Origin: Peristeroidobacter soli
Lineage (GTDB): Bacteria; Pseudomonadota; Gammaproteobacteria; Steroidobacterales; Steroidobacteraceae
Direction of reading: 5' to 3'
NCBI RefSeq assembly: GCF_004138485.1
Contig: NZ_RYEV01000004.1
Span: 1,052,803-1,116,802, forward strand
Length of the DNA: 64,000 nucleotides
Each line of letters opens with the position of its first letter. The first letter of the stretch is position 1. The notes under the pieces were generated by a model. It was not told where the DNA came from, did not search any database, and worked only from the letters and a program-made list of their open reading frames with translations. Shown in pieces: positions 1 through 64,000 of this stretch. The position numbers were made by a program, and so were the translations under genes.

Positions 1-924
1 GACAACACGTTGAACCGCATTCTCTCCAGTGCGCTGCTGGTGGACGCCGCGCAGCTCAGCCTGGTGTTACTGCTGATCTGGCTCGGCGTGCGACTGGCGA
101 TGGTCCCGCTGCATCAAGTTGAAAAGCAGATCGGCAGCCGTTCACCGCGCGACCTCGCAGCGTTACCGACGGCGGAGGTGCCGGTCGAAATACTCAGCCT
201 CGTGAAGACGATCAACCGGCTGTTCAACGTCCTGCGCGATACCGGCTCGGCGCAACGGCGCTTTCTCGAAAGCGCTGCTCATCAACTGCGCACGCCATTG
301 ACTGGCGTGCAGGCACAACTGGAATTGCTGGCGGCCGAAGCGACCGAGCCCAACCAGGAGCGGCTGGAGCGCGTGCTCGATGCGACCCGACGCCTCGCTC
401 ACACCACACATCAACTGCTGACGCTGGCCCGCTCGGACGAAGCAGCAAACCTCAACTGGGATTTCACCTCCCTCGACCTGGCACAACTGGTGGAATCGAT
501 CGTCACGCAACGCCTGGCCACGGCGGATCTCGCCGGCATCGACCTGGGCGCGCAGATCGAACCCGCGCGCGTTCGTGGAGTTGCGTGGTTGCTCGAAGAA
601 GCATTGGGCAATCTGGTGAACAACGCCATCGCGCATACGCCGGGCGGCGGGAGCGTCACCGTCCAGTGCGGCAGCGAGCACGGCGCCGCGTTCCTGGAAG
701 TCATCGATACAGGCGTCGGCATCCCACCCGCCGAACGTCAGCACGTGCAGGAACGTTTCTTCCGAGCCAGCAACGCGCGTGGCAACGGCACGGGCCTCGG
801 CCTCGCCATCGTGAATGAAGTTGCGCAGTTGCATGGCGCCGGTCTCTCCATCGACGCAGGCCCCAATGAGCGCGGTACCGCGATCCGGCTGACATTTCCA
901 CCCGAAGCTGGAACGTCAGTTTGA
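1..924 (+). CDS. Sensor histidine kinase, 5' end outside window (partial)
   Basis: This is the C-terminal part of a membrane-bound two-component sensor kinase. The frame is already open at the first base, so the TTG at 10 is probably not the true start and the sensor region lies upstream. Numbering from the codon at 10, a transmembrane helix runs over about residues 13-31, followed by a HAMP-like linker. The H-box FLESAAHQLRTPLTG holds phospho-accepting His91. The N-box NLVNNAIAHTP is near 201-211, G1 DTGVGIP at 233-239, the F-box near 249-252 and G2 GTGLGLA at 260-266, so the catalytic core is intact. The spacing resembles TctE/QseC-type kinases. Its partner response regulator is presumably just upstream and is not visible, so the stimulus cannot be inferred. 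Confidence 0.9.
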   Translation, partial: DNTLNRILSSALLVDAAQLSLVLLLIWLGVRLAMVPLHQVEKQIGSRSPRDLAALPTAEVPVEILSLVKTINRLFNVLRDTGSAQRRFLESAAHQLRTPLTGVQAQLELLAAEATEPNQERLERVLDATRRLAHTTHQLLTLARSDEAANLNWDFTSLDLAQLVESIVTQRLATADLAGIDLGAQIEPARVRGVAWLLEEALGNLVNNAIAHTPGGGSVTVQCGSEHGAAFLEVIDTGVGIPPAERQHVQERFFRASNARGNGTGLGLAIVNEVAQLHGAGLSIDAGPNERGTAIRLTFPPEAGTSV

Positions 925-939
925 TGTAAGGCTGCGGGC

Positions 940-980
940 CTACTGTGAAGCTCCAAGGAAGAAAACCGAGCTTCCTGTAG
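940..980 (+). promoter_or_regulatory. Imperfect stem-loop overlapping a ribosome binding site
   Basis: CTAC at 940-943 and GAAGCTC at 947-953 can pair with GAGCTTC at 968-974 and GTAG at 977-980, leaving small internal bulges. The distal strand runs into the AGGAG Shine-Dalgarno (979-983) of the DUF6515-type gene at 990. It could mask that site, or simply help end the kinase transcript (stop at 922-924). This is inference from pairing only. Confidence 0.3.
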
Positions 981-989
981 GAGTCGAAA

Positions 990-1808
990 ATGAACGCTTC
1001 ATTAACAAATGTTCAGCGCCGCCTCACCGCCGCGATTGCGGTCGCCTGCACACTTGTAGCCGCTGCCTCGCCGGTGCTGGCGCAAGAGCCGGAGCATCTG
1101 CGCATGCATGGCTTGGCGCACGAAGACCGCATGCATGAAGACCGTGGCATGCCCGAACGTGGCTTCGATACGCAGCGCGAAGGAGCCCTGCCGGAACGTG
1201 GCTTCGATACGCCGCGTGAAGAAGCCCTGCCTCAACGTGGCTTCGATACGCTGCGTAACCCGCTGCCGCAATCGCCGGCACAGCGCTATGCGCCCGCTCG
1301 CTTCACGCCGCCTCATGGCGCCGTTGTTACGCACCTGCCGCCACAGACGATCGTCGTTCAACACGGGGGCGTGTCGTACAACGTTTACAACGGCGTGTGG
1401 TATCGCCCCTATGGCCCGCGTTTCACCGTAGTCGCAGCGCCCATCGGCGCGTTCGTTCCGATGCTGCCTTCGTTCTACACGACGGTGTGGTTCGGCGGCC
1501 TGCCCTACTACTTCGCCGACGATGTCTATTACTCGTGGCGCCCGGAGCAATCGGCCTATGAGATCGTCCAGCCGCCGCCGGGCGCACCGCAGCCGGTGGT
1601 CAACGGCGATCGGGTCTATGCCTATCCGCTCGAAGACCAGAGCCCGACGCAGCAGGCCCGCGATCGCTACGACTGCCACGTATGGGCGAGCGACGAAATC
1701 GGCCTCGCTTCGTCACAGACCACGAACTCCATGACAACCGCGCAATCGGCGGACTACGACCGCGCGCTGACCGCCTGTCTCACCGGCCGGGGTTACAGCG
1801 TGAAGTGA
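990..1808 (+). CDS. DUF6515-type secreted protein with N-terminal 13-residue repeats
   Basis: Predicted exported protein of 272 residues of unknown function. A clear Sec signal peptide covers about residues 1-31, ending at VLA-Q. Three tandem 13-residue units built on the motif PERGFDT follow at residues 55-93. The central part (about 118-180) has the GVWYRPYGPRF, VVAAPIGAFVPMLPSFYTTVWFGG and PYYFADDVYY-type aromatic segments typical of the DUF6515 family of small periplasmic or envelope proteins. The C-terminus (about 215-272) carries two cysteines and a QSADYDRALTACLTGRGY segment common in such proteins. An AGGAG ribosome binding site seven bases before the ATG fixes the start. No operon partner is evident. 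Family assignment is from memory of motifs. Confidence 0.8.
   Translation: MNASLTNVQRRLTAAIAVACTLVAAASPVLAQEPEHLRMHGLAHEDRMHEDRGMPERGFDTQREGALPERGFDTPREEALPQRGFDTLRNPLPQSPAQRYAPARFTPPHGAVVTHLPPQTIVVQHGGVSYNVYNGVWYRPYGPRFTVVAAPIGAFVPMLPSFYTTVWFGGLPYYFADDVYYSWRPEQSAYEIVQPPPGAPQPVVNGDRVYAYPLEDQSPTQQARDRYDCHVWASDEIGLASSQTTNSMTTAQSADYDRALTACLTGRGYSVK
1152..1268 (+). repeat. Three in-frame 39-bp repeats
   Basis: Residues 55-67, 68-80 and 81-93 of the DUF6515-type protein form three consecutive 13-residue units: PERGFDTQREGAL, PERGFDTPREEAL and PQRGFDTLRNPLP. The DNA copies are clearly similar, which suggests recent slippage duplication in the N-terminal linker just after the signal peptide. Confidence 0.8.
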
Positions 1809-1825
1809 GTGGCCACCGACGTCCG

Positions 1826-2233
1826 CTACGGTTTCGAATCCCGCGCTTGCAACGTGACGCGATACTCGTGCGCTGCTATCTCTCGCGTCGAGATTCTCTC
1901 GGGTTGAACTTGCACGACATCGAGTTGCAAGCCGCCGACCGCGGCGGGCTTACCCGCCGTCAGCTCGTGCTGAACGGCTTCGGCGCCGCCGCTCCGGGTC
2001 GCGAGTTGTACTTTGACCTCGCCCGCCCAGACGCATGTCACATCGGTAGGACAGCGCGAATCCTCAACGACGCGTACGAATTCCACGTCGAGCTTGCGCG
2101 GCCCGAACAGCGCCCGTTCCCCGGGCGCCAATTGAATTTCCTGATCGAACGCCGCTTCGCGCGGCGCAGGAGCGCCCGCCGAATGGCAGGCCGCCAGCGC
2201 CACCGTCAACAACAGAAAGTAATGACGTCTCAT
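1826..2233 (-). CDS. Small hypothetical lipoprotein
   Basis: Protein of 135 residues with a lipoprotein signal sequence; the lipobox LAAC puts the modified cysteine at residue 16, so it is probably anchored to the envelope. The mature part contains a SRCPTDVTCVWAGEV segment, with a Cys pair around a tryptophan, which recurs in small secreted proteins annotated only as hypothetical, followed by a beta-rich C-terminal half. It follows the M36 peptidase gene on the same strand after a strong hairpin, so it may have its own promoter. It faces the DUF6515-type gene tail to tail. I do not recognise a function. Confidence 0.75.
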   Translation of the reverse strand: MRRHYFLLLTVALAACHSAGAPAPREAAFDQEIQLAPGERALFGPRKLDVEFVRVVEDSRCPTDVTCVWAGEVKVQLATRSGGAEAVQHELTAGKPAAVGGLQLDVVQVQPERISTREIAAHEYRVTLQARDSKP

Positions 2234-2248
2234 ATCGTGAGAATAACA

Positions 2249-2272
2249 GCGCGGGCCCGAATAGGCCCGCGC
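2249..2272 (-). terminator. GC-rich hairpin after the M36 peptidase gene
   Basis: Perfect 9-bp arms GCGCGGGCC (2249-2257) and GGCCCGCGC (2264-2272) enclose a 6-nt loop, about 33 nt after the peptidase stop codon. In the direction of transcription it is followed by TGTTATTCT, a weak T-rich tail, consistent with an intrinsic terminator. Confidence 0.6.
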
Positions 2273-2305
2273 CGCCTGAGAGTTTCCGGCGCTAGAAACA
2301 ACCCC

Positions 2306-4843
2306 TCATTGCTGCGTAATCCGCACGTCGTCGATGCCTGCTTCAACCAGGCTCGCCGTGCCCGCATCGGCCGCTTCGATCAACAGCCGCACGGTCTGGC
2401 CGGCAAAGGCATTCAGACTGGCCGACGCCGTCGACCACGCGCCATCGAGATTGGATGCCGCGCCCAGGCGCTGGAACACCACACTGGTGGTGGTACCAAT
2501 CACACTCACCCGCAGAAAGTCCGCGTTGGTCGCATTACTGCCATGGGCGAGATACTGACTGAAGGTCAAGGTCAGCGTGCCCGTCGCTGGCAACGTGATT
2601 GCTGGCGAACGAATGGAGGTGACGCCGCCGTCGACATCATTCTCACCCGCGCTCGCACCGGCCAGGCGCGCAGTGACCAGACCGTTCGTGCCGCTGGTGG
2701 TAGTGCCGAGTTGCTTGGTGCCGCTGGATGTCGTCGCCTCCGGATCGCCCCGCTCCCAGGCACCGGACACCGCAGTGTCGGTCCCGTTCGGATTGGTCTG
2801 CCAACCCAGGCTGGTCTCGAAGGTATCTTCGAACACCACCGTCCCACCGCCCCCCTGACAGGAAGCCGGCACATCGAAACCATTCGTCGGTGTCGTGCTG
2901 GCCGAACCGCCACTCACCGCGTTCGAGCCGAGACCGAACGCCGCAAAGGCCTGCCACACCCGACAAACATCTTCACCCCCATGATTGTCCATCGCGGCCT
3001 GGATGATGCCATCGCGGACCTGAGTGAAAGTCGGATTGCAGGCGGTGTTCTTCAAGCCTTCGTTCACATACAACATCATGCGCTGGTTGCCGGCGCTGCC
3101 GGTGGCGTTGTAGAGATTCGCATTGAAGCCCCATTGATCGACGAGCTTCCAGTACACCTCCCACGCCGCCTGCGCCCACACCGAACCGACGCCGTGTGGA
3201 ACCGCCATGCCGTTGATGCTCGCATACGTCCACGTGTTGACGGCTGGATCCGTGCTGTAACGCTGAGTGCGGATGCCCGCGCCGCTGTTCGCCTGACCCA
3301 ACGCGTAGGTGCCCATGCCACGAGGAGTTGCGCCGGTGTCGCTGGCTCTCGCGGTGTATGCGAGGGCCCACCAATCCGACAGTCCTTCGCCCGGCTGCTG
3401 ACGATTCGTGAGGCAATTGACGTTGGACGGTCCGCCGATGAGACGGTTGGATATGCCGTGGCCGTACTCGTGCACCACGATGCCCGCATCCAGATCGCCG
3501 TCACGATCCGGGTTCGGACTGGTCCAGATATACATCTGCATGCGCGGCCGCGAACCGTCGGCGGGCGTGGCGAAGTTGGCGTTGTTGGTGCCACCGCCGT
3601 CCTGCGCTTCGGCTCTGACCGAGTCGTTGCCCGCGCCGCCGCGGCCGTAGTTGTTCACTTGGAAATTGCCGGCTGCCTCGTCGAACCCATACTGATACTG
3701 AACGTCGTGAATGATGTTGTTCCAGTAGAACAGGTTGGTCACGGCGCTCGGACGATAGGTGCTCGGCGCAGCCGAGAGATTGATCGCAAAGTCGAAGTTC
3801 AGCGCCGAACCGCCGCTCGGACTCGACCCGGAATCCGGCGAGTTGTTGTTGTCCGTATCGGTGTACGCCTCGACGTTGTTGCCCTGAGTCGTCGTAAACT
3901 CCGCGCCGGCAGCGCCATTCGTGTCGTGCCACCCGAACGGAGACGCGAGCGTGTTTGCAGGATTCACCACGAGCGTGCGGCCATCGGCAGGCGGCAGCGG
4001 ACTGGTATGCGTCGGGCTCTCCACCGGCTGCGGATAAACACGATATTGATCCGCGACCGTGCCGTCGAAGCGCGTCCAGACCTGACCGTTCTCCGCGTCG
4101 ACCGTGAAATCCCACGTGTGCTGCTCATCGAGCGTGTCGATCTGGAAGTTCCAGACCAGACGCGCTTCGCCTCGCCGGATCGGCAACAACATCAGCCGTC
4201 CCTTGGTGGCCTTGGTCGGCACGGCGATGCCCGAAAACTTCGCAGCCGCACTGACTGCCGCCGGCAATGGCATGCTCGGTTTCAGAGCACGCACCGACTG
4301 CGCCAGTCCCGGCAAAAATGAATTGTTCACACTGACGATGCGACCGTCCCGATTCACGTTGACCTGCAGTTGCGCGTTGTACACCGGGATGCCGGCATGA
4401 CGCTGCTGCAGATAAATGTGCGTGGCCCCGGTCACGCGCGAGTAAACGACGTCCGAAACCACATTCCCTTGCAGGTCGGACGCCTCGAGCCCCAACGCAG
4501 CGACATTGCTGCGAACAAACGCCACCGCCAGATCCATGGGCCGGCCCTTCGAGGGGCCCGTGAGATAACCGCGCTGACTGGAAAGCGAGCTCACCGCTCC
4601 CGTTGTTTCATCGGATTCGACGGTGAGCTCTTCGACATTGGCCACCAGTCCCTGAATCGACTGAGGCTGAACGGCCGCGGCGGATCGGGAAGCGGCGAAG
4701 CCGCGGTTGAGATCGAGCCGGGCATCGAAATGACGCTCGGCATCCTGAGTGGGTGATATTTCTTGCGCGCCCGCCAGCGTGCTCCAGCACACGCCGCAGG
4801 CCAACGATAGCGACGCGACTGCGAATCCTCGGCATCGGTTCAT
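2306..4843 (-). CDS. Secreted M36-family (fungalysin-like) zinc metallopeptidase
   Basis: An extracellular endopeptidase of 845 residues. A signal peptide covers about residues 1-26. An FTP/PepSY-like propeptide follows (about 40-270), which in this family inhibits and chaperones the enzyme until cleaved. The M36 catalytic domain follows, with the zinc motif HEYGHG starting near His458 and a downstream GEGLSDWWA segment supplying the third zinc ligand (the Glu of GEGLSD). A long C-terminal extension from about residue 665 (VVFEDTFETSLGWQTNPN onward) looks like a beta-sandwich carbohydrate- or protein-binding module, as found on other bacterial M36 enzymes. The start has a good AAGGAG site eight bases upstream. 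It probably supplies peptides to the uptake systems elsewhere in the window (inference). Confidence 0.92.
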   Translation of the reverse strand: MNRCRGFAVASLSLACGVCWSTLAGAQEISPTQDAERHFDARLDLNRGFAASRSAAAVQPQSIQGLVANVEELTVESDETTGAVSSLSSQRGYLTGPSKGRPMDLAVAFVRSNVAALGLEASDLQGNVVSDVVYSRVTGATHIYLQQRHAGIPVYNAQLQVNVNRDGRIVSVNNSFLPGLAQSVRALKPSMPLPAAVSAAAKFSGIAVPTKATKGRLMLLPIRRGEARLVWNFQIDTLDEQHTWDFTVDAENGQVWTRFDGTVADQYRVYPQPVESPTHTSPLPPADGRTLVVNPANTLASPFGWHDTNGAAGAEFTTTQGNNVEAYTDTDNNNSPDSGSSPSGGSALNFDFAINLSAAPSTYRPSAVTNLFYWNNIIHDVQYQYGFDEAAGNFQVNNYGRGGAGNDSVRAEAQDGGGTNNANFATPADGSRPRMQMYIWTSPNPDRDGDLDAGIVVHEYGHGISNRLIGGPSNVNCLTNRQQPGEGLSDWWALAYTARASDTGATPRGMGTYALGQANSGAGIRTQRYSTDPAVNTWTYASINGMAVPHGVGSVWAQAAWEVYWKLVDQWGFNANLYNATGSAGNQRMMLYVNEGLKNTACNPTFTQVRDGIIQAAMDNHGGEDVCRVWQAFAAFGLGSNAVSGGSASTTPTNGFDVPASCQGGGGTVVFEDTFETSLGWQTNPNGTDTAVSGAWERGDPEATTSSGTKQLGTTTSGTNGLVTARLAGASAGENDVDGGVTSIRSPAITLPATGTLTLTFSQYLAHGSNATNADFLRVSVIGTTTSVVFQRLGAASNLDGAWSTASASLNAFAGQTVRLLIEAADAGTASLVEAGIDDVRITQQ

Positions 4844-4889
4844 GATGCAACTCCTTCCGTGAGCAACTGAGGAATGTGGGTCGGGTGCG

Positions 4890-4918
4890 ATTCAGTGGCA
4901 GGCGCCACTTCGTGTCAA
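4890..4918 (-). promoter_or_regulatory. Possible sigma-70 promoter of the M36 peptidase
   Basis: Read on the minus strand, TTGACA (4913-4918) is a perfect -35 box, followed after 17 bp by CTGAAT (4890-4895), a weak -10. The spacer contains a small palindrome, AGTGGC and GCCACT (4894-4909), that could be an operator. The ATG lies 47 nt downstream. Confidence 0.35.
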
Positions 4919-5041
4919 CGCGAAAGTGACCACTGCGCCTAGCAATCTTTGCTACGAGCGTTGTTTGCTGCCGTCAAGGACGTTCGGTTCAGCTGGGTGT
5001 CAGAGGTGGTTTGGTCACAATGCGCGCGTCGATGAGCGATT

Positions 5042-6448
5042 TCACTGCCAATGACCGCCGATCGCCTGAATCAGAGAGACAGCTGCCGACTGCCGATCGA
5101 CGACAGCCTGTATCTCCGCCTGTCGGGACGAGAGCGCCGCCGTCTGCGCGACGATCACATCCGCGTAGCCGATCTGACCGGCGAAGTACTGGTTGTATGC
5201 AATTTTCTCCGCGCTCTTTGCCGCCACCGCAGCTGCATCCCTCTCGGTAGTTACGATTTCCAAGACACGCAAGGCGGCGAGCTGATCTTCGGTTTGCTGA
5301 AATGCTGTCAGCACCGTCTGCCGGTACTCGGCAACCGTCTGCTCATACGCGGCACGCGCCTGATCCACTCTGGCCGAGCGCGCCCCGAAATCGAGCAACG
5401 TCAACGCTCCGGTCAGCCCAAGCGACCAGATGCTGCTGGCGGATTCGAACAGATCGCTCATGTTTCGGGAGTTGTAGCCGGCGTCGCCGCTCAGCTGGAA
5501 CGTCGGAAAATAGGCACTCCGCTCGATGCCGATTGCGGAGTTCGCCGCAGCGACGCGACGCTCTGCGGCCGCGATGTCGGGCCGCCGCTCCAACAGCGAT
5601 GCCGGCAACACCCCAGGAATCTCCGGCACATTGCGACTCCACTCGCCACTCGGCAAACTGAAGTTCGATGGATTGACGCCTACCAACACCGCAATCGCAT
5701 GTTCGAGCAACGCGCGTTGGCGACCGAGATCGGCAACGTTCGCCCGTGCATTTCGCAGTGCCGTCTCCGCCTGCAATACGTCTGATCGAGCGGCCACGCC
5801 CGCGTTGTAACGATTGGTGGTGATGGTCAGCGCGCGCTCATACGCCGCAATCGTTGCAGTGAGCACTTCCTCCTGCGCTTGCAGTCCGCGCACCTGAATG
5901 TAGTTGAGCGCCAGCTCGCCTTGCGCGGACAACGTGGCATTGGCAAGGTCAGCTTCGCTCGCCTGAGCCAACGCGCCAGCTTGACGCACGCTGTCGCCGA
6001 TACGCCCCCACAGATCGGGCTCCCATGTCGTGCCGATAGTGACCGAGTAACGTGAGTTACCGCCGGTGCTCACCGAGCCCGTGCTGCCGACCGTTGGATT
6101 TCCAGTACCGAATGAACCGACCTTGGTGCCCGACGCTGTCAGATCGATCACGGGCAACAGCGACGCACGCAATTCGCGAACCGACGCACGCGCCTGATCG
6201 TAGGCCGCTTTCGAGGCCGCGAGATTCTGATTGGACAGCACCACCTGCCGTTGCAAGTCCGAGAGCACGGGATCACCAAACAATTGCCACCACTCCCCGC
6301 GCGCCACCGCATCCGACGGCGTCGCCTCGCGCCAGCCCGGCGCTTCCTTAAATGACGGGGGAATCTCGGCAGTGGGCTGCCGATAAGTGGGCGCGACGCT
6401 GCAAGCGACGCAGCTCACTCCACAGATGATGAGTACGGCGATCCTCAT
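5042..6448 (-). CDS. RND efflux outer-membrane lipoprotein (NodT/OprM-like)
   Basis: Outer-membrane exit duct of a tripartite drug pump, 468 residues, the usual length of the NodT family. The N-terminus carries a lipoprotein signal with the likely acylated cysteine at residue 16, followed by the family's SVAPTYRQP stretch. Two OEP repeats follow: long amphipathic helices rich in Ala/Gln/Arg with the GxGxWEPDLWGRI-type segment (here TIGTTWEPDLWGRIGDS) in the first half and AYFPTFQLSG..GYNS in the second. Its start overlaps the stop of the upstream permease by 4 nt (ATGA), so it is translated as the last gene of the adaptor-permease-permease-OMP operon, the order of MuxABC-OpmB. Substrates cannot be read from sequence. 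Confidence 0.93.
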   Translation of the reverse strand: MRIAVLIICGVSCVACSVAPTYRQPTAEIPPSFKEAPGWREATPSDAVARGEWWQLFGDPVLSDLQRQVVLSNQNLAASKAAYDQARASVRELRASLLPVIDLTASGTKVGSFGTGNPTVGSTGSVSTGGNSRYSVTIGTTWEPDLWGRIGDSVRQAGALAQASEADLANATLSAQGELALNYIQVRGLQAQEEVLTATIAAYERALTITTNRYNAGVAARSDVLQAETALRNARANVADLGRQRALLEHAIAVLVGVNPSNFSLPSGEWSRNVPEIPGVLPASLLERRPDIAAAERRVAAANSAIGIERSAYFPTFQLSGDAGYNSRNMSDLFESASSIWSLGLTGALTLLDFGARSARVDQARAAYEQTVAEYRQTVLTAFQQTEDQLAALRVLEIVTTERDAAAVAAKSAEKIAYNQYFAGQIGYADVIVAQTAALSSRQAEIQAVVDRQSAAVSLIQAIGGHWQ

Positions 6449-9400
6449 GTCGGTGCCGCTCCAAACGCTGAATCGATCGTGCGGGAACCCGGCCGACGGA
6501 ATCGATCGAGTGCCAGATACACCACCGGGGTCGTCAGCAACGTCAGCAACTGACTCGCAATCAAGCCACCGACGATGACGATACCGAGCGGACGACGCAG
6601 CTCCGCGCCGTCGCCGAAGCCGATCGCCAAGGGCACCGCGCCGAAGCCGGCCGCCAGGGTCGTCATGAGAATCGGACGAAAGCGCAGCAGTGAGGCTTCG
6701 CGGATCGCCGCAATGGGAGACAAGCCTCGGGAGCGCTCCGCCTCCAGCGCGAAATCGATGATCATGATGGCGTTCTTTTTCACGATGCCGATCAGCAGGA
6801 TCAACCCGATCAGCGCGATCAGATCCAGATTGAGCTGGCCGATCAGCAACGCCAGCATCGCGCCCACGCCCGCCGACGGCAACGTGGACAACACCGTCAG
6901 CGGATGGATGGCGCTCTCGTACAACATGCCGAGCACGATATAAATCACGACCAGCGATGCCACGATGAGTAGCGGTATGGTCGCGGTCGATTGAGCGAAC
7001 ACGCGCGCGGTGCCGGCAAACGCACCGGTGACCGTCGAGGGCAAGCCCGCGCCCTGCTTCACTTCCAGGATGCGTTGCGTCGCCTGGCCCAGTGACACGT
7101 TATTGGCGAGATTGAAAGAGACCGTCGCGGACGGCTGCCCGTCCTGATGATTCACTTGGGCCGCGGTCGAGTCGGTGCTCCAGCGCGCAATCGTCGACAG
7201 CGGCACGATGTTCGATGGCGCGAGACTCACGGCCGCACCCGTCGACACATCTCGACCCGTGCCGGTGGTGGACACGGGCGCCGAGCCGGCGCCCGTCGTC
7301 GTGGTCGAGGCCGGCGTCGCCGGCACATAGACATGATCGAGCATCGTGGGCGAGCCATTGAACTCCGGCGCCACGCCCATGACCACGTGATATTGATTCA
7401 GTCCCGAATAGATCGTCGCGACCTGCCGCTGTCCAAACGCGTCATAGAGCGCCGCGTCCACGGCCTGCGTCGGAATTCCCAGCTGCGCGGCCCGATCGCG
7501 ATCGATCTGAACCAGCACCTCCGCCCCGCCCTGTTGTCGATCGATGTCGACGTCGACCAGTTGCGGTTCCTGCTTCAACAGTCGGACCAGCGTATCGCCC
7601 GCTCTCTGCAACGTGTCGACGTCGTCAGCCTTCAGGGTGAATTGATAGGTGCTGCTGGCGCCGCGTCCGCCGATTTGCATGTCCTGCACTGGATTCAAGA
7701 ACACCGCCAGTCCGCTCACGCCGGCGAGCTTCGGTCGCAGGCGTCCGATGATCTCGCGACTCGACGCACGTCGATCGCGCGGTTTCAGAATGACGAACAT
7801 GAAACCGCCGCCCGCTCTCGAGCCACCGGTAAACGCCACGACGGTAGCCACATCGGGATCGCCCCGGATGATGCCCGCCACCTGGGTGATCTTCCGCTGC
7901 ATCTCCTGGAACGAGATGCTTTGGTCGGCCCGCAGACCGCCTTGCAGTGACCCCGTGTCCTGCTCGGGAAAGAATCCCTTTGGCACCGCCGCCATCAAGA
8001 ACAGATTGAGCACCACCACACCGGCCAATATCACCAGCACCGTGGGACGATTGTTCAAGGCCCAGTCGAGCCCGTGCGCATAACGCAGTTGCAGGCGATC
8101 GAACGCGCCAGCGGCGAGCGCGCTGAATCGATTGGGCTTGCCTCGCCCACGTAACAGCAGCGAGACCAGCATCGGCGTCGTGGTGAGCGAGATCACCAGA
8201 CTGATCAGCACCGCAACCGACAGCGTCACCGCGAACTCACGAAACAACCGGCCGATGATGCCGCCCATGAACAGCAACGGAATGAACACCGCCACCAGGC
8301 TGATGGAAATCGACACGACAGTGAAACCGACTTCCCTCGCCCCGAGCAGCGCCGCCTGCCGCGCCGGCATGCCCTTCTCCACGTGTCGGGAAATGTTCTC
8401 CAGCACCACGATGGCGTCGTCCACCACGAATCCGGTGGCGATAGTCAGCGCCATCAACGACAGGTTGTTGAGCGAGAATCCCAGCGCATACATGACACCG
8501 AGCGTCCCGAGCAACGACACCACCACGGCGACAGCCGGCACCAGAGTTGCGCGCAACGACTGCAGGAACACACTGGTCACCACTACGACCAGCAGCGTCG
8601 CGATGATCAGCGTTACCTCCACTTCATGTAACGACGCACGGATCGTGGTGGTCCGGTCGGAAGCGACCTGCAGCTTGATGTCCTTCGGCAGCACGACTTC
8701 GAGTGCCGGCAGCTGTGCCTTCACCGCATCGACCGTCGCGACGATGTTCGCGCCGGGCTGGCGGCTGATGATGACCGTGACGGCGCGCTCACCGTTGAAC
8801 AATCCCATGGTTCGTATGTCTTCGGGTCCGTCATAGACCGTGGCGACATCGCTCAACCGAACCGCCGCCTCGCCGCGCCAGGCGATCAGCAGATCGCGGT
8901 AGTCGGACGCATGCAGGCCCGGCTCGCTGCCCTCGATCTGCCACGCAAGCTCATCGTTCTCGATCACGCCACGCGGCCGGTGAGCGCTGGCCGACGACAG
9001 CGCGCTACGCACATCCTCCAGCGCAATTCCAAAGCGAGCCAACGCCAGCGGATTCAGATCGATGCGTACCGCCGGCAACGCGGCGCCGCCCAGCTCTACA
9101 TCGCCGACGCCATCGACCTGCAACAGTCGTTGTTGAATTACATTCGACACCGCGTCGTAGATGGACGCCGGCGAGCGGGTCTGCGAGGTCAGCGCCAGAA
9201 TCATGATGGGCGCATCGGCCGGGTTCGCCTTTCGATACGTCGGATTGGTCCGCAACGTCGCGGGCAGATCCGCGCGCGCCGCATTGATCGCAGCCTGAAC
9301 GTCACGAGCCGCGCCGTCGATATCCCGACTCAGATCGAACTGCAACGTCACGCGCGTCGAGCCGATGCCAGACTGCGACGTCATCTCAGTCACGCCGGCA

Positions 9401-9621
9401 ATCACGCCCAGGCGCTTTTCCAGCGGCGACGCGACGCTCGACGCCATGGTCGAAGGACTGGCGCCTGGCAAGCCGGCCGTCACGCTCACCGTGGGAAAAT
9501 CCACTTGCGGCAAGGGCGCGATGGGCAACACGAAGAACGCGGCCATTCCGGTCAACGCGACGCCGAGAGTCAGCAGCGTCGTGCCGACCGGCCGCCTCAC
9601 GAATGGGCCCGACAGGTTCAC
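6445..9621 (-). CDS. mdtC: RND efflux permease, second subunit (MdtC/MuxC-like)
   Basis: Inner-membrane proton-driven drug exporter of 1058 residues, full length for the HAE-1 RND family. Twelve hydrophobic helices are recognisable in the usual 1+5+1+5 arrangement with two large periplasmic loops. The TM4 proton-relay pair Asp401-Asp402 lies in [14 protein letters not shown], and the C-terminal half has the [18 protein letters not shown] and [13 protein letters not shown] signatures. A Thr/Gly/Ser-rich insertion ([21 protein letters not shown], about residues 766-790) interrupts the second periplasmic loop and is unlike the neighbouring permease. It overlaps both neighbours by 4 nt. Two adjacent, different permeases after one adaptor is the hallmark of the MdtBC/MuxBC heteromeric pumps, so it probably works with the upstream permease rather than alone. 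Confidence 0.95.
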
Positions 9622-12600
9622 GGCGGCGACTCCAACGCGGGGGAGGCACCGCGGCTGCGTCGTTGAACCAATCGCTCAAAGGCCAGAAACACCACCGGCG
9701 TCGTGAACAGCGTCAACGCCTGACTGACGATCAGGCCGCCGGCGATGGCGATACCCAGCGGTCGACGCAGCTCCGAGCCCATGCCGAAACCGAAGATCAG
9801 CGGCAAGGCGGCAAACAGCGCGGCGAACGTCGTCATCATGATGGGCCGAAAACGCAGTAACGCGGCTTGCCGGATCGCGGCACGCGCCTCCTTGCCTTCC
9901 ACGCGCTGCGCCTCGATGGCGAAGTCGATCATCATGATCGCATTCTTCTTCACGATGCCGATCAGCAACACGATACCGATGATGCCGATCACGCCGAGGT
10001 CGCTGCCGGTCACCAGCAGCGCCAGCAACGCGCCGACCGCCGCCGACGGCAGCGTGGACAGAATCGTCAACGGATGAATGAAGCTTTCATACAGCACGCC
10101 GAGCACGATGTAGACGACCACGATGGCCGCCAGAATCAGATAGAACTCGTTGGCCAGCGACGCGCGAAATGCACTGGCCGCACCGGTGAATTGCGTGGTG
10201 ATCGACGCAGGCACGCCGATTTCCCGTTCCGCCCGCGTGATCGCATCCACCGCGGCGCCGAGCGACACCCCTGGCGCAAGATCGAATCCGATGGTCGCGG
10301 CCGGAAACTGCGCGACCCGCGAGATCGACACCGGCGCACTCTTCAACCGAAACGTCGCCAGCGCACTCAACGGTGTGACAGTGCCTGAACCGGTCGGCAC
10401 ATAGATCTGCGACAGTGCCTTCGGATCGGCCAACATGCCCGGCGAGCTTTCCAGGATGACGCGATACTGGTTCGACGGCGTGAAGATGGTGGAGATGATG
10501 CGTTGACCAAACGCGTTGTACAGCGCGCTATCCACCGTCGCGGCGCTGACGCCGAGCCGTGCCGCGACGTCGCGATTGATGTCCACCTCCACCGCTCTGC
10601 CGTCTTCGAGCACGTCGGAGGTCACATTGCGAATCTGATCCACGTCGTGTAGCGCCGTGAGCAGGCGATTCGCCCACTGGGAGATGTCAGTCGCGCTCGC
10701 CGCCTGCAGGGCAAAGCGATATTCATTGGCGCCGCTTTGAGTGTCGATGGTCAGATCCTGCACCGGCTGCAAGTACAGCGTGACTCCGAACGTCTCGCGC
10801 GCCTTCCGCTGCAACCGTTCCATCAAATCCTGCTGCGAGCCGCGCTCATCGGCATCCCTCAGGTCGATCAGCATGCGTCCCTGATGAAGCGCCAGGTTCT
10901 GGCCATCGACGCCGACGTTCGAGCTCAGGCTGGCCACGTCCGGATCGTCGAGCACCAGCGCGGCCACCTGCGACTGGAGCTGCGCCATGCGCGGGAAGGA
11001 AATATCCTGGCCGGCGACCACCACGGCACGCAGTTGCCCCGTGTCCTGTTGCGGAAACAGACCTTTGGGGATGAGCACGAACAGCAGTGCCGTCATCACC
11101 AGCGTGGCCAGAAATACCAGCAGCGTCTGCGGCTGACGATCCAGCACCCAGTCGAGCCGGCGTGCATAGCTCTGCGCCAGCCGCTCAAACCAGTGCAGAC
11201 TGCGCTCGATGAGCGGCAAGCGACGCTGCTCCCGCTCCGGTTTCAACCAACGCGACGCGAGCATCGGCACGAGCGTCAGTGCCACGATCGCGGAGATGAA
11301 GATCGTCACCGCCAACGTGATCGCAAACTCGCGAAACAATCGCCCCACCACGTCGCCCATGAACAGCAGCGGGATCAGCACGGCCACCAGGCTGACCGTC
11401 AGCGAAATGATGGTGAAGCCGATCTCACGCGCGCCCCGCAGGGCGGCGGCGAAGGGCGACGTGCCCGCTTCGATGTGACGATTGATGTTCTCCAGCACCA
11501 CGATCGCATCGTCGACCACGAACCCCGAGGCGATGGTCAGCGCCATCAACGTCAGATTGTTGATACTGAACTCGAGCAGATACATGGCCGCGAAGCTGCC
11601 GACCAGCGACAGCGGCACGGCAATGCTGGCAATGACGGTAGCCTGCAGGCTGCCAAGGAAAAGGAATATCACGATCGTGACCAGCACCACGGCGAGCAGC
11701 AGTTCGAACTGCACGTCGGCCAGCGAGGCACGAATCCCGACCGTGCGGTCGCTGAGCATGGTCATCTTCACATCGGCCGGCAGTTGCAACTCGAGTGCCG
11801 GCAAGGCGGTACGGATCGCAGCGACCGTGCCGATGACATTTGCACCGGGTTGGCGCTGCACGTCGACGATAATGGCGGGCGTGCGATTCATCCACGCGCC
11901 GATCCGGGTGTTCTCGGACGAGTCGACGATGGTCGCAACATCGCCGAGCCGCACCGGAGCGCCGTTGCTATACGCGACGATCAGATCCCGATATTCCTGC
12001 GCCGTGGCCAGTTGATCGTTGGCGTCGATGGTCCACGCACGCGTCGGCCCGTCGAAACTGCCCTTCGCGCCGTTGACGTTGGCGCCCGCGATCGCCGTTC
12101 GCAACGCATCGAGCGACAGCCCACGCCCGGCCAGCGCCGGCACGTTTGCTTGAATGCGCACCGCGGGCCGCTGACCGCCGGACAGATTCACCAGGCCGAC
12201 GCCGGATATCTGCGACAGCTTGTTGGCGACGCGCTGATCGACCAGATTCTGCACTTCGGCGAGCGGCCTCGACGTCGACGTGACCCCGAAACTCACGATC
12301 GGTGCATCGGCAGGATTGACCTTGGCGTAGATCGGCGGCGCCGGCAGATCCGACGGCAGCAACGTGCTGGCCGCGTTGATGGCCGCCTGCACTTCCTGCT
12401 CGGCCACATCCAATGCCAGCTCCAGTGAGAACTGCAGCGTGATCACCGACGCGCCCGCCGAGGACGCCGAGGTCATGCGATCGAGGCCGGCCATCTGACC
12501 GAACTGACGTTCGAGCGGACCGGTCACGGTGACCGCCATCACGTCGGGACTCGCGCCTGGATAGAGCGTGCGCACTTGAATGGTCGGATAGTCGACCTCG

Positions 12601-12752
12601 GGCAGCGCCGACAGCGGCAGCACGCGAAACGCCACCAGACCGGCGAGCAGAATCGCGAGCATCGACAGCGTGGTCGCCACCGGCCGTAGAATGAACAGAC
12701 GGGACGGCCCGCCTTCATGGGGCTCTATGGTTTCTTCGCGCTCGCCGGCCAT
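9618..12752 (-). CDS. mdtB: RND efflux permease, first subunit (MdtB/MuxB-like)
   Basis: First of the two permeases, 1044 residues. The HAE-1 architecture is complete: N-terminal helix, porter loop 1, TM2-6 including [19 protein letters not shown] with Asp414-Asp415, porter loop 2, and TM8-12 with [18 protein letters not shown] and [13 protein letters not shown]. The N-terminal 18 residues before the first helix are longer than usual ([15 protein letters not shown]), and an internal start is possible. The gene begins 28 nt inside the end of the adaptor gene and ends in a 4-nt overlap with the next permease. MdtB-type subunits form a 2:1 trimer with MdtC in E. coli; the same pairing is inferred here. 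Confidence 0.95.
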
Positions 12753-13897
12753 TTGGCACCAGCCATCATGACGCGCGCGCCGTCGTTCAGTCCGTCCGCG
12801 CCTTCGGTGATCACGGTTTCGCCGACTTTCAGTCCGCTGCTCACGACGATCTGTTGCTCGTGGATCACCCCGGTTCGCACCGCTCGCGATTTCACCGTCC
12901 GGTCGGTTTGCAACACGAACACGAAGTCGCCCTGCGCGCCATGTCTCACACTCGACACCGGAACGGTCACGGAATGTGACAAAGTCTTAACCCATAAAGA
13001 AACATTCACGAATTGATTCGGAAACAAGGTCTCAGCGCCGTTGTCAAAGCGCGCCTTGGCGCGCACCGTACCGCTGCTCGCGTCGATCTGATTGTCGAAC
13101 GTCAGAAATTCGCCTTCCGCCAGCACGCGCTCGCCGGCCTGATCGGTGGCTGTGACGTGCAACTTCCGGCCCTCGCGCAATTGCGCCTGCACGTCGGGCA
13201 GCTGCGCCTGAGGCACGCTGAAAGTCACATCGATGGGTTGGACCTGGGTGATGACGACGATGCCCGTGGCGTCGCCCGGCGTCACATAGTTGCCGATATC
13301 CGCCTGCCGCAGCCCCGCCTTGCCGGCGACCGGTGCGGTGATGGAGGTGTAATCGAGATTCAAAGTCGCGACGCCGATGGCCGCATGATCGGCCGCCACC
13401 GTGCCTTCGAGTTGTTTCACCGTGGCGGCCTGGGTATCCAGCTGCTGACGAGCAATGGAATCCTGCGACCACAGCGTGCGGTAGCGCTCCAGATCGGCCC
13501 GGGCCTGGTCCAGCAGCGATTCGTCGCGGACCAGATTCGCACGTGCCTGCGACAACGCCAGCTGATAGGGACGAGGATCGATCTTGGCCAGCAACTGTCC
13601 CTGCTTCACCTGCTGCCCTTCGGCGAAGTGCAGGCTGAACAATGTGCCGGCGAGCTGAGAACGAACGGTCGCGGCGACGATGGGCTGCACGGAACCGATG
13701 GCACTCAAAGTCACGGGCACATCCATCGCAGTCGCCTGTGCCGTCCCCACGGCAGCGGCGGGCCGACCGCGACCCGGGCTTCGTTCCGTGCCTCGGGTGA
13801 AGTGCCACGCTGCCCATCCCACCACCGCCAGCAGCAGTAGCGCGATGACGCTATTACGCAGTTGCACTGACGCGGGACGCGCGTTTTTCAGTGACAT
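12725..13897 (-). CDS. mdtA: RND efflux periplasmic adaptor (MdtA/MuxA-like)
   Basis: Membrane-fusion protein linking the permeases to the outer-membrane duct, 390 residues from the chosen ATG at 13897. That start puts an N-terminal signal-anchor ([17 protein letters not shown]) near residues 15-32. The frame stays open further upstream, but into the promoter region of the divergent gene, so longer starts are unlikely. Motifs in order are the lipoyl half-motif [28 protein letters not shown], an alpha-hairpin, the second half-motif [20 protein letters not shown], a beta-barrel domain, and a membrane-proximal domain ending in [20 protein letters not shown]. It is the first gene of a four-gene pump operon. 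A 98-bp divergent gap separates it from the DUF1003 fusion gene; no local regulator is present. Confidence 0.93.
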
Positions 13898-13995
13898 CGA
13901 CTGCTTATACTTCGCGTGCCGCCCACCCGCAATGCGCATTGAGAGTGGCGCCCCGACCCTTCCCGTACCCAAACCCAGACCCAGGAACCCGTCCC

Positions 13996-14814
13996 ATGCA
14001 AGTGTGGCAATGGTTGTTGACCGGCTTGGTGGCCGGATGGATCGCGCGCTTCGCAATTCGTGGCACCCGGCTCGGGCTGCCGGTCGACCTGGCACTCGGC
14101 GCCGCGGGCGGACTGCTCAGCGGCTCGATGTTTCATCTCGGCGGCATCACCGATTCCGACTCAGGGATCGCGCACATCGTAACTGCGCTGGTCGGAGCGA
14201 TCGGGGCCCTGGTGTCGATCCATCTGGTCGTGCGGGCCACGTTGAATTCGGCCCGCGTGGTCGGAGCGGCGTTCGCGACACCGAACGCCGGCCCGACCGT
14301 CACCGGCGACAGCGTGGAACAGCGCATCTGGCGCAAATTCCTGCAACACAAACCGGTGGCGCAAGATCCCAACAAACTCGATACGCCCACGCTGGGCGAG
14401 CGCGCCGCGGATCGCATCGCTGAGTTCGGCGGCAGCTGGACCTTCCTGATGCTGTTCGGCGCGTTCCTGGTCGCCTGGATGATCTTCAACGTGATCGGCC
14501 AGCCGCACTTCGATCCTTATCCGTTCATTCTGCTGAACCTGCTGCTGTCGTGCATAGCCGCGGTGCAGGCGCCGATCATCATGATGAGCCAGAACCGTCA
14601 GGCCGATAAGGACCGGCTGCACGCACGGCTCGACTACGAAGTGAACTTGAAGGCCGAGCTGGAGATTCTCGCCTTGCACGAGAAGCTCGATCTGCTCCGC
14701 GAACAGTCCTGGAAGGAACTGGTGGAGATGCAACAGCGGCAGCTGGAGCTGCTGACCCAGCTCCGCGAGGCACGACGCCCGCTCGGCGGCGAATCAGCAT
14801 CAGATAACCCGTGA
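13996..14814 (+). CDS. GlsB/YeaQ-like membrane domain fused to DUF1003
   Basis: Integral inner-membrane protein of 272 residues. Residues 1-85 (MQVWQWLLTGLVAGWIAR..., then GAAGGLLSGSMFHLGG, then a third helix) resemble the small three-helix GlsB/YeaQ/YmgE family. Residues about 150-250 match DUF1003: two helices (TFLMLFGAFLVAWMIFN and PFILLNLLLSCIAAVQAP), then the signature IIMMSQNRQADKDR and a charged coiled coil DYEVNLKAELEILALHEKLD. The two families are usually separate genes, so this looks like a fusion. The ATG at 13996 is chosen because it begins the first helix and leaves room for the divergent pump promoter. Function is unknown; both halves are associated with envelope stress in annotation only. 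Confidence 0.8.
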   Translation: MQVWQWLLTGLVAGWIARFAIRGTRLGLPVDLALGAAGGLLSGSMFHLGGITDSDSGIAHIVTALVGAIGALVSIHLVVRATLNSARVVGAAFATPNAGPTVTGDSVEQRIWRKFLQHKPVAQDPNKLDTPTLGERAADRIAEFGGSWTFLMLFGAFLVAWMIFNVIGQPHFDPYPFILLNLLLSCIAAVQAPIIMMSQNRQADKDRLHARLDYEVNLKAELEILALHEKLDLLREQSWKELVEMQQRQLELLTQLREARRPLGGESASDNP

Positions 14815-14821
14815 CGCAGTG

Positions 14822-16369
14822 TCATCTGTTGAGACAGAGCAACGGTGCCAGCCACTGTTGGTAGGGAGCCCACTTGGGCGCATCGCGAATCACCACACCA
14901 CTGCGCACTTGAACCGCGCTGGCGGTGACGACCCCGCGACGGCGTGAATCAAACTCCAACATCGCCGGATCGAACGACAGGCCGCAGAATTCCGCCACCC
15001 GCCGCAGCTGCGTTTCCGGTTCTGTCAGGAGCCGCGCATATTCCACATCGAGGATTCGCCCGGCAAACCGCGCGTGCCAGTGCTTCATCAACTCAGCATA
15101 CCAGCCGTAATAGTCCGCGAGCTCACCCAGGTCATAGCTGTAGGGATTCGCGTCGGAAAACAGCTCCCGCAGATTGGAGAAACAGGTCGCCACCGGATCG
15201 CGAACCATGTGCAGAATCTTCGCCCGCGGTAGAGCGCTCGCGATGAAACCGATGTTCAGAAAGTTCGAAGGCAGTTTGTCGGTGAAGTATCGCGAGCCGC
15301 CCAAGCGCCATTGAACGCCGTCGAGATAGCGCTGGCCCGCGACGCTCAGATCGACGCCATGCGCGCGCTCCACCAGCGTCGCATCGATCACGCCCTTGCA
15401 GTGGTGCCCCGTCGCGTAACGCATCCCGCTGGTGAAGTCATATAACTCGCCGAGCGCCGCAACCTCCGGATGTCCGGCGAGCATCTGCTCCAGCAAGGTC
15501 GTACCGGATCGATGCATGCCGACGATGAAGATCGGCGTTGGACCGGTATCGGCGCCGGTCGCCTCGCCCGGTTCGAACGTCGACAGGACGTCGAACAGCT
15601 GTTTCATCCTGCGGCCGTCATAGTTCAATCGCGATCGTTTCGCGCGACACGCCTGCATCAATGCGTGCCACGCCTCGTCGTATCGCTGCAAATCATCGAG
15701 CTCCTTGTGGAGCGCGAAGGACAGCAACGCGATGTCGTCCGCTGTGCGCCCCGGACGCGTCAACTCCCGCCTGATCGCGTCGATGTGATTGCGCTCGGCC
15801 GTCTGCCGCCGCAGCCCCGAGCGCAGCCAGTATCCCTGCGCGATCTCAGGCGCGCGGCGAATGGCGCGCTCCACATCTTGCCCGGCTTCATCGAAGCGTC
15901 CGAGATAGGTGAGAATCTGCGTACGCGCGAGCAGCGTCGTCGGATAGTCAGGGTCGGCCCGCCGCGCCTCATCGAGATAATCGATGGCGCGCTCCGGAAG
16001 ATTCAGATAGCTCAGCTGCGCCCCGGCGGCGATCAGCAAAGGAATGGACATCCTCGCCGGCGGCCCAGCCCGTTCGATGCACGCCAACAGCTCCGGCCCT
16101 CGGTTGAACGTGCGCAGGCGCGGCAGCAGCTCGGTCAGAATCTTTTCATCCGTCGTCCCGGTTCGTGCCGCGGCGAGCGCGAACTCTTCGGCGCGACGAT
16201 AGTTCCCGCGCAGCGAATACATATAAGACAGCTGCACGAGCGTGTAAGGCTCGTTTGGCACCTGCGCCAGAACCTTTTCGTAGGTGGCAATGGCACCGTC
16301 CCAATCCTGCTTGGTAGCCAGCGCCTCGGCACTGGCCAGCATCGGTCGCACACTCGCGGGAATTGCCAT
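14822..16369 (-). CDS. TPR-containing sulfotransferase family protein (second copy in operon)
   Basis: Predicted sulfotransferase of 515 residues that would move a sulfuryl group from PAPS to an unknown acceptor. The N-terminal half (1-265) is helical with TPR-like pairs, for example DWDGAIATYEKVLAQVPNEPYTLVQLS and GNYRRAEEFALAAAR. The C-terminal half is a sulfotransferase domain: the 5'-phosphosulfate-binding loop PIFIVGMHRSGTTLLEQ is at about 279-295 with Arg287-Ser-Gly-Thr-Thr, and a 3'-phosphate-binding stretch VRDPVATCFSNLRELF lies downstream, with FTDKLPSNFLNIG between. No signal peptide is visible, so it is cytosolic. Its ATG overlaps the upstream paralogue's stop by 1 nt (TGATG), implying coupled translation. 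It ends 8 nt from the convergent DUF1003 fusion gene. Confidence 0.9.
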   Translation of the reverse strand: MAIPASVRPMLASAEALATKQDWDGAIATYEKVLAQVPNEPYTLVQLSYMYSLRGNYRRAEEFALAAARTGTTDEKILTELLPRLRTFNRGPELLACIERAGPPARMSIPLLIAAGAQLSYLNLPERAIDYLDEARRADPDYPTTLLARTQILTYLGRFDEAGQDVERAIRRAPEIAQGYWLRSGLRRQTAERNHIDAIRRELTRPGRTADDIALLSFALHKELDDLQRYDEAWHALMQACRAKRSRLNYDGRRMKQLFDVLSTFEPGEATGADTGPTPIFIVGMHRSGTTLLEQMLAGHPEVAALGELYDFTSGMRYATGHHCKGVIDATLVERAHGVDLSVAGQRYLDGVQWRLGGSRYFTDKLPSNFLNIGFIASALPRAKILHMVRDPVATCFSNLRELFSDANPYSYDLGELADYYGWYAELMKHWHARFAGRILDVEYARLLTEPETQLRRVAEFCGLSFDPAMLEFDSRRRGVVTASAVQVRSGVVIRDAPKWAPYQQWLAPLLCLNR

Positions 16370-17967
16370 CAGCCCTGCAGTCTCGCAAGCATCGGTTGCA
16401 ACTGCCGCTCATAACGTTTCCATGCGCCGATGCCGCGCTCATGAATGCGCTCACGAACCTGACTGCTGCTGGCCGTCGAGACGGGGGCGCTGTTGCGTGT
16501 GATCTCGTGCAGAGCGCCTTCCCTGTCGAGACCGAGAAAGTCGAGCACCGCCGCCGCCATCTGCTCCGGAGCGCGCACCAGATCCTCGTAAGAGACGATC
16601 CGCACCGAGTCCGGCGCCCTGCTTTTCCAATACCGCAACCAGGTTCGGACCCGCAGACCATGATCCGCCAGATCGCTCAACGTATAGCTGTAAGGATACG
16701 CATCCGCCTGAAACAGCTCCTTCAGATTGGAGAAGCAGGCGTCCGGCGGATCGCGCTGTAGACACAGCACGCGCGCCGCGGGTAACGCTTGCAGGATGAG
16801 CGGCAGGTTGAACAGATTCTGGGGATTCTTGTCGATCACGTAGCGGCCATTCGTGGCCAGGCGGCGCACGCGCTGCTCGTAGAGATGACCGACCTTTTTG
16901 AAATCCAGCTCTCTTATCAACTGCAAGCGATCGCCATGAAGCGGCGATCGGAAGAAGTGCCCGGACGCTTCGCTCACCGCCGCCGGGAAATCGTTGCGCT
17001 CGCCCAGCGACTGCACCGCTGAGTGATTGCTGAGGATACGATCGAGCAGCGTCGTCCCGGTGCGCGGCATGCCCACGATGAAGATGGGAACGAGCCCGGC
17101 GGCCACGGCCGGCTCCGGCAGCGACACTGGCATTCGTATCAATGCCTCCAGCCGCGACGCCTCGAGCAGCGAATCGAACGCCACCCGGCGACTCATGATT
17201 TCAGCTCCGCTCGTCAACGCCGACCACGCCTCTTCCCGCCGATCCGCCGCATCGTATTCTCGAAACAGCGCGTAGAAAAGATGGGCCTGCTCGATGCCGT
17301 TGGCTTGAACCCGGCTCAACGCATCGAGGATACGGACCACGCGAGCCAACGGCGGCCGCGCCTTGGAATGAGTAGCCAGCGCCCAATGGGCATCGGCAAA
17401 GTCCGGCGACAGGGCGAGACACGCTTCATAGTCTCTATCGGCCGCCTGCATGTCGCCCAGATAACGGTATACATTCGCGCGCGTGAAGATCAGCAAGGGA
17501 TGGGCATGCACCTGTTTGGCCATCGCCTCGAGAAAACGTAGTGCGCCTCGATAGTCACCCGCCAGCCACAGCTGCTGCGCAAGAACCGCGGACTGGGAAA
17601 CGACATTCGGGTCCGACCAATCCACCGCATTGATCAGCGAGACCACCGCCGGCTCTTCGGCAAAGTCCAACAGGCGGGCGGTCACATAACCGATATGTCG
17701 GGTGCTGCCATGCTCGCGGACCGCTTCCGCCGCTCGCAACGCATGTTCTTTCGACGTGAGATAGCGATCGGCGAGCTGCTCGAAGCGCGACAGGCGCAGC
17801 CGGGCCGGAACGTGGCGAGGCTCGAGGATCAGAATCGATTCATACAACGCGCGTGCCTCGTCCCACAGGCCGCGCAGCTCATATTGTTGGGCACGCGCCC
17901 AGAATTCGCGAGGAGACACGGCCGCCGACGGGCGGCCGTGTGAAGGAAATCCGTTCCCCTCGTTCAA
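16369..17967 (-). CDS. TPR-containing sulfotransferase family protein (first copy in operon)
   Basis: Paralogue of the next gene, 532 residues. TPR-like repeats fill about residues 20-270 (LRGLWDEARALYESILILEPRH, AGDYRGALRFLEAMAK, GDMQAADRDYEACLALSPDF). The sulfotransferase domain has PIFIVGMPRTGTTLLDRIL with the PAPS loop at 301-308, then YVIDKNPQNLFNLP and LQRDPPDACFSNLKELFQ. The reading frame begins with TTG at 17967, overlapping the TGA stop of the TonB receptor gene; a GTG at 17919 is an alternative start. The overlap argues for a receptor-sulfotransferase-sulfotransferase operon. TPR-sulfotransferases are common beside Oar-like receptors, but the acceptor substrate is unknown. Confidence 0.88.
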   Translation of the reverse strand: MNEGNGFPSHGRPSAAVSPREFWARAQQYELRGLWDEARALYESILILEPRHVPARLRLSRFEQLADRYLTSKEHALRAAEAVREHGSTRHIGYVTARLLDFAEEPAVVSLINAVDWSDPNVVSQSAVLAQQLWLAGDYRGALRFLEAMAKQVHAHPLLIFTRANVYRYLGDMQAADRDYEACLALSPDFADAHWALATHSKARPPLARVVRILDALSRVQANGIEQAHLFYALFREYDAADRREEAWSALTSGAEIMSRRVAFDSLLEASRLEALIRMPVSLPEPAVAAGLVPIFIVGMPRTGTTLLDRILSNHSAVQSLGERNDFPAAVSEASGHFFRSPLHGDRLQLIRELDFKKVGHLYEQRVRRLATNGRYVIDKNPQNLFNLPLILQALPAARVLCLQRDPPDACFSNLKELFQADAYPYSYTLSDLADHGLRVRTWLRYWKSRAPDSVRIVSYEDLVRAPEQMAAAVLDFLGLDREGALHEITRNSAPVSTASSSQVRERIHERGIGAWKRYERQLQPMLARLQG

Positions 17968-20900
17968 AAGTTATAAACCAGCGAGAACTGGAATTCGCGT
18001 GGTGGCTGCAGCGACCGAGGCACGAGATACGTGCTCGCCGGCGTGCCCGTGGCGGCATCCTCCGCCCGATCTTCCACCGCGGTCTCCTCCTGCTGGTTGA
18101 AGACGTTGAACACATCCATCTTGGCGATCAATCCTTCGGCCCAACGCGGCGAGTACGCGAAGCTCAGGTCGACCTGATACGTCCAGGGCAGACGACCCGC
18201 CGTCCCTCGCGGCTTCGGCTCCGACGGACCATCGCGACCGCCCGCTACCGTCGTGCCACAGCGGAAGAACGACGAACCGTACGGGTGAATGCCGCCGTGA
18301 TACGGATACAGCACGCCCAGACAGTTCTTCGGCCGGCCGGACTGCACGGCCAGATTGGTACCCACCGAGACTTCGTCGGTCAGCGCATAGCTGCCGAACA
18401 CCTTGAAGGCATGACGGCGGTCGTTCGGCAGATACCCGTACGAGTCCACGGCCAGCTCCTTGTAATCGAAGTCCTGGGTGACGTTGGTGTCGTCCTGACC
18501 GATATCGGATTTGACGCCGCCTTCGGTATTGCCCTTGCTGTAGGCCAGCGTATAGGACGCCTGCACGAAGGTCCGATCCCAATTGCCGTCCCAGAACAAC
18601 TCCAGCGCCTTGTAGGTACGACGCGCCTTCGGCGACAACAGATCGCCGTCGATGGTGGTCTCGGTCAGCGTGCCGTTGCCATAGAAGTCCGTGAGAAACA
18701 CGGCATCCTCGCCGGGATTGAACATGCGGCAATAAGGGAAGCCGTTGTTCGGCAGCACGAACTGGTCCGGATCGAGCCCGGCGGCCACGCCCGCCTCCAG
18801 GATCGGGTTGTAGTCGCAGTTGTCGTCGATGGCGGCCTTCAGCTCGCGATAGATGGCACGCGCACCGATGTTCTGATGATTGGTGATGCGCATCTGCGCG
18901 CCGAGGATGTACTCGTCCTGATACATCGGATCCAGATTCTTCGAAGCGATCGTCTTGGCGTTCTTGCCTTCGCCGAACTCACCGTTGATGTAGCGGAACG
19001 TGCCGAGCGAGGTCAGCCCGGTGGGCGCACCCGTGGCCGGATCGACTCCGCTGAATGTGTAGTCCTCGCGAGTGAACAACGAAGCGCTCGCGCCGCGAAT
19101 CGCGACACTTGCCGTCAGTGGCAACGCATAGCGGCCGGCGTTGCCGTACAGCTTCATCGACGAGTCGCCCTTCACGTCCCAGGAGAAGCCGAGTCGCGGA
19201 CCGAACTGGTTGTTGATCTCGACGTAGGTCTCGCCCTGCCCGTTCAGGTTCTCGAAACTGTCCCAGCGCAGACCCGCCGAGAACAGGAATCGATCGGTGA
19301 TGTTCCAATTGTCCTCGACATAGAACGCGCGCTGCTTGACCTCCACGGTGGCGCCCTGATTCACGATCTGCTCGCGCACCACGTCGGCGCCCGCCGAGTT
19401 GGTCGAGTAACGCCACTGCCGGCCGCCTTCGATCGATTCGCCCGCGACCGACTCGAAGTCATCCAGGTCGTAGCCGAAGCGCACCAGGTGAGCGCCGAGC
19501 TGCCATTCGGCATCGACGCGGAACTGATCGCGCTCATCGCCCGCATCCTGGCGTTCGATGCTGCCCGCACTCGCGAAGGTCGACGTTACCGTGCAGCTGC
19601 TCGCATACGTACCGGTGAGCGCACGTCGCGCCGCTGGACGAGCGTCGACGATGACGGGACAGCCGGTCGCAGGCGTGTTGAGATCGCCGCTGTAGGCCAC
19701 GCGTCGCCCATCGGCCGTCGTCAGGTGCAGACCTCGCGAGTACTCGCCGTGACCATACAAAGCCGACACCGTCAGATTGTCGGTGATGTAACTGGTGTAC
19801 TTGCCCACGACATTCAAGCCACCGCTTTCTTCATACTGCGTGCCGATCAGGCCGAGCCGGTTGGCGCTGCCGAGCGTGTTCAGATACACCTTGCTGGTGG
19901 TCTCGTCCTCGTCGGAGAAGCCGGTCAGCTCGAACGAGTTGGCGTCGTTGATGTGCCAGTCGAGCTTCACCAGCCAGGTCGGCGTTTCGGTGTTCTGACT
20001 GACATTGGCCGGCTGCGTGACGTTGCCCCAGCGGTCCTGATCGTGCTCGGAGTAGCCGATCAACGCATAGGCGAACAGTTTGTTCTGTATCAGCGCGCCG
20101 CTCGCCCAGACATTGGCCGTCCACTCCCCGGTCTCCTCCTCGGAGTTGATGGAACGTACCGTGCCGAAGCTGCTGGGCTCGAGCGGGTTGGAGTACATGT
20201 AGTTCTTGGTCTTGCTGCGCAGGGCCGCCGGCGACCAATAGACACTGGACCCCGACTCGAACTCGTTGGTGCCGCGCTTGGTCGTCTGGCTGACGACGCC
20301 GCCCAGCGAACGGCCGAACTCCGCGCCATAGCCGCCGGTTTTCACCTGCTGCTCGGCGATCGCTTCGAACGGAATCCGGGAGAAATTCAGACCGCGGAAC
20401 GAGTTCGTCACATTGAAGCCGTTCACGTAGTACTGGTTCTCCGCGACCGAGGAGCCGCCGAACGACGGCAGCTTACCCTCCGAGAATGCGAAGTCGCCGC
20501 GTACCGCGCCAGGCGCCAGCAGCGCCGCCGACGTGAGATCCCGCAGGACCGGGATCTTCGACAGCTGATCGGCGGACAGAACTGTCACCGATTCCACGGA
20601 AGAAACATCGATCGGGTTGACGCGCACGGCGGTGACGACGATGTTTTCCATCTGCGCCGAGCCGGCGTTCGTCGTCGCTACAAAGCTCACTGGCGTACCC
20701 GTGCCGGCGCTGACCAGCACGCCGTCCCGGATCACCGTCGTGCCATCCTGATGGCGCAATGTGACTTTGTATCTGCCCGGCGAGAGCGCGGGCACTCGAT
20801 ACGAACCATCGGCACCCACGGGAATTTCCCGCCGGAACCCGGTCCCTTCGCCTTCGACGATGACGGTGTCTCCCGAGGTCGCCTGGCCAAACACGCTGCC

Positions 20901-21068
20901 GCCCGTGCTTTGGGCGAACGCCGCTGGCGTGGTGGCAATCAGGGTGGTGGCAAGCGCGCCGGCCAGCCGACTGGCACTGCGGCGCCCCGCTTGAGAAGGA
21001 TCGGCTGCTGTCCCACTGACCGAAAGCGCGTGCTTCACGGCCAAGGCAAGTGAATTTCTTATCAACAT
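17964..21068 (-). CDS. Oar-like TonB-dependent receptor with carboxypeptidase-regulatory-like domain
   Basis: Outer-membrane active transporter of 1034 residues. The chosen ATG at 21068 has an excellent GGAGGAG site; a longer start at 21116 has none. A long signal region ends near FAQ (about residue 53). A carboxypeptidase-regulatory-like beta-sandwich follows (GSVFGQATSGDTVIVEGEG to about 130), then a plug with VSSVESVTVLSADQLSKIPVLRDLTSAALLAPG, and then a large barrel with many aromatic strands, ending in the terminal Phe of SLVYNF that the BAM machinery recognises. The N-terminal module places it in the Oar group rather than the siderophore group. It heads the operon with two TPR-sulfotransferases and is divergent from a gene encoding a TonB-like transducer, which may energise it. 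The ligand cannot be deduced. Confidence 0.92.
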   Translation of the reverse strand: MLIRNSLALAVKHALSVSGTAADPSQAGRRSASRLAGALATTLIATTPAAFAQSTGGSVFGQATSGDTVIVEGEGTGFRREIPVGADGSYRVPALSPGRYKVTLRHQDGTTVIRDGVLVSAGTGTPVSFVATTNAGSAQMENIVVTAVRVNPIDVSSVESVTVLSADQLSKIPVLRDLTSAALLAPGAVRGDFAFSEGKLPSFGGSSVAENQYYVNGFNVTNSFRGLNFSRIPFEAIAEQQVKTGGYGAEFGRSLGGVVSQTTKRGTNEFESGSSVYWSPAALRSKTKNYMYSNPLEPSSFGTVRSINSEEETGEWTANVWASGALIQNKLFAYALIGYSEHDQDRWGNVTQPANVSQNTETPTWLVKLDWHINDANSFELTGFSDEDETTSKVYLNTLGSANRLGLIGTQYEESGGLNVVGKYTSYITDNLTVSALYGHGEYSRGLHLTTADGRRVAYSGDLNTPATGCPVIVDARPAARRALTGTYASSCTVTSTFASAGSIERQDAGDERDQFRVDAEWQLGAHLVRFGYDLDDFESVAGESIEGGRQWRYSTNSAGADVVREQIVNQGATVEVKQRAFYVEDNWNITDRFLFSAGLRWDSFENLNGQGETYVEINNQFGPRLGFSWDVKGDSSMKLYGNAGRYALPLTASVAIRGASASLFTREDYTFSGVDPATGAPTGLTSLGTFRYINGEFGEGKNAKTIASKNLDPMYQDEYILGAQMRITNHQNIGARAIYRELKAAIDDNCDYNPILEAGVAAGLDPDQFVLPNNGFPYCRMFNPGEDAVFLTDFYGNGTLTETTIDGDLLSPKARRTYKALELFWDGNWDRTFVQASYTLAYSKGNTEGGVKSDIGQDDTNVTQDFDYKELAVDSYGYLPNDRRHAFKVFGSYALTDEVSVGTNLAVQSGRPKNCLGVLYPYHGGIHPYGSSFFRCGTTVAGGRDGPSEPKPRGTAGRLPWTYQVDLSFAYSPRWAEGLIAKMDVFNVFNQQEETAVEDRAEDAATGTPASTYLVPRSLQPPREFQFSLVYNF

Positions 21069-21445
21069 CGACTGCTCCTCCGTAAGAGATGTTGGTTTTT
21101 TGCGCCCCATCCGCATCCGCGCTGACGCGATTGGAATCTCCGCTACCGGTGTCTCCCCCTTAACTTTTGCCTCATCTACTGGCCGGTGCCGGACGGAAGC
21201 CGTTGCACGGACGCATCAAAGCGTGTTTCGAGCATACAACTGCAATTTATCGAATGAAAGCCAGATTGCTTGATGTCGCATGAAGTGATAAATCGGAAAA
21301 AAACACGCACGAAACCAGCGCATTGCTGTATCCATTCCGGGGCGTAACAAATCGGTTCGTTGTATACACGTGGCGCTTTCACCACGTTCAGTTTGATTTG
21401 ATCGCGACCGTCGCTCGGGCGATTAGCAGATATGGCTCGCAACCA
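21069..21445. other. Divergent intergenic region (377 bp)
   Basis: This gap separates the start of the Oar-like receptor (minus strand) from the start of the pseudokinase-TonB gene (plus strand) and must hold both promoters. It is clearly more AT-rich around 21220-21330 than the flanking genes. I see no convincing -35/-10 pair, no strong palindrome and no small gene. A GTATACAC segment near 21361-21368 and an in-frame-region AAGGAG at 21459-21464 are the only salient words. Confidence 0.6.
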
Positions 21446-24400
21446 ATGAATCAAAATCAAGGAGATAAAGGTCGAATCCAATCTGTGTCCGGACCGAATA
21501 TCAGACGGATGAGCGCTGAACCGAAACCCACAACACTCGGCACCGCCTGGACGACATGGGAGCACCAGATCGTCGACGGCCGCTTTACTTTGCGGCGTCA
21601 TCTGGGCGGCTCGGACCACGCTGCAGTCTTTCTCACCGAGCACAAGGCCAAGAATCTCGCCGAGGCCGCGATCAAATTCGTGCGCGCGGATGCGTCGCAG
21701 GCGAAGACTCTGCTGGTGCATTGGCAAGCGGCCATGGCGCTGTCCCATCCTCATCTGGTGCAACTTTTCGAGGTGGGTCGATGGCAGTTCGCAGGGCAGG
21801 ACTATCTGTTTGTCGTGATGGAATATGGCGACCAGACGCTCGCCGAGATCCTTCGTCGGCGGGCGCTGAGCGCGGAAGAAACATTGGAGTTATTGCCGCC
21901 CGTTCTGGACGCGCTGACGTTTCTGCATCGGCGGCAACTGATTCATGGCCGGCTGCGGCCGTCGAATCTCCTGGCCGTCGGGGATCAGCTCAAACTAGCC
22001 AGCGATACGATTCGCCGCGACGACCCTGGCGGCTCGACCGCCGGCGATGTTTGGAGCCTCGGCGCGACGCTGGTCGAGGCGCTTTCCCGGCGGGTGTTAA
22101 TCGCGGGCGATCACTCATTTAATATGGCGTGGTTGCCGAGTGGTTTGCCGGCGTCGCTGGTGGAGACCGTGAGTCGCTGCTTGGCCCCGTCGGTCGCGGA
22201 CCGCCCGTCGGTCATCGAGCTCAGAGCTGAATATAAACTTCCCTCGCCTTCCTCAGAGGCGACGGCTGCGCCAAAGCCATCGCCCGGCACTTCGCATGCT
22301 GCTGCCACTCAAGCGGCACCGCCGAGTGCTTCGCGGCCCAGCTCTCCACCACCGTCGGTGCCCAACTCTTCGCAAGCTAACGGCCTGGCTCAGCCGACGT
22401 CGATTGCTTCGCGAGCACACGCCTCGGCTCAGCCGACAGCATCACGAACAGACGTTCCGCCTCAACCGGCACCGATTGCCTCGCGACCAAGCACTCCACC
22501 TCAGCCGGTGCCCAACGCTTCACACGCAAGCGCCACGGCTCAGTCGACGTCGATTGCTTCGCGAGTAAACGCTGCAGCTCAATCGACACCGAGTGCCTCA
22601 CCAGCAGGCGCTTCATCTCAATCGGCTCCCATTGCTTCGCGACCAAGCTCTCCACCTCAGCCGGTGCCCAACGCTTCACACGCAAGCGCCTCGGCTCAGT
22701 CGACGTCGATTACTTCGCAAGTTAACGCTGCAACTCAGCCGACACCGAGTGCCTCACCAGCAGGCGTTTCGTCTCAACCGGCACCCATTGCCTCGCGACC
22801 AAGCACTCCACCTCAGCCGGTGCCTAACGTTTCACACGCAAGTACTGCGGCTCAAGCAACGTCGATTGATTCGCGAGTAACCGCTCCCACTCACTCCACA
22901 CCGACCGCCTCATCAGCAAGTATTTCGTCTCAATCGACGCCCGTTTCTTCGCCACCAGGCACTCCACCTCAGTCGGTGCCCAACGTTTCACACGCAAGTA
23001 CTGCGGCTCAAGCAACGTCGATTGATTCGCGAGTAACCGCTCCCACTCACTCCACACCGACCGCCTCACCAGCAAGTATTTCGTCTCAATCGACGCCCGT
23101 TTCTTCGCCACCAAGCCCCCCATCTCAGCCGGTGCCTAACGCTTCGCACGCGAGTACCGCGGCTCAAGCGACGTCGATTGCTTCGCAAGTAGGCGCTTCA
23201 ACTCAGCCGACACCGACTGCCTCACCAACAGGCGTATCGTCTCAATCGGCGCCCGACGCCTCGCGCACGGGTGCTTCGGCTCAGTCGACACCCAGCACTT
23301 CGCAATCGGTCGCTCCGCCTCAATCGACACCCAGCACTTCGCAATCGGTCGCTCCGCCTCAATCGACTCCCGGCATCTCGCAATCGATCGCTCCGCCTCA
23401 ATCGACTCCCAACGCCGCGAAAACGGCCGTTCGGCCTCAGCCGGCAACCGAAGCCGTACGCGAGACCGCTCGGAGTCAGCCGACATCCACTAGTACGCAG
23501 GTAAACACCGCCACTCAGCCGGAGATCGACGTCCTGCGACCAAGCGCTCCGCTGCGATCGATAACGGGCGCCACACAATCAGGTACTCCGCCTGAGCCAG
23601 TACTCAAGACCGTACGCGAAGTCGCTCCTGTTCAATCGGCACTTGGTATCCCTAAAGGGAGCGCCCCGCCTCAAACGACACCGAGCACTTCACACGCAAG
23701 CGCACCGCTCCAGCCAGTACCGAGCACTTCGCGAGTAAACGCGCCGTCGCAGCCAATATCAGGGGTGTCGCGGGAAATTACTCCGCCTCAGCCGTCGCCG
23801 AGTACTTCGCGAGCAAGCGCTTCACCTCAGCCAACCCCGAGCAGTTCGCAAGCGAGCGCTCCGTCTCCGCCGGACCCGAGCACTCCGCAAGTAAGCGCGC
23901 CGTCTCAGCCAATGCCAGGAGCATTGCGAGAGATCACTCCGCAGCACCAACCGCAGAGCACCTCGCGACCACGCGCATCGTCACCGCCAGCACCGAGTGC
24001 TTCGCAACCAATCACGCCGGTGGCGACTCCAGAAGAGGCGCGAACTAGCGCGCCGAAGTGGCGTTTGTTCGTATCGGGCATAGCCGCTGCCCTGTTGTTA
24101 TTGCTCGCGATCTGGGGTGGATCTCGGTTCGCGAATGAATCTGAACCGCCCTCGCAAACAACCGCCATCCAAAACCCCACGCCCCCAGCACAATCAGCAA
24201 CCCAGCCGATAGCCAAGCCTGAACCGACGCCCTCTCAACCGGCGGAGCCGGCAAAACAATCCGCCCAGCCACCAGCAGCGAACGTACTGAGCGAAGTCCT
24301 CCCCACCGTTCCAGCAAAAATCCAAAACAAAATCCAAGGCCGCGTCTACGTCACGGTGCGCGTGCTCGTGGATCCCAACGGCAATGTCGTCGGCGTCCTG

Positions 24401-24559
24401 ATGGACAACCCCGGCCCGAGCAAATATTTCGCCCGCCTCTCCGACCAGGCCGCGAGGCAATGGCAATTCGTTCCGGCAGACACGGAAGACTCCCGCGTGT
24501 GGCTACTGCGTTTCCAATACACCCGCGACGGCGTCGCGGTCCGCACGATCGAGCAGTGA
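21446..24559 (+). CDS. Pseudokinase - 13-residue repeat array - TM - TonB C-terminal domain protein
   Basis: A 1037-residue single-pass membrane protein with an unusual architecture. Residues 45-262 form a protein-kinase-like fold: LRRHLGGSDHAAVF (degenerate Gly loop), Lys77 in AAIKF, VVMEYGDQTLAEIL, and GDVWSLGATLVEAL. The HRDLKPxN motif is HGRLRPSN (167-174), losing the catalytic Asp, and DFG is replaced by ASD in LKLASDTIRR, so it should be a pseudokinase. Residues 301-857 are 43 tandem 13-residue Pro/Ser/Gln/Ala-rich units. A membrane helix (LFVSGIAAALLLLLAIWG) lies near 873-890. Residues about 951-1037 match the TonB C-terminal fold: IQGRVYVTVRVLVDPNGNVV, then ARLSDQAARQWQFVPA. The kinase-like part and repeats should be cytosolic and the TonB part periplasmic. 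Start is uncertain: ATG 21446, GTG 21485 and ATG 21509 are in frame, none with a good ribosome site. Confidence 0.85.
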   Translation: MNQNQGDKGRIQSVSGPNIRRMSAEPKPTTLGTAWTTWEHQIVDGRFTLRRHLGGSDHAAVFLTEHKAKNLAEAAIKFVRADASQAKTLLVHWQAAMALSHPHLVQLFEVGRWQFAGQDYLFVVMEYGDQTLAEILRRRALSAEETLELLPPVLDALTFLHRRQLIHGRLRPSNLLAVGDQLKLASDTIRRDDPGGSTAGDVWSLGATLVEALSRRVLIAGDHSFNMAWLPSGLPASLVETVSRCLAPSVADRPSVIELRAEYKLPSPSSEATAAPKPSPGTSHAAATQAAPPSASRPSSPPPSVPNSSQANGLAQPTSIASRAHASAQPTASRTDVPPQPAPIASRPSTPPQPVPNASHASATAQSTSIASRVNAAAQSTPSASPAGASSQSAPIASRPSSPPQPVPNASHASASAQSTSITSQVNAATQPTPSASPAGVSSQPAPIASRPSTPPQPVPNVSHASTAAQATSIDSRVTAPTHSTPTASSASISSQSTPVSSPPGTPPQSVPNVSHASTAAQATSIDSRVTAPTHSTPTASPASISSQSTPVSSPPSPPSQPVPNASHASTAAQATSIASQVGASTQPTPTASPTGVSSQSAPDASRTGASAQSTPSTSQSVAPPQSTPSTSQSVAPPQSTPGISQSIAPPQSTPNAAKTAVRPQPATEAVRETARSQPTSTSTQVNTATQPEIDVLRPSAPLRSITGATQSGTPPEPVLKTVREVAPVQSALGIPKGSAPPQTTPSTSHASAPLQPVPSTSRVNAPSQPISGVSREITPPQPSPSTSRASASPQPTPSSSQASAPSPPDPSTPQVSAPSQPMPGALREITPQHQPQSTSRPRASSPPAPSASQPITPVATPEEARTSAPKWRLFVSGIAAALLLLLAIWGGSRFANESEPPSQTTAIQNPTPPAQSATQPIAKPEPTPSQPAEPAKQSAQPPAANVLSEVLPTVPAKIQNKIQGRVYVTVRVLVDPNGNVVGVLMDNPGPSKYFARLSDQAARQWQFVPADTEDSRVWLLRFQYTRDGVAVRTIEQ
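22346..24016 (+). repeat. 43 tandem 39-bp coding repeats with 156-bp higher-order structure
   Basis: Reading the protein in register gives 43 consecutive units of 13 residues (one of 11), with a loose pattern xPQxxPxxSxxxA. Units 1-24 (22346-23275) are organised as six blocks of four distinct unit types, each block 156 bp (the first 150 bp). The marker CACACGCAAG or its variant recurs at 22521, 22677, 22833, 22989 and 23145, exactly 156 bp apart. Units 25-27 (from about 23276) are near-identical 39-bp copies, and units 28-43 are more diverged. The frame is never broken. Confidence 0.95.
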
Positions 24560-24561
24560 CG

Positions 24562-26550
24562 TCAGCGAGCCACGACCTCCGCCGGAGACGACTTGAGCTG
24601 CAGGGGCGATTCGAAATCGGCGAGATAGAGCAATCGATCCGGCGCCAGTCCATTCACCAGAGCGATGCGCGCCCGGGCAGGCGCAGAGCCGCCCGGCGGA
24701 CCTTCGGCCAATACAGCGACGCCTCGGTCGAAACCACTCACCTCACTGAGACGAGCCGCCTGCGCCGGCGTACCAACAGACTGCGTCGTGCCGAACGCAC
24801 CACGCGTCGTAACAACGAGCACAGGATAAGGAATGAGACCGGAGAACTGTGCCTGCTGTACGAGCACGATGTTTCCCGTCGAGTCGTACCAAGCCGTACC
24901 GCCAGCCGCGACCATCGCGTCAGACCCGCCGACGAGATCCCGCTCGAATATCTGACCGCTCCTCGCATATAACAACGCACCGTCGTCAGGCCGCAGCCCA
25001 ACGACCTCCGCCGAAGTCGCCACTTCACGCGGATTGGGCGTCGCCGACACCTCCGCAACGTAAGCTCGCGTCGCCAGCGCCGCCGTGCGAACGGTGTAAC
25101 CCACACGCTGCCCGACAGCTCCGCCAATCGTGCCCCCCGTCAATGAAACCGTGCTCGCGCTGATCGTTTCGCCGAACGCCAGCGTGTGGCTCACCTGCAA
25201 TTCCGTCTGCAACTGGCGCGCATCGATAAAGAACAGCCCCTGCCGTCCGGCACGATTCGCCTGAATCAAAATCGACGATTGATTCGCGGCGATCGAGTAA
25301 TCGAGCACGTCATCCGACGTCGCCGGATCGCTGAGCGCCGAAACCGCAACCGTAGTACTGGGACCAGCCGGGGTCACCGTGTAGAGCGACTTGGTACCGC
25401 CGCCCGCAACGGGAGAGGCAAGAAAAAACAAACGCGAGTCGTTCGAGAAGCGCAGCCGGCTGGCGAACACGGCGTTCGTCGGGCTCACCCGGGCCAGCGC
25501 GCCCGGCGTCGCGGCGTTGAAAACATACACACCGTCGACGCTTCCCACCCGTGCAACCAACGCAATCCACTGCCCATCAGGGCTGACAATGAACTGATCC
25601 GTGTTGCTCGCATCGAGCGGCAACGTCGCCCCCGCCGGCAACGGCACCGCGCCTCTCTGAACCGGCGCCGTGGTGCGCACGAACCCAAGATCGACTCGAG
25701 CGGCATTGGTTTGATCTTCCCGTCGATAAGCGACGGTCGTGCCGTTCCGGGACGCGGCGAAGCCACGCAGCCGCATGGTTCCTTCGGTCGCGGCCGTCAG
25801 CACGGTGGGAGCGGAAATGAAATCGCTGAGATAGATTTCAGAAGAACCATTCGCCGCCGGATCGCCCGCGAATACGACGCGAAACGGCTCGACGCCGACG
25901 AACACCGCGGCGATGCCGATGGCCGAGGCGGCGCTCGAATCGGTCACGCGATATTTGAAACGAGTCACGCCCTTGAAGCCCGCCGGCAGCGCGCCGATGC
26001 TGATCGAGGCATTCGCATTGACGGTCGCAGTCCCGGCGAGCGGCCCCTCTTCAATCGTCACGGTGAGCGGATCGGCATCCGCATCGGTGTCGTTCGCTAA
26101 AACGGTAACATTCGCCAGTGCCGCGCCGTCCGCGCGCAAGGCGTCGTTCGTTGCCACGGGAGCGCGATTCGGATGCACGTTGATGTTGACGACGCCGGCA
26201 ACCGTGTTGCCACCCGCATCGCTCACCTGAACCCGAAAACTGTCGTCGCCGAGAAAACTCTGCGAAGGCCGATAAACAAAGGCACCGGCGGGATTGAAGC
26301 TGACGAGGGTGCCGCTGCCGGGATTCGCGACGACGGAGAAGGTGAGCGCCTCGCCAGTGGGATCGGTCGCGGCCACCTGGCCCTGCAGATCCGTGTTCTG
26401 TTTCGTGGAGAATGCCAGTGGCCCGAACGCGGGAGGTGCATTCGAAGCGCGGCCGCCGCCCCCACCTCCGCCGCCACACCCCGTCAGACTCAGTACGACG
26501 ACCCCAATCAACGCGTGGTTCACCAACGTCTGCTTCGAGGCGTTCTTCAT
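24562..26550 (-). CDS. Lipoprotein with Ig/cadherin-like repeats and a beta-propeller-like region
   Basis: Envelope lipoprotein of 662 residues. The lipobox SLTGC places the lipid-modified cysteine near residue 25, followed by eight glycines as a flexible tether. Residues about 38-225 contain two tandem Ig/cadherin-like modules of the kind with NRAPVATNDALRADGAALANVTVLANDTDADADPLTV. Residues from about 230 look like a TolB/WD40-type propeller with blades such as FIVSPDGQWIALVARV and RFSNDSRLFFLASPV. Such proteins bind ligands or partners at the cell surface; no catalytic site is visible. It faces the pseudokinase-TonB gene tail to tail with a 2-nt gap. Function is unknown. Confidence 0.8.
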   Translation of the reverse strand: MKNASKQTLVNHALIGVVVLSLTGCGGGGGGGGRASNAPPAFGPLAFSTKQNTDLQGQVAATDPTGEALTFSVVANPGSGTLVSFNPAGAFVYRPSQSFLGDDSFRVQVSDAGGNTVAGVVNINVHPNRAPVATNDALRADGAALANVTVLANDTDADADPLTVTIEEGPLAGTATVNANASISIGALPAGFKGVTRFKYRVTDSSAASAIGIAAVFVGVEPFRVVFAGDPAANGSSEIYLSDFISAPTVLTAATEGTMRLRGFAASRNGTTVAYRREDQTNAARVDLGFVRTTAPVQRGAVPLPAGATLPLDASNTDQFIVSPDGQWIALVARVGSVDGVYVFNAATPGALARVSPTNAVFASRLRFSNDSRLFFLASPVAGGGTKSLYTVTPAGPSTTVAVSALSDPATSDDVLDYSIAANQSSILIQANRAGRQGLFFIDARQLQTELQVSHTLAFGETISASTVSLTGGTIGGAVGQRVGYTVRTAALATRAYVAEVSATPNPREVATSAEVVGLRPDDGALLYARSGQIFERDLVGGSDAMVAAGGTAWYDSTGNIVLVQQAQFSGLIPYPVLVVTTRGAFGTTQSVGTPAQAARLSEVSGFDRGVAVLAEGPPGGSAPARARIALVNGLAPDRLLYLADFESPLQLKSSPAEVVAR

Positions 26551-26650
26551 GACCCCCCCTACACATTCTCAGGTGCTGGGTCACAAAATACTGCAAGAAA
26601 GTCGCAAGCTCAGCCAGCGAAACACCTACGATTTCAGCTCGCAGGTCGGA

Positions 26651-26674
26651 GCGGCGACCGGAAGCGGTCGCCGC
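26651..26674 (-). terminator. Strong GC hairpin after the PEGA-like lipoprotein gene
   Basis: Perfect 10-bp arms GCGGCGACCG (26651-26660) and CGGTCGCCGC (26665-26674) flank a 4-nt loop about 20 nt beyond the stop of the lipoprotein gene at 26694. There is no T-tract, so its efficiency as an intrinsic terminator is uncertain. Confidence 0.5.
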
Positions 26675-26693
26675 CCCATACAAACAAAGGAAA

Positions 26694-27221
26694 TCAATTC
26701 ACCCGTACCATGGAGAGACGCTCGGCCGGCGTGAGCTCGGACTCGAGCACGACCACGAAGCCGTTGTTGTTCTTGATCAGCTCGGCCTGGCCGCCGGTCA
26801 GCTTGCGATCGATCTTCTCCGGCGCGATGTTCCACATGGCGCCCGTTGCCGGATCCACCGCCAGCATGCCGATCAGGCCGCCGAACAGCAGATTGCCCCA
26901 GTACCAGCCGGACATCTTCGGAGTCAGCTCGACCTCGGTGACCTTGTAGCCCGGCAATTCCAGCCGCAGCGTATAGCTCTGGCCCGAGAAGTAGCTCTTT
27001 TTGGGGTCGAGCGAAATCGTGCACGGGGTCTTTTCCACCGCCACGACATCCGCGATGCCGCCGCCGCTCTTGCGCACCGACGCCGTCGCGCCGGGCGGCT
27101 GGGTAGCGATGGAGATCTCACGATTGCCGCCGTTGACGATGGAGGCGCAGCCGCCTGCAAACAGGCTCGCTCCCAGAATACCGAACGCCACCGCGCTCCG
27201 AACCAATCCGTTTCGACTCAT
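26694..27221 (-). CDS. PEGA-like-domain lipoprotein
   Basis: Small outer-envelope lipoprotein of 175 residues. The signal ends in a GGC lipobox with Cys25, followed by ASIVNGGNREISIATQPPGATASVR, a PEGA-like beta-motif. A conserved block GWYWGNLLFGGLIGMLAVDPATGAMWNIAPEKID follows near 110-143, which recurs in a widespread but uncharacterised lipoprotein family; the hydrophobic stretch inside it may insert into or lie on the membrane. Upstream on the same strand, 70-115 bp before the start, sit inverted repeats that could regulate it. It is apparently monocistronic, ending at a strong hairpin. Confidence 0.8.
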   Translation of the reverse strand: MSRNGLVRSAVAFGILGASLFAGGCASIVNGGNREISIATQPPGATASVRKSGGGIADVVAVEKTPCTISLDPKKSYFSGQSYTLRLELPGYKVTEVELTPKMSGWYWGNLLFGGLIGMLAVDPATGAMWNIAPEKIDRKLTGGQAELIKNNNGFVVVLESELTPAERLSMVRVN

Positions 27222-27291
27222 ACGTCCTCCGCCGAGTGTTATTTCTTCTAGCCGTTTAGCAACGGGCGGAGGACGCTAGCCGCGCGCGCCT

Positions 27292-27336
27292 GACTACGTC
27301 AACGATTTCCTCACAAATTCATGACGTAGTCGTCAT
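27292..27336. promoter_or_regulatory. Nested inverted repeats upstream of the PEGA-like lipoprotein
   Basis: GACTACGTCA (27292-27301) and TGACGTAGTC (27322-27331) are perfect 10-bp inverted arms with a 20-nt spacer. The right arm also lies inside a second perfect palindrome, ATGACGTAGTCGTCAT (27321-27336). The pair sits between the decayed AMP-binding gene and the lipoprotein start at 27221, suiting an operator for an unknown dimeric regulator, or a terminator for the gene upstream. Confidence 0.4.
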
Positions 27337-27347
27337 CCAGCGGCAGC

Positions 27348-28307
27348 TCAACTCACATTCCTGACAGGATCGCGCAGGTAGACGAAGCGGCCGGCATCGA
27401 TGGCGCCGAGATCGACGGAGCGCACTTCGGCGTCTCGATGCGGCAGGCCGGCGTGTCGCGCCTCTTGAAACAACTCAGGGGACACCACGCCGCCGACCGC
27501 GATGAACTTCACGGATTCCGGCGCTCGCCAGCCGTCGCGAATGGCAGCAACTAGCGCATGAAGCAATTCCGGCGTGAGCACCATGCTGTCGGGCGACGCC
27601 GCGTCGATGGCCTGTAGCAGCAACGGCAATTTCAAGCTGGTGTGATTGACGCCCATCGTGTGACGCGGGCGAGCGATCACTTTGGCACCCATCGTCAGCG
27701 ACACATGCACGCCGACGATGTTTTCCAGCAGGTCCGCCAGCGGCAGCAGACACAAGTGCGTCTGAACGCCGAGTCCCGCGATATCGGCGACCAGAGAATC
27801 CGTCACGGCTTGAACGGCATTGTGTTTCAAAGACACCCCCTGGGGCCGATCCGAGGGATAGATTACTTTGCTGATGCCCTTGGGCCATGAGCTGGTCGCG
27901 GCCGGCGGGTCGTCACGGCGTAGCAGCGCCAGCCCCGTTCGATGCGAAGTCGCAACGTAGCTGAATGCCGGGTGGTCCTGAGTGAATCGTTCGGCCGAAT
28001 CCGTGAGGACCCACTCGATGCCGGCGTCCTCGAGCACCTGCGCCACTCGCTCGTGGCCAAGAGAGGGGAGCAAAGGAACATTCACGGCCTCGCTGGCGAG
28101 CAGCGCCAGATCGCTGAGAATCCAACGCGCACTGTTCTCGGCGAGCAGTGCGCAGCGACGCACTTTCAAGGATTGGAACCAGCGCCGCTCTGCTGCAACC
28201 GAGCGCTGCACATCAGCGTAGCTGAGTCGAAGCGACCCATCGTCGATCGCGGGCAACACGCCGCTGATCGCACTGAGCATGTCGAGAACCGTGCTCGACA
28301 TGCTCAT
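27348..28307 (-). pseudogene. Decayed AMP-binding (acyl-CoA synthetase-like) gene
   Basis: The 319 residues from the ATG at 28307 (good AGGTGA site) align in order with long-chain acyl-CoA/AMP-binding enzymes, which usually have 500 or more: CALLAENSARWILSDLALL, then LCLLPLADLLENIVGVH, then VKFIAVGGVVSPELFQEARHAGLP. The phosphate-binding loop, normally close to TSGTTGxPKG, reads IYPSDRPQGV with two residues missing and the key Thr/Gly/Lys lost. Immediately after HAGLP, where the GYGLSE motif should stand, the sequence jumps to VDLGAIDAGRFVYLRD, which resembles the later TGDLG...DGFLYVRG block, and then stops without the C-terminal lid domain. It therefore looks like a gene with an internal deletion and lost 3' end. 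The frame is still open, so expression is possible, but adenylation activity is unlikely. Confidence 0.7.
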
Positions 28308-28336
28308 TTCACCTGCGCTTGCGTCATCTTCGCGCC

Positions 28337-28360
28337 TACCTGGTGCCTGGCTACCAGGTA
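28337..28360. promoter_or_regulatory. Operator-like inverted repeat before the AMP-binding remnant
   Basis: TACCTGGT (28337-28344) and ACCAGGTA (28353-28360) are perfect 8-bp arms 8 bp apart, 30-53 nt upstream of the remnant's ATG at 28307. The symmetry suits a dimeric regulator; no regulator gene lies nearby. Confidence 0.4.
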
Positions 28361-28375
28361 AGACGCGGGTTGCGA

Positions 28376-28391
28376 GGCCGACCAATCGGCC
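28376..28391 (-). terminator. Short GC hairpin after the ester hydrolase gene
   Basis: GGCCGA (28376-28381) and TCGGCC (28386-28391) form a perfect 6-bp stem with a 4-nt loop, 17 nt after the hydrolase stop. No T-run follows, so this is a weak terminator candidate. Confidence 0.35.
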
Positions 28392-28407
28392 CCGGGATGA
28401 CAGATGC

Positions 28408-30342
28408 TTAATTTTGCGCCACGGCTCCCGTGCCGGCTGGCACCAATGGCAGCCACACCGCGCTGGCCGAAGCACCGCCCCGCTCCAGGGTCACGGTTGC
28501 TTTTTGATAGTCCTCGCGCTTCGCCAGGAAGATGTTGGTGACATATTTCTGCGGGTTCCGATCGTAGAGCGGGAACAGCGACGACTGCACCTGCACCATG
28601 ATCCGGTGCCCGGGCTGGAACACGTGGTTCACGACCGGCAGCCGGAAGCGATAGCGCTGGGTTTTCCCGGCCGGGATGGCGCTCGGCCTGGCGAAGCTGT
28701 CGCGATAACGGCCGCGGAAGATATCCAGACTGAGCGCCAGTTGATAGCCGCCCATCTTCGGATCGCGCGCCACTTCGTCGGGATACACATCGATCAGCTT
28801 GACCACGAAATCGCCATCGGTGCCGGTGGTCTTGGCAAACAATTCCGCGATCGGCGCGCCGGACAGACGCACTGGCTCGGTGAGCACGGGCGTTTGATAG
28901 GTCATCACATCGGGACGGCCGTCTGCGTGACGCTGATCGCTCAACAGCCAGTCGCCCCAGCGACCGTCGTCGAAGTTCACCGGCCGCGGCAAATGCGGCA
29001 CCGGCTTGGCCGGATCGGAAACATAGCTGTCTGCACCCGCGGCGTCCTTGTCGAAGCCCAGGCCGCCATTCGCTTTCAGATAAATGGGCTTGAGCGGTGA
29101 CGGACAGCCTTGCTCACAAGCGAGCGGCCAGTTGGCGAATCGCTCCCAGCGATCCTCGCCGGTGTTGTAAAGAGTCGCGGCGGGCAGTTTCACGGCCGGG
29201 CCGTCTTTCAAATATTGGTTGAACAGTGGCAATACCATTTGCTCGCGGAACTGTGCGGCTGTATCGCCTTCCCACAGCATCGGCCCGAGCGACCGGCCCT
29301 CGCGATTGATCTGGCTGTGACGCCACGGCCCCATCACGAGAAAGTTGTTTCCTGTCTTTCCTTTGGCCTGCAGCGCTTGCCACGCCGTGATCGCGCCGTA
29401 CATGTCTTCCTGATCCCACAACCCTTGTTCCCAAAGCGTCGGGATGTTCGAGGGGTTGGCGGCGAGCAACTTATCGAGCGCCTGGCCTTGCCAGTATTCG
29501 TCGTACGCAGGATGCGCGACCATCCGCTGCCACGCCGGCAACTGATCGAAGCCGGACTGCTTCGCCCACTCATCGGCGCCGCCAATGCGCCGAAACTCTT
29601 CATAGTGATCGTAGATGCCCGTGCCCGGCTTCTTGCCCGCAGACTTGTAGCCGGTCTGCGTGCCGATCCAGCCGATGTTGGCGAGACGGAACGCGCCGTA
29701 ATGAAACCAGTCGTCGCCCATCCAACCGTCGATCATCGGGCTTTCCGGCACCGCCACTTTCAGCGCCGGATGCGGATCGAGCAGCGCCATGACCACGGTG
29801 AAGCCTTCATACGACGAGCCGATCATGCCGACGCGGCCATTTGATTCGGGCAGGTTGGCCTTGTCGACCAGCCAAGCGATGGTGTCGTGCGCGTCGGTGA
29901 CGTGATCGACCTTGGTGTCGTTGAGTGGTCCGATCACCGGCCGGGTCAAGACATAGTCGCCTTCGGAGCCGTACTTGCCCCGCACGTCCTGGTAGACACG
30001 GATATAACCTGCCTCGACGAACTGCTCGTCGGCCAGTGGCAGCGTCGAGAGAATATTGGGACTGATCATCCGATTGGCCCGCTCGGCCGCGTTGTACGGC
30101 GTGCGGGTGAGGATGATCGGCGCGTTGCTGGCGCCCTTGGGAATCACGATCACCGTGAACAGCCTGGTCCCGTCTCGCATCGGAATCATCTCTTCACGCT
30201 TCACATAGTTGCGCGCCTCGATCGGCGGCTTGAACTCAGCGGGAATATCCCCCGCCGGCGGCGCGGGCTGTTCCGACGCCATTCCGGTTCCTGTGCCCGC
30301 CACTAGAGCGGCGGCGACGATCCACTCGAATTTGAGCTTCAT
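28408..30342 (-). CDS. Alpha-amino-acid ester hydrolase-like CocE/NonD (S15) hydrolase
   Basis: Secreted or periplasmic serine hydrolase of 644 residues. The ATG at 30342 is chosen because an AAGGA site and a promoter precede it and a signal peptide (to about MAS-E, residue 23) follows; an in-frame TTG at 30372 is less likely. The alpha/beta-hydrolase core has nucleophile Ser177 in GMIGSSYEGFTVVMALLDPHP, followed by PESPMIDGWMGDDWFHYGAF, a signature of the alpha-amino-acid ester hydrolase group that hydrolyses esters of amino acids and acyl beta-lactams. A C-terminal jelly-roll (X-Pro dipeptidyl peptidase C-terminal type, from about 430) ends with HRIMVQVQSSLFPLYDRNPQ. The neighbours give no operon context. 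The natural substrate could be a peptide or an amino-acid ester. Confidence 0.9.
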   Translation of the reverse strand: MKLKFEWIVAAALVAGTGTGMASEQPAPPAGDIPAEFKPPIEARNYVKREEMIPMRDGTRLFTVIVIPKGASNAPIILTRTPYNAAERANRMISPNILSTLPLADEQFVEAGYIRVYQDVRGKYGSEGDYVLTRPVIGPLNDTKVDHVTDAHDTIAWLVDKANLPESNGRVGMIGSSYEGFTVVMALLDPHPALKVAVPESPMIDGWMGDDWFHYGAFRLANIGWIGTQTGYKSAGKKPGTGIYDHYEEFRRIGGADEWAKQSGFDQLPAWQRMVAHPAYDEYWQGQALDKLLAANPSNIPTLWEQGLWDQEDMYGAITAWQALQAKGKTGNNFLVMGPWRHSQINREGRSLGPMLWEGDTAAQFREQMVLPLFNQYLKDGPAVKLPAATLYNTGEDRWERFANWPLACEQGCPSPLKPIYLKANGGLGFDKDAAGADSYVSDPAKPVPHLPRPVNFDDGRWGDWLLSDQRHADGRPDVMTYQTPVLTEPVRLSGAPIAELFAKTTGTDGDFVVKLIDVYPDEVARDPKMGGYQLALSLDIFRGRYRDSFARPSAIPAGKTQRYRFRLPVVNHVFQPGHRIMVQVQSSLFPLYDRNPQKYVTNIFLAKREDYQKATVTLERGGASASAVWLPLVPAGTGAVAQN

Positions 30343-30384
30343 CCGCGCTGAGTCCTTTGAATTCACGGCCAACCCCGTGCAGGA

Positions 30385-30412
30385 ATTCTAGACGACTTTC
30401 GGCGGATGACAG
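30385..30412 (-). promoter_or_regulatory. Possible sigma-70 promoter of the ester hydrolase
   Basis: On the minus strand, CTGTCA (30407-30412) and TAGAAT (30385-30390, five of six consensus bases) are separated by 16 bp and lie 43 nt upstream of the ATG at 30342. This also argues against a start at 30372. Confidence 0.4.
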
Positions 30413-30428
30413 CGGGGTGACAGTCATT

Positions 30429-31601
30429 TCATCCCGCCACGGAGCCTGCCCCTGCTTGCGGTGCCGGCACCAGAACTTTGATTTTCTCGGCCAGCATGCC
30501 GGAGCCGAAATTACGCAGCCGTTCGAGGAACGTCGGCGTGATCTCGAAGCCACGAGGGACCAGCAACGTTCCCATCTGGGTTCTCAAGTCTTCCATGAGG
30601 GTCATGCCAGGCTGCACCAGCCGCAGCGGCAGCTCATGAATCTCGCGACTGCCGGAAGCGGCGCCGAGGAATGCGGCGAACCTTTCGATCAATGACTCGC
30701 CGTAGCGCGCAGCCCTGCTGCGTACGGCCTGCATGGCGACATCGCAGCCATGCCCCTGGGCGACCAGGCTGTCATGGTCGAGCACCAGGGCCAGGATCCG
30801 GGCGCCCAGGCCGATCGTGCCCTCGCCGAGCACTCGTAGTTCAGCATCCGAGGCATTCAGTGCAGCCAGAATCTGCAGGACGGGCTCGAGACGCGGAATG
30901 TGCCCGAGCAGTTTGCTGGCAACGTGCGGAACTGCGTCCGCCAGGGCTTGCTCCTCGGACGTGAGCCGTTCGCCATAGTACAGTTTCTCGACCAGCTCCA
31001 CGGGCAAGGACAGATAGCCGAGCTGCGACAGCATCGATGCCGCATCGAGCTGCCAGAAATCCGGGCAGCCGAGCTCAGCGGCAAAACTCATCGCCTGTCG
31101 CCGCACGCGGCTCGCCCGGCCGAACGCCACCGGATTGGTGATGGCCAGCACGTCGATCAGCGCTCGAATGCAGCCGATCAATGTTTCCTGGAGTATCGAG
31201 CGTTCGGCATGCATCAATCGATGCTGCATCACCGCCGCATCGATGGCGGCTTTCAGCTGATCGGGCGGGCACGGCTTGGTGAGAAAGCGAAAGATCTGTC
31301 CCTCATTCACCGCCAGCACCGCCGCGTCGCGCCCGGGATCGCCCGTCAGCAGGATGCGGCTCACGTCCGGCTGCGCTCTCATCACCCGCTTCAGGAACGT
31401 GGCGCCATCCATCGCGGGCATGCGCATGTCCGACACGACGACCGCCACCCCCGGCAATTCCTTGAGTTTGCGCAGCCCCTCCTCGCCGCTGGCGGCAGTG
31501 TGCACCTCATAGGCCTTGCGCAATGAAAGTGCCAGGCTCTCCACTACCCGAGCCTCGTCGTCAACGCACAGAACGATCGGCCGTCGCTGTTGGTCGGTCA
31601 C
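30429..31601 (-). CDS. Response regulator with degenerate HD-type output domain
   Basis: A 390-residue signalling protein. The GTG start at 31601 overlaps the TGA of the upstream HDOD regulator by 4 nt, which fixes the start. The receiver domain (about 9-125) has VDDE and phospho-acceptor Asp58 in VVVSDMRMPAMDG, with the conserved Lys in FLTKPC. Residues about 150-290 follow the outline of an HD-GYP phosphodiesterase (VRRQAMSFAAELG, LSLPVELVEK, EEQALADAVPHVASKLLGHIPRL). However, the metal-binding HD of the LLHDIGK motif is SQ in ASMLSQLGYLS, and no HHE/GYP block is seen. It therefore probably lacks c-di-GMP hydrolysis and acts by protein contacts. It is the third gene of an operon with a PAS kinase and an HDOD regulator. 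Confidence 0.85.
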   Translation of the reverse strand: MTDQQRRPIVLCVDDEARVVESLALSLRKAYEVHTAASGEEGLRKLKELPGVAVVVSDMRMPAMDGATFLKRVMRAQPDVSRILLTGDPGRDAAVLAVNEGQIFRFLTKPCPPDQLKAAIDAAVMQHRLMHAERSILQETLIGCIRALIDVLAITNPVAFGRASRVRRQAMSFAAELGCPDFWQLDAASMLSQLGYLSLPVELVEKLYYGERLTSEEQALADAVPHVASKLLGHIPRLEPVLQILAALNASDAELRVLGEGTIGLGARILALVLDHDSLVAQGHGCDVAMQAVRSRAARYGESLIERFAAFLGAASGSREIHELPLRLVQPGMTLMEDLRTQMGTLLVPRGFEITPTFLERLRNFGSGMLAEKIKVLVPAPQAGAGSVAG

Positions 31602-32809
31602 GTCACCAGGCCTCCGGTTTGATCGGTCGACACGCGCCGTTGTGCTTCGGACCAGTCGAATGGCGCACTCAGCATTTGCAGATATCGATCGTCCAATGCC
31701 GCGCACGCGTGATGCGGAATGCCCACGATGAGCGGATCCTCGGCCATGACCAGACGCTCCGCGGTGACCAACGCCGCGAGCACGTCGAACTGCCTCGCGC
31801 CTGACCTCTCGGGCTCGTATTGAAATGCAATCGCTTCGACGACGGCGTAAGGCAGGCCCCACAGTCCGAGCAGATATGCGCCGACTTCCGCATTCGATGC
31901 GCCGATGACCCTGCGCTCGGCCTCGTGCAGTGGAATGTCTCGAGCCCTTGCCTCAGCGCTCGCCCGCGCCAGATCCTCCGGCCGCTCCTGCAAGAGCACC
32001 CGATAGCCAATGTTATAAAACAGCCCCGCCAGCAAGGCGTCGTCGAACATTGCGGTTCCGTGCGAGAGCGCGCTGACCGCCGCCGCGACTCGATGAGCGC
32101 GCGCTTGCAGCCGTTCCGGCTCGAGGCCGGCCACGATGACTCCAGGCTGCCACAAGGAAAAAACCTCGACGGACAGCACCGCGGTACGGATGGCGTTGAA
32201 GCCGAGGTAGCTGATCGCCTGGTCGATACGCGTGATCCGGCGTGTCACGCGAAAGAACGCGGAATTGACCATCTGCAGTACCTTTGCGGCGATGGCCGGG
32301 TCCTCGTGGACAATGTCGGTCACTTCTCGCACACATACATCGGGTTTCAGCAACGCGGCATGCAGCTTGGCAAAGATCCGCGGGATCGCCGGCAAGCGCG
32401 CGAGGTGTCCCACGCTTGCCCGCATTCGGGAATCGGTCAGCAGCTCGTGCATCTGCAGGCACCGCTCCATGGCGCTTTCGATCTGGTTCTCCTCGCAGGG
32501 TTTACCAAGATACTGATGCGCGAGCGTCAACAGGCGTTTCGACTGCTCGTTCTCGGCGTGGCCGGACAACACGATGCGGATCGTCTCCGGCCAGCGATCG
32601 CGCACGATCGAAAGCAACTGCGCACCGTCCATCCCGGGCATCCGCATGTCGGACACGAGCACATCCACTGGCCGCAGTTCCATCTCCGCGATGGCTCGCG
32701 ACGCACTTTCCACGAATATCATTTCCCAACGAGAGCGCAGCCCGCGCAATCTGCCGCGCAATCCATCGAGCAACGCGGGCTCGTCGTCGACAAAGAGCAC
32801 TCGTTTCAT
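31598..32809 (-). CDS. Response regulator with HDOD domain
   Basis: A 403-residue response regulator with a receiver domain (1-125), VDDE at 7-10 and the phospho-acceptor Asp54 in VLVSDMRMPGMDG, then an HDOD domain (about 135-330; LPAIPRIFAKLHAAL, VNSAFFRV, ISYLGFNAIRTAVLSVEVF). HDOD domains are HD-like folds without phosphohydrolase activity that appear in signalling hubs linked to motility, stress and c-di-GMP control. The start codon overlaps the upstream kinase stop (ATGA) and its own stop overlaps the GTG of the next regulator. The kinase upstream is its likely phosphodonor. It could serve both regulators. Confidence 0.92.
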   Translation of the reverse strand: MKRVLFVDDEPALLDGLRGRLRGLRSRWEMIFVESASRAIAEMELRPVDVLVSDMRMPGMDGAQLLSIVRDRWPETIRIVLSGHAENEQSKRLLTLAHQYLGKPCEENQIESAMERCLQMHELLTDSRMRASVGHLARLPAIPRIFAKLHAALLKPDVCVREVTDIVHEDPAIAAKVLQMVNSAFFRVTRRITRIDQAISYLGFNAIRTAVLSVEVFSLWQPGVIVAGLEPERLQARAHRVAAAVSALSHGTAMFDDALLAGLFYNIGYRVLLQERPEDLARASAEARARDIPLHEAERRVIGASNAEVGAYLLGLWGLPYAVVEAIAFQYEPERSGARQFDVLAALVTAERLVMAEDPLIVGIPHHACAALDDRYLQMLSAPFDWSEAQRRVSTDQTGGLVT

Positions 32810-34179
32810 GCGGCGACCTTGCCTTCGCGGCCGCGCACGGGAAGCAGGACCGCGAAGCGGGTGCCGATATCCAATGTGCTGCTCACCTCGATTCGCCCGC
32901 CGTGCTTATCCACCACGATGGAACGGGCGATCGCCAACCCCTGTCCGGTGCCGCGTCCGACCTCCTTGGTGGTGTAGAACGGGTCGAAAATCTTGTCCAG
33001 ATTTTCGGGGGCGATACCGCAGCCATTGTCCGCGATGGCGATCTCGACCCGCTCGCCGAGCGCTCGCGTCGTGATCGTAATCCGGCCCGTGCAGGCATCC
33101 TTGTCGGAGTCCTGGATGGCGTGCGCCGCATTGACGATCAAATTGAGGAACACCTGGTTCAGCTCGCCCAGGTTACAAACGACCGCCGGCAGTTCGCCGA
33201 GCTGAAGATCGATATGAGCGGCATACTTGTACTCGCTGCGTGCCACGGTGAGGGTAGTGGCGATCGCGTGATTCAGATCCGCGGCGACGTGTTCTTCGCC
33301 ATGTGGATATGCGAATTCGCGCATCGCGCGGACGATCGACGCGACCCGCTCGGTCCCCTCGAGCGAGCGGACAAAGGCTTTCGGCACCTCCTCGGAAAGG
33401 AAATCCAAGTCGCAGGCGGTTTCGAGCGCCGTCAGACGGTCCCGGGCATCTGCGCTCGAAGCGCTGCGCGGATCGTGTGCCGCCGCTCGATATTCCTGCA
33501 GCAAGCTCGCCAGGTCGGCAAAGGCCGACTGCAGGAAATGGACACTGTCAGCCACGTACTGGATGGGGGTGTTGATCTCGTGGGCGAGACCGGCGGCGAA
33601 ACGGCCGATCGACTCGAGCTTCTGCGCGAGCCGAAGCTCCACTTCGACCCGCTCGCGTTCGCTCATTTCCATCTGCAGCCGCCGTTGCAGAGCGCGTTCC
33701 ATATCGTCACGTTCGCGGCGCGCGGAGATGTCCGCACCGAGCGTGACGTAGTGAGTGATCTCGCCTGCTTCGTTGCGGAGTGGCGTGGTCGTGAAACCCG
33801 CCCAGAAGGTCGACCCGTCATCGCGGGCGAACTGGGTTTCGAGCGCCGCCGGGCGCCCCTCGTCCAACGTGCGCCGGAGCTGGTCTCGAGTGGCGGGATC
33901 GAGGATGCGATCCGCTATCACCGTCACGCTGCGACCGATCAGGTCCTCGGGATGTCGGTAGCCATGCGCCAATGCCAGGGCCCAATTCACATAGACGATG
34001 GGTCGCCTCGACTGTCGCGCGTCGACGATCATGAAGTGCGTGGTGGACGCATTCAGGGCGGCATTGCGCAGCTCCAAGGCGGCGCTGACCTGATTCGTCG
34101 CCGCGACTTGTGTTTCGAGCTGCGCCTGCAGCTGCTGCAATCGTCGCTGCGCAAGCAACAAGTCTTCGCTGATTGACAT
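32806..34179 (-). CDS. PAS-domain (LOV-like, Cys-less) sensor histidine kinase
   Basis: Soluble kinase of 457 residues from the ATG at 34179; longer in-frame starts up to 34272 exist but lie upstream of the coiled coil. A coiled coil (about 8-45) leads into one PAS/PAC domain (about 48-155) with DARQSRRPIVYVNWALALAHGYRHPEDLIGRS and WAGFTTTPLRNEAGEITHYV. This is the LOV-type layout, but the flavin-binding GRNCRFLQ Cys motif reads GRSVTVIAD, so photoadduct formation is not expected. The kinase core has the H-box GLAHEINTPIQYV with His200, N-box LNLIVNAAHAIQD, DNGCGIAPENLDKIFDPFYTTKEVGRGTGQGLA, and no transmembrane segment. It heads an operon with two response regulators through 4-nt overlaps. 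Confidence 0.92.
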   Translation of the reverse strand: MSISEDLLLAQRRLQQLQAQLETQVAATNQVSAALELRNAALNASTTHFMIVDARQSRRPIVYVNWALALAHGYRHPEDLIGRSVTVIADRILDPATRDQLRRTLDEGRPAALETQFARDDGSTFWAGFTTTPLRNEAGEITHYVTLGADISARRERDDMERALQRRLQMEMSERERVEVELRLAQKLESIGRFAAGLAHEINTPIQYVADSVHFLQSAFADLASLLQEYRAAAHDPRSASSADARDRLTALETACDLDFLSEEVPKAFVRSLEGTERVASIVRAMREFAYPHGEEHVAADLNHAIATTLTVARSEYKYAAHIDLQLGELPAVVCNLGELNQVFLNLIVNAAHAIQDSDKDACTGRITITTRALGERVEIAIADNGCGIAPENLDKIFDPFYTTKEVGRGTGQGLAIARSIVVDKHGGRIEVSSTLDIGTRFAVLLPVRGREGKVAA

Positions 34180-34460
34180 GGACCGGCCTGTAGTGTCGAC
34201 AGGTCCGACTGCGCCTGCCATTCCTCGACGGTATCGGCAGACGCCACTCCGGAACTGAATACGGAATGTCAACTAATCTCCGCGCCGACTTGCGGCGCAA
34301 CAGCCTGGGCCGGCCGCGGATCAGCTTACGCCCGTTTCCAAGTCAACACGCAGGCTCTCCCTGATTTGTCGTTCCCTCCCGCCAGCGCGCCCTCAGAGGG
34401 TCGTTATCAGGGTTATCTCTTCAGCGCGCCGGCGATTCGGACCGCGCGGACCCGGGCGGT

Positions 34461-35657
34461 TCATCGGCCGAACGGCGCGTCGATCGAGGCCTGCGGCTGC
34501 GTGAACCATTTCGGTCCCTGCTCGCTCATGTAGAAATGATCTTCGAGCCGGACGCCGAACTTGCCCGGGATCACGATCATCGGCTCATTGGAAAAGCACA
34601 TGCCCGGCGCGAGCGGTGTGCGATCTCCACGCACCAGATACGCCGGTTCGTGAATGCTGAGCCCGATGCCATGGCCGGTACGATGCGGCAGGCCGGGCAA
34701 TTTGTAATCCGGGCCCAGCCCCGCGCGCGTGAGAAACCCGCGCGCGGCGGCATCGACCGCCTGGCATTCGGCCCCCAGCTGTGCGGCGGCAAACGCCGTC
34801 GCCTGCGCCTCATGTTCGAGATCCCAGATCCGGCGCTGCTCTTCGGTCGCTTTGCCGAAGATATAAGTGCGCGTGATATCCGAGTTATAGCCATGCACGG
34901 CCGTGCCGGTATCGATCAGGACGATATCGTTCTCGCGCAGCTGCTGTTCGCCCGGCAAACCGTGCGGATACGAAGTCGCTTCGGCGAAGTGCACGATACA
35001 GAAAGTGTTACCGGCGGTGCCCAACTTGCGATGCGCATCTTCGATGAAACGACGCACGTCCGCAGTCGAGATGCCCGGCGCCAGAACGCGCGCCGCGCGG
35101 CGGTGGACTTCGAGCGTCAGGTTCTTTGCGTACTGCATGAGTGCGAGCTCGGCCGCCGACTTGTACATGCGGCAACCGTTCACGACCGACGAGCCATCCT
35201 GCTTTTTCAGCGTCGGCGCGGCGGCGCCGAGGCGCACGACCATCTCGTAAGGAAGCGCCGGATCGATCGCGACAACATTCGCTTGCACGTCACGCAAGGT
35301 GCTGGCGACCAACGCGAAGGGATTTTCATCCTCTTCCCACAAACGCACGTCCGCCTCGATCTCCAGCACCGCTTCCAGCGAACCGCTCTCGAACGTGGGA
35401 CAGATCATGACCGGCTTGCCGTTGACCGGCAGGATCATCGCCACCAACCGTTCGCTGGCGCCCCAGGGAACGCCCGCGAAATATCGCAAGCTCGCGCCTG
35501 CATTGATGATCGCCGCATCGGCACCGGCATCACGCGTGAGACGCCGCGCGCGTTCGAGCCGCTGCAGTCGTTCGTCGCGGCTGATCGGCGGAGGAGCGGC
35601 AAAGTCCACTTTGAGAGCAGCCAGCTCAGCCGCGATTGTCGATCCACCAATGCTCAT
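34461..35657 (-). CDS. M24-family Xaa-Pro aminopeptidase/prolidase-like peptidase
   Basis: Pita-bread-fold metallopeptidase of 398 residues acting on proline-containing peptides. The N-terminal creatinase-like domain (about 28-165) precedes the catalytic domain, which keeps all five metal ligands: Asp249 (VLIDTGTAVHG), Asp260 (NSDITRTY), His329 (HRTGHGIGLSIHEP), Glu358 (FSNEPM) and Glu372 (VRLEDHF). No signal peptide is visible, so it is cytosolic. The ATG at 35657 lies 25 nt after the stop of a D-amino-acid dehydrogenase remnant, so the ancestral operon was probably epimerase, dehydrogenase, peptidase. It would release proline or hydroxyproline from imported peptides (inference from context). 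The 280 bp between this gene's end and the PAS kinase hold no recognisable gene. Confidence 0.92.
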   Translation of the reverse strand: MSIGGSTIAAELAALKVDFAAPPPISRDERLQRLERARRLTRDAGADAAIINAGASLRYFAGVPWGASERLVAMILPVNGKPVMICPTFESGSLEAVLEIEADVRLWEEDENPFALVASTLRDVQANVVAIDPALPYEMVVRLGAAAPTLKKQDGSSVVNGCRMYKSAAELALMQYAKNLTLEVHRRAARVLAPGISTADVRRFIEDAHRKLGTAGNTFCIVHFAEATSYPHGLPGEQQLRENDIVLIDTGTAVHGYNSDITRTYIFGKATEEQRRIWDLEHEAQATAFAAAQLGAECQAVDAAARGFLTRAGLGPDYKLPGLPHRTGHGIGLSIHEPAYLVRGDRTPLAPGMCFSNEPMIVIPGKFGVRLEDHFYMSEQGPKWFTQPQASIDAPFGR

Positions 35658-35682
35658 ATGCGCTCCCCAACAACATCCAGGT

Positions 35683-35859
35683 TCAGCCGAAGCGATCCGG
35701 CGAGTATGCGCGCGCATCGATGAACGGCGCGCGTTCCATGACGTGGTCGGCAACCAGGCGTCCCGTGGCCGGCGCCAGCGTCATGCCGAGCGTATTATGC
35801 CCTGCCGCGATCATTACGTTACCCAGCCGTCGCGGCCGACCGATGATCGGCAGACTGTC
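35683..35859 (-). pseudogene. 3' remnant of a DadA-like FAD-dependent D-amino-acid / D-hydroxyproline dehydrogenase
   Basis: Translating the minus strand from 35859 gives DSLPIIGRPRRLGNVMIAAG, then HNTLGMTLAPATGRLVADHV, then a short tail ending in DRFG and TGA. That is the characteristic C-terminal end of D-amino-acid dehydrogenases (FAD-binding GH..LGMTLAPATG..L block). Only 58 codons plus the stop remain of an expected 400 or so. An in-frame stop lies eight codons upstream of the first conserved residue, and no start codon precedes the homology. It sits between the 4-hydroxyproline epimerase and the M24 peptidase, where hydroxyproline clusters keep the D-hydroxyproline dehydrogenase. The bases 35860-35912 between remnant and epimerase stop show no coding signal. 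Confidence 0.85.
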
Positions 35860-35912
35860 CCGATCGTGGACTGACGTGCTTGCTCAGCGGTGCAGCGTCG
35901 CGCGAATTGAGC

Positions 35913-36848
35913 TCACGGGGCAGGAATGCCGTTACGGAACGGATCTTCGGGCTTTCTCACCAGGGTTCCTTCCGCACAGATGTAGGCGCGGCCACGAATG
36001 GCCGGCACGACGCGTCCTTCCGCATCCAACCGATAGCTGGCCTGGAAACGACCGCCGATCACGCTTTCCTGAGTCCATACCTCGCCCGGCTTCAATTGAC
36101 CGTGGGCGGCGAGACACGCGAGCTTGGCACTCGTTCCCGTGCCACAGGGCGAGCGGTCGTATTCATCCCCCGGGCATAGAACAAAGTTCCGACTGTCCGA
36201 GCCGGTGTCGGCGGCGGAACAAAACAGTTCGATGTGGTCGATCTCGGCACCGTTCGCGCCCGTGATGCCCCGCTCGCGCAAGGCCCGGCGGATCTGACGG
36301 GTCACCTGAGTCAGCTGAGGAATGCACTCCGGGCGGATCGGCGTGTGAGTCCAGTCCACGAGGAAGAACCAGTTGCCGCCCCACCCCACGTCGCCGCGCA
36401 ACGGCGGATAGCCGTCGATGGCGACGGTGACATCGGCGAGATGCACGAAGCTCGGCACGTTCTCCAACGTCGCTTCATTGGCACCATTCATCTGCAACGT
36501 CACCACGCCGACCGGCGTTTCGAGTTTGATCTGCGGAGCGCGAGCGCGACCGAGATAGGCCAGCGTCACAGCGACGCCAATCGAGCCGTGACCGCACATT
36601 CCAAGGAAGCCGGCGTTGTTGAAGAAGATGACGCCCGCCTCGCATTCCGGATCGGTCGGCGGACACAACAGGGCGCCCACCAGCGCCGCCGAACCCCGCG
36701 GCTCCAGAATCAAGGCACGCCGGACGTCGTCGAAGTCCCGCGCAAACACGGCGAGCTGCTGCTTCAATGTGCCGCCGCCCAGGTCGGGCCCGCCCGAGAT
36801 CACGACCCGAGTGGGTTCGCCTTCGGTGTGCGAATCAATGTAGCGCAT
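35913..36848 (-). CDS. 4-hydroxyproline 2-epimerase (proline racemase family)
   Basis: Cytosolic enzyme of 311 residues that interconverts trans-4-hydroxy-L-proline and cis-4-hydroxy-D-proline, the first step of bacterial hydroxyproline catabolism. Both catalytic cysteines are present: Cys85 in NNAGFLGMCGHGSIG and Cys235 in DRSPCGTGTSA. Having both Cys argues for an epimerase rather than trans-3-hydroxyproline dehydratase, where the second is Thr. The N-terminal MRYIDSHTEGEPTRVV is typical. A GAGGAC site precedes the ATG. A 103-bp gap with a palindrome separates it from the divergent AraC-type regulator, its likely controller. The next pathway enzyme is only a remnant here. Confidence 0.93.
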   Translation of the reverse strand: MRYIDSHTEGEPTRVVISGGPDLGGGTLKQQLAVFARDFDDVRRALILEPRGSAALVGALLCPPTDPECEAGVIFFNNAGFLGMCGHGSIGVAVTLAYLGRARAPQIKLETPVGVVTLQMNGANEATLENVPSFVHLADVTVAIDGYPPLRGDVGWGGNWFFLVDWTHTPIRPECIPQLTQVTRQIRRALRERGITGANGAEIDHIELFCSAADTGSDSRNFVLCPGDEYDRSPCGTGTSAKLACLAAHGQLKPGEVWTQESVIGGRFQASYRLDAEGRVVPAIRGRAYICAEGTLVRKPEDPFRNGIPAP

Positions 36849-36915
36849 GGGGCGTCCTCAGAGTCCGGGGCGAAAAAAAGCAGCCGGCAGACCGCGACAA
36901 GCGTGCCGGCATTTG

Positions 36916-36951
36916 GTAAATGTCACGCTGTCCTTTCGGCATGACATTTAC
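36916..36951. promoter_or_regulatory. Perfect inverted repeat in the epimerase/AraC divergent region
   Basis: GTAAATGTCA (36916-36925) and TGACATTTAC (36942-36951) are perfect 10-bp inverted arms with a 16-bp spacer, in the only gap between the divergent epimerase and AraC-type genes. This is the expected place for an operator bound by the adjacent regulator, probably also autoregulatory. Arm centres are 26 bp apart, about 2.5 helical turns. Confidence 0.55.
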
Positions 36952-37710
36952 GTGAACGCTCCATTGCCAGTCGCCTCGTTCCTGAGCAGCCTGCGCGATC
37001 CGTTCACAGCCGGCACGTTGTTCGATCATCTGCCCGACATTGTCTATTTCATCAAGGATCGAGCCGGGCGCTATCTGGAAGCCAACGAAACACTCGTGCA
37101 TCGCTGTGGCGTGACGCAGAAGGCCGACGTCATCGGCCGCACGCCATCGCAGCTGTTCGGCGCGGATTTCGGCGAGCACTACGAAGAACAGGACCGCACG
37201 GTGCTGGAGCACGGCCGTTCGCTGGTGAACCTGCTCGAAATGCACATGTACAAGAACCGGCACGTCGGCTGGTGCCTCACCACCAAGCTGCCGCTCTACG
37301 ACAAGTGCAACGCCATCATCGGCCTGGTCGGCGTCTCGCAGGACCTGAAGATGCCGGACGTGAGCTCCGAAGATTTTCAGCACATTGCCGCCGCGATTGC
37401 CGTGGCCCAGGACAATCTCTCGGCCACCACCACAGTGGCGAACATGGCGGAAGCGGCGAAGATGTCTGAGTATCAACTCGACCGCCGCATGAAACGGGTG
37501 TTCGGCATTTCCACCGGCGAATGGTTGCTCAAGACCCGGCTCAGCGTCGCGCGCCACCGGCTGGTCGAAACCGACCTGCCCATCGCCGCCATCGCGCTCG
37601 AAGTCGGCTATGCCGATCAAAGCTCGTTCGCGCGGCAGTTCCGGCAGACCATCGGCCTGCCGCCGCTGCAATTCCGCAAGCTCGCAAGCCGGCGTCACGG
37701 CGAAAGCTGA
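36952..37710 (+). CDS. AraC-family regulator with N-terminal PAS domain
   Basis: DNA-binding regulator of about 252 residues. A PAS-type sensor domain (about 22-140) with FDHLPDIVYFIKDRAGRYLEANETLV is followed by a C-terminal AraC HTH pair with MAEAAKMSEYQLDRRMKRVFGIS and PIAAIALEVGYADQSSFARQFRQTIGLPPLQFR. This PAS plus AraC layout is common beside hydroxyproline epimerase genes. The start is uncertain: GTG at 36952 directly abuts the palindrome and lacks a clear ribosome site, TTG at 36964 is alternative, and the frame stays open far upstream across the palindrome into the epimerase. Its 3' end overlaps the convergent S9 peptidase gene by 16 nt. Ligand is probably a proline or hydroxyproline derivative (inference). 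Confidence 0.85.
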   Translation: MNAPLPVASFLSSLRDPFTAGTLFDHLPDIVYFIKDRAGRYLEANETLVHRCGVTQKADVIGRTPSQLFGADFGEHYEEQDRTVLEHGRSLVNLLEMHMYKNRHVGWCLTTKLPLYDKCNAIIGLVGVSQDLKMPDVSSEDFQHIAAAIAVAQDNLSATTTVANMAEAAKMSEYQLDRRMKRVFGISTGEWLLKTRLSVARHRLVETDLPIAAIALEVGYADQSSFARQFRQTIGLPPLQFRKLASRRHGES

Positions 37711-39959
37711 CTGCTCGAAGCGCCGGCAGCCGTGCCCGGCTTCGCCAGTTCACGCAGGAAGAACTCGAACCGCCGGCGATTGTAGTGAGGCAACGGCGCC
37801 AGCCAGTGACTGCCATTCGGCACGATCAACAGCTCGAAGGGTTTGTTGGCCACTATCAGCGCATCGACCAGCCGCAGCGTCGCCGCGAGCGGCACGTTCT
37901 CATCGAGCTCTCCATGGGCCAGCAACAACTTGCCCGCGAGCTTCGGCGCCCAGGTCACATTCGAATTGTCCATGTAATGTTGGCCGAGCGGATACCCCAT
38001 CCATTGCTCGTTCCAGATGGCTTTATCGAGCCGGTTGTCGTGGTTGCCGGAAGCGGACACACCCACCTTGTAGAAATCCGGCCGCTCGGTCATCGCGCGC
38101 ACCACATCGTACCCACCGGCCGAAAAGCCATAGATGCCCACAGCCGACGCATCCATATAAGAGCGCTTGGCCGCCAGCGACTGGATCGCCGCGATGTGAT
38201 CATCGAGACCCACGGCATGCAGGTTCTTGTAGGCCGGATCGAGGAACGCCCGCCCTCGCCCCGACGTGCCTCGGCCGTCGACCACGACGACCACGAATCC
38301 CAACTCCGCCATCGAGAAAGCCGCGTCCACTCGCAAGGCATCCTTGAACGATTTGGGCGCCGTGATGGCGTGCGGTCCCGAATAGATGTATTCGACGACC
38401 GGATAGCGCTTGCCCGGGTCGAAGCTCGAAGGCTTGTAGGTCGCGCCATACAGCGGCGTCCTGCCATCCGCCGCGAGCGTCGTGAACGGTTCGGGAAGTC
38501 GCAGGCCCCGTTGCGTCAGCTCGCTGATGTCCGCGCGTTGCAGTTCCATCACCACCGCACCGTCACGCGTACTGCGCAGAACACTGCGGGTCGGCTGCTC
38601 GATGGTCGAGATGTTATCGACAAAGAAGCGACCATCCGGTGAAACGTACGTATCGTGATCCGCCGCCTCCGGCGTCAGCAGCGTCATCTTGCGACCGTCG
38701 TTCTCGATGCGATAGAGATGGCGCAGGTAAGGATCACGTCCCTGCTCCCGCCCGCGGCCAACGACGAACACCGCCTTGCCTGACGCATCGTTGCCTGCGA
38801 TGTCCACCGCCGTCCACTTACCGGAGGTGAGCGCGGTCTTTGCGCCTCGCGGACTCACTCGCAATACTTGTTTCCAACCCGCCCGATCATCCGACAGCCA
38901 GAACGCGGCGTTCGCCTCGAGCGAATAAGTCCAGCGATGCCCATAGAAATCGACAAAGAGATCGGACTCGTCGGCGTACAACTGCGTCGACCGCCCAGTG
39001 GCTGCATCGGTCGAGTACAGGCGCACCGCCTGGTAGCCACGATCAGCAATTCTCTGCAGGACGGCACCGCTATCGCGGGTCCAATGGAATTCCGGTGCAC
39101 CCCACCAGTAGAGCATCTCTTTCACTGGCGACTCGACCCGGGTCACCGCGCCCGTTGCGGCGGTAACGATGACGGTGTGTGCCGTCGCCAGATGCTCATC
39201 ACCGGTGAACGGGTAGATATAGTCGAATACGCGCGGCGGCCCTCCATCGGGAGGCGTCGACTGAACCGCGCTCAGATGCCGCGCTCCCGCCAGATTCATC
39301 TGATAAGTGGCGAAGCGCTGAGAATCCGGCGACCACTCGACATACACATCGAGCACTGGCGTGGAGGTTCCTTGCGCGGCCATATCCTTCAGACTGGGAA
39401 TGGGCAGCGCATACGGCGTTTGCGCAGAACCGTCAGTGGTGAGCTGGCGCACCTGGCCACTCGCGGTCTGTTGCAAATAAAGGTTGTAATCGCGAACCAG
39501 CACGCGCCAGCGCTTGTCCGGCGACAGAGCGACGTTCGAGACGCCTTTGCTGAGCTCGTGAGTCGTCGTCGAATACGTCCAGCGTTCGCCTCGTAGCTCG
39601 AACGAGAACGCCTTTGTATCGAAATCGAAGCTGGCATCGTCGAACTCGCCCGGGCTCGCCTGCCCCGTCGCCGCCTCGAACGCGGCCGCGAGTCGCGCCC
39701 GGTCGAACAGCGGCTCGATCGACTTCTTCGCCGGATCCACTCGCAGATACTCGACGCCACCGACGCGATCCGCCGCGAACCAGAACTGCGAGGAGCGTGC
39801 ACGCCACTGCGGCGTCAGTTGTTCACCCCGGACCAGCTTTTCCAGCTGGTCCGGGGTCACGGACAGTGCGCGCGAGAGCAACGTTTCCAACGATGAATCG
39901 GCCAGCACCGGTGCCGACATGACACCGCACAGGAACACCCCGAGGAGTCTTTTCATCAC
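37695..39959 (-). CDS. S9-family dipeptidyl peptidase IV-like peptidase
   Basis: Exported serine peptidase of 754 residues that removes N-terminal dipeptides, classically after Pro or Ala. The signal peptide ends near VLA-D (residue 21). A beta-propeller N-domain (about 50-480; WSPDSQRFATYQMNLAG, LSPDKRWRVLVRDYNLYLQ) covers the alpha/beta-hydrolase domain. The triad is Ser613 in YGFSAGGYDVV (GFSAGG rather than the usual GWSYGG), Asp686 in HGELDENVP and His718 in NGSHWL. It lies 33 nt downstream of a TonB-dependent receptor gene on the same strand, so the two probably form an operon in which the receptor imports peptides that the peptidase trims in the periplasm. Confidence 0.93.
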   Translation of the reverse strand: MMKRLLGVFLCGVMSAPVLADSSLETLLSRALSVTPDQLEKLVRGEQLTPQWRARSSQFWFAADRVGGVEYLRVDPAKKSIEPLFDRARLAAAFEAATGQASPGEFDDASFDFDTKAFSFELRGERWTYSTTTHELSKGVSNVALSPDKRWRVLVRDYNLYLQQTASGQVRQLTTDGSAQTPYALPIPSLKDMAAQGTSTPVLDVYVEWSPDSQRFATYQMNLAGARHLSAVQSTPPDGGPPRVFDYIYPFTGDEHLATAHTVIVTAATGAVTRVESPVKEMLYWWGAPEFHWTRDSGAVLQRIADRGYQAVRLYSTDAATGRSTQLYADESDLFVDFYGHRWTYSLEANAAFWLSDDRAGWKQVLRVSPRGAKTALTSGKWTAVDIAGNDASGKAVFVVGRGREQGRDPYLRHLYRIENDGRKMTLLTPEAADHDTYVSPDGRFFVDNISTIEQPTRSVLRSTRDGAVVMELQRADISELTQRGLRLPEPFTTLAADGRTPLYGATYKPSSFDPGKRYPVVEYIYSGPHAITAPKSFKDALRVDAAFSMAELGFVVVVVDGRGTSGRGRAFLDPAYKNLHAVGLDDHIAAIQSLAAKRSYMDASAVGIYGFSAGGYDVVRAMTERPDFYKVGVSASGNHDNRLDKAIWNEQWMGYPLGQHYMDNSNVTWAPKLAGKLLLAHGELDENVPLAATLRLVDALIVANKPFELLIVPNGSHWLAPLPHYNRRRFEFFLRELAKPGTAAGASSSQLSP

Positions 39960-39992
39960 GATCCGTTCGCCCTCGACGAAACCAGCCAGCGA

Positions 39993-42680
39993 TCAGAACT
40001 TCTTGTTGAGCTCGACGAACGCCACCCGCCCACGCACGTCGATCCGGCGCGGATCGTAGGGCGAGGTTCGCCCGTCCACCAGGTCGATGAACGGGAAGTC
40101 TTCATCGAACAGATTGCGCACGCCTGCCGTCACCGCAACCCCCTCGAGCAGCGTCGAATCGCCTCGATATCGATAGCTTCCCGACAGATCCACGGTGGTG
40201 TAACCATCCACCTCTTCCTTGACCGCGGAGCCAATGCCGGCGGGAGGATTGTTGATCGAGTAGGCCTGAATCGTATTGGTATAGCTCGAGCTGTTGTGCA
40301 CGGACAGATTGCCCGTCCAGTTGCCTTCCGGACTTGCCCAACCGGCACGCACCGTCGCGCGCAGTCGATCCACGCCTTCGTAGGTGCCGCGCAATTCCTC
40401 GACCGGCCCACCGTCGTAAACCTGCTCCTCGAACGTATCCGTGTACACACCCGAGGCGCCCAGCGTGAAGAAATGCCCGCCGCCGGTCCGCCATCCGTAC
40501 GTCAGATTCATGTTCCATGCATGCGAAGTCTGACCGGCGATGTTGATGTTGCGCAGGAGGACATTGGTGAGATTGCCGCTCGCGTCGCGTAGCACGGCGT
40601 TGCCGAACAGCTCCGGATGGCTCACGACGAAAGACGCATCCTGGCTGAAATAGTTGTAGACCCCGGAGATACGATCGGTGAATTCAGTGTTGTTGTAAGT
40701 GAGCGATGCCTTGAGGCCCGCGCCCGTCGCATCGAGCCACTCCCAATCGGCGCCGACGGTCCAGATCTCGGCCTTCTCGGGTCCGAGGTCGGGAGAAGGA
40801 GCATAGGAGACGTGCACGGGCACCTGCGCCGCGCCGCCCGGCGCGAGCGGATCGAACACCTGAGTGTCGTAGTCATAGGATGCGCCGGCGAGATCGTGCA
40901 CGACCGGAGCCCGGAACGCCTTGTTCCAGCTGGTGCGCAATCGCAGGTTCGAGATTGGCCGCCAGGACAGGCCGACCATCGGGCTGGTGTCCGAGAACTC
41001 TTCCATCTTGTCCCGGGTGCCGTCGTGATTGAAATCGCCCTCGGCGTTGTACCGATCCCAGCGCGCGGCCAGCGTCAACTCGAGGGACTGACCGGAGCCA
41101 CCCGCGGCGCTCATGAGCGGAATTGCAAACTCCGCGCCCAGCGACTCAGCCGTACGATCGCCCTCGGGTTGATTGGCGCCAAAGCCGGCCCACTCGAGCG
41201 TGTCCTTGCGACGCTCGGCTGCGAACGAGGCCTTGACGGCGCCCGACGGCAACTCGAACAGCTCACCGTCGGCCTGCAACGCGAACGCAGTGAGCGTCGA
41301 CTCGATCTTGTTATGCCGCTGGCCCATCCAGAAGCTGACGATGCGGTTCAGCGTCGCTTGATTCTGGGCGGTGCCGTTACCGAACAGGTTCAGTGCGGTC
41401 TGGGGATTGGAGTCCGCCAGCGCCGCGATGACCGCGGGATCGGCGGTGGAGACCCACGAATACGTATGGAGCGACTCCTCGTTCGCGCGAGTCCCATACA
41501 CCTGCAACCGCCAATCGCGCGGCAGGGTGATGGTCGCACCGAACGTTCCCTGCAGGAGCTCCTGATCCGCCTCGCGATAAGTCGAAGGAATGCGGCCGGC
41601 ATCGCGTTCGGTGTCGAACAGATAGGTCACGCTCACCGGCGTGCCGTAGGGATTGAAGGCGTTCGAGGCTGGCACCGAGGCCGAGTACACGGCGAGTGGA
41701 ATTTCGTAGTTGTCCGTGTCGTTCTTCGAGTAGAACGCATCGAGGAACAGCGTGACGTTCGCGCCCACATCCTGCTCGACGTTGATGTAAGCCGACGTCG
41801 ACTTCAATTCCGGCGACGCGTATTCCGCGATCGATGACGTGGGAACCCGGTTCGCGGTCGAAACGTCACCGGGCACGAAACCGGTGCCGTCGTTACCCGC
41901 CGGCAAAGTACCGAGGCCAGTGATCACGCCCGTGGCCGCAAAGGTCGTCGAGCGCAGGTCATAACCACCGCGGTTCCGGAAGTCCTGCGTGGTGAAGCCC
42001 AGCTCTTTGTTGGTCACCGGATCGGAGTGGCGATAGCTCGCAACGCCGGTGAAGCGCCCGGTCTCCCAGCCGAAACTCAAATCCTGCGACAGGCTGGAAG
42101 CGTCGCCGCCGTTGCTGCTGTTCTCGTAGCCCACCTGAGTGTTGGCTTCGAACTGCGTGCGCTTCTTGAGAATGATGTTGACCACGCCGCCGACCGCATC
42201 GGCACCGTAGATGGCCGCGGCCGCGGTGGGCAACACTTCGACCCGCTCGATCGCGCTGACCGGAATCGTGCTCACGTTCACCGAATCGCCATACATGATC
42301 GAAGAGCTGGCGGTGCGGCGGCCGTTGATCAGCACCAGCGTCGACTTCGCGCCGAAGCCGCCCAGATCCACCTGCGAATGCCCCACCGACCCGGCAGGCA
42401 CCTGACTGTTGTTATCCATCGCACCCATCGAACCGCGACCGAATGCCTGCGGGATGGAGCGGAAAATGTCATCGGCAGTCGACAACCCCTGCAGCTTGAT
42501 GTCCTCGCTGGTGAGCGTCAGGACCTGGCCACCGGGATTTTCGTGACCACGGATTTGCGAACCCGTGACAGTGACCTCTTCGATCTCCGAGGCATCGACC
42601 TTATCGGTGGATTGAGCAACGGCGCCCGTGGCAACCATCAACTCGGCGAGTGCAAGCAGCGGCAGTGTAATTTTATTCAT
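39993..42680 (-). CDS. TonB-dependent receptor, peptide-uptake type
   Basis: Outer-membrane transporter of 895 residues. The ATG at 42680 has an AGGAT site and directly starts a signal peptide (MNKITLPLLALAELMVATGA, cut near VAQ-S). A TonB-box-like EIEEVTVTGSQIRG follows, then a plug with GLSTADDIFRSIPQAFGRGS, VGHSQVDLGGFGAKSTLVLINGRR and IERVEVLPTAAAAIYGADAVGGVVNI. The barrel has the FRAPVVHDLAG segment and VKEEVDGYTTVDLSGSYRY near the end, finishing in a terminal Phe (ELNKKF). This type is often paired with peptidases. It forms a probable operon with the S9 peptidase downstream, suggesting peptides as ligand, and it lacks the carboxypeptidase-like module of the other receptor in the window. 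Confidence 0.92.
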   Translation of the reverse strand: MNKITLPLLALAELMVATGAVAQSTDKVDASEIEEVTVTGSQIRGHENPGGQVLTLTSEDIKLQGLSTADDIFRSIPQAFGRGSMGAMDNNSQVPAGSVGHSQVDLGGFGAKSTLVLINGRRTASSSIMYGDSVNVSTIPVSAIERVEVLPTAAAAIYGADAVGGVVNIILKKRTQFEANTQVGYENSSNGGDASSLSQDLSFGWETGRFTGVASYRHSDPVTNKELGFTTQDFRNRGGYDLRSTTFAATGVITGLGTLPAGNDGTGFVPGDVSTANRVPTSSIAEYASPELKSTSAYINVEQDVGANVTLFLDAFYSKNDTDNYEIPLAVYSASVPASNAFNPYGTPVSVTYLFDTERDAGRIPSTYREADQELLQGTFGATITLPRDWRLQVYGTRANEESLHTYSWVSTADPAVIAALADSNPQTALNLFGNGTAQNQATLNRIVSFWMGQRHNKIESTLTAFALQADGELFELPSGAVKASFAAERRKDTLEWAGFGANQPEGDRTAESLGAEFAIPLMSAAGGSGQSLELTLAARWDRYNAEGDFNHDGTRDKMEEFSDTSPMVGLSWRPISNLRLRTSWNKAFRAPVVHDLAGASYDYDTQVFDPLAPGGAAQVPVHVSYAPSPDLGPEKAEIWTVGADWEWLDATGAGLKASLTYNNTEFTDRISGVYNYFSQDASFVVSHPELFGNAVLRDASGNLTNVLLRNINIAGQTSHAWNMNLTYGWRTGGGHFFTLGASGVYTDTFEEQVYDGGPVEELRGTYEGVDRLRATVRAGWASPEGNWTGNLSVHNSSSYTNTIQAYSINNPPAGIGSAVKEEVDGYTTVDLSGSYRYRGDSTLLEGVAVTAGVRNLFDEDFPFIDLVDGRTSPYDPRRIDVRGRVAFVELNKKF

Positions 42681-43058
42681 GTCTATCCTGGCCAGTGAGA
42701 TAGCGGCGACCGTGTCGGTCGGACGGGGCGAGACTTTCACAGCCGAACGGAGCAACGCCAGCACATCGAGGATTTTTGCAATTTGAGCAGTCGCTACTCA
42801 GCCAATTTGCACAGGCCGGCGACGGACGACCGAAGTCGTGCGCAAAAGTGCGTGCGGGTTGCAGCGACAACGCACTGCTGTGCGAAGCGCCGCTGACGAG
42901 ATTGGTGCGCGAAGCCCGGGCGACGCACGTTCGCGGTGCGCGCCGGGCCTGAAATTACCGCGTTAAATCAGACAATTTGTATCGGCAGCAAACAAAGTCA
43001 ACGTGTTGCTCTCTTTCTGTTTGGAAACATCGTCACTGACAACGATGGACGCCAGCGC
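42681..43058. other. Intergenic region upstream of the TonB receptor (378 bp)
   Basis: No gene is supported. On the minus strand this is the leader of the receptor gene and the region after gamma-glutamyltransferase. A short stem CATCGT (43028-43033) and ACGATG (43042-43047), followed on the minus strand by TTTCC, could be a weak terminator for the transferase gene. A TTGACT with a poorly matched -10 lies near 42975-43003. The stretch 42760-43020 is less GC-rich than its surroundings. Confidence 0.5.
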
Positions 43059-44792
43059 TCAATACCCGACCGCCCTGCCCCGCTCATTGCGTCCATCGCT
43101 CGCACCCAGCCGCTGTCCGGTCGCCAGATCGATCTGAATGCACTCGCCGTCGCCGCCGAGACCGAAGCCGATGCTGTGACCGCGAGCTTCGAGCAGTTTG
43201 ATGGTGTCGGGCGAGAAGCGGTTGCGCTCCATCTGGATCCGATCGGGGATCCATTGATTGTGGAAGCGAGGCGCGTTGACCGCTTGCTGGATGTCGAGGC
43301 CGAAGTCGGCGACGCCAACCAGAATGTTCGTGACCGTGGTGATGATGGTCGGGCCACCCGGCGAGCCGAGCACCAGCCAGAGCTTGCCGTCCTTCAGCAC
43401 GATGGTCGGCGTCATCGCCGACAGCGGACGCTTGTTCGGCCCGACCAGATTGGCGTCGCTTTGAATCAAGCCGAACATGTTGGGCACGCCGGCCTTGGAG
43501 GAGAAGTCGTCCATCTCGTTGTTGAGCAGGAAGCCCAGCGAGCCGATGGTCACCTTCGAGCCGTAGCTGCCGTTGAGCGTCGTGGTCACAGCGACCGCGT
43601 TACCGTCTTTATCGACCACCGAATAGTGGGTGGTCTGGGTGGACTCCGGTGCCGTGGCCTTCACCGGATTCTTCTTCGCATACGCGGCCAACGCCTTCGA
43701 CACCTGCGGTCGCTCGAGCCGCGCTGAGGCGCTGGCCCGCTGCGGATCGATGGACGCACGCCAATCGACGGCGTACTTCTTGTCGGTCAACTCGAGGACC
43801 GGCAGATTGCTGAACTCCGGATCGCCCAGAAACTGCGCACGATCGTAGAACGCGCGGCGATAGCTCTCCGTGATCAGGTGAATCGCTTCCGCCGAGCCGA
43901 AGCCCGCCTTCTTGATGTCGAAGCCTTCGAGGATGTTGAGCGTCTCGACCAGTGCGATGCCGCCGGACGACGGCGGCGGTGCGCTGATGATTTCGAGGCC
44001 GCGATACGTGCCACGCACCGGCGTGCGATCGACGACATCGTAGTTCTTCAGATCCTGCACCGTGATCAGGCCGCCGCCCGCCTGCATGAACTCGGCGATC
44101 TCACGCGCCATCTTGCCGGTGTAGAACTCATCGGGATCGGCAACGATGCGTTCCAGCGTGCGTGCCAGCTCCGGCTGTTTCAGTACATCGCCCTGATGCC
44201 AGCCTTTGCCGTCGTTCTGGAAGATGCGTCGGGAGTCGGGAAAATTCGGCATGTTCTTGTCGTTGGTGAGCGCGCGCGCCTCCGCCCAGTCGAGCTCGAA
44301 GCCTTCCGTCGCCAGCCGGATCGCCGGCGCGACCACTTGCGCGAGCGTCAACTTGCCGAACTTTTTCTGCGCGTGAACCATGCCTTTGACGGAGCCGGGA
44401 ACACCGACGGCCTTGTAGCCGACACGGCTCAGCATCGGCACCACATTGCCGTCCTGGTCCTGATACATCGTCGACGTGGCTTTGCCCGGCGCCTTTTCGC
44501 GGAAGTCGAGGAAGTGGGTTGCGCCCGAGCTCATGCGCACGAGCATGAACCCGCCACCGCCCAGGTTGCCCGCGGCCGGATGCACGACGGCGAGCGCAAA
44601 TCCGGTCGCAACCGCCGCGTCGATCGCATTACCGCCGGCCTTCATCATGTCGACGCCAGCCTGCGAGGCCAGCTCGTGCACGCTCGCGACCATGCCATTG
44701 TCGGCACGCTCGGGCTGCATGCCGCTCGCCAGGCACAACGGCGCGACGATCAGGGTAAAAAAGAACACCAAACATCGAGCTTGCAGCTTCAT
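43059..44792 (-). CDS. ggt: Gamma-glutamyltransferase (Ntn hydrolase)
   Basis: Periplasmic enzyme of 577 residues that cleaves or transfers the gamma-glutamyl group of glutathione and related peptides. The ATG at 44792 begins a signal peptide (cut near CLA-S); the longer start at 44840 would lie upstream of the predicted -10 box. The proenzyme self-cleaves before Thr387 in ESTQTTHYSVVDKDGNAVAVT, giving large and small subunits. Other signatures are GGNAIDAAVATGFALAVVHPAAGNLGGGGFM, TTTLNGSYGSKVTIGSLGFLLNNEMDDF, NKRPLSAMTPTIV and GSPGGPTIITTVTNI. It is single-standing between the peptide receptor and a divergent secreted-protein gene, and fits the peptide-scavenging theme of this region. Confidence 0.96.
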   Translation of the reverse strand: MKLQARCLVFFFTLIVAPLCLASGMQPERADNGMVASVHELASQAGVDMMKAGGNAIDAAVATGFALAVVHPAAGNLGGGGFMLVRMSSGATHFLDFREKAPGKATSTMYQDQDGNVVPMLSRVGYKAVGVPGSVKGMVHAQKKFGKLTLAQVVAPAIRLATEGFELDWAEARALTNDKNMPNFPDSRRIFQNDGKGWHQGDVLKQPELARTLERIVADPDEFYTGKMAREIAEFMQAGGGLITVQDLKNYDVVDRTPVRGTYRGLEIISAPPPSSGGIALVETLNILEGFDIKKAGFGSAEAIHLITESYRRAFYDRAQFLGDPEFSNLPVLELTDKKYAVDWRASIDPQRASASARLERPQVSKALAAYAKKNPVKATAPESTQTTHYSVVDKDGNAVAVTTTLNGSYGSKVTIGSLGFLLNNEMDDFSSKAGVPNMFGLIQSDANLVGPNKRPLSAMTPTIVLKDGKLWLVLGSPGGPTIITTVTNILVGVADFGLDIQQAVNAPRFHNQWIPDRIQMERNRFSPDTIKLLEARGHSIGFGLGGDGECIQIDLATGQRLGASDGRNERGRAVGY

Positions 44793-44825
44793 GCGACCGG
44801 CCTGTATGTCCGAAGGAACCCGCGC

Positions 44826-44856
44826 ATTGTAGTCCCTCACACGCCACGATTGTCAT
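44826..44856 (-). promoter_or_regulatory. Possible promoter of gamma-glutamyltransferase
   Basis: On the minus strand, ATGACA (44851-44856) and TACAAT (44826-44831), each five of six consensus bases, are 19 bp apart, a slightly long spacer, and lie 34 nt upstream of the ATG at 44792. Confidence 0.35.
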
Positions 44857-44937
44857 CGTTCCGACATGATTGCGTCACACGTGCCACGCCCTCGCGAGCG
44901 CAGACTGCCGCCTCCCCTCACATCGAATGGAGTCTCG

Positions 44938-46035
44938 ATGCACATGATCCCAAGAACGTCCGCTCTCGCTTCCGCCGTGTGTTCATTGCTTGCCGGCGCG
45001 GCACAGGCCGGGCCGTACAACGCCCTGGTCTTCCACCACGCGCCGGTGCACTACCAGGACACGGATTCCAGCGACTATCCGTCGGACTACATCACCGCGT
45101 TCGACTACGACTCAGACCGGATTTCGACCAACAACTGGGACAACCGCGCCGGCGGCCTGTGGCCCGCGACGGTCTACTACTCAGTGGTGGAAAGTTGCAG
45201 TCACTACTTTGTTACCTATGCGTTCTTTCACCCGCGCGACTGGTCGGACACCATTTTCGATCAGGAGCACGAGAACGATCTGGAAGGTGCGCTGCTGGCC
45301 ATCCGCAAGGACGGCACCAGCTTCGGCAAGCTCGAAGGCATGATCACGGTATTCCATACCAACTTCTTTTCGTTCACGCCGGCCGGCAGCGCGCTGACCG
45401 ACGGCAACGAGAGCATCGATGGCACGGTGTCCTTCGAAGCGCACGACGGCGTGAACCGGCCGAAGACCGTGCAGGAAGCGAAGGGACATGGCTTGAAGGC
45501 GTGGCCGTATGCGTCCGACTTCAATGGCGGCGCGAATCAGGATGGCATCATCTACTACCCGACCCAGGGCGCGGCCGACTATCCCACCTCGGGCAACGAT
45601 CGCTTCGTTCCTTATCGGCTGGTCGATATCCACGCCGCCAATGGCATGTGGGCTGCGGCGATCGACGATGCCAATGTACCGGGCGGCAGCGCGCAGACGT
45701 TCAATTCCTGGGGAACGTTCAAAGGCGATACCAGCGGCGGCTGCGGATCGGGATTGAAATCCTGTAGCAGCAACTCGGCCAACACGCCCTGGGGCTGGGA
45801 CGACGGCGACGATGGCGGGAGTTATCGCGGCGAGTTCGCGCTCGACCCCGCGCACCTCGTCGAGCATTACTTCAACGGCACCGGCACCTTCAGTCAGCAG
45901 TACGTGAGCAACCCGTACCTGCAAGGCCTGCGTGCAGCCGGGTTCAACAGTGCTCACCTGCCCTCGGGATTTCCGTCGCAGCTGAATCTGGATGCGATGT
46001 ACTCGAAGCTGACGGCGACGTGCCCTGCTCAGTGA
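44938..46035 (+). CDS. Secreted protein of unknown function
   Basis: A 365-residue exported protein that I do not recognise. The ATG at 44938 has a GGAG site and begins a signal peptide cut near AQA-G (residue 24). The mature part starts with GPYNALVFHHAPVHYQDTDSSDYPSDYITAFDYDSDRI and contains a HYFVTYAFFHPRDWSD stretch followed by EHENDLEGALLAIRKDG. That His/Tyr/Glu-rich pattern suggests metal or carbohydrate binding in a beta-sandwich. Further on are GIIYYPTQG, NTPWGWDDGDDGGSYRGEFALDPAHLVEHYFNGTG and three cysteines clustered near residues 268-300 and at the C-terminus. It abuts the convergent anti-sigma gene with no gap. It could be a surface or secreted lectin-like protein; confidence is only in its being a gene. 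Confidence 0.7.
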   Translation: MHMIPRTSALASAVCSLLAGAAQAGPYNALVFHHAPVHYQDTDSSDYPSDYITAFDYDSDRISTNNWDNRAGGLWPATVYYSVVESCSHYFVTYAFFHPRDWSDTIFDQEHENDLEGALLAIRKDGTSFGKLEGMITVFHTNFFSFTPAGSALTDGNESIDGTVSFEAHDGVNRPKTVQEAKGHGLKAWPYASDFNGGANQDGIIYYPTQGAADYPTSGNDRFVPYRLVDIHAANGMWAAAIDDANVPGGSAQTFNSWGTFKGDTSGGCGSGLKSCSSNSANTPWGWDDGDDGGSYRGEFALDPAHLVEHYFNGTGTFSQQYVSNPYLQGLRAAGFNSAHLPSGFPSQLNLDAMYSKLTATCPAQ

Positions 46036-46749
46036 TCAAATGGAGAGAATCGCAGCCTGATAGACCACTGGACCGGTCGCCGCGCCCGTGGGCGAGCCGC
46101 CGACCGGTTCCAGAGTGACGGCGAGTCCTTGTGCGCCCGCGAGCAGCGGGCGCAACTCGGCGGGCAATTCCGTATCGACCGATCCCGTGCCGGTCGGCAA
46201 CACGCCAAGTGAGCGAGGAGCCGCGCCGCCCGCCGGCAGAATCCACAGTTCATATGAATTCGTTGGCGCGGGCGCCGTCGCATTGATCGATTTGATTGCG
46301 AGCCGCCCCTGTCGCGCATCGACGCTCACGACCCACAGCGGCTGCGACTGCGGTCCATTCACGACGGCGATATACTGCTGAGTCAGCGGCGTTACTTCCG
46401 TTGGCGTGCGCGCGAGCAGCACCGCGAGCACGACGGCCGCAGCGGTCGCGGCCAGGCTCAAACCGCGCCACAACCCGAGCCGTTCGAACCAAGGCACGCG
46501 AGCGATCTCACGCTCCGCCTTCGCGCCCGTACGTTCGAGCACCTGTTTCCAAACCTGCGGACGGGGCTGGACACTGCTCGTGGCTTGCGCGAGCGGACTG
46601 AGCTGTCGTTCCCAATGCCACACGGCTGAACGGACTTGATACGAATCCCGCATCCAGCTCTCGAAGCGGCGACGCGCACGGCCGGTCAACGTGCCGAGCA
46701 CGTATTCCGACGCGAGCCGCTGCACGAGTTGTGGGTTGCTGTATCTCAT
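46036..46749 (-). CDS. Anti-sigma factor of the RskA family
   Basis: Membrane-anchored regulator of 237 residues that would hold the adjacent ECF sigma factor inactive. The ATG at 46749 overlaps the sigma-factor stop by 4 nt. The N-terminal cytosolic part (1-90), with MRYSNPQLVQRLASEYVLGTLTGRARRRFESWM, is the sigma-binding anti-sigma domain. One transmembrane helix lies near 97-113 (LSLAATAAAVVLAVLLA). The periplasmic C-terminal RskA domain contains WVVSVDARQGRLAIKSIN, YELWILPAGGAAPRSLGVLP and LAVTLEPVGGSPTGAATGPVVYQ, the typical SPTG signature. Release probably requires regulated proteolysis, as for RskA/SigK. The signal is unknown. Confidence 0.92.
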   Translation of the reverse strand: MRYSNPQLVQRLASEYVLGTLTGRARRRFESWMRDSYQVRSAVWHWERQLSPLAQATSSVQPRPQVWKQVLERTGAKAEREIARVPWFERLGLWRGLSLAATAAAVVLAVLLARTPTEVTPLTQQYIAVVNGPQSQPLWVVSVDARQGRLAIKSINATAPAPTNSYELWILPAGGAAPRSLGVLPTGTGSVDTELPAELRPLLAGAQGLAVTLEPVGGSPTGAATGPVVYQAAILSI

Positions 46750-47291
46750 TGCTCGAGACACTTCTGCAGGCTGAGCAGACCGCGGCGGATCCAGCTTTTC
46801 ACTGTCCCGAGCGGCGTCTGCAACTTCTCGGTGAGCTCCGCGTGCGTGAGTCCTTCGAAAAACGCCAACGTCACAGTGCGCCGCTGCGTGTCGGTCAACG
46901 TGTCGAGGCACCGGCGCACGCGCGCAGCCATGTCGTCGCTCATCGCCATCATGGAGGGATCCGGTCCGTCGGCTGCCAGCGTGTTCGACATATCTTCGTC
47001 CAACGCCTCGGTCGGCCGCTGCGCCCGCAATTTATCGAGCGCCAGATAGCGCTGCACCGAATACAGCCAGGTGAGCACGCCGCCACGTTCGGCCTGATAT
47101 TCCGACGCGCGATGCCAGACCTTCACGAACAGGTCCTGCAAGACATCCTCCGCCAGTTCGCGCCGCTTGAGCATATGGACCCCGGCACCCAACAGCTTCG
47201 GGGCAGTCAATTCATACAGACGAGCGAAGGCCTGGCGATCGCCATGCGCCGTCGCCTGCAGGAGCCGAGCGAGTTCTTGTTGCTCCGCCAT
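46746..47291 (-). CDS. ECF RNA polymerase sigma factor (SigK/RskA-type pair)
   Basis: Group 4 sigma factor of 181 residues. Region 2 contains AFARLYELTAPKLLG, RELAEDVLQDLFVKVWHRA and GGVLTWLYSVQRYLALDKLRAQ; region 4 contains LTDTQRRTVTLAFFEGLTHAELTEKLQTPLGTVKSWIRRGLLSLQKCL, the promoter -35 recognition helix. It is co-transcribed and translationally coupled to an RskA-type anti-sigma factor. It is divergent from the DUF4331-HupE operon across 200 bp, which makes that operon the most likely local target. No canonical ECF promoter pair could be assigned by eye. Confidence 0.94.
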   Translation of the reverse strand: MAEQQELARLLQATAHGDRQAFARLYELTAPKLLGAGVHMLKRRELAEDVLQDLFVKVWHRASEYQAERGGVLTWLYSVQRYLALDKLRAQRPTEALDEDMSNTLAADGPDPSMMAMSDDMAARVRRCLDTLTDTQRRTVTLAFFEGLTHAELTEKLQTPLGTVKSWIRRGLLSLQKCLEQ

Positions 47292-47491
47292 CGACTAAAG
47301 CCTTTCCACCTCTGAATCACTGGCCGCCGGCCCGGTCCGCCGTCCAGAACTTACCCTTCCTGTACGTGGCGGCAGGCCAATTGGACGCAGTCGTCCATAA
47401 AAAATCTACCCGCTGCATCCGCCGCCCGGCCTCGCCCCGTACTTGCCTCCGCAGATCACATCTTATGTTCAGCTCGCCAGGAGGATACCTC

Positions 47492-48946
47492 ATGAGCAGT
47501 CCAGTGCGCCGGTCCGTGCTTGCCGCCCTCGCGGTGGGGACTGCGCTGATCGCCAGCTTGCCGGCCCAGGCTTCCAGCCACCGGGAAGCGCCCTTCATCA
47601 CCACCATGCCGCGCGTGGACGGCACCGACTTTTATATGTTCCGCAGCTACGAGGCCGGCCGCGACGGTTTCGTCACGCTGATCGCCAACTACCTGCCCCT
47701 GCAAGATCCGTATGGCGGACCGAACTACTTCGATCTGGAATCCGATGCCATCTACGAGATCCATGTCGACAACGACGGCGACGCCCGCGAGGACCTGACA
47801 TTCCGCTTCAATTTCGCCGATGTCGTCGCAGATCTCAAGGTGCAGGCCGGCGATCGCATGGTGTCCGTGCCGCTCAAGAACATCGGCGGCATCGGGCCGG
47901 GCCAGGACGGCACGGGCGCGCTCAACGTGCGCCAGACCTATACGATCGATTTCATTCGCGGCAGTCGACGCACCGGCAACTCGCGCTCCATCACGTCGAA
48001 CTCCGGTGAAACGCGGTTCCGCAAGCCGGCCGACTACATCGGCACGAAATCCGTCGCCGACTACGAAACCTACGCCCGCGATCACATCTACGACATCGTG
48101 ATTCCAGGATGCGGCAACGGTCGCGCCTTCGTCGGTCAACGCAAAGAGGGATTCGCGGTGAATCTCGGCCCGGTATTCGATCTGGTGAATCTGAATCCCC
48201 TCGGCCCGCCGAATGCTGTTCCCAATCCCATCGGCAATCAGAACATCACCACGCTCGCCCTCGAAGTGCCGATTTCGTGCCTGGCTCGCAGCAACGAACC
48301 AGTCATCGGCGCGTGGACGACCGCAAGCATGCGACAGGCGCGCATCCTCAATCCGAATCCGATCTTCGACAACAATCGCCGACCGCAGATCTCCGGCGGC
48401 GCGTGGACGCAGGTGTCACGCCTGGGCGCGCCGCTCGTCAACGAAGTTGTCATCGGCCTCAAGGATAAGGATCGGTTCAATGCCAGCCAGCCGCGCGACG
48501 ATGCGCAGTTCGCCACCTATGTCACCAATCCAACATTGCCTGAGCTGCTCGAAATCCTGTTCAACGGCGTAGCCGTGGCGCCGAACATGTTCCCACGCAC
48601 CGATCTGGTCGCCGCGTTTCTCACGGGCGTGCAGGGATTGAATCAGCCGGCGAACGTTCGGCCCGCGGAGATGATGCGCTTGAATACCAGCATCGCCGCG
48701 AAACCCGCTCCCAATCAGAACACGCTGGGCGTGCTTGGCGGCGATACCTCCGGCTTCCCGAATGGTCGTCGACCTGGCGATGACGTCGTCGACATCGAGC
48801 TGCGCGTTGCCATGGGCGCGCTGATCCCCGATGCGAGCGTCGCGCCAAACAACACAGCGCCGCTGACCGATGGTACGGCGGTGAGCGCCGCCGATTTCGA
48901 TGAGCGCTTCCCCTATCTGCGCTCGCCGAACCCCGGCGCGATGTAA
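47492..48946 (+). CDS. DUF4331 family exported protein
   Basis: A 484-residue secreted protein. The ATG at 47492 follows a near-perfect AGGAGG site. The signal peptide is cut near QAS-S (residue 28), and the mature start SSHREAPFITTMPRVDGTDFYMFRSYE is the hallmark of DUF4331. Further family segments are YFDLESDAIYEIHVDNDGDAREDLTFRF, NNIGGIGPG-type loops and the C-terminal GGDTSGFPNGRRPGDDVVDIELR and FPYLRSPNPG blocks. It is first of four same-strand genes with short gaps or overlaps (lipoprotein, TPR protein, HupE/UreJ) and is divergent from an ECF sigma/anti-sigma pair. No biochemical function is established for the family as far as I know; the conserved neighbours suggest a metal- or redox-related envelope role. 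Confidence 0.9.
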   Translation: MSSPVRRSVLAALAVGTALIASLPAQASSHREAPFITTMPRVDGTDFYMFRSYEAGRDGFVTLIANYLPLQDPYGGPNYFDLESDAIYEIHVDNDGDAREDLTFRFNFADVVADLKVQAGDRMVSVPLKNIGGIGPGQDGTGALNVRQTYTIDFIRGSRRTGNSRSITSNSGETRFRKPADYIGTKSVADYETYARDHIYDIVIPGCGNGRAFVGQRKEGFAVNLGPVFDLVNLNPLGPPNAVPNPIGNQNITTLALEVPISCLARSNEPVIGAWTTASMRQARILNPNPIFDNNRRPQISGGAWTQVSRLGAPLVNEVVIGLKDKDRFNASQPRDDAQFATYVTNPTLPELLEILFNGVAVAPNMFPRTDLVAAFLTGVQGLNQPANVRPAEMMRLNTSIAAKPAPNQNTLGVLGGDTSGFPNGRRPGDDVVDIELRVAMGALIPDASVAPNNTAPLTDGTAVSAADFDERFPYLRSPNPGAM

Positions 48947-48957
48947 GGAGCAGGACC

Positions 48958-49206
48958 ATGAACTCCAATCTCGGATATCTGGTGCTGGCGGCGCTGCTCG
49001 TCGCTGGCTGCGGCGGTGGCGGGTACGAAGGAAGCGGTGGCAACGGCAATTCTCAACCTCCGCCTGGCGCGACTGGTACGGCATTCACACCGTTCATCAA
49101 GGCGCAGTTGACGCAGACATCGAACACGGCAGAGCCGACGGACGTGAACGACAAACAGTTCGAGTTCGATGAGGACGAGACTTCGTTCGATGACGTACTC
49201 CAATAA
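48958..49206 (+). CDS. Small glycine-rich lipoprotein
   Basis: An 82-residue lipoprotein, 11 nt after the DUF4331 gene with an AAGGAG site. The lipobox LVAGC places the acylated cysteine near residue 18, followed by a GGGGYEGSGGNGN tether and then a short acidic tail (DKQFEFDEDETSFDDVLQ). The acidic end could bind cations or a basic partner. Its 3' end overlaps the next gene's start by 17 nt. It is specific to the operon and has no recognised family. Confidence 0.75.
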   Translation: MNSNLGYLVLAALLVAGCGGGGYEGSGGNGNSQPPPGATGTAFTPFIKAQLTQTSNTAEPTDVNDKQFEFDEDETSFDDVLQ

Positions 49207-50446
49207 CAACAGCGCCATACCAGGGCGGCCTCTCCTCGCCGCCTTGGTTCTTCTGTGCTCCGCGCTGGCGTCGGCGCAGGCTGCGCCTTACCTGCCGCGA
49301 TCCGATGCGGTCGTGCTTGCGACTGTTCCAGCGGGTGTGCGCACGGCGGCACTGCGTCCGAAAGATCTGCAAAGTGCAACGACCCAAGCGGCCGCTGATG
49401 TCGAGTCGGCTCGCATCACCGGCGATCCTCGCTATCTCGGTTACGCCCAGTCTGCGCTTGGACCGTGGTGGGCGGCGAAGGATGCGCCGCTCCCGGTGGT
49501 ACTGATCCGGGCTCAGATTCATCAACACAATCATTTATTCGAGATGGCGCTCGTTGATCTCGATCGTGCGCTTGCACTCGATCCTCGGAATGCGCAGGCA
49601 CGGCTGACTCGGGCAGCGATTTATCAGGTGCAGGGCAACTACTCGGCGGCGGCAACGGACTGTCGCGGTCTTGCGCTGCTGGTTGAACCGCTGGTCACCA
49701 TCGATTGCATGAGTCGCGTCAGCAGCCTTCGTGGTGAGGCGAGCGAGGCGTACCGGAAACTGGTGTTGTTACGGAATCGTGCCGATGGCATGGAACCTCG
49801 TCAGCGCAAGGAAATCGAGCTGACGCTCGCCGATATCTCGAAGCGGCTCGGAAATGACGAAGCGGCTCGTCAGCACTATGGGATCGCGCTCTCGGCCACG
49901 CCGCCGGATGCGTACACGTTGCTCACCTTTGCTGATTTTCTGCTGGAGCGGCGTGCGTATAGCGAGGTGACCGCGCTCTTCGGACGCTACCCCGAATATG
50001 CGGACTTGCTGCTTCGAGCTACGCTCGCGGCGCGCGCCATGCGTGTGCCGAACGCCGGCGCGCTGGCCCAGCAGCTTCGCGAACAATATGCCGCTCATCA
50101 GCGTCGCGGTGACTTTGTTCCGACGCGTGACTACGCGAGATTTCTGCTGGATATCGAAGGCAAGGCGGCGGCCGCGCTCGATGCCGCGCTCGTCAACTGG
50201 CGCAGCCAGCGCGAGCCCGCCGACGCAATCATCGTGGTTCGAGCGGCGATTGCCGCCGGCCGGACGGCGGCGGCGGCGCCGGTGGCAACGTTTATTCGTG
50301 AGAATGGGTTGGAAGATGTGCGCTTAGCCGCGTTGCTTGCACAGCTACACGTCCCGCCGCACGTACCATCCGAGCATTCTGCCCAGCCCGGTCTCGTGCA
50401 CACCGCCGGCCATCGCGAACAAGTATCGCCGGAGCCGGCGGCATGA
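49190..50446 (+). CDS. Exported TPR protein of the DUF4331-HupE operon
   Basis: A 418-residue protein; the ATG at 49190 lies inside the end of the small lipoprotein gene, preceded by a GAGGACGAG stretch. A signal peptide (LLAALVLLCSALASAQA) spans about residues 14-30. TPR-like helical pairs fill the rest, for example FEMALVDLDRALALDPRNAQARLTRAAIYQVQGNYSAAATDC and LGNDEAARQHYGIALSATPPDAYTLLTF. It is probably periplasmic and a scaffold for its operon partners. Its stop overlaps the start of the HupE/UreJ gene (ATGA), so translation is coupled. No enzymatic motif is visible. Confidence 0.82.
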   Translation: MTYSNNNSAIPGRPLLAALVLLCSALASAQAAPYLPRSDAVVLATVPAGVRTAALRPKDLQSATTQAAADVESARITGDPRYLGYAQSALGPWWAAKDAPLPVVLIRAQIHQHNHLFEMALVDLDRALALDPRNAQARLTRAAIYQVQGNYSAAATDCRGLALLVEPLVTIDCMSRVSSLRGEASEAYRKLVLLRNRADGMEPRQRKEIELTLADISKRLGNDEAARQHYGIALSATPPDAYTLLTFADFLLERRAYSEVTALFGRYPEYADLLLRATLAARAMRVPNAGALAQQLREQYAAHQRRGDFVPTRDYARFLLDIEGKAAAALDAALVNWRSQREPADAIIVVRAAIAAGRTAAAAPVATFIRENGLEDVRLAALLAQLHVPPHVPSEHSAQPGLVHTAGHREQVSPEPAA

Positions 50447-51531
50447 GAATCTTCGCCCTCGCCCTTCTGCTGCTGCTCGCGCCACAAGCTCTCGCTCACA
50501 AACCCAGCGACAGCTACCTCCAGCTCACTCCGACCGCACACGGCTTCGCCGGCGAGTGGCGCATCGCTCTGCGCGACCTCGAACCGGCGATCGGCCTGGA
50601 TCGCGATGGCGATCGCAAGATCACGTGGGGTGAACTGCGCTCACGGCACGCGGAGATCGCCAGCTATGCTATCTCACGCCTGGCCATCATCTCGCGCGAC
50701 TCCCCCTGCGACGTCCATACAGGGCCGCAGCTCGTCGATGACCTGAGCGATGGCGCTTACACCGTGCTGCCACTCGTCGTAACGTGTGAACGCAACGTGG
50801 CACCGTGGAGCATCGATTACTCACTGTTATTTGATATCGATGCAACTCATCGCGGCCTGATCGCACTCCACGGCGCGGGGGCACCGCAGACGTTCGTACT
50901 GTCGCCGCAGAACACTCACGCAACGTTGTCCGTCGACGGGCCGAGCCCGGGCCGGCAATTCATCACCATGGCACGCGAAGGCATCTGGCACATCTGGATC
51001 GGCCTCGACCACCTCCTGTTCCTGCTGGCGCTGCTGCTTCCCGCCGGCCTGCGCTCACGGGATGAATCCACCGGCTGGGCGCCCATGCTCAAGGATGTCG
51101 TGACTCTAGTCACCGCCTTCACCGTCGCACACAGCATCACTCTGTCGCTCGCGGCACTGAAGATCGTCTCTCTGCCGCCACGACTCATCGAGACGACCAT
51201 CGCCCTGTCCATCGTCGTCGCAGGCTTGCGGCTGCGCTACGCAATCACACGGCCCGCGACCTGGATCGCCTTCAGCTTCGGACTCATCCACGGCTTCGGC
51301 TTCGCCAACGTACTCGCCGACATGCAATTGCCGTCCGGCTCGCTGGCGCTGTCGCTCTTCGCATTCAACATCGGCGTCGAGCTGGGCCAGTGCGCCATCG
51401 TCCTGCTCACCCTGCCCATGATCCGGTACGCACGACGCCACGTTTTCTATGAGCGCACCTTCATGCCCGCCGCCGCGCTGCTCATCGCCACGATCGGACT
51501 GGCGTGGTCGGTCGAGCGTGTCGTGGGTTAG
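50443..51531 (+). CDS. HupE/UreJ family membrane protein with EF-hand-like loop
   Basis: A 362-residue protein. The signal peptide is cut after ALAH-type residues (LAHKPSDSYL), leaving a periplasmic domain of about 165 residues. That domain holds a textbook EF-hand loop, DRDGDRKITWGE (53-64). Six to seven transmembrane helices follow, starting at GIWHIWIGLDHLLFLLALLLPAG, with His-rich motifs (HIWIGLDHLLF, TAFTVAHSITLSLAAL, GLIHGFGFANVLAD) that define HupE/UreJ proteins, implicated in nickel or other metal movement. It is the last gene of the DUF4331 operon; the His motifs and EF-hand point to divalent metal handling (inference). The next gene is convergent, 5 nt away. Confidence 0.88.
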   Translation: MRIFALALLLLLAPQALAHKPSDSYLQLTPTAHGFAGEWRIALRDLEPAIGLDRDGDRKITWGELRSRHAEIASYAISRLAIISRDSPCDVHTGPQLVDDLSDGAYTVLPLVVTCERNVAPWSIDYSLLFDIDATHRGLIALHGAGAPQTFVLSPQNTHATLSVDGPSPGRQFITMAREGIWHIWIGLDHLLFLLALLLPAGLRSRDESTGWAPMLKDVVTLVTAFTVAHSITLSLAALKIVSLPPRLIETTIALSIVVAGLRLRYAITRPATWIAFSFGLIHGFGFANVLADMQLPSGSLALSLFAFNIGVELGQCAIVLLTLPMIRYARRHVFYERTFMPAAALLIATIGLAWSVERVVG

Positions 51532-51536
51532 CCGGC

Positions 51537-51827
51537 CTACCAGAGGAAGGGCAACAACCGATGCGGCACCCTGTGCGCATAGTCGCTGTAGCCGGCCAGA
51601 TTCTTGAGCAGAAATCGTTCTTCCTCCAACAACCGCCACGCCAGCACGGCCACGTTGGTAATTATCGTTAGCAGCCCCCACCACGAGCCGAGCGCCAAAG
51701 GAATGCCCGCCAGCATCACTACAGCGGCGCTGTACATCGGATGACGGACGATCGCATAGGGCCCCGTCGAAATGACCGTCTGCCCTTCCGCCACTTGAAT
51801 CGCGGTCAGCGTCATCCAATGCCTCAC
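51537..51827 (-). pseudogene. C-terminal fragment of an isoprenylcysteine methyltransferase-like (ICMT/PEMT) membrane protein
   Basis: The 96-residue open frame begins with GTG and reads straight into EGQTVISTGPYAIVRHPMYSAAVVMLAGIPLALGSWW, then LEEERFLLKNLAGYSDYAHRVPHRLLPFLW. This is the conserved SAM-binding C-terminal half of ICMT-like methyltransferases, normally about 200 residues. The usual N-terminal helices are absent: the preceding 190 bp do not translate into a matching segment in any minus-strand frame that I can follow. It is either a truncated pseudogene or, less likely, a minimal active half. It is convergent with the HupE/UreJ gene. Confidence 0.6.
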
Positions 51828-52018
51828 TGAGCGGGCTCAATTCGAAGTCGCGGTCGTACGCAAATTCCCGCTCGGCATCGTCATGATGTCATCGGAGGAC
51901 ACTCCACGAACTGGGCGGCCCCGACCGAGGAAGCCGCGCTGGCCGAGCTTACAAAATACTGTCCGGACGCTGTCATCCTCGCCATTGCGCCAGATCGTGG
52001 CCGCGGTCGCAAAGATTC

Positions 52019-53131
52019 GTGGATAATCCCGGCCGGTTGCTTACAAGCTTGGGGATCACAGTGGCGGGACGACCGGGTCGGGACGACAAACCTCTTTACG
52101 AAGCGCTCATCGATGCCCAGAAGCTGGCGTTCGCGCCGTTGTCATTTCATGCCACGCTCGCCTTGAGAGATCTCGGCGTGCTGGCGGCGCTGGCGGAGTA
52201 CAGGTCCGAAGGGCTCACCGCCGAACGCATCGCCGAGCTCACGCGCCTGCCGCTCTATGGCGTCAAAGTGCTGCTCGAAGCCGGCGTGGTCGCCGACCTG
52301 ATCGCGATCGAAGGCGAGGTCTTCCATCTGCGCCAGCTCGGGCTGCTGGTCCTGCGCGACCGGATGACCCGGGTCAACATGGATTTCACGGCCGATGTCT
52401 GCTATCGAGGGATGGCGCATCTGCGCGAGACCATCACGACCGGCAAGCCGGCCGGGCTGAGCGAGCTGGGGCCGTGGAAGACGATTTACGAAGGTCTCAC
52501 CCAACTGCCGCCGCAGGTTCAGCAGAGCTGGTTCGCCTTCGATCATTACTATTCGGATCATATGTTTCCAAACGCCCTGCCGCGGGTGTTTGCGGAACGG
52601 CCGCGGCGGCTGCTCGATGTCGGCGCCAATACGGGAAAGTTCGCGCTCGGCTGTCTGGAGCACGATCCGCAGGTTCACGTCAGCCTGCTCGATCATCCCG
52701 GCCAGCTCGAACTGGCCCGGCAAGCGATCGAGGCGAAGGGTCATGGCGCGCGTGCCAGCTATCACCCCATCGACTTCCTCGATCCCTCGCGCGAATTCCC
52801 GGCCGATCAGGACGCGATCTGGATGAGCCAGTTCCTGGATTGTTTCGGCGAGGACGAGATCGTCTCGATTCTCCAGCGTGCGCGGCGCGCCCTGTCACCG
52901 CAGGGGCGTCTCTACATCGTCGAAACGTACTGGGACCAGCAGGAGCACGCCGCCGCCCGCTTCGTGCTCACCATGACTTCGCTGTATTTCGCTTGTCTCG
53001 CCAACGGCAACAGCAAGATGTATCTGGCCGAGGACATGCGTGCCTGCGTACAACGCGCCGGGTTCAGTATCGAGCATGAGTTGGAACGCTTCTCGGCCAG
53101 TCACACGATGTTCGTGTGCCGGCCGAGCTGA
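52019..53131 (+). CDS. SAM-dependent methyltransferase (O-methyltransferase-like)
   Basis: A cytosolic enzyme of up to 370 residues. A helical N-terminal dimerisation/winged-helix region (about 40-120; LRDLGVLAALAEYRSEGLTAERIAELTRLPLYGVKVLLEAGVV) is typical of class I O-methyltransferases of natural-product pathways. The Rossmann domain has RRLLDVGANTGKFALGCLE (motif I), VSLLDHPGQLELARQAIEAKG, DAIWMSQFLDCFGEDEIVSILQRARRALSPQGRLYIVETYWDQQ, and a C-terminal FSASHTMFVCRPS. The start is uncertain: GTG at 52019 or GTG at 52061, which has a GGGG stretch 6 nt upstream. No biosynthetic cluster surrounds it, so the acceptor is unknown. Confidence 0.85.
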   Translation: MDNPGRLLTSLGITVAGRPGRDDKPLYEALIDAQKLAFAPLSFHATLALRDLGVLAALAEYRSEGLTAERIAELTRLPLYGVKVLLEAGVVADLIAIEGEVFHLRQLGLLVLRDRMTRVNMDFTADVCYRGMAHLRETITTGKPAGLSELGPWKTIYEGLTQLPPQVQQSWFAFDHYYSDHMFPNALPRVFAERPRRLLDVGANTGKFALGCLEHDPQVHVSLLDHPGQLELARQAIEAKGHGARASYHPIDFLDPSREFPADQDAIWMSQFLDCFGEDEIVSILQRARRALSPQGRLYIVETYWDQQEHAAARFVLTMTSLYFACLANGNSKMYLAEDMRACVQRAGFSIEHELERFSASHTMFVCRPS

Positions 53132-53175
53132 GACGAGGTGGCGAAGTGACTCATTATTCAGTGACGGAAGCGACA

Positions 53176-53189
53176 GTGACTCGAGTCAC
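53176..53189. promoter_or_regulatory. CRP-like palindrome upstream of tpsB
   Basis: GTGACTCGAGTCAC is a perfect 14-bp palindrome with the GTGA-N6-TCAC arrangement of CRP/Vfr/CLP binding sites, 102 nt before the tpsB ATG. GTGAC words recur just upstream and downstream (53161 and 53196). A site sharing 13 of these 14 bases precedes tpsA. Confidence 0.45.
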
Positions 53190-53290
53190 GGGCATGTGAC
53201 TCCAGACATCATCCCGCCTCGCAATGCCAGGCCCGCGCGTGACCGGCGGCACTATCGAAATGCCATCGACCTCCGCATCATCTGGCGACG

Positions 53291-55000
53291 ATGCGGCGAC
53301 ACATTCTCACCTACGGAACGGCTCTGCTGGCCACGCTCGGCTCCGATTGCCTGGCGCAGACGCCACCACCGCGACCGGACAGTGGACAGATACTGCGGGA
53401 GCTCGAACAAGCGCCCACGCTGCGCAAGCCTCGAACACCAGCGCCAGCCACGCCTGATGTCGCGGTACGCGACACCGATTTGACGCCCGAATCGGCCGCA
53501 GCTTCGCAGACGCGCGTCGAGGTCAGGGGTTACCAGGTCAGCGGCAACACCGTGTTCTCCGATGAACAGTTGCTGGCCCTGGTCGCGCAGCAGACCGGCA
53601 GCAAGACGCTGGCCGAGATCGAGCAGATCGCCGCAGTGATCACTCGCTACTATCGCGATCACGGCTACATGGTGGCCCGTGCATATCTTCCCTATCAGGA
53701 AATCCGCGGCGGCATCGTTCGACTCGACATCCTCGAAGGCCGCTACGGCGAGCTGCGTGTAAAGAATGGATCGAAGATCGCCGATCGCCGACTGCACGCC
53801 ACCGTGGAGCGAGCTGCCTGCGGTCGTAGCTGCACCGGCGAACTGATTCGGGAGCGGCCGCTGGAGCGCGGCATGCTGCGGCTCTCGGATCTGCCCGGCA
53901 TCCAGGTGCGTGGCGAGTTGCAGCCCGGGCGCGAAGTGGGAACCTCCGACGTCGTTGTAAACGTCGAGCCCACACGTGGCTTCCGAGGTTCGGTCGATGC
54001 GACCAATTACGGCGGCCGCTATGTCGGCCGCGAACGAGCCACGCTCGCGGCCGCCTATGCCAACCCACTGGGCATCGGCGATCAGGTCAATTTCCAAGGC
54101 GCGTACTCGCAAGGCAGCACCTACGCCGGCCTCGGTTATGACTTGCCTGTCAACTACCGCGGCACTCGCTTGTTCGTCTCCGCTTACCGCATGGATTATG
54201 AGTTGCAGGAAGCGTTCGAAGCGCTGGGCGCCGAGGGCGACACGGTCGGTGGCGAAATCGGCCTGACGCATTCGTTGTTCCGCGACTCGCGACGCAGTCT
54301 CGGCGCGCGCGTGACCTATGCGTACAAGTCCGTCAAGGACGACGTCGCCGTGGTGGAAACGTCCAACGAGCGCAGAGCCAGCACTTACGCTGCCACACTG
54401 GACGGCGCACTCAATGATGATTGGCTGGGCCGCGTGGCGACCAATCGCGTGTCGCTCGGCTACACCGCGGGTGAACTGGATATTCGCGATCCGCTCTCGG
54501 CCGCGATCGATGCGGTCACGGTGCGCACCGATGGTCATTTCGACAAGATGGTCTACTGGCTGTCGCGCACTCAGTACATCACCGATCGCTGGAGCGTGTA
54601 TCTGCGAGTGACAGGACAGATCGCCGCTCAGAATCTGGACTCGTCGGAAAAGTTTTATCTGGGCGGCCCGAGCGCGGTGCGCGCCTATCCGGTCGGTGAA
54701 GCGGCCGGCGATCGCGGCTATCTCGCCTCCGCCGAAGTGCGACGGACCTTTTTCGGACCGTTCGGCGGCATCAGCGAAGTCAGCGCCTTCTACGACCGCG
54801 GTCACATTCGTGTCGACGCGCAACCCTGGCAAGGAGCCGCGATCGAACGGACGCTGGACGGCGCCGGCGTCGGATTTGACTGGAGTCAGCAACGAGGCTG
54901 GTCGCTCGCCGCGGCCGTCGCGTTCCGCGGTTCCGAGAGAGCCACCAGCGGACTGGATCGCGATTATCAGTTGTGGTTGTCCGGTGGCTACCGGTTCTGA
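53291..55000 (+). CDS. Two-partner secretion outer-membrane transporter (TpsB; ShlB/FhaC/HecB family)
   Basis: Outer-membrane translocator of 569 residues that exports the large TpsA protein encoded downstream. A signal peptide (about 1-22, cut near CLA-Q) is followed by a Pro-rich linker, then two POTRA domains (VEVRGYQVSGNTVFSDEQLLALV and RYYRDHGYMVARAYLPYQEIRGGIVRLDILEGRY) and a 16-strand barrel. The conserved L6-loop motif is present as GGPSAVRAYP (usually VRGY/F), and the protein ends in a terminal Phe (GGYRF). SapC-family and TpsA genes follow on the same strand; the SapC ATG is 19 nt after this stop. Confidence 0.95.
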   Translation: MRRHILTYGTALLATLGSDCLAQTPPPRPDSGQILRELEQAPTLRKPRTPAPATPDVAVRDTDLTPESAAASQTRVEVRGYQVSGNTVFSDEQLLALVAQQTGSKTLAEIEQIAAVITRYYRDHGYMVARAYLPYQEIRGGIVRLDILEGRYGELRVKNGSKIADRRLHATVERAACGRSCTGELIRERPLERGMLRLSDLPGIQVRGELQPGREVGTSDVVVNVEPTRGFRGSVDATNYGGRYVGRERATLAAAYANPLGIGDQVNFQGAYSQGSTYAGLGYDLPVNYRGTRLFVSAYRMDYELQEAFEALGAEGDTVGGEIGLTHSLFRDSRRSLGARVTYAYKSVKDDVAVVETSNERRASTYAATLDGALNDDWLGRVATNRVSLGYTAGELDIRDPLSAAIDAVTVRTDGHFDKMVYWLSRTQYITDRWSVYLRVTGQIAAQNLDSSEKFYLGGPSAVRAYPVGEAAGDRGYLASAEVRRTFFGPFGGISEVSAFYDRGHIRVDAQPWQGAAIERTLDGAGVGFDWSQQRGWSLAAAVAFRGSERATSGLDRDYQLWLSGGYRF

Positions 55001-55019
55001 GTTGTCCAAGGAGCTGTTC

Positions 55020-55781
55020 ATGACCTCGCAAACATCCGAGTCCGACACCCCGCTGTTCTATCGGGATCCGCAGCTGATCTCGTCCCGCGATCATGCGCAC
55101 TGGCGTATCAGGGACGGCGGTGTCGAATTTGCGCAGCAGACCATCGCCGTCCCCATCGTCATCGGCGAGTTCATCGCGGCGGCCCGCTGCTTTCCCATCC
55201 TGTTCAGCGCCGCGGGCGACACCATCAACCCAATCGCGCTGCTCGGGCTGGATGCCAACAATCTGTTCGTCAAGAACGGTCGATGGATCGAGGGTGTCTA
55301 TATACCCGCGTACGTCCGGCGCTATCCGTTCGGCTTCATCGAGCATCGCGACGGCGTCGCGCTCGGCATCGACGCCGCCTCCGAACGCATCGTGCGCGAC
55401 GGAGATGAGGGCCAGCCACTGTTCGAGAGCGGCGAGCCGACGGATGTGACCCGGCAGGCCCTGCAGTTCTGCGACGCCTATCGCGCCGAGGCCGACGTGA
55501 CACAGGCCTTCTGCCAGGCACTGCAAACGCAGAATCTGCTCATCGACCGCCGCGCCGATGCCACGCTTCCCAACGGACGCAAGTTCGCCGTCGACGGCTT
55601 CCGCATCGTGGATGTAAACAAGTTCCGTGCGCTCGATGCGGCCAGCGTCGTCGAGTGGCATCACAAGGGTTGGCTGGCACTCGTGCATCATCACCTGGCC
55701 TCGCTCGACCGGTTCGAGGACCTGCTGGCACGGCGTGGCGCGCGCGATCGCGAATCACTGTCGGATCAAGCTGTCGCTTAG
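55020..55781 (+). CDS. SapC family protein between tpsB and tpsA
   Basis: A 253-residue cytosolic-looking protein without signal peptide; AAGGAG precedes the ATG. It matches the SapC family from near its start: FYRDPQLISSRDHAHWRI, then VPIVIGEFIAAARCFPILFS, LGLDANNLFVKNGRWIEGVYIPAYVRRYPFGFI, and FCDAYRAEADVTQAFCQALQTQNLL near the C-terminus. SapC-family proteins are poorly characterised and usually lie beside TonB receptors or surface-protein genes. Here the gene is sandwiched in a two-partner secretion operon, which suggests a role in making, modifying or controlling the exported exoprotein (inference). It ends 19 nt before a strong palindrome. Confidence 0.9.
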   Translation: MTSQTSESDTPLFYRDPQLISSRDHAHWRIRDGGVEFAQQTIAVPIVIGEFIAAARCFPILFSAAGDTINPIALLGLDANNLFVKNGRWIEGVYIPAYVRRYPFGFIEHRDGVALGIDAASERIVRDGDEGQPLFESGEPTDVTRQALQFCDAYRAEADVTQAFCQALQTQNLLIDRRADATLPNGRKFAVDGFRIVDVNKFRALDAASVVEWHHKGWLALVHHHLASLDRFEDLLARRGARDRESLSDQAVA

Positions 55782-55799
55782 TAAGTGAACGAGGCGCGC

Positions 55800-55823
55800 C
55801 GGCCGTGACTCAGGTCACGGCCG
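55800..55823. promoter_or_regulatory. CRP-like palindrome / hairpin upstream of tpsA
   Basis: CGGCCGTGAC (55800-55809) and GTCACGGCCG (55814-55823) are perfect 10-bp arms around TCAG. Inside lies GTGA-N6-TCAC (55805-55818), nearly identical to the palindrome before tpsB. It may be a regulator site 84 nt before the tpsA start or a terminator-like hairpin after sapC; no T-tract follows. Confidence 0.45.
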
Positions 55824-55901
55824 CTGACGCCCCGATGTCGCATGTCACACCCGTTCGGCATCTGTCCGGGACGGGATGCTCGTTCTAGCGTTGCTGACGC
55901 C

Positions 55902-58900
55902 ATGCCCGGACACACAAGACACCCAACCCATCGCCTCAATCCACCCGCACGCCTTGCAAGGCTGAGCGTACTCGCGCTGGCAATAAAACTTGCATGCGGT
56001 AGCGCCCTCGCCGCGGAACTGCCCACTGCGGGCACGGTCACGGCCGGCAGCGGCAACATCTCTCAATCAGGCAATTCGCTGACGGTGTTACAGAACACTG
56101 CCAAGCTCGGCATCGAATGGGAAACCTTCAATGTCGGCGCCGAAGGCCGCGTGACTTTCGTTCAGCCCGATGCGAACAGCATCGCATTGAACCGCGTGCT
56201 GGGCTCGGACCCGTCGCGAATTCTCGGCGCGCTGGACGCCAACGGCAAAGTGTTCCTGCTCAATCCGCACGGTGTGATTTTCGGTAAGAACGCGCAGGTC
56301 AATACCGGCGGCCTGCTCGCCTCCACGCTCGATCTGAGCGATGCAGACTTCATCGCTGGGAATTACACGCTGCGTAACAACGGCCGTGCGGCGTCCATTC
56401 TCAACGAAGGCTCGCTCACGGCGGGCAGCGTCGTGCTGGTGGCACCGTCGATCACCAACACCGGCAATATCACTACGCCGGACGGCAACACCACGCTCGC
56501 CGCCGGCAACACGGTCACCGTCAGCGTGTTCGCCAATGGTTTGATGACCGCGAACGTCGACGAAGCCGTGCTGAACGCCAGCATCGTCAATCACGGCCGC
56601 ATCGCCGCCGACGGCGGTTCGATCTCACTACAAGCGGGCACCGCCGACTCGGTGCTCGACTCGCTCCTCAACACCGACGGCGTGCTACAGGCTCGTGGCA
56701 TCGAAGAGCGCGATGGCAAGATCTTCCTGGGTGCTGGCGCCGGCGGTACGGCCTACATCGGCGGCACCGTTGATACTTCGAACACTGGCGCGGCCGGTTC
56801 GGGCGGCGACATCACCGCACTCGGCAAGAAGGTCGCATTGGTAAAGGATGCACTGCTGGATGCTTCCGGCACCAATGGCGGCGGCACCGTGTTGATCGGC
56901 GGCAATTGGCAAGGCGCCGGCCCCGAGTACAACGCCGACGCAGTCGTGATGGATCAGACCGCGCGCATCGATGCCAGCGCCACACAACACGGCGACGGCG
57001 GCACAGTCGTGCTGTGGTCGGATGAATATACAAACTTCGCCGGCTCCATCGCCTCGCGCGGTGGCGCGCTCGCGGGCAACGGCGGCCGCGTTGAAACCTC
57101 CAGCAAGAACAACTTGCAGGCGGTGGGCCTGGTCGATGCGTCCGCGCCGCTCGGTAGCGCCGGCGAATGGCTGCTCGATCCAACCAACGTCAATGTGAGC
57201 ACTTCGGCGACCAGCAGCGGCACGTTCGACGGCGGCAACCCGAACATCTTCACGCCAACCGGCACCACCGCGAACATTCTCAACACGCAGATCAATACGT
57301 CGCTGAATGCCGGCACCAGCGTCACGATCACGACCGCGAGTGCCGGCGCCAGCCTCGGCGACATCAACATCAACGCGCCGATCACCAAGAGCGCCGGCGG
57401 CGACGCGACGCTCACGCTGCTCGCCAACCGGCATATTTTCCTCAACTCCGGTAATGCAATTTCGTCGACGGTCGGCAAGCTCAACGTGGTCATGCGCGCG
57501 CGTGCCGCTGACGCGGCGACCACCGGCACCGCGCTGGGCGGCATCTGGCTCGACGGCAACGTCCTCACGAACGGTGGCGATTTCACGGCCGGCGGCGGCA
57601 ATGCCGCGGGCAGCTATGCCTACAACAACGGCGCGCAAGCGTTTCGCTTGTTCGCCAACAGGATTCTGGATGCCCGCTCGTCCACCGGCGGCGGCAACAT
57701 CAATGTCTGGGGCAAGTCCGTCGGCGGCGTTACTGCGGTCGATATTCAAACCAGTGCGAAGATCTACACCAACGGCACTGGCACCATTACGTTGCGAGGC
57801 GAAATACCGAGCGGCGGGACGGGCTTTGGTCTGTGGCTCGTCGACGGCACATCAGTCACGGCGGAGCAAGGCGCGATCGATATTTACGGCGAGGCGCGCG
57901 GCGCATTCGCGGGCCTGAATATGTCCCCGTCGACGGTATCGACCACAACCGGTGCCATCACGATGACCGGCGTGAGCGACATCAATACCGGCTTCTATCG
58001 CACCACCGCCGCCGGCACCGCGGCCATCACGTCGACCAGCGGCAACATCACGATCAACGGCCGCGCCGGCTCGGCGGCCATCATTCCGACTCATATCAGC
58101 ACCGGCACCTTCAATGTCACGACCGGTGGCAAGATCACATTCAACAGCGACGGCGGCAATTCCGGCGCGGGTCTGGAGCTGAATTCCCCGGGCAGCGTCT
58201 CCGCCGGCACCGGCATCGAAATCAACCATACCGGCACGACGTTGTCGAGTTACTCGCTCAACAACACCGGCGGCGTGACGTTCGCCACCACGAGCGGCGA
58301 CGTCGTCATCAACGCACAGCGCGCGATCAACAACCCGTACGCCATCAGCACCGGCAACGGCGCGGTGACGATTACAAACACCGCGTCCACCGGCGGTCAG
58401 GTCAACATGCTGGCCGGCATCAGTTCGGGTGGCGGCAACATCAACCTGAGCCTCATCGGTCCGACGCAGATTTCGGGCGTCGTGAACGCCGGCGCCGGCA
58501 ACATTTCGATGACCTCGACCAGCGCGACCGGCGGCGCCCTGTCGCTGATGTCCGGCTCGAAGCTGCAGACCACGGGCACCGGCACCATCTCCGCCACGGG
58601 CATCAACAGCAGCAACAACTCCGTCGGGCTGTTCCTCAACACCGGCGCGGAAGTCACCAGCGCCGCGGGCGCAATCACGCTGATCGGCACCAACAACAAC
58701 GCCGCTGCGGCCGGTGGTGCCATCGGCACATACATGACCGGCGTGACCGTCACCAGCGGCACCGGCAATATCTATATCAAAGGCGAGAACCTTGGCACGG
58801 ACGTGGCGTTCTATCGCCCCGCTTCATCGACCACGCCGACGAATATCACGTCGACCGGCGGCAACATCACGATCGAGGGTGCGGGCAACGGCCCGAATGT

Positions 58901-61900
58901 CGCGCAAGGTCTGCTGTTCGACACCACCGCCACCACTGCGGTCAACATCACCACCGGCGGTGCGGGCAAGGTCAGTGTGCTCGGACGCGGCGGCACTGGC
59001 CGTTGGACCGCGGATCGCAGCTATGCGGCAATCGAATTCGGACAGAACATTACCACCGCGACCGTGGTCAACCTGACGGCCGGCACCGGCGGCATCGCCA
59101 TCACCGGCACTGCCTCGAGCGCGAGCACGCAATACATCATCGACACCTACGGCACCGGTTCGACGATGACCTCGGCCGGGCCCATCGTCATCAGCGGCGA
59201 CGGTGCGTTCGGCTTCGGCGGCACCATTACGACGACCAGCACTCTCGCCGCCACAGGCAACCGCGCGTACGCCTCGCGGCTGGCAGGCGTCACCGCTTCG
59301 GGGAATGTAAACATTGTCACTCTCAGTGACTTCACGCTCGGCTCGTTGACCAAGCCCGCGGCGGCGTCGACAGCCTCGCTGTTGAACATCTCTTCCGATA
59401 CAAACATCACGACCGGCGCCATCACCGCGCTGGCCGGTGCCGCTCCGCTCAATGTCGTTCTGAACAGTCGCGCCCACGACGCAGCATCCGGCACCATCAC
59501 GCTGAACGGCTCGGTCACGACACTGGGCGGCGATGTCACCGCGTATGGCGGCTCGACGGCCGGCGGTTACGCCATCGGCCCCACGACCGGCATCAGCGTT
59601 GCAACGACCATCGAAGCGGGTGGCGGCAACATTTCCTTGTTCGGTTCGACCGCGGGTTCAGGCGCGGGCGTCAGCGTCGCAGCCAACGCCATCGTCCGCA
59701 CCAGCGGTGCCGGCAAAGTGACGTTGACGGGCACGAACAGCGCCTCCGGGTACGGCGTCGGCTTCGGCGCCGCCGTGACCATCACCTCCGGCACCGGCGG
59801 CCTGCTGCTCACGGGCAGCAGCAACGCCACTCACGGCATCGCCATCCTGAGCGGTACCTATTCCAGCGCCGGCGACATCGCATTCATCGGCAGCTCGGTC
59901 ACCGGCAATGGCATCGGGCGAGATTCCGGCGGCGCGGTGACCACGGCCATCACCGCGACCGGCAATGTGAGTTTCACCGGCTCGACCACCGCCTCCGCCG
60001 GCGTCTCCGCCGGCATCTGGTTCAACGGCTCGAACCAGTTGAACGTCACCGGCGCGGGCGTCTCGCTCACTTCCACCGGCGGATTGAATTCCACGCGTCT
60101 CGGCCAGTCGGGCAACTCGTCGGCCATGAACATCAATGCCGGAGCCAACGGCATCACCATCAACGCCACGAGCAACGGTGCCGCCGGCACCAACGCCTTC
60201 GACACCTGGGGCAACACGGCGACGATGGTCTCGGCCGGCCCGATCAACATCACCACCAATCGCGGCTTCTATTTCCGCGGTTCGATCACGCAAACCGACG
60301 GCGGCGCCAGCGCGATCACGGCAGGAGGCACTGTCGTCCTCGGCACCACCGCGCAAAATGCAGGTGCGCTCACGGTAACCGCCAACGGCGGCAGCATTAC
60401 CAACGTAGATGGCCCCATGAGCGCGGCCGGCGCCCTGACGCTGAATGCCATCGGCGGCACTATTGGTGTGCTGGCGTTGAGCGCCGGCGGCGACCTCACC
60501 GGCACGTCGACGAGCAGCATCACGACGAATGCCATCACGCAGACCGGCAACGGCATCATCAATCTCAATGCCGCCACGGATCTCACAACGGGCGCGATCA
60601 CGACGGCCGGCAGCGGCGATATCACGTTGCGATCCGTCAACGCGATCACCACCGCCGCGGTCACGAAGCAAGCTACCGCGGCGGGACCTTCCACGCTTCG
60701 CGTGAGTTCCGACGGCAATGTCATTGTCGGCAGCGCCATCAGCGCGGCGTCGGGTGCCGGTGCGTTGAATGTCGTACTGAACAGCCGCGCGAGCGACGCC
60801 CCGGCTGGCGTCATCAACGTGAACGCCGCCATCACGACTCGCGGAGGCAACATCACCGGCTATGGCGGGTCGACCGTCGGTGGCGATGCCATCGCGTCGA
60901 GCTCTTACGCAGTTTCGATTGCCGCCGTAACGCTCGATGCCGGCGGTGGCAATATCGACTTCAACGCGCGCACTACCGTCAACGCGAACGCGATGAATTC
61001 CTCCGACGGCGCGCAGCTGCTGACCAGCGGCAGCGGCGCCGTCCGCTTGCAGGGAACCGCTGCCGCCGCAGGCCGCGGCATAAGCATCGGCACCGCGACG
61101 ATAACGGCGGGCACGGGCGGTATCTCCATCACCGGTTCATCCAACGGCAACGCCGCCGTCGCGTTTATCTCGGGCACGCACAGTATCACCACGACGGGCG
61201 ACCTCACCGTCACCGGAACGTCGGTATCGAACAACGGCCTGTGGCGTAACGCGACGGGCACCAGCACCTTCTCCGGTGCCAATGTCACATTCACCGGCAA
61301 CTCGACCGGCGCCACCACCAGCCAGCAGGGCCTGATGTTCGATGGCGCCGGCGCCGTGGCGATCACCGCTGGCAGTGCCGGCAAGGTTACGCTGCTTGGC
61401 TCGGGCGGCGCGGTCAATAGCCTCTCGAGCAAGGCCGCCATTGCTTTTGGCGAGAGCGGCATACTGACACCCGTGGCGATCACGGCCGGCACCGGCGGCG
61501 TGCAGATCACCGGCACCGCCGCGGACGTAGCCACGCACTCTCTCGACACGTGGGGCAGCACCAATTCGATCACTTCCGCTGGACCGATCAACATCAGCGG
61601 TAACAAAGCCGTCTACTTCCGAGGTGCGATCACACAGAGCGCCGGCGGCCCGAGCACCATTGCGTCGAGCGGCGGCAACATCCTGATCACGAGCGTCGCG
61701 CAGAACGGTGGCGCGCTCACGCTGGATGCACCCGCCGGCTTTGTGAATCTGACGGGTGTGATGTCCGCGGCGGGCGATCTTACGGTCCGTGCCGGCAGCG
61801 GCACCATTACCGCAGGCAACGTCAGCTCGGGCGGCTCGCTGACCGCGACGTCGTCGAGTTCCATCTCGGTCGGCACCGTCAATCTCACAGGCGACACCGC

Positions 61901-64000
61901 AAGCTCGATCACAGCAGCCACGACACTCGCGACTGGCGCTATTACGCTCGGCGGCAGCGGCGATCTGTCGCTGCGCTCAGCCAGCGCGCTGACCCCTGCT
62001 GCCGTAACCAAGACTGTTGCAGGAACCGGCGCATCGACATTGCGCATCACCTCGGACGATGCGGTCACTGTGTCTTCAGCGATTCAAGCCGCGGCTGGCG
62101 CGGGCCCGCTCAATGTCATTCTCAATAGCCGCGCGCAGAATGCAGCGAGCGGTTTGATCTTCGTCAACGCAGCGATCACCACGCGCGGCGGAGACATCAT
62201 CGGCTACGGCGGCTCGACCGTGGGTGGCGATGCCATAGGAGCCTCGACCAACTATGGCGTCGAGATCGGCGTGGTCACGCTCAATGCTGGTGGCGGCACG
62301 ATCGACTTCACCGGACGCGGCCTGGCCAGCGGCAACGGCATAAACACCACCGACGGCGCCCAGTTGCTCACGAGCGGTAGCGGCGCCGTTCGTTTGCGCG
62401 GTTCGACAGCGGGTACCGCTCGCGGCGTCAGCATCGGCACCATCACGGTGACGGCCGGGACCGGAGGCATTTCGATCACCGGCACGGCATCGAGCGCGAC
62501 CGGCGTCGCGTTCGTCGCGGGCGCGCATTCGCTCAACACCACCGGCGACCTCGCCATTACCGGCACTTCGACGACGAGCAACGGCATCTATCGCACCTCG
62601 ACCGCCGCGGACACCTTCGCCGGCGCGAATGTCACATTGACTGGCAACTCGAGCGGCGGCGCGACGAGCTCGCAAGGTATCTTGATCGTGGGCACCGGCG
62701 CGGTGGCAATCACCGCTGGCAGTACGGGCCAGGTCACACTCGCCGGCACCGGCGGTTCCACCAACACCTTCTCCAGCAAATCCGCCATCGCGTTCGGCTC
62801 GAGCACCGAATCGACCGCGGTCGCCATCACTGCAGGCACGGGCGGTGTGGCGATCACCGGCACTGCGGCGACGGCAGCGACGCTCTCGCTGGATACATTC
62901 GCAACCACCAACTCGATCACCTCGGGCGGCGTGATCTCGATCAACGGCAACAAGGCCATCAACTTCCGCGGCCCGATCACTCAGTCTGCTGGCGGTGCCA
63001 GCAACGTCACCGCCACCACCGGCGATGTCACGTTGACCAGCTTCGCTCAGAACAGCGGACCGCTGACAGTTCAGGCGACCGCGGGCAATGTCACTTCCAC
63101 AGGCGCGCTCTCCACCAATGGTGGCGCTCTCGTCGTGCGAGCCGGCGCGGGAAATGTCTCTACGGGCGCACTCACCGCCGGCAGCCCGCTCACCGTCACG
63201 GCAACGGGCAGTCTCAACACAGGAGACATGACCAAGGCCGGCACGGGCGATGTGACCGTGACCGCCGGTACGACGGCGACCATCGGCAATGTTTCCATTG
63301 CCGGCAGCGGCGTGAGCAACTTCACTGCCGGCACGACGCTGACCACGGGAACATTCAACGACGGCGACACCGGCGCGACCACGCTTACCGCCGGCACTAC
63401 GCTCACGACCGGTGCGATTACGATGTCCGGCGCCGGCGATCTCACACTGTTCTCCGACAGTACGCTCACGCCGGCGGCGATCACGAAGACAGCTACCGGA
63501 ACGTCTACGCTCACCCTCCGCGGCAACGGCGACATCATCGACCAGAACCCGATCACCGCCAACGTCGGCGCCGGCCCCTTGAACCTGGTCGTCAACAGTC
63601 GGGCCGGCGGTGCCGCGGCCGGTAGAATCCAGTTCTCCTTGAACGCCGACGTGACCACGCGAGGCGGCGACATCACCTTCTATGGCGGCCCGACCGCGGG
63701 CGGTGCAGCCATCAGCACCACCGTCGGACAGACCGGCATATTCATCGGCGGCCGTACCTTCGACGCAGGCGGCGGCAATATCACGATGACGGGTGCCGGC
63801 GGCGGCACCAATACCAGCGGCGCCCTGCTCACTCGTCAGGCAACGCTGACCACCAGTGGCGCGGGCGGCATCACACTCAACGGCAATGCGGGCACGAACG
63901 GGCAATGGGGCGTGGACATCGAAACATCCACGCTGACGAGCGGCACCGGCGGGACGACGCTGTCAGGCCTCTCCACTGTCGGTGCCGCGACCTATGTACT
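55902..64000 (+). CDS. Giant TpsA exoprotein with filamentous haemagglutinin N-terminal domain (3' end outside window)
   Basis: The frame starting at ATG 55902 stays open for about 2,700 codons to the last base, so the gene is incomplete. A long signal peptide (about 1-38, ending near ALA-A) precedes the TPS domain: SGNSLTVLQNTAKLGIEWETFNVG, VTFVQPDANSIALNRVLGSDPSRILGALDANGKVFLLNPHGVIFG with NPHG at Asn121 in place of the usual NPNG, then INTGGLLAST-like helix turns. The rest is beta-helix sequence rich in Gly, Thr, Ala, Ser and Asn (GNITIxGxAGSA patterns) with large internal repeats. It should be exported by the TpsB two genes upstream and act as a surface or secreted adhesin/exoprotein; no toxin domain is visible in the part present. 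The start lacks a good ribosome site. Confidence 0.93.
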   Translation, partial: MPGHTRHPTHRLNPPARLARLSVLALAIKLACGSALAAELPTAGTVTAGSGNISQSGNSLTVLQNTAKLGIEWETFNVGAEGRVTFVQPDANSIALNRVLGSDPSRILGALDANGKVFLLNPHGVIFGKNAQVNTGGLLASTLDLSDADFIAGNYTLRNNGRAASILNEGSLTAGSVVLVAPSITNTGNITTPDGNTTLAAGNTVTVSVFANGLMTANVDEAVLNASIVNHGRIAADGGSISLQAGTADSVLDSLLNTDGVLQARGIEERDGKIFLGAGAGGTAYIGGTVDTSNTGAAGSGGDITALGKKVALVKDALLDASGTNGGGTVLIGGNWQGAGPEYNADAVVMDQTARIDASATQHGDGGTVVLWSDEYTNFAGSIASRGGALAGNGGRVETSSKNNLQAVGLVDASAPLGSAGEWLLDPTNVNVSTSATSSGTFDGGNPNIFTPTGTTANILNTQINTSLNAGTSVTITTASAGASLGDININAPITKSAGGDATLTLLANRHIFLNSGNAISSTVGKLNVVMRARAADAATTGTALGGIWLDGNVLTNGGDFTAGGGNAAGSYAYNNGAQAFRLFANRILDARSSTGGGNINVWGKSVGGVTAVDIQTSAKIYTNGTGTITLRGEIPSGGTGFGLWLVDGTSVTAEQGAIDIYGEARGAFAGLNMSPSTVSTTTGAITMTGVSDINTGFYRTTAAGTAAITSTSGNITINGRAGSAAIIPTHISTGTFNVTTGGKITFNSDGGNSGAGLELNSPGSVSAGTGIEINHTGTTLSSYSLNNTGGVTFATTSGDVVINAQRAINNPYAISTGNGAVTITNTASTGGQVNMLAGISSGGGNINLSLIGPTQISGVVNAGAGNISMTSTSATGGALSLMSGSKLQTTGTGTISATGINSSNNSVGLFLNTGAEVTSAAGAITLIGTNNNAAAAGGAIGTYMTGVTVTSGTGNIYIKGENLGTDVAFYRPASSTTPTNITSTGGNITIEGAGNGPNVAQGLLFDTTATTAVNITTGGAGKVSVLGRGGTGRWTADRSYAAIEFGQNITTATVVNLTAGTGGIAITGTASSASTQYIIDTYGTGSTMTSAGPIVISGDGAFGFGGTITTTSTLAATGNRAYASRLAGVTASGNVNIVTLSDFTLGSLTKPAAASTASLLNISSDTNITTGAITALAGAAPLNVVLNSRAHDAASGTITLNGSVTTLGGDVTAYGGSTAGGYAIGPTTGISVATTIEAGGGNISLFGSTAGSGAGVSVAANAIVRTSGAGKVTLTGTNSASGYGVGFGAAVTITSGTGGLLLTGSSNATHGIAILSGTYSSAGDIAFIGSSVTGNGIGRDSGGAVTTAITATGNVSFTGSTTASAGVSAGIWFNGSNQLNVTGAGVSLTSTGGLNSTRLGQSGNSSAMNINAGANGITINATSNGAAGTNAFDTWGNTATMVSAGPINITTNRGFYFRGSITQTDGGASAITAGGTVVLGTTAQNAGALTVTANGGSITNVDGPMSAAGALTLNAIGGTIGVLALSAGGDLTGTSTSSITTNAITQTGNGIINLNAATDLTTGAITTAGSGDITLRSVNAITTAAVTKQATAAGPSTLRVSSDGNVIVGSAISAASGAGALNVVLNSRASDAPAGVINVNAAITTRGGNITGYGGSTVGGDAIASSSYAVSIAAVTLDAGGGNIDFNARTTVNANAMNSSDGAQLLTSGSGAVRLQGTAAAAGRGISIGTATITAGTGGISITGSSNGNAAVAFISGTHSITTTGDLTVTGTSVSNNGLWRNATGTSTFSGANVTFTGNSTGATTSQQGLMFDGAGAVAITAGSAGKVTLLGSGGAVNSLSSKAAIAFGESGILTPVAITAGTGGVQITGTAADVATHSLDTWGSTNSITSAGPINISGNKAVYFRGAITQSAGGPSTIASSGGNILITSVAQNGGALTLDAPAGFVNLTGVMSAAGDLTVRAGSGTITAGNVSSGGSLTATSSSSISVGTVNLTGDTASSITAATTLATGAITLGGSGDLSLRSASALTPAAVTKTVAGTGASTLRITSDDAVTVSSAIQAAAGAGPLNVILNSRAQNAASGLIFVNAAITTRGGDIIGYGGSTVGGDAIGASTNYGVEIGVVTLNAGGGTIDFTGRGLASGNGINTTDGAQLLTSGSGAVRLRGSTAGTARGVSIGTITVTAGTGGISITGTASSATGVAFVAGAHSLNTTGDLAITGTSTTSNGIYRTSTAADTFAGANVTLTGNSSGGATSSQGILIVGTGAVAITAGSTGQVTLAGTGGSTNTFSSKSAIAFGSSTESTAVAITAGTGGVAITGTAATAATLSLDTFATTNSITSGGVISINGNKAINFRGPITQSAGGASNVTATTGDVTLTSFAQNSGPLTVQATAGNVTSTGALSTNGGALVVRAGAGNVSTGALTAGSPLTVTATGSLNTGDMTKAGTGDVTVTAGTTATIGNVSIAGSGVSNFTAGTTLTTGTFNDGDTGATTLTAGTTLTTGAITMSGAGDLTLFSDSTLTPAAITKTATGTSTLTLRGNGDIIDQNPITANVGAGPLNLVVNSRAGGAAAGRIQFSLNADVTTRGGDITFYGGPTAGGAAISTTVGQTGIFIGGRTFDAGGGNITMTGAGGGTNTSGALLTRQATLTTSGAGGITLNGNAGTNGQWGVDIETSTLTSGTGGTTLSGLSTVGAATYV
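59448..63720 (+). repeat. Large diverged modules inside TpsA
   Basis: A conserved block beginning LNVVLNSRA and running into ITTRGGxITxYGGSTVGGDAI recurs at 59448, 60765, 62109 and 63579, spaced 1317, 1344 and 1470 bp (439, 448 and 490 residues). A fainter relative is at 57480. Between them, the subunits TSGSGAVRL, TAGTGGISITGT, INFRGPITQ/VYFRGAITQ and AQNxGxLTV repeat in the same order, so the exoprotein grew by duplication of a module of about 450 residues. Confidence 0.8.

Follow-up and report, generated by a model that had tools for sequence, protein, structure and literature searches.

A transmembrane pseudokinase with a TonB_C-fold C-terminus in Peristeroidobacter soli and its relatives in two phyla

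What might a kinase fold that has lost its catalytic residues be doing in the same protein as the C-terminal fold of TonB? The question is raised by a single gene of the soil bacterium Peristeroidobacter soli (Steroidobacteraceae) within the 64,000 nt stretch of DNA analysed here, hereafter the window, and it is approached by calculation, covering the folds of both ends of the protein, the residues lost, the single helix, the exchange of its C-terminal domain, the variability of its linker and its distribution. The answer that we regard as probable is a receptor-type transmembrane pseudokinase, with a dead cytosolic kinase as scaffold or switch and an exchangeable periplasmic domain that reads the envelope.

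One frame and its parts

The frame contains no internal stops over its 1037 residues (Table 1), and the pseudokinase, repeat linker, single helix and TonB C-terminal fold that the first-pass annotation had read from it are confirmed to lie in this one frame. The three points on which that reading could have failed also went its way, as the C-terminus has a TonB fold, there are not two or more helices and the kinase motifs are not intact in the 26 close homologues. Met22 (window 21509) is a likelier start than the ATG at 21446 because the sequence MSAEP recurs in homologues L009, L010 and L012; by eye there is no clear ribosome-binding site to decide between the two.

Table 1. Features of the gene and its product, in window coordinates
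Feature	Position	Strand	Basis or remark
Whole coding frame	21446..24559	+	1037 aa from ATG 21446; 1016 aa from likelier ATG 21509
Hanks-type pseudokinase domain, residues 35-266	21548..22243	+	Pfam, AlphaFold model, Foldseek PknB, 27-row alignment; presumably cytosolic
Beta3 Lys77	21674..21676	+	kept in 27/27 close rows, 57/82 wider rows
Degenerate catalytic loop HGRLRPSN, residues 167-174	21944..21967	+	catalytic Asp lost; Asn174 kept in 27/27 close rows, 61/82 wider rows
LKLASD, residues 182-187	21989..22006	+	Ser at DFG-Asp position, Asp187 next; HMMER alignment to PknB
Pro/Ser/Ala-rich juxtamembrane linker, residues 267-866	22244..24043	+	46 registers of 13 residues, 52-residue higher order
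Single transmembrane helix, core residues 874-892, without His	24065..24121	+	hydrophobic-stretch count
Pro-rich periplasmic spacer, about 48-58 residues by choice of domain start	24122..24265	+	
TonB_C-fold periplasmic domain, residues 941-1037	24266..24556	+	Pfam, predicted model, Foldseek

The linker repeats have periods of 39 and 156 bp in the DNA, and the self-identity of the linker is 0.34 at a lag of 13 and 0.48 at a lag of 52, against a maximum of 0.20 in 1000 shuffles over lags 1-60. The earlier count of 43 tandem units of 13 residues was close to ours, and the Pro-rich repeats do stand ahead of the membrane helix as had been claimed. This giant linker is a local expansion and no family trait, since the kinase-side linkers of the 45 TonB-type members run from 14 to 609 residues with a median of only 33.

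The single membrane helix is likewise borne out; exactly one hydrophobic stretch is present in 24 of 27 sequences, the window among them. L011 and L026 each have an additional one that is weak or overlapping, and L027, with a truncated frame, has none. The kinase side would be cytosolic, judging from the domain order and weakly from net charge, which among the 45 members is higher on the kinase side of the helix than on the other in 25, equal in 10 and lower in 10. The description of this layout as a reversed TonB did not survive, as kinase, linker, helix and periplasmic domain follow one another in ordinary receptor-kinase order and the arrangement is that of a receptor-type Hanks kinase.

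A kinase fold without catalytic residues

Both of the checks proposed for the kinase end, a profile search and a structure prediction, gave a Hanks-type fold: the domain scores 52.3 bits against PF00069 (cut-off 31.7), with a Pfam Pkinase match in the window protein at E 7.1e-14, the AlphaFold model reaches a pLDDT of 91.9 and a pTM of 0.88 (two of the five models lie near 76), and its top Foldseek match is PknB (1mru, E 5.8e-16, TM 0.79). The losses of the catalytic Asp and of DFG that had been read from the window are real, HRD having become H-G-R and DFG S-D-T. The HRD Asp is found in none of the 82 homologous pseudokinase rows, the window protein has Ser at the place of the DFG Asp, as do 60 of these rows, one row having Asp there, and the segment that would carry the helix-C Glu is deleted, leaving a gap against PknB. 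Of the three residues that mark an active Ser/Thr kinase the window protein therefore has none, with R169 and S186 standing in for the two Asp. By eye the spacing from Asn to Asp187 equals that of PknB, as though Asp187 were a displaced DFG Asp. In the HMMER alignment, however, the DFG Asp stands opposite Ser186 and the Phe opposite Asp187, and for that reason the DFG Asp is treated as lost.

What is retained is Lys77, as the first-pass annotation had it, together with the loop Asn and Asp187, the last present in 27/27 close and 74/82 wider rows; the beta3 position is Arg in 18 of the 82. All three residues occur together in every one of the 29 Steroidobacteraceae rows and in 14 of 17 acidobacterial TonB-type rows, as against 5 of the 36 other acidobacterial rows, and in this TonB_C branch the kinase fold may still bind nucleotide. 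An active kinase using the unusual set of Lys77, Asn174 and Asp187, whether catalytically or in a reaction other than phosphorylation, would fit the complete set in the 29 Steroidobacteraceae rows. We nevertheless think it improbable, given that the catalytic Asp is missing without exception, that the helix-C Glu is deleted and the DFG Asp nearly always replaced, and that the set so seldom survives in the other acidobacterial rows.

Receiver-like N-termini were suspected by eye in L085, L087, L002 and L004; there was no Pfam receiver match at E<=1.

The TonB_C fold, its neighbours and its exchange

The TonB fold proposed for the C-terminus is upheld by structure and is marginal by profile score. 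Pfam TonB_C gives 19.6 bits in the whole protein and 24.9 bits for the domain alone (cut-off 24.6), and NCBIfam tonB_Cterm 23.4 against a cut-off of 27.1; the predicted model has a pLDDT of 92.0 and a pTM of 0.82, and its top Foldseek match is the E. coli TonB-CTD (1xx3, E 3.5e-4, TM 0.68). The C-termini of the window protein and 25 homologues were aligned, and each of these 26 has a TonB_C match with E<=0.1.

The same fold raises the possibility of a TonB-type energy transducer, in which the helix would work with ExbB/ExbD, the C-terminal domain would drive outer-membrane receptors and the pseudokinase would regulate from the cytosol; indeed a divergent TonB-dependent receptor gene (17964-21116, minus strand) starts 329 bp from the frame. 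In TonB a His in the membrane helix has a role in ExbB/ExbD coupling and a YP motif marks the start of the C-terminal domain. As a control 28 loci were tried, of which 11 were left out with the frame cut, leaving 17 ordinary TonB_C frames. The His is present in the membrane core of 12 of these but in only 1 of the 45 TonB-type members, being absent in the window, and YP in 14 of the 17 but in none of the 45. That five ordinary frames lack the His as well, and three the YP, tempers the comparison, yet with 44 and 45 of the 45 members lacking them the earlier label of an outer-membrane energiser is left unsupported. The motif SxxxH is uninformative, being equally rare in members (1/45) and control (1/17). 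The periplasmic spacer of the members is 30-111 residues long (median 58, and 58 in the window) and is shorter than 84 residues in 33 of the 45 as against 1 of the 17 control frames, although the remaining 12 members have spacers of at least 84 residues, as do 16 of the 17.

When seven window neighbours, the receptor gene among them, were searched by tblastn against the 26 homologous loci, none had a match reaching E<=1e-5, in a comparison run without a positive control and with about 8 kb of flank on both sides in 14 of the 26. Clustering of neighbours over 27 loci (the 26 homologues and 20 kb of the window) found none in more than three loci save the gene itself, by a crude procedure that picked antisense shadow frames, missed the gene itself in 3 of the 27 and missed the window receptor. 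In a further 20 acidobacterial regions the neighbours that recur include an MFS transporter (in 6), an M61 peptidase (in 5), GH38 (in 4) and a YkuD transpeptidase (in 4), with sharing that is mixed and mostly among near relatives, Pfam having named 10 of the 15 clusters. Neither set of loci contains a conserved neighbour that would name a partner.

Furthermore, the C-terminal domain is exchanged. Among 57 proteins, 56 of them acidobacterial (three being intact kinases) and the other the window protein, the C-termini match SPOR in 33, TonB_C in 17 and DPBB_1 in one at E<=0.01, this last acidobacterial case being a lytic-transglycosylase-type barrel in place of TonB_C. SPOR domains bind peptide-stripped peptidoglycan (PMC6895207). 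That acidobacterial relatives have SPOR or DPBB_1 at the position of TonB_C suggests binding to the envelope or cell wall, a property that by analogy the TonB_C-like domain may share. With a cell-wall-binding domain at this position in another phylum, an envelope sensor or scaffold is likelier than an energy transducer, which we consider unlikely.

The search for the same order of parts across genomes, which the first-pass annotation had called for, found it in two phyla. Within the Steroidobacteraceae a homologue is present in 16 of 150 genomes, and a relative without the kinase occurs in the genus, so that the helix with TonB_C can exist on its own. A quick tree unites the 29 rows from Steroidobacteraceae in a single clade (SH-aLRT 99) among the acidobacterial TonB-type rows; a constraint grouping the 12 nearest acidobacterial TonB-type rows is not rejected (AU p 0.447), and for this reason no direction of transfer between the phyla is assigned. 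Such patchiness, the lack of conserved neighbours and the runaway repeat linker are what a decaying or passively kept fusion without selected function would give. It would seem very improbable that this is the case here, as kinase-domain identity to the window protein is 45-79% across 26 homologues, with 27 invariant columns, and the order of parts is retained in both phyla.

For the receptor-type pseudokinase that we favour, the kinase fold, without phosphotransfer chemistry, would lie in the cytosol and serve a partner protein as scaffold or switch, signalling presumably by partner binding, and the flexible juxtamembrane linker and one helix would couple it to the periplasmic reader. The domain at the reader's position is TonB_C in the window protein and some Acidobacteriota, whereas most of the acidobacterial members found have SPOR and one has DPBB_1. 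A more tentative extension is a modular envelope-sensing family that crosses phyla, having a fixed dead-kinase output, a swappable TonB_C, SPOR or DPBB_1 input and, in the TonB_C branch, an output dependent on nucleotide through Lys, Asn and Asp; if this is true the TonB fold serves as a wall or envelope reader instead of an energiser. These results suggest that the TonB C-terminal fold need not imply energy transduction, which bears on the annotation of TonB_C proteins. Bacterial pseudokinases have been the subject of few experimental studies, and one dead kinase with alternative periplasmic readers offers a testable route to what they report on.

Comparison with known systems

PASTA receptor kinases of the PknB/StkP type consist of a kinase domain, a linker, one helix and an extracytoplasmic domain that reads the cell wall, and the window protein has the same succession of kinase fold, linker, helix and extracytoplasmic domain. 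Profile and fold comparisons of its kinase domain both give PknB as the top match, and in NCBIfam the PASTA-kinase model comes first, although NF033483 reaches 61.9 bits where 450 are needed, and over the kinase part only. A Pfam scan of the window protein found no PASTA domains; it differs from these kinases in lacking catalytic residues and in having TonB_C in place of PASTA. With the TonB energy transducers (TonB_C, PF03544) it has the C-terminal fold in common, and it differs from them in the order of parts, the kinase-fold N-terminus and the lack of both helix His and YP. The septal proteins FtsN and DamX, with an N-terminal part, one helix, a linker and SPOR, have the layout of the acidobacterial relatives but no kinase fold, and the window protein has TonB_C. 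Membrane pseudokinases of the MviN type have a MurJ-like flippase part, which is absent from the window protein, where there is one helix and no such Pfam match.

Seven families of bacterial pseudokinases (ActPs1-3, GLW, CP1, DYD and DLHK) are set out in a 2025 review (PMC12599244), and these are likewise kinase folds in which motifs have been lost; its main text contains no mention of TonB, SPOR or Acidobacteria. As described there, GLW members have GLW for HRD and have lost the beta3 Lys and DYD members have a beta3 Arg with the DYD motif, so that the window protein, with HGR, Lys77 and SDT, belongs to neither, and CP1 and DLHK, unlike it, are without membrane regions. The earlier statement that no system of this type had been characterised holds within the open-licence PMC literature searched: among the matches listed, titles and the starts of abstracts describe no fusion of TonB_C or SPOR to a kinase or pseudokinase, and the one open-licence paper found to contain both "pseudokinase" and "SPOR domain" (PMC3989709) names them apart. 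The nearest parallels in mode of action may be the mycobacterial MviN pseudokinase, which works with FhaA in peptidoglycan synthesis (PMC3989709), and EssB/YukC, which function in secretion (PMC12599244); both are described as membrane pseudokinases that act through partners, with membrane and periplasmic parts unlike those of the window protein.

Domains and linker of the protein

The protein is encoded by a single open frame of 1037 residues, the parts and neighbours of which are collected in the table. Its start codon is likelier to be Met22 (window 21509), since the homologues L009, L010 and L012 also have MSAEP close to their start. The divergent receptor gene is followed on its own strand by two TPR-sulfotransferase genes (window 14822-21116, minus strand), with the three frames abutting or sharing a few bases.

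Features of the pseudokinase-TonB_C gene and its neighbours (window coordinates, or residues where stated)
Feature	Position	Strand	Remark
Open frame	21446-24559	+	
Kinase fold	residues about 35-266	+	
Pro/Ser/Ala-rich linker	residues 267-866	+	
Hydrophobic helix, one	core residues 874-892	+	
Spacer, Pro-rich	between helix and TonB_C fold	+	
TonB_C fold	residues 941-1037	+	
TonB-dependent receptor gene	17964-21116	-	upstream neighbour, divergent
Big_9/cadherin-type protein gene	24562-26550	-	downstream neighbour, convergent

Both ends of the protein are real domains. At the kinase end Pfam Pkinase reaches 52.3 bits (cut-off 31.7), and the predicted structure (pLDDT 91.9, pTM 0.88; two of five models near 76) has PknB 1mru as its top Foldseek match (E 5.8e-16). 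At the other end Pfam TonB_C is marginal, with 19.6 bits for the whole protein and 24.9 bits for the domain alone (cut-off 24.6), and NCBIfam tonB_Cterm, at 23.4, is below its cut-off of 27.1; TonB_C is found at E<=0.1 in all 26 aligned C-termini, those of the window and 25 homologues, the homologue L027 being absent as its frame is cut short and so has no C-terminus. The predicted structure of this end (pLDDT 92.0, pTM 0.82) has the C-terminal domain of E. coli TonB as its best Foldseek match (E 3.5e-4, TM 0.68), and as the sole one at E<=0.001.

By its sequence the kinase domain is a pseudokinase. When aligned to PknB, the helix-C Glu falls inside a four-residue deletion of the window kinase and Ser186 pairs with the DFG Asp; across 27 close rows (the window and 26 homologues) the HRD Asp position holds Q in 19, R in 3, G in 3, E in 1 and A in 1, and beta3 Lys77, loop Asn174, Asp187, Asp201 and Arg253 are invariant in all 27.

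The giant linker of the window protein is a local expansion. Its self-identity is 0.34 at lag 13 and 0.48 at lag 52 (maximum of 1000 shuffles 0.20), the 13-residue register occurs 46 times, and the underlying DNA carries repeats of 39 and 156 bp. The distance from kinase to helix is 609 residues in the window protein, 277, 359 and 83 in the homologues L009, L010 and L011, and has a median of 33 in the 45 TonB-type members. A further 39-bp tandem repeat of 2.7 copies is located at window 1150-1255.

Distribution and exchange of the periplasmic domain

A contig scan returned 26 loci, which by their titles belong to Steroidobacter, Peristeroidobacter, Steroidobacteraceae and gammaproteobacterial or proteobacterial MAGs, together with L034, a Bryobacterales (Acidobacteriota) MAG. 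The kinase profile matched in 16 of the 150 genomes sampled from the family of the window, one match per genome (E<=1e-40), in one of 369 across the class, the window's own (E<=1e-30), and in 35 of 150 genomes of the order of L034 and 21 of 297 of its phylum (E<=1e-27), these counts being lower bounds as the best 7 to 18 candidates were scored per genome and including one intact kinase at order level and two at phylum level. The genomes G795 and G803 are common to the order and phylum samples, the assignment of which to Acidobacteriota comes from the label of L034 and the search grouping.

The periplasmic domain of this pseudokinase family is exchangeable. Among 57 C-termini, 56 from the order and phylum searches (L084 being a second handle for the gene of L034) plus the window, Pfam at E<=0.01 identifies SPOR in 33, TonB_C in 17, DPBB_1 in one and TPR in one, the remainder matching none of these four; the single TPR belongs to an intact kinase, and in L138 the pseudokinase and DPBB_1 are in one protein. 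On a quick tree of the kinases, with poor support at 31 of 82 inner branches, at least two changes are required to place the TonB_C and SPOR labels.

Three rows of the 85-row wide alignment (L098, L113 and L122) are intact kinases with HRD and DFG present, on which neither TonB_C nor SPOR was found; they were picked up by the same profile and were set aside. In the 82 pseudokinase rows that are left no HRD Asp is found, Lys77 is retained in 57 and is Arg in 18, and Asn174, Asp187 and Asp201 are kept in 61, 74 and 81 respectively. Counted over rows that are related to each other and so are not independent events, Lys, Asn and Asp187 occur together in 29/29 Steroidobacteraceae, 14/17 acidobacterial TonB-type and 5/36 other acidobacterial rows. 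This pattern of retention suggests that pseudokinases of the TonB_C branch may bind nucleotide and that those of the SPOR branch mostly should not.

Fifteen acidobacterial pseudokinase-SPOR proteins (L106-L121 minus L113) form a compact group close enough for a family study, many with HEHIEPAN-type loops. Two acidobacterial pseudokinase-TonB_C proteins, L085 and L087, have an extra N-terminal part resembling a degenerate receiver domain, where Pfam finds no receiver domain.

The TonB_C subtype is found in 19 of 150 family genomes (E<=1e-20), and also without a kinase. In the window's own genome a kinase-less relative of 221 residues (L062:1498-2160, minus strand; contig C5, G000:C5:239073-239339) carries a conserved RLVIRIKL-type stretch in its short N-terminal part, together with a similar helix and a TonB_C of the same subtype. 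In a genus sample of 14 genomes, five have both forms and three the kinase-less form only; eight kinase-less proteins were seen in the genus, not counting L151, the tail of a kinase-bearing gene on a broken contig. Two large proteins on contig C6 of the same genome (L002:1-1749 and L004:1-1740) show by eye a receiver-like N-terminal part, and also have a helix and a strong TonB_C. The TonB_C is confirmed by Pfam, which finds no receiver domain in either and adds only a sub-threshold TPR in L002.

Energy coupling or envelope reading

A TonB_C fold could be taken to indicate an energy transducer. Of 28 control TonB_C loci from three genomes 17 were used, the other 11 being cut at a contig end or having a frame that runs off the contig. 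The 19-residue helix core contains His in 12 of the 17 control frames and in 1 of the 45 TonB-type members, and YP stands at the domain start in 14 and in none; SxxxH occurs once in each set. Therefore His and YP separate the TonB-type members from the control, whereas SxxxH does not. The periplasmic spacer of the members has a median of 58 residues (range 30-111, n=45) and is shorter than 84 in 33 of 45, versus 1 of 17 control frames (range 33-245), with 12 of 45 members overlapping the control. This comparison of helix His, YP and spacer does not support energy coupling by the TonB-type members.

It would seem most likely that the periplasmic domain reads the envelope and is connected, by way of a single helix and a flexible tether, to a dead kinase, the output of which would be solely through binding. 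SPOR binds peptide-stripped peptidoglycan (PMC6895207), and because it is exchanged with SPOR the TonB_C-like domain is probably also a wall or envelope reader. Neighbouring genes, compared across the homologous loci, give no pointer to the partner of the pseudokinase.

In the open-licence literature, by titles and starts of abstracts, no fusion of a kinase or pseudokinase to TonB_C or SPOR was found; the main text of a review covering seven bacterial pseudokinase families (PMC12599244) has no mention of TonB, SPOR or Acidobacteria, and the parts consulted of a paper on TonB/TolA evolution (PMC12204202) have none of kinases. The order of parts is the same as that of receptor-type Hanks kinases, and for the output there is a precedent in the mycobacterial pseudokinase MviN, described as under FhaA regulation in peptidoglycan synthesis (PMC3989709). 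Membrane pseudokinases as a kind are already known; the present family and the exchange of its domains appear to be new.
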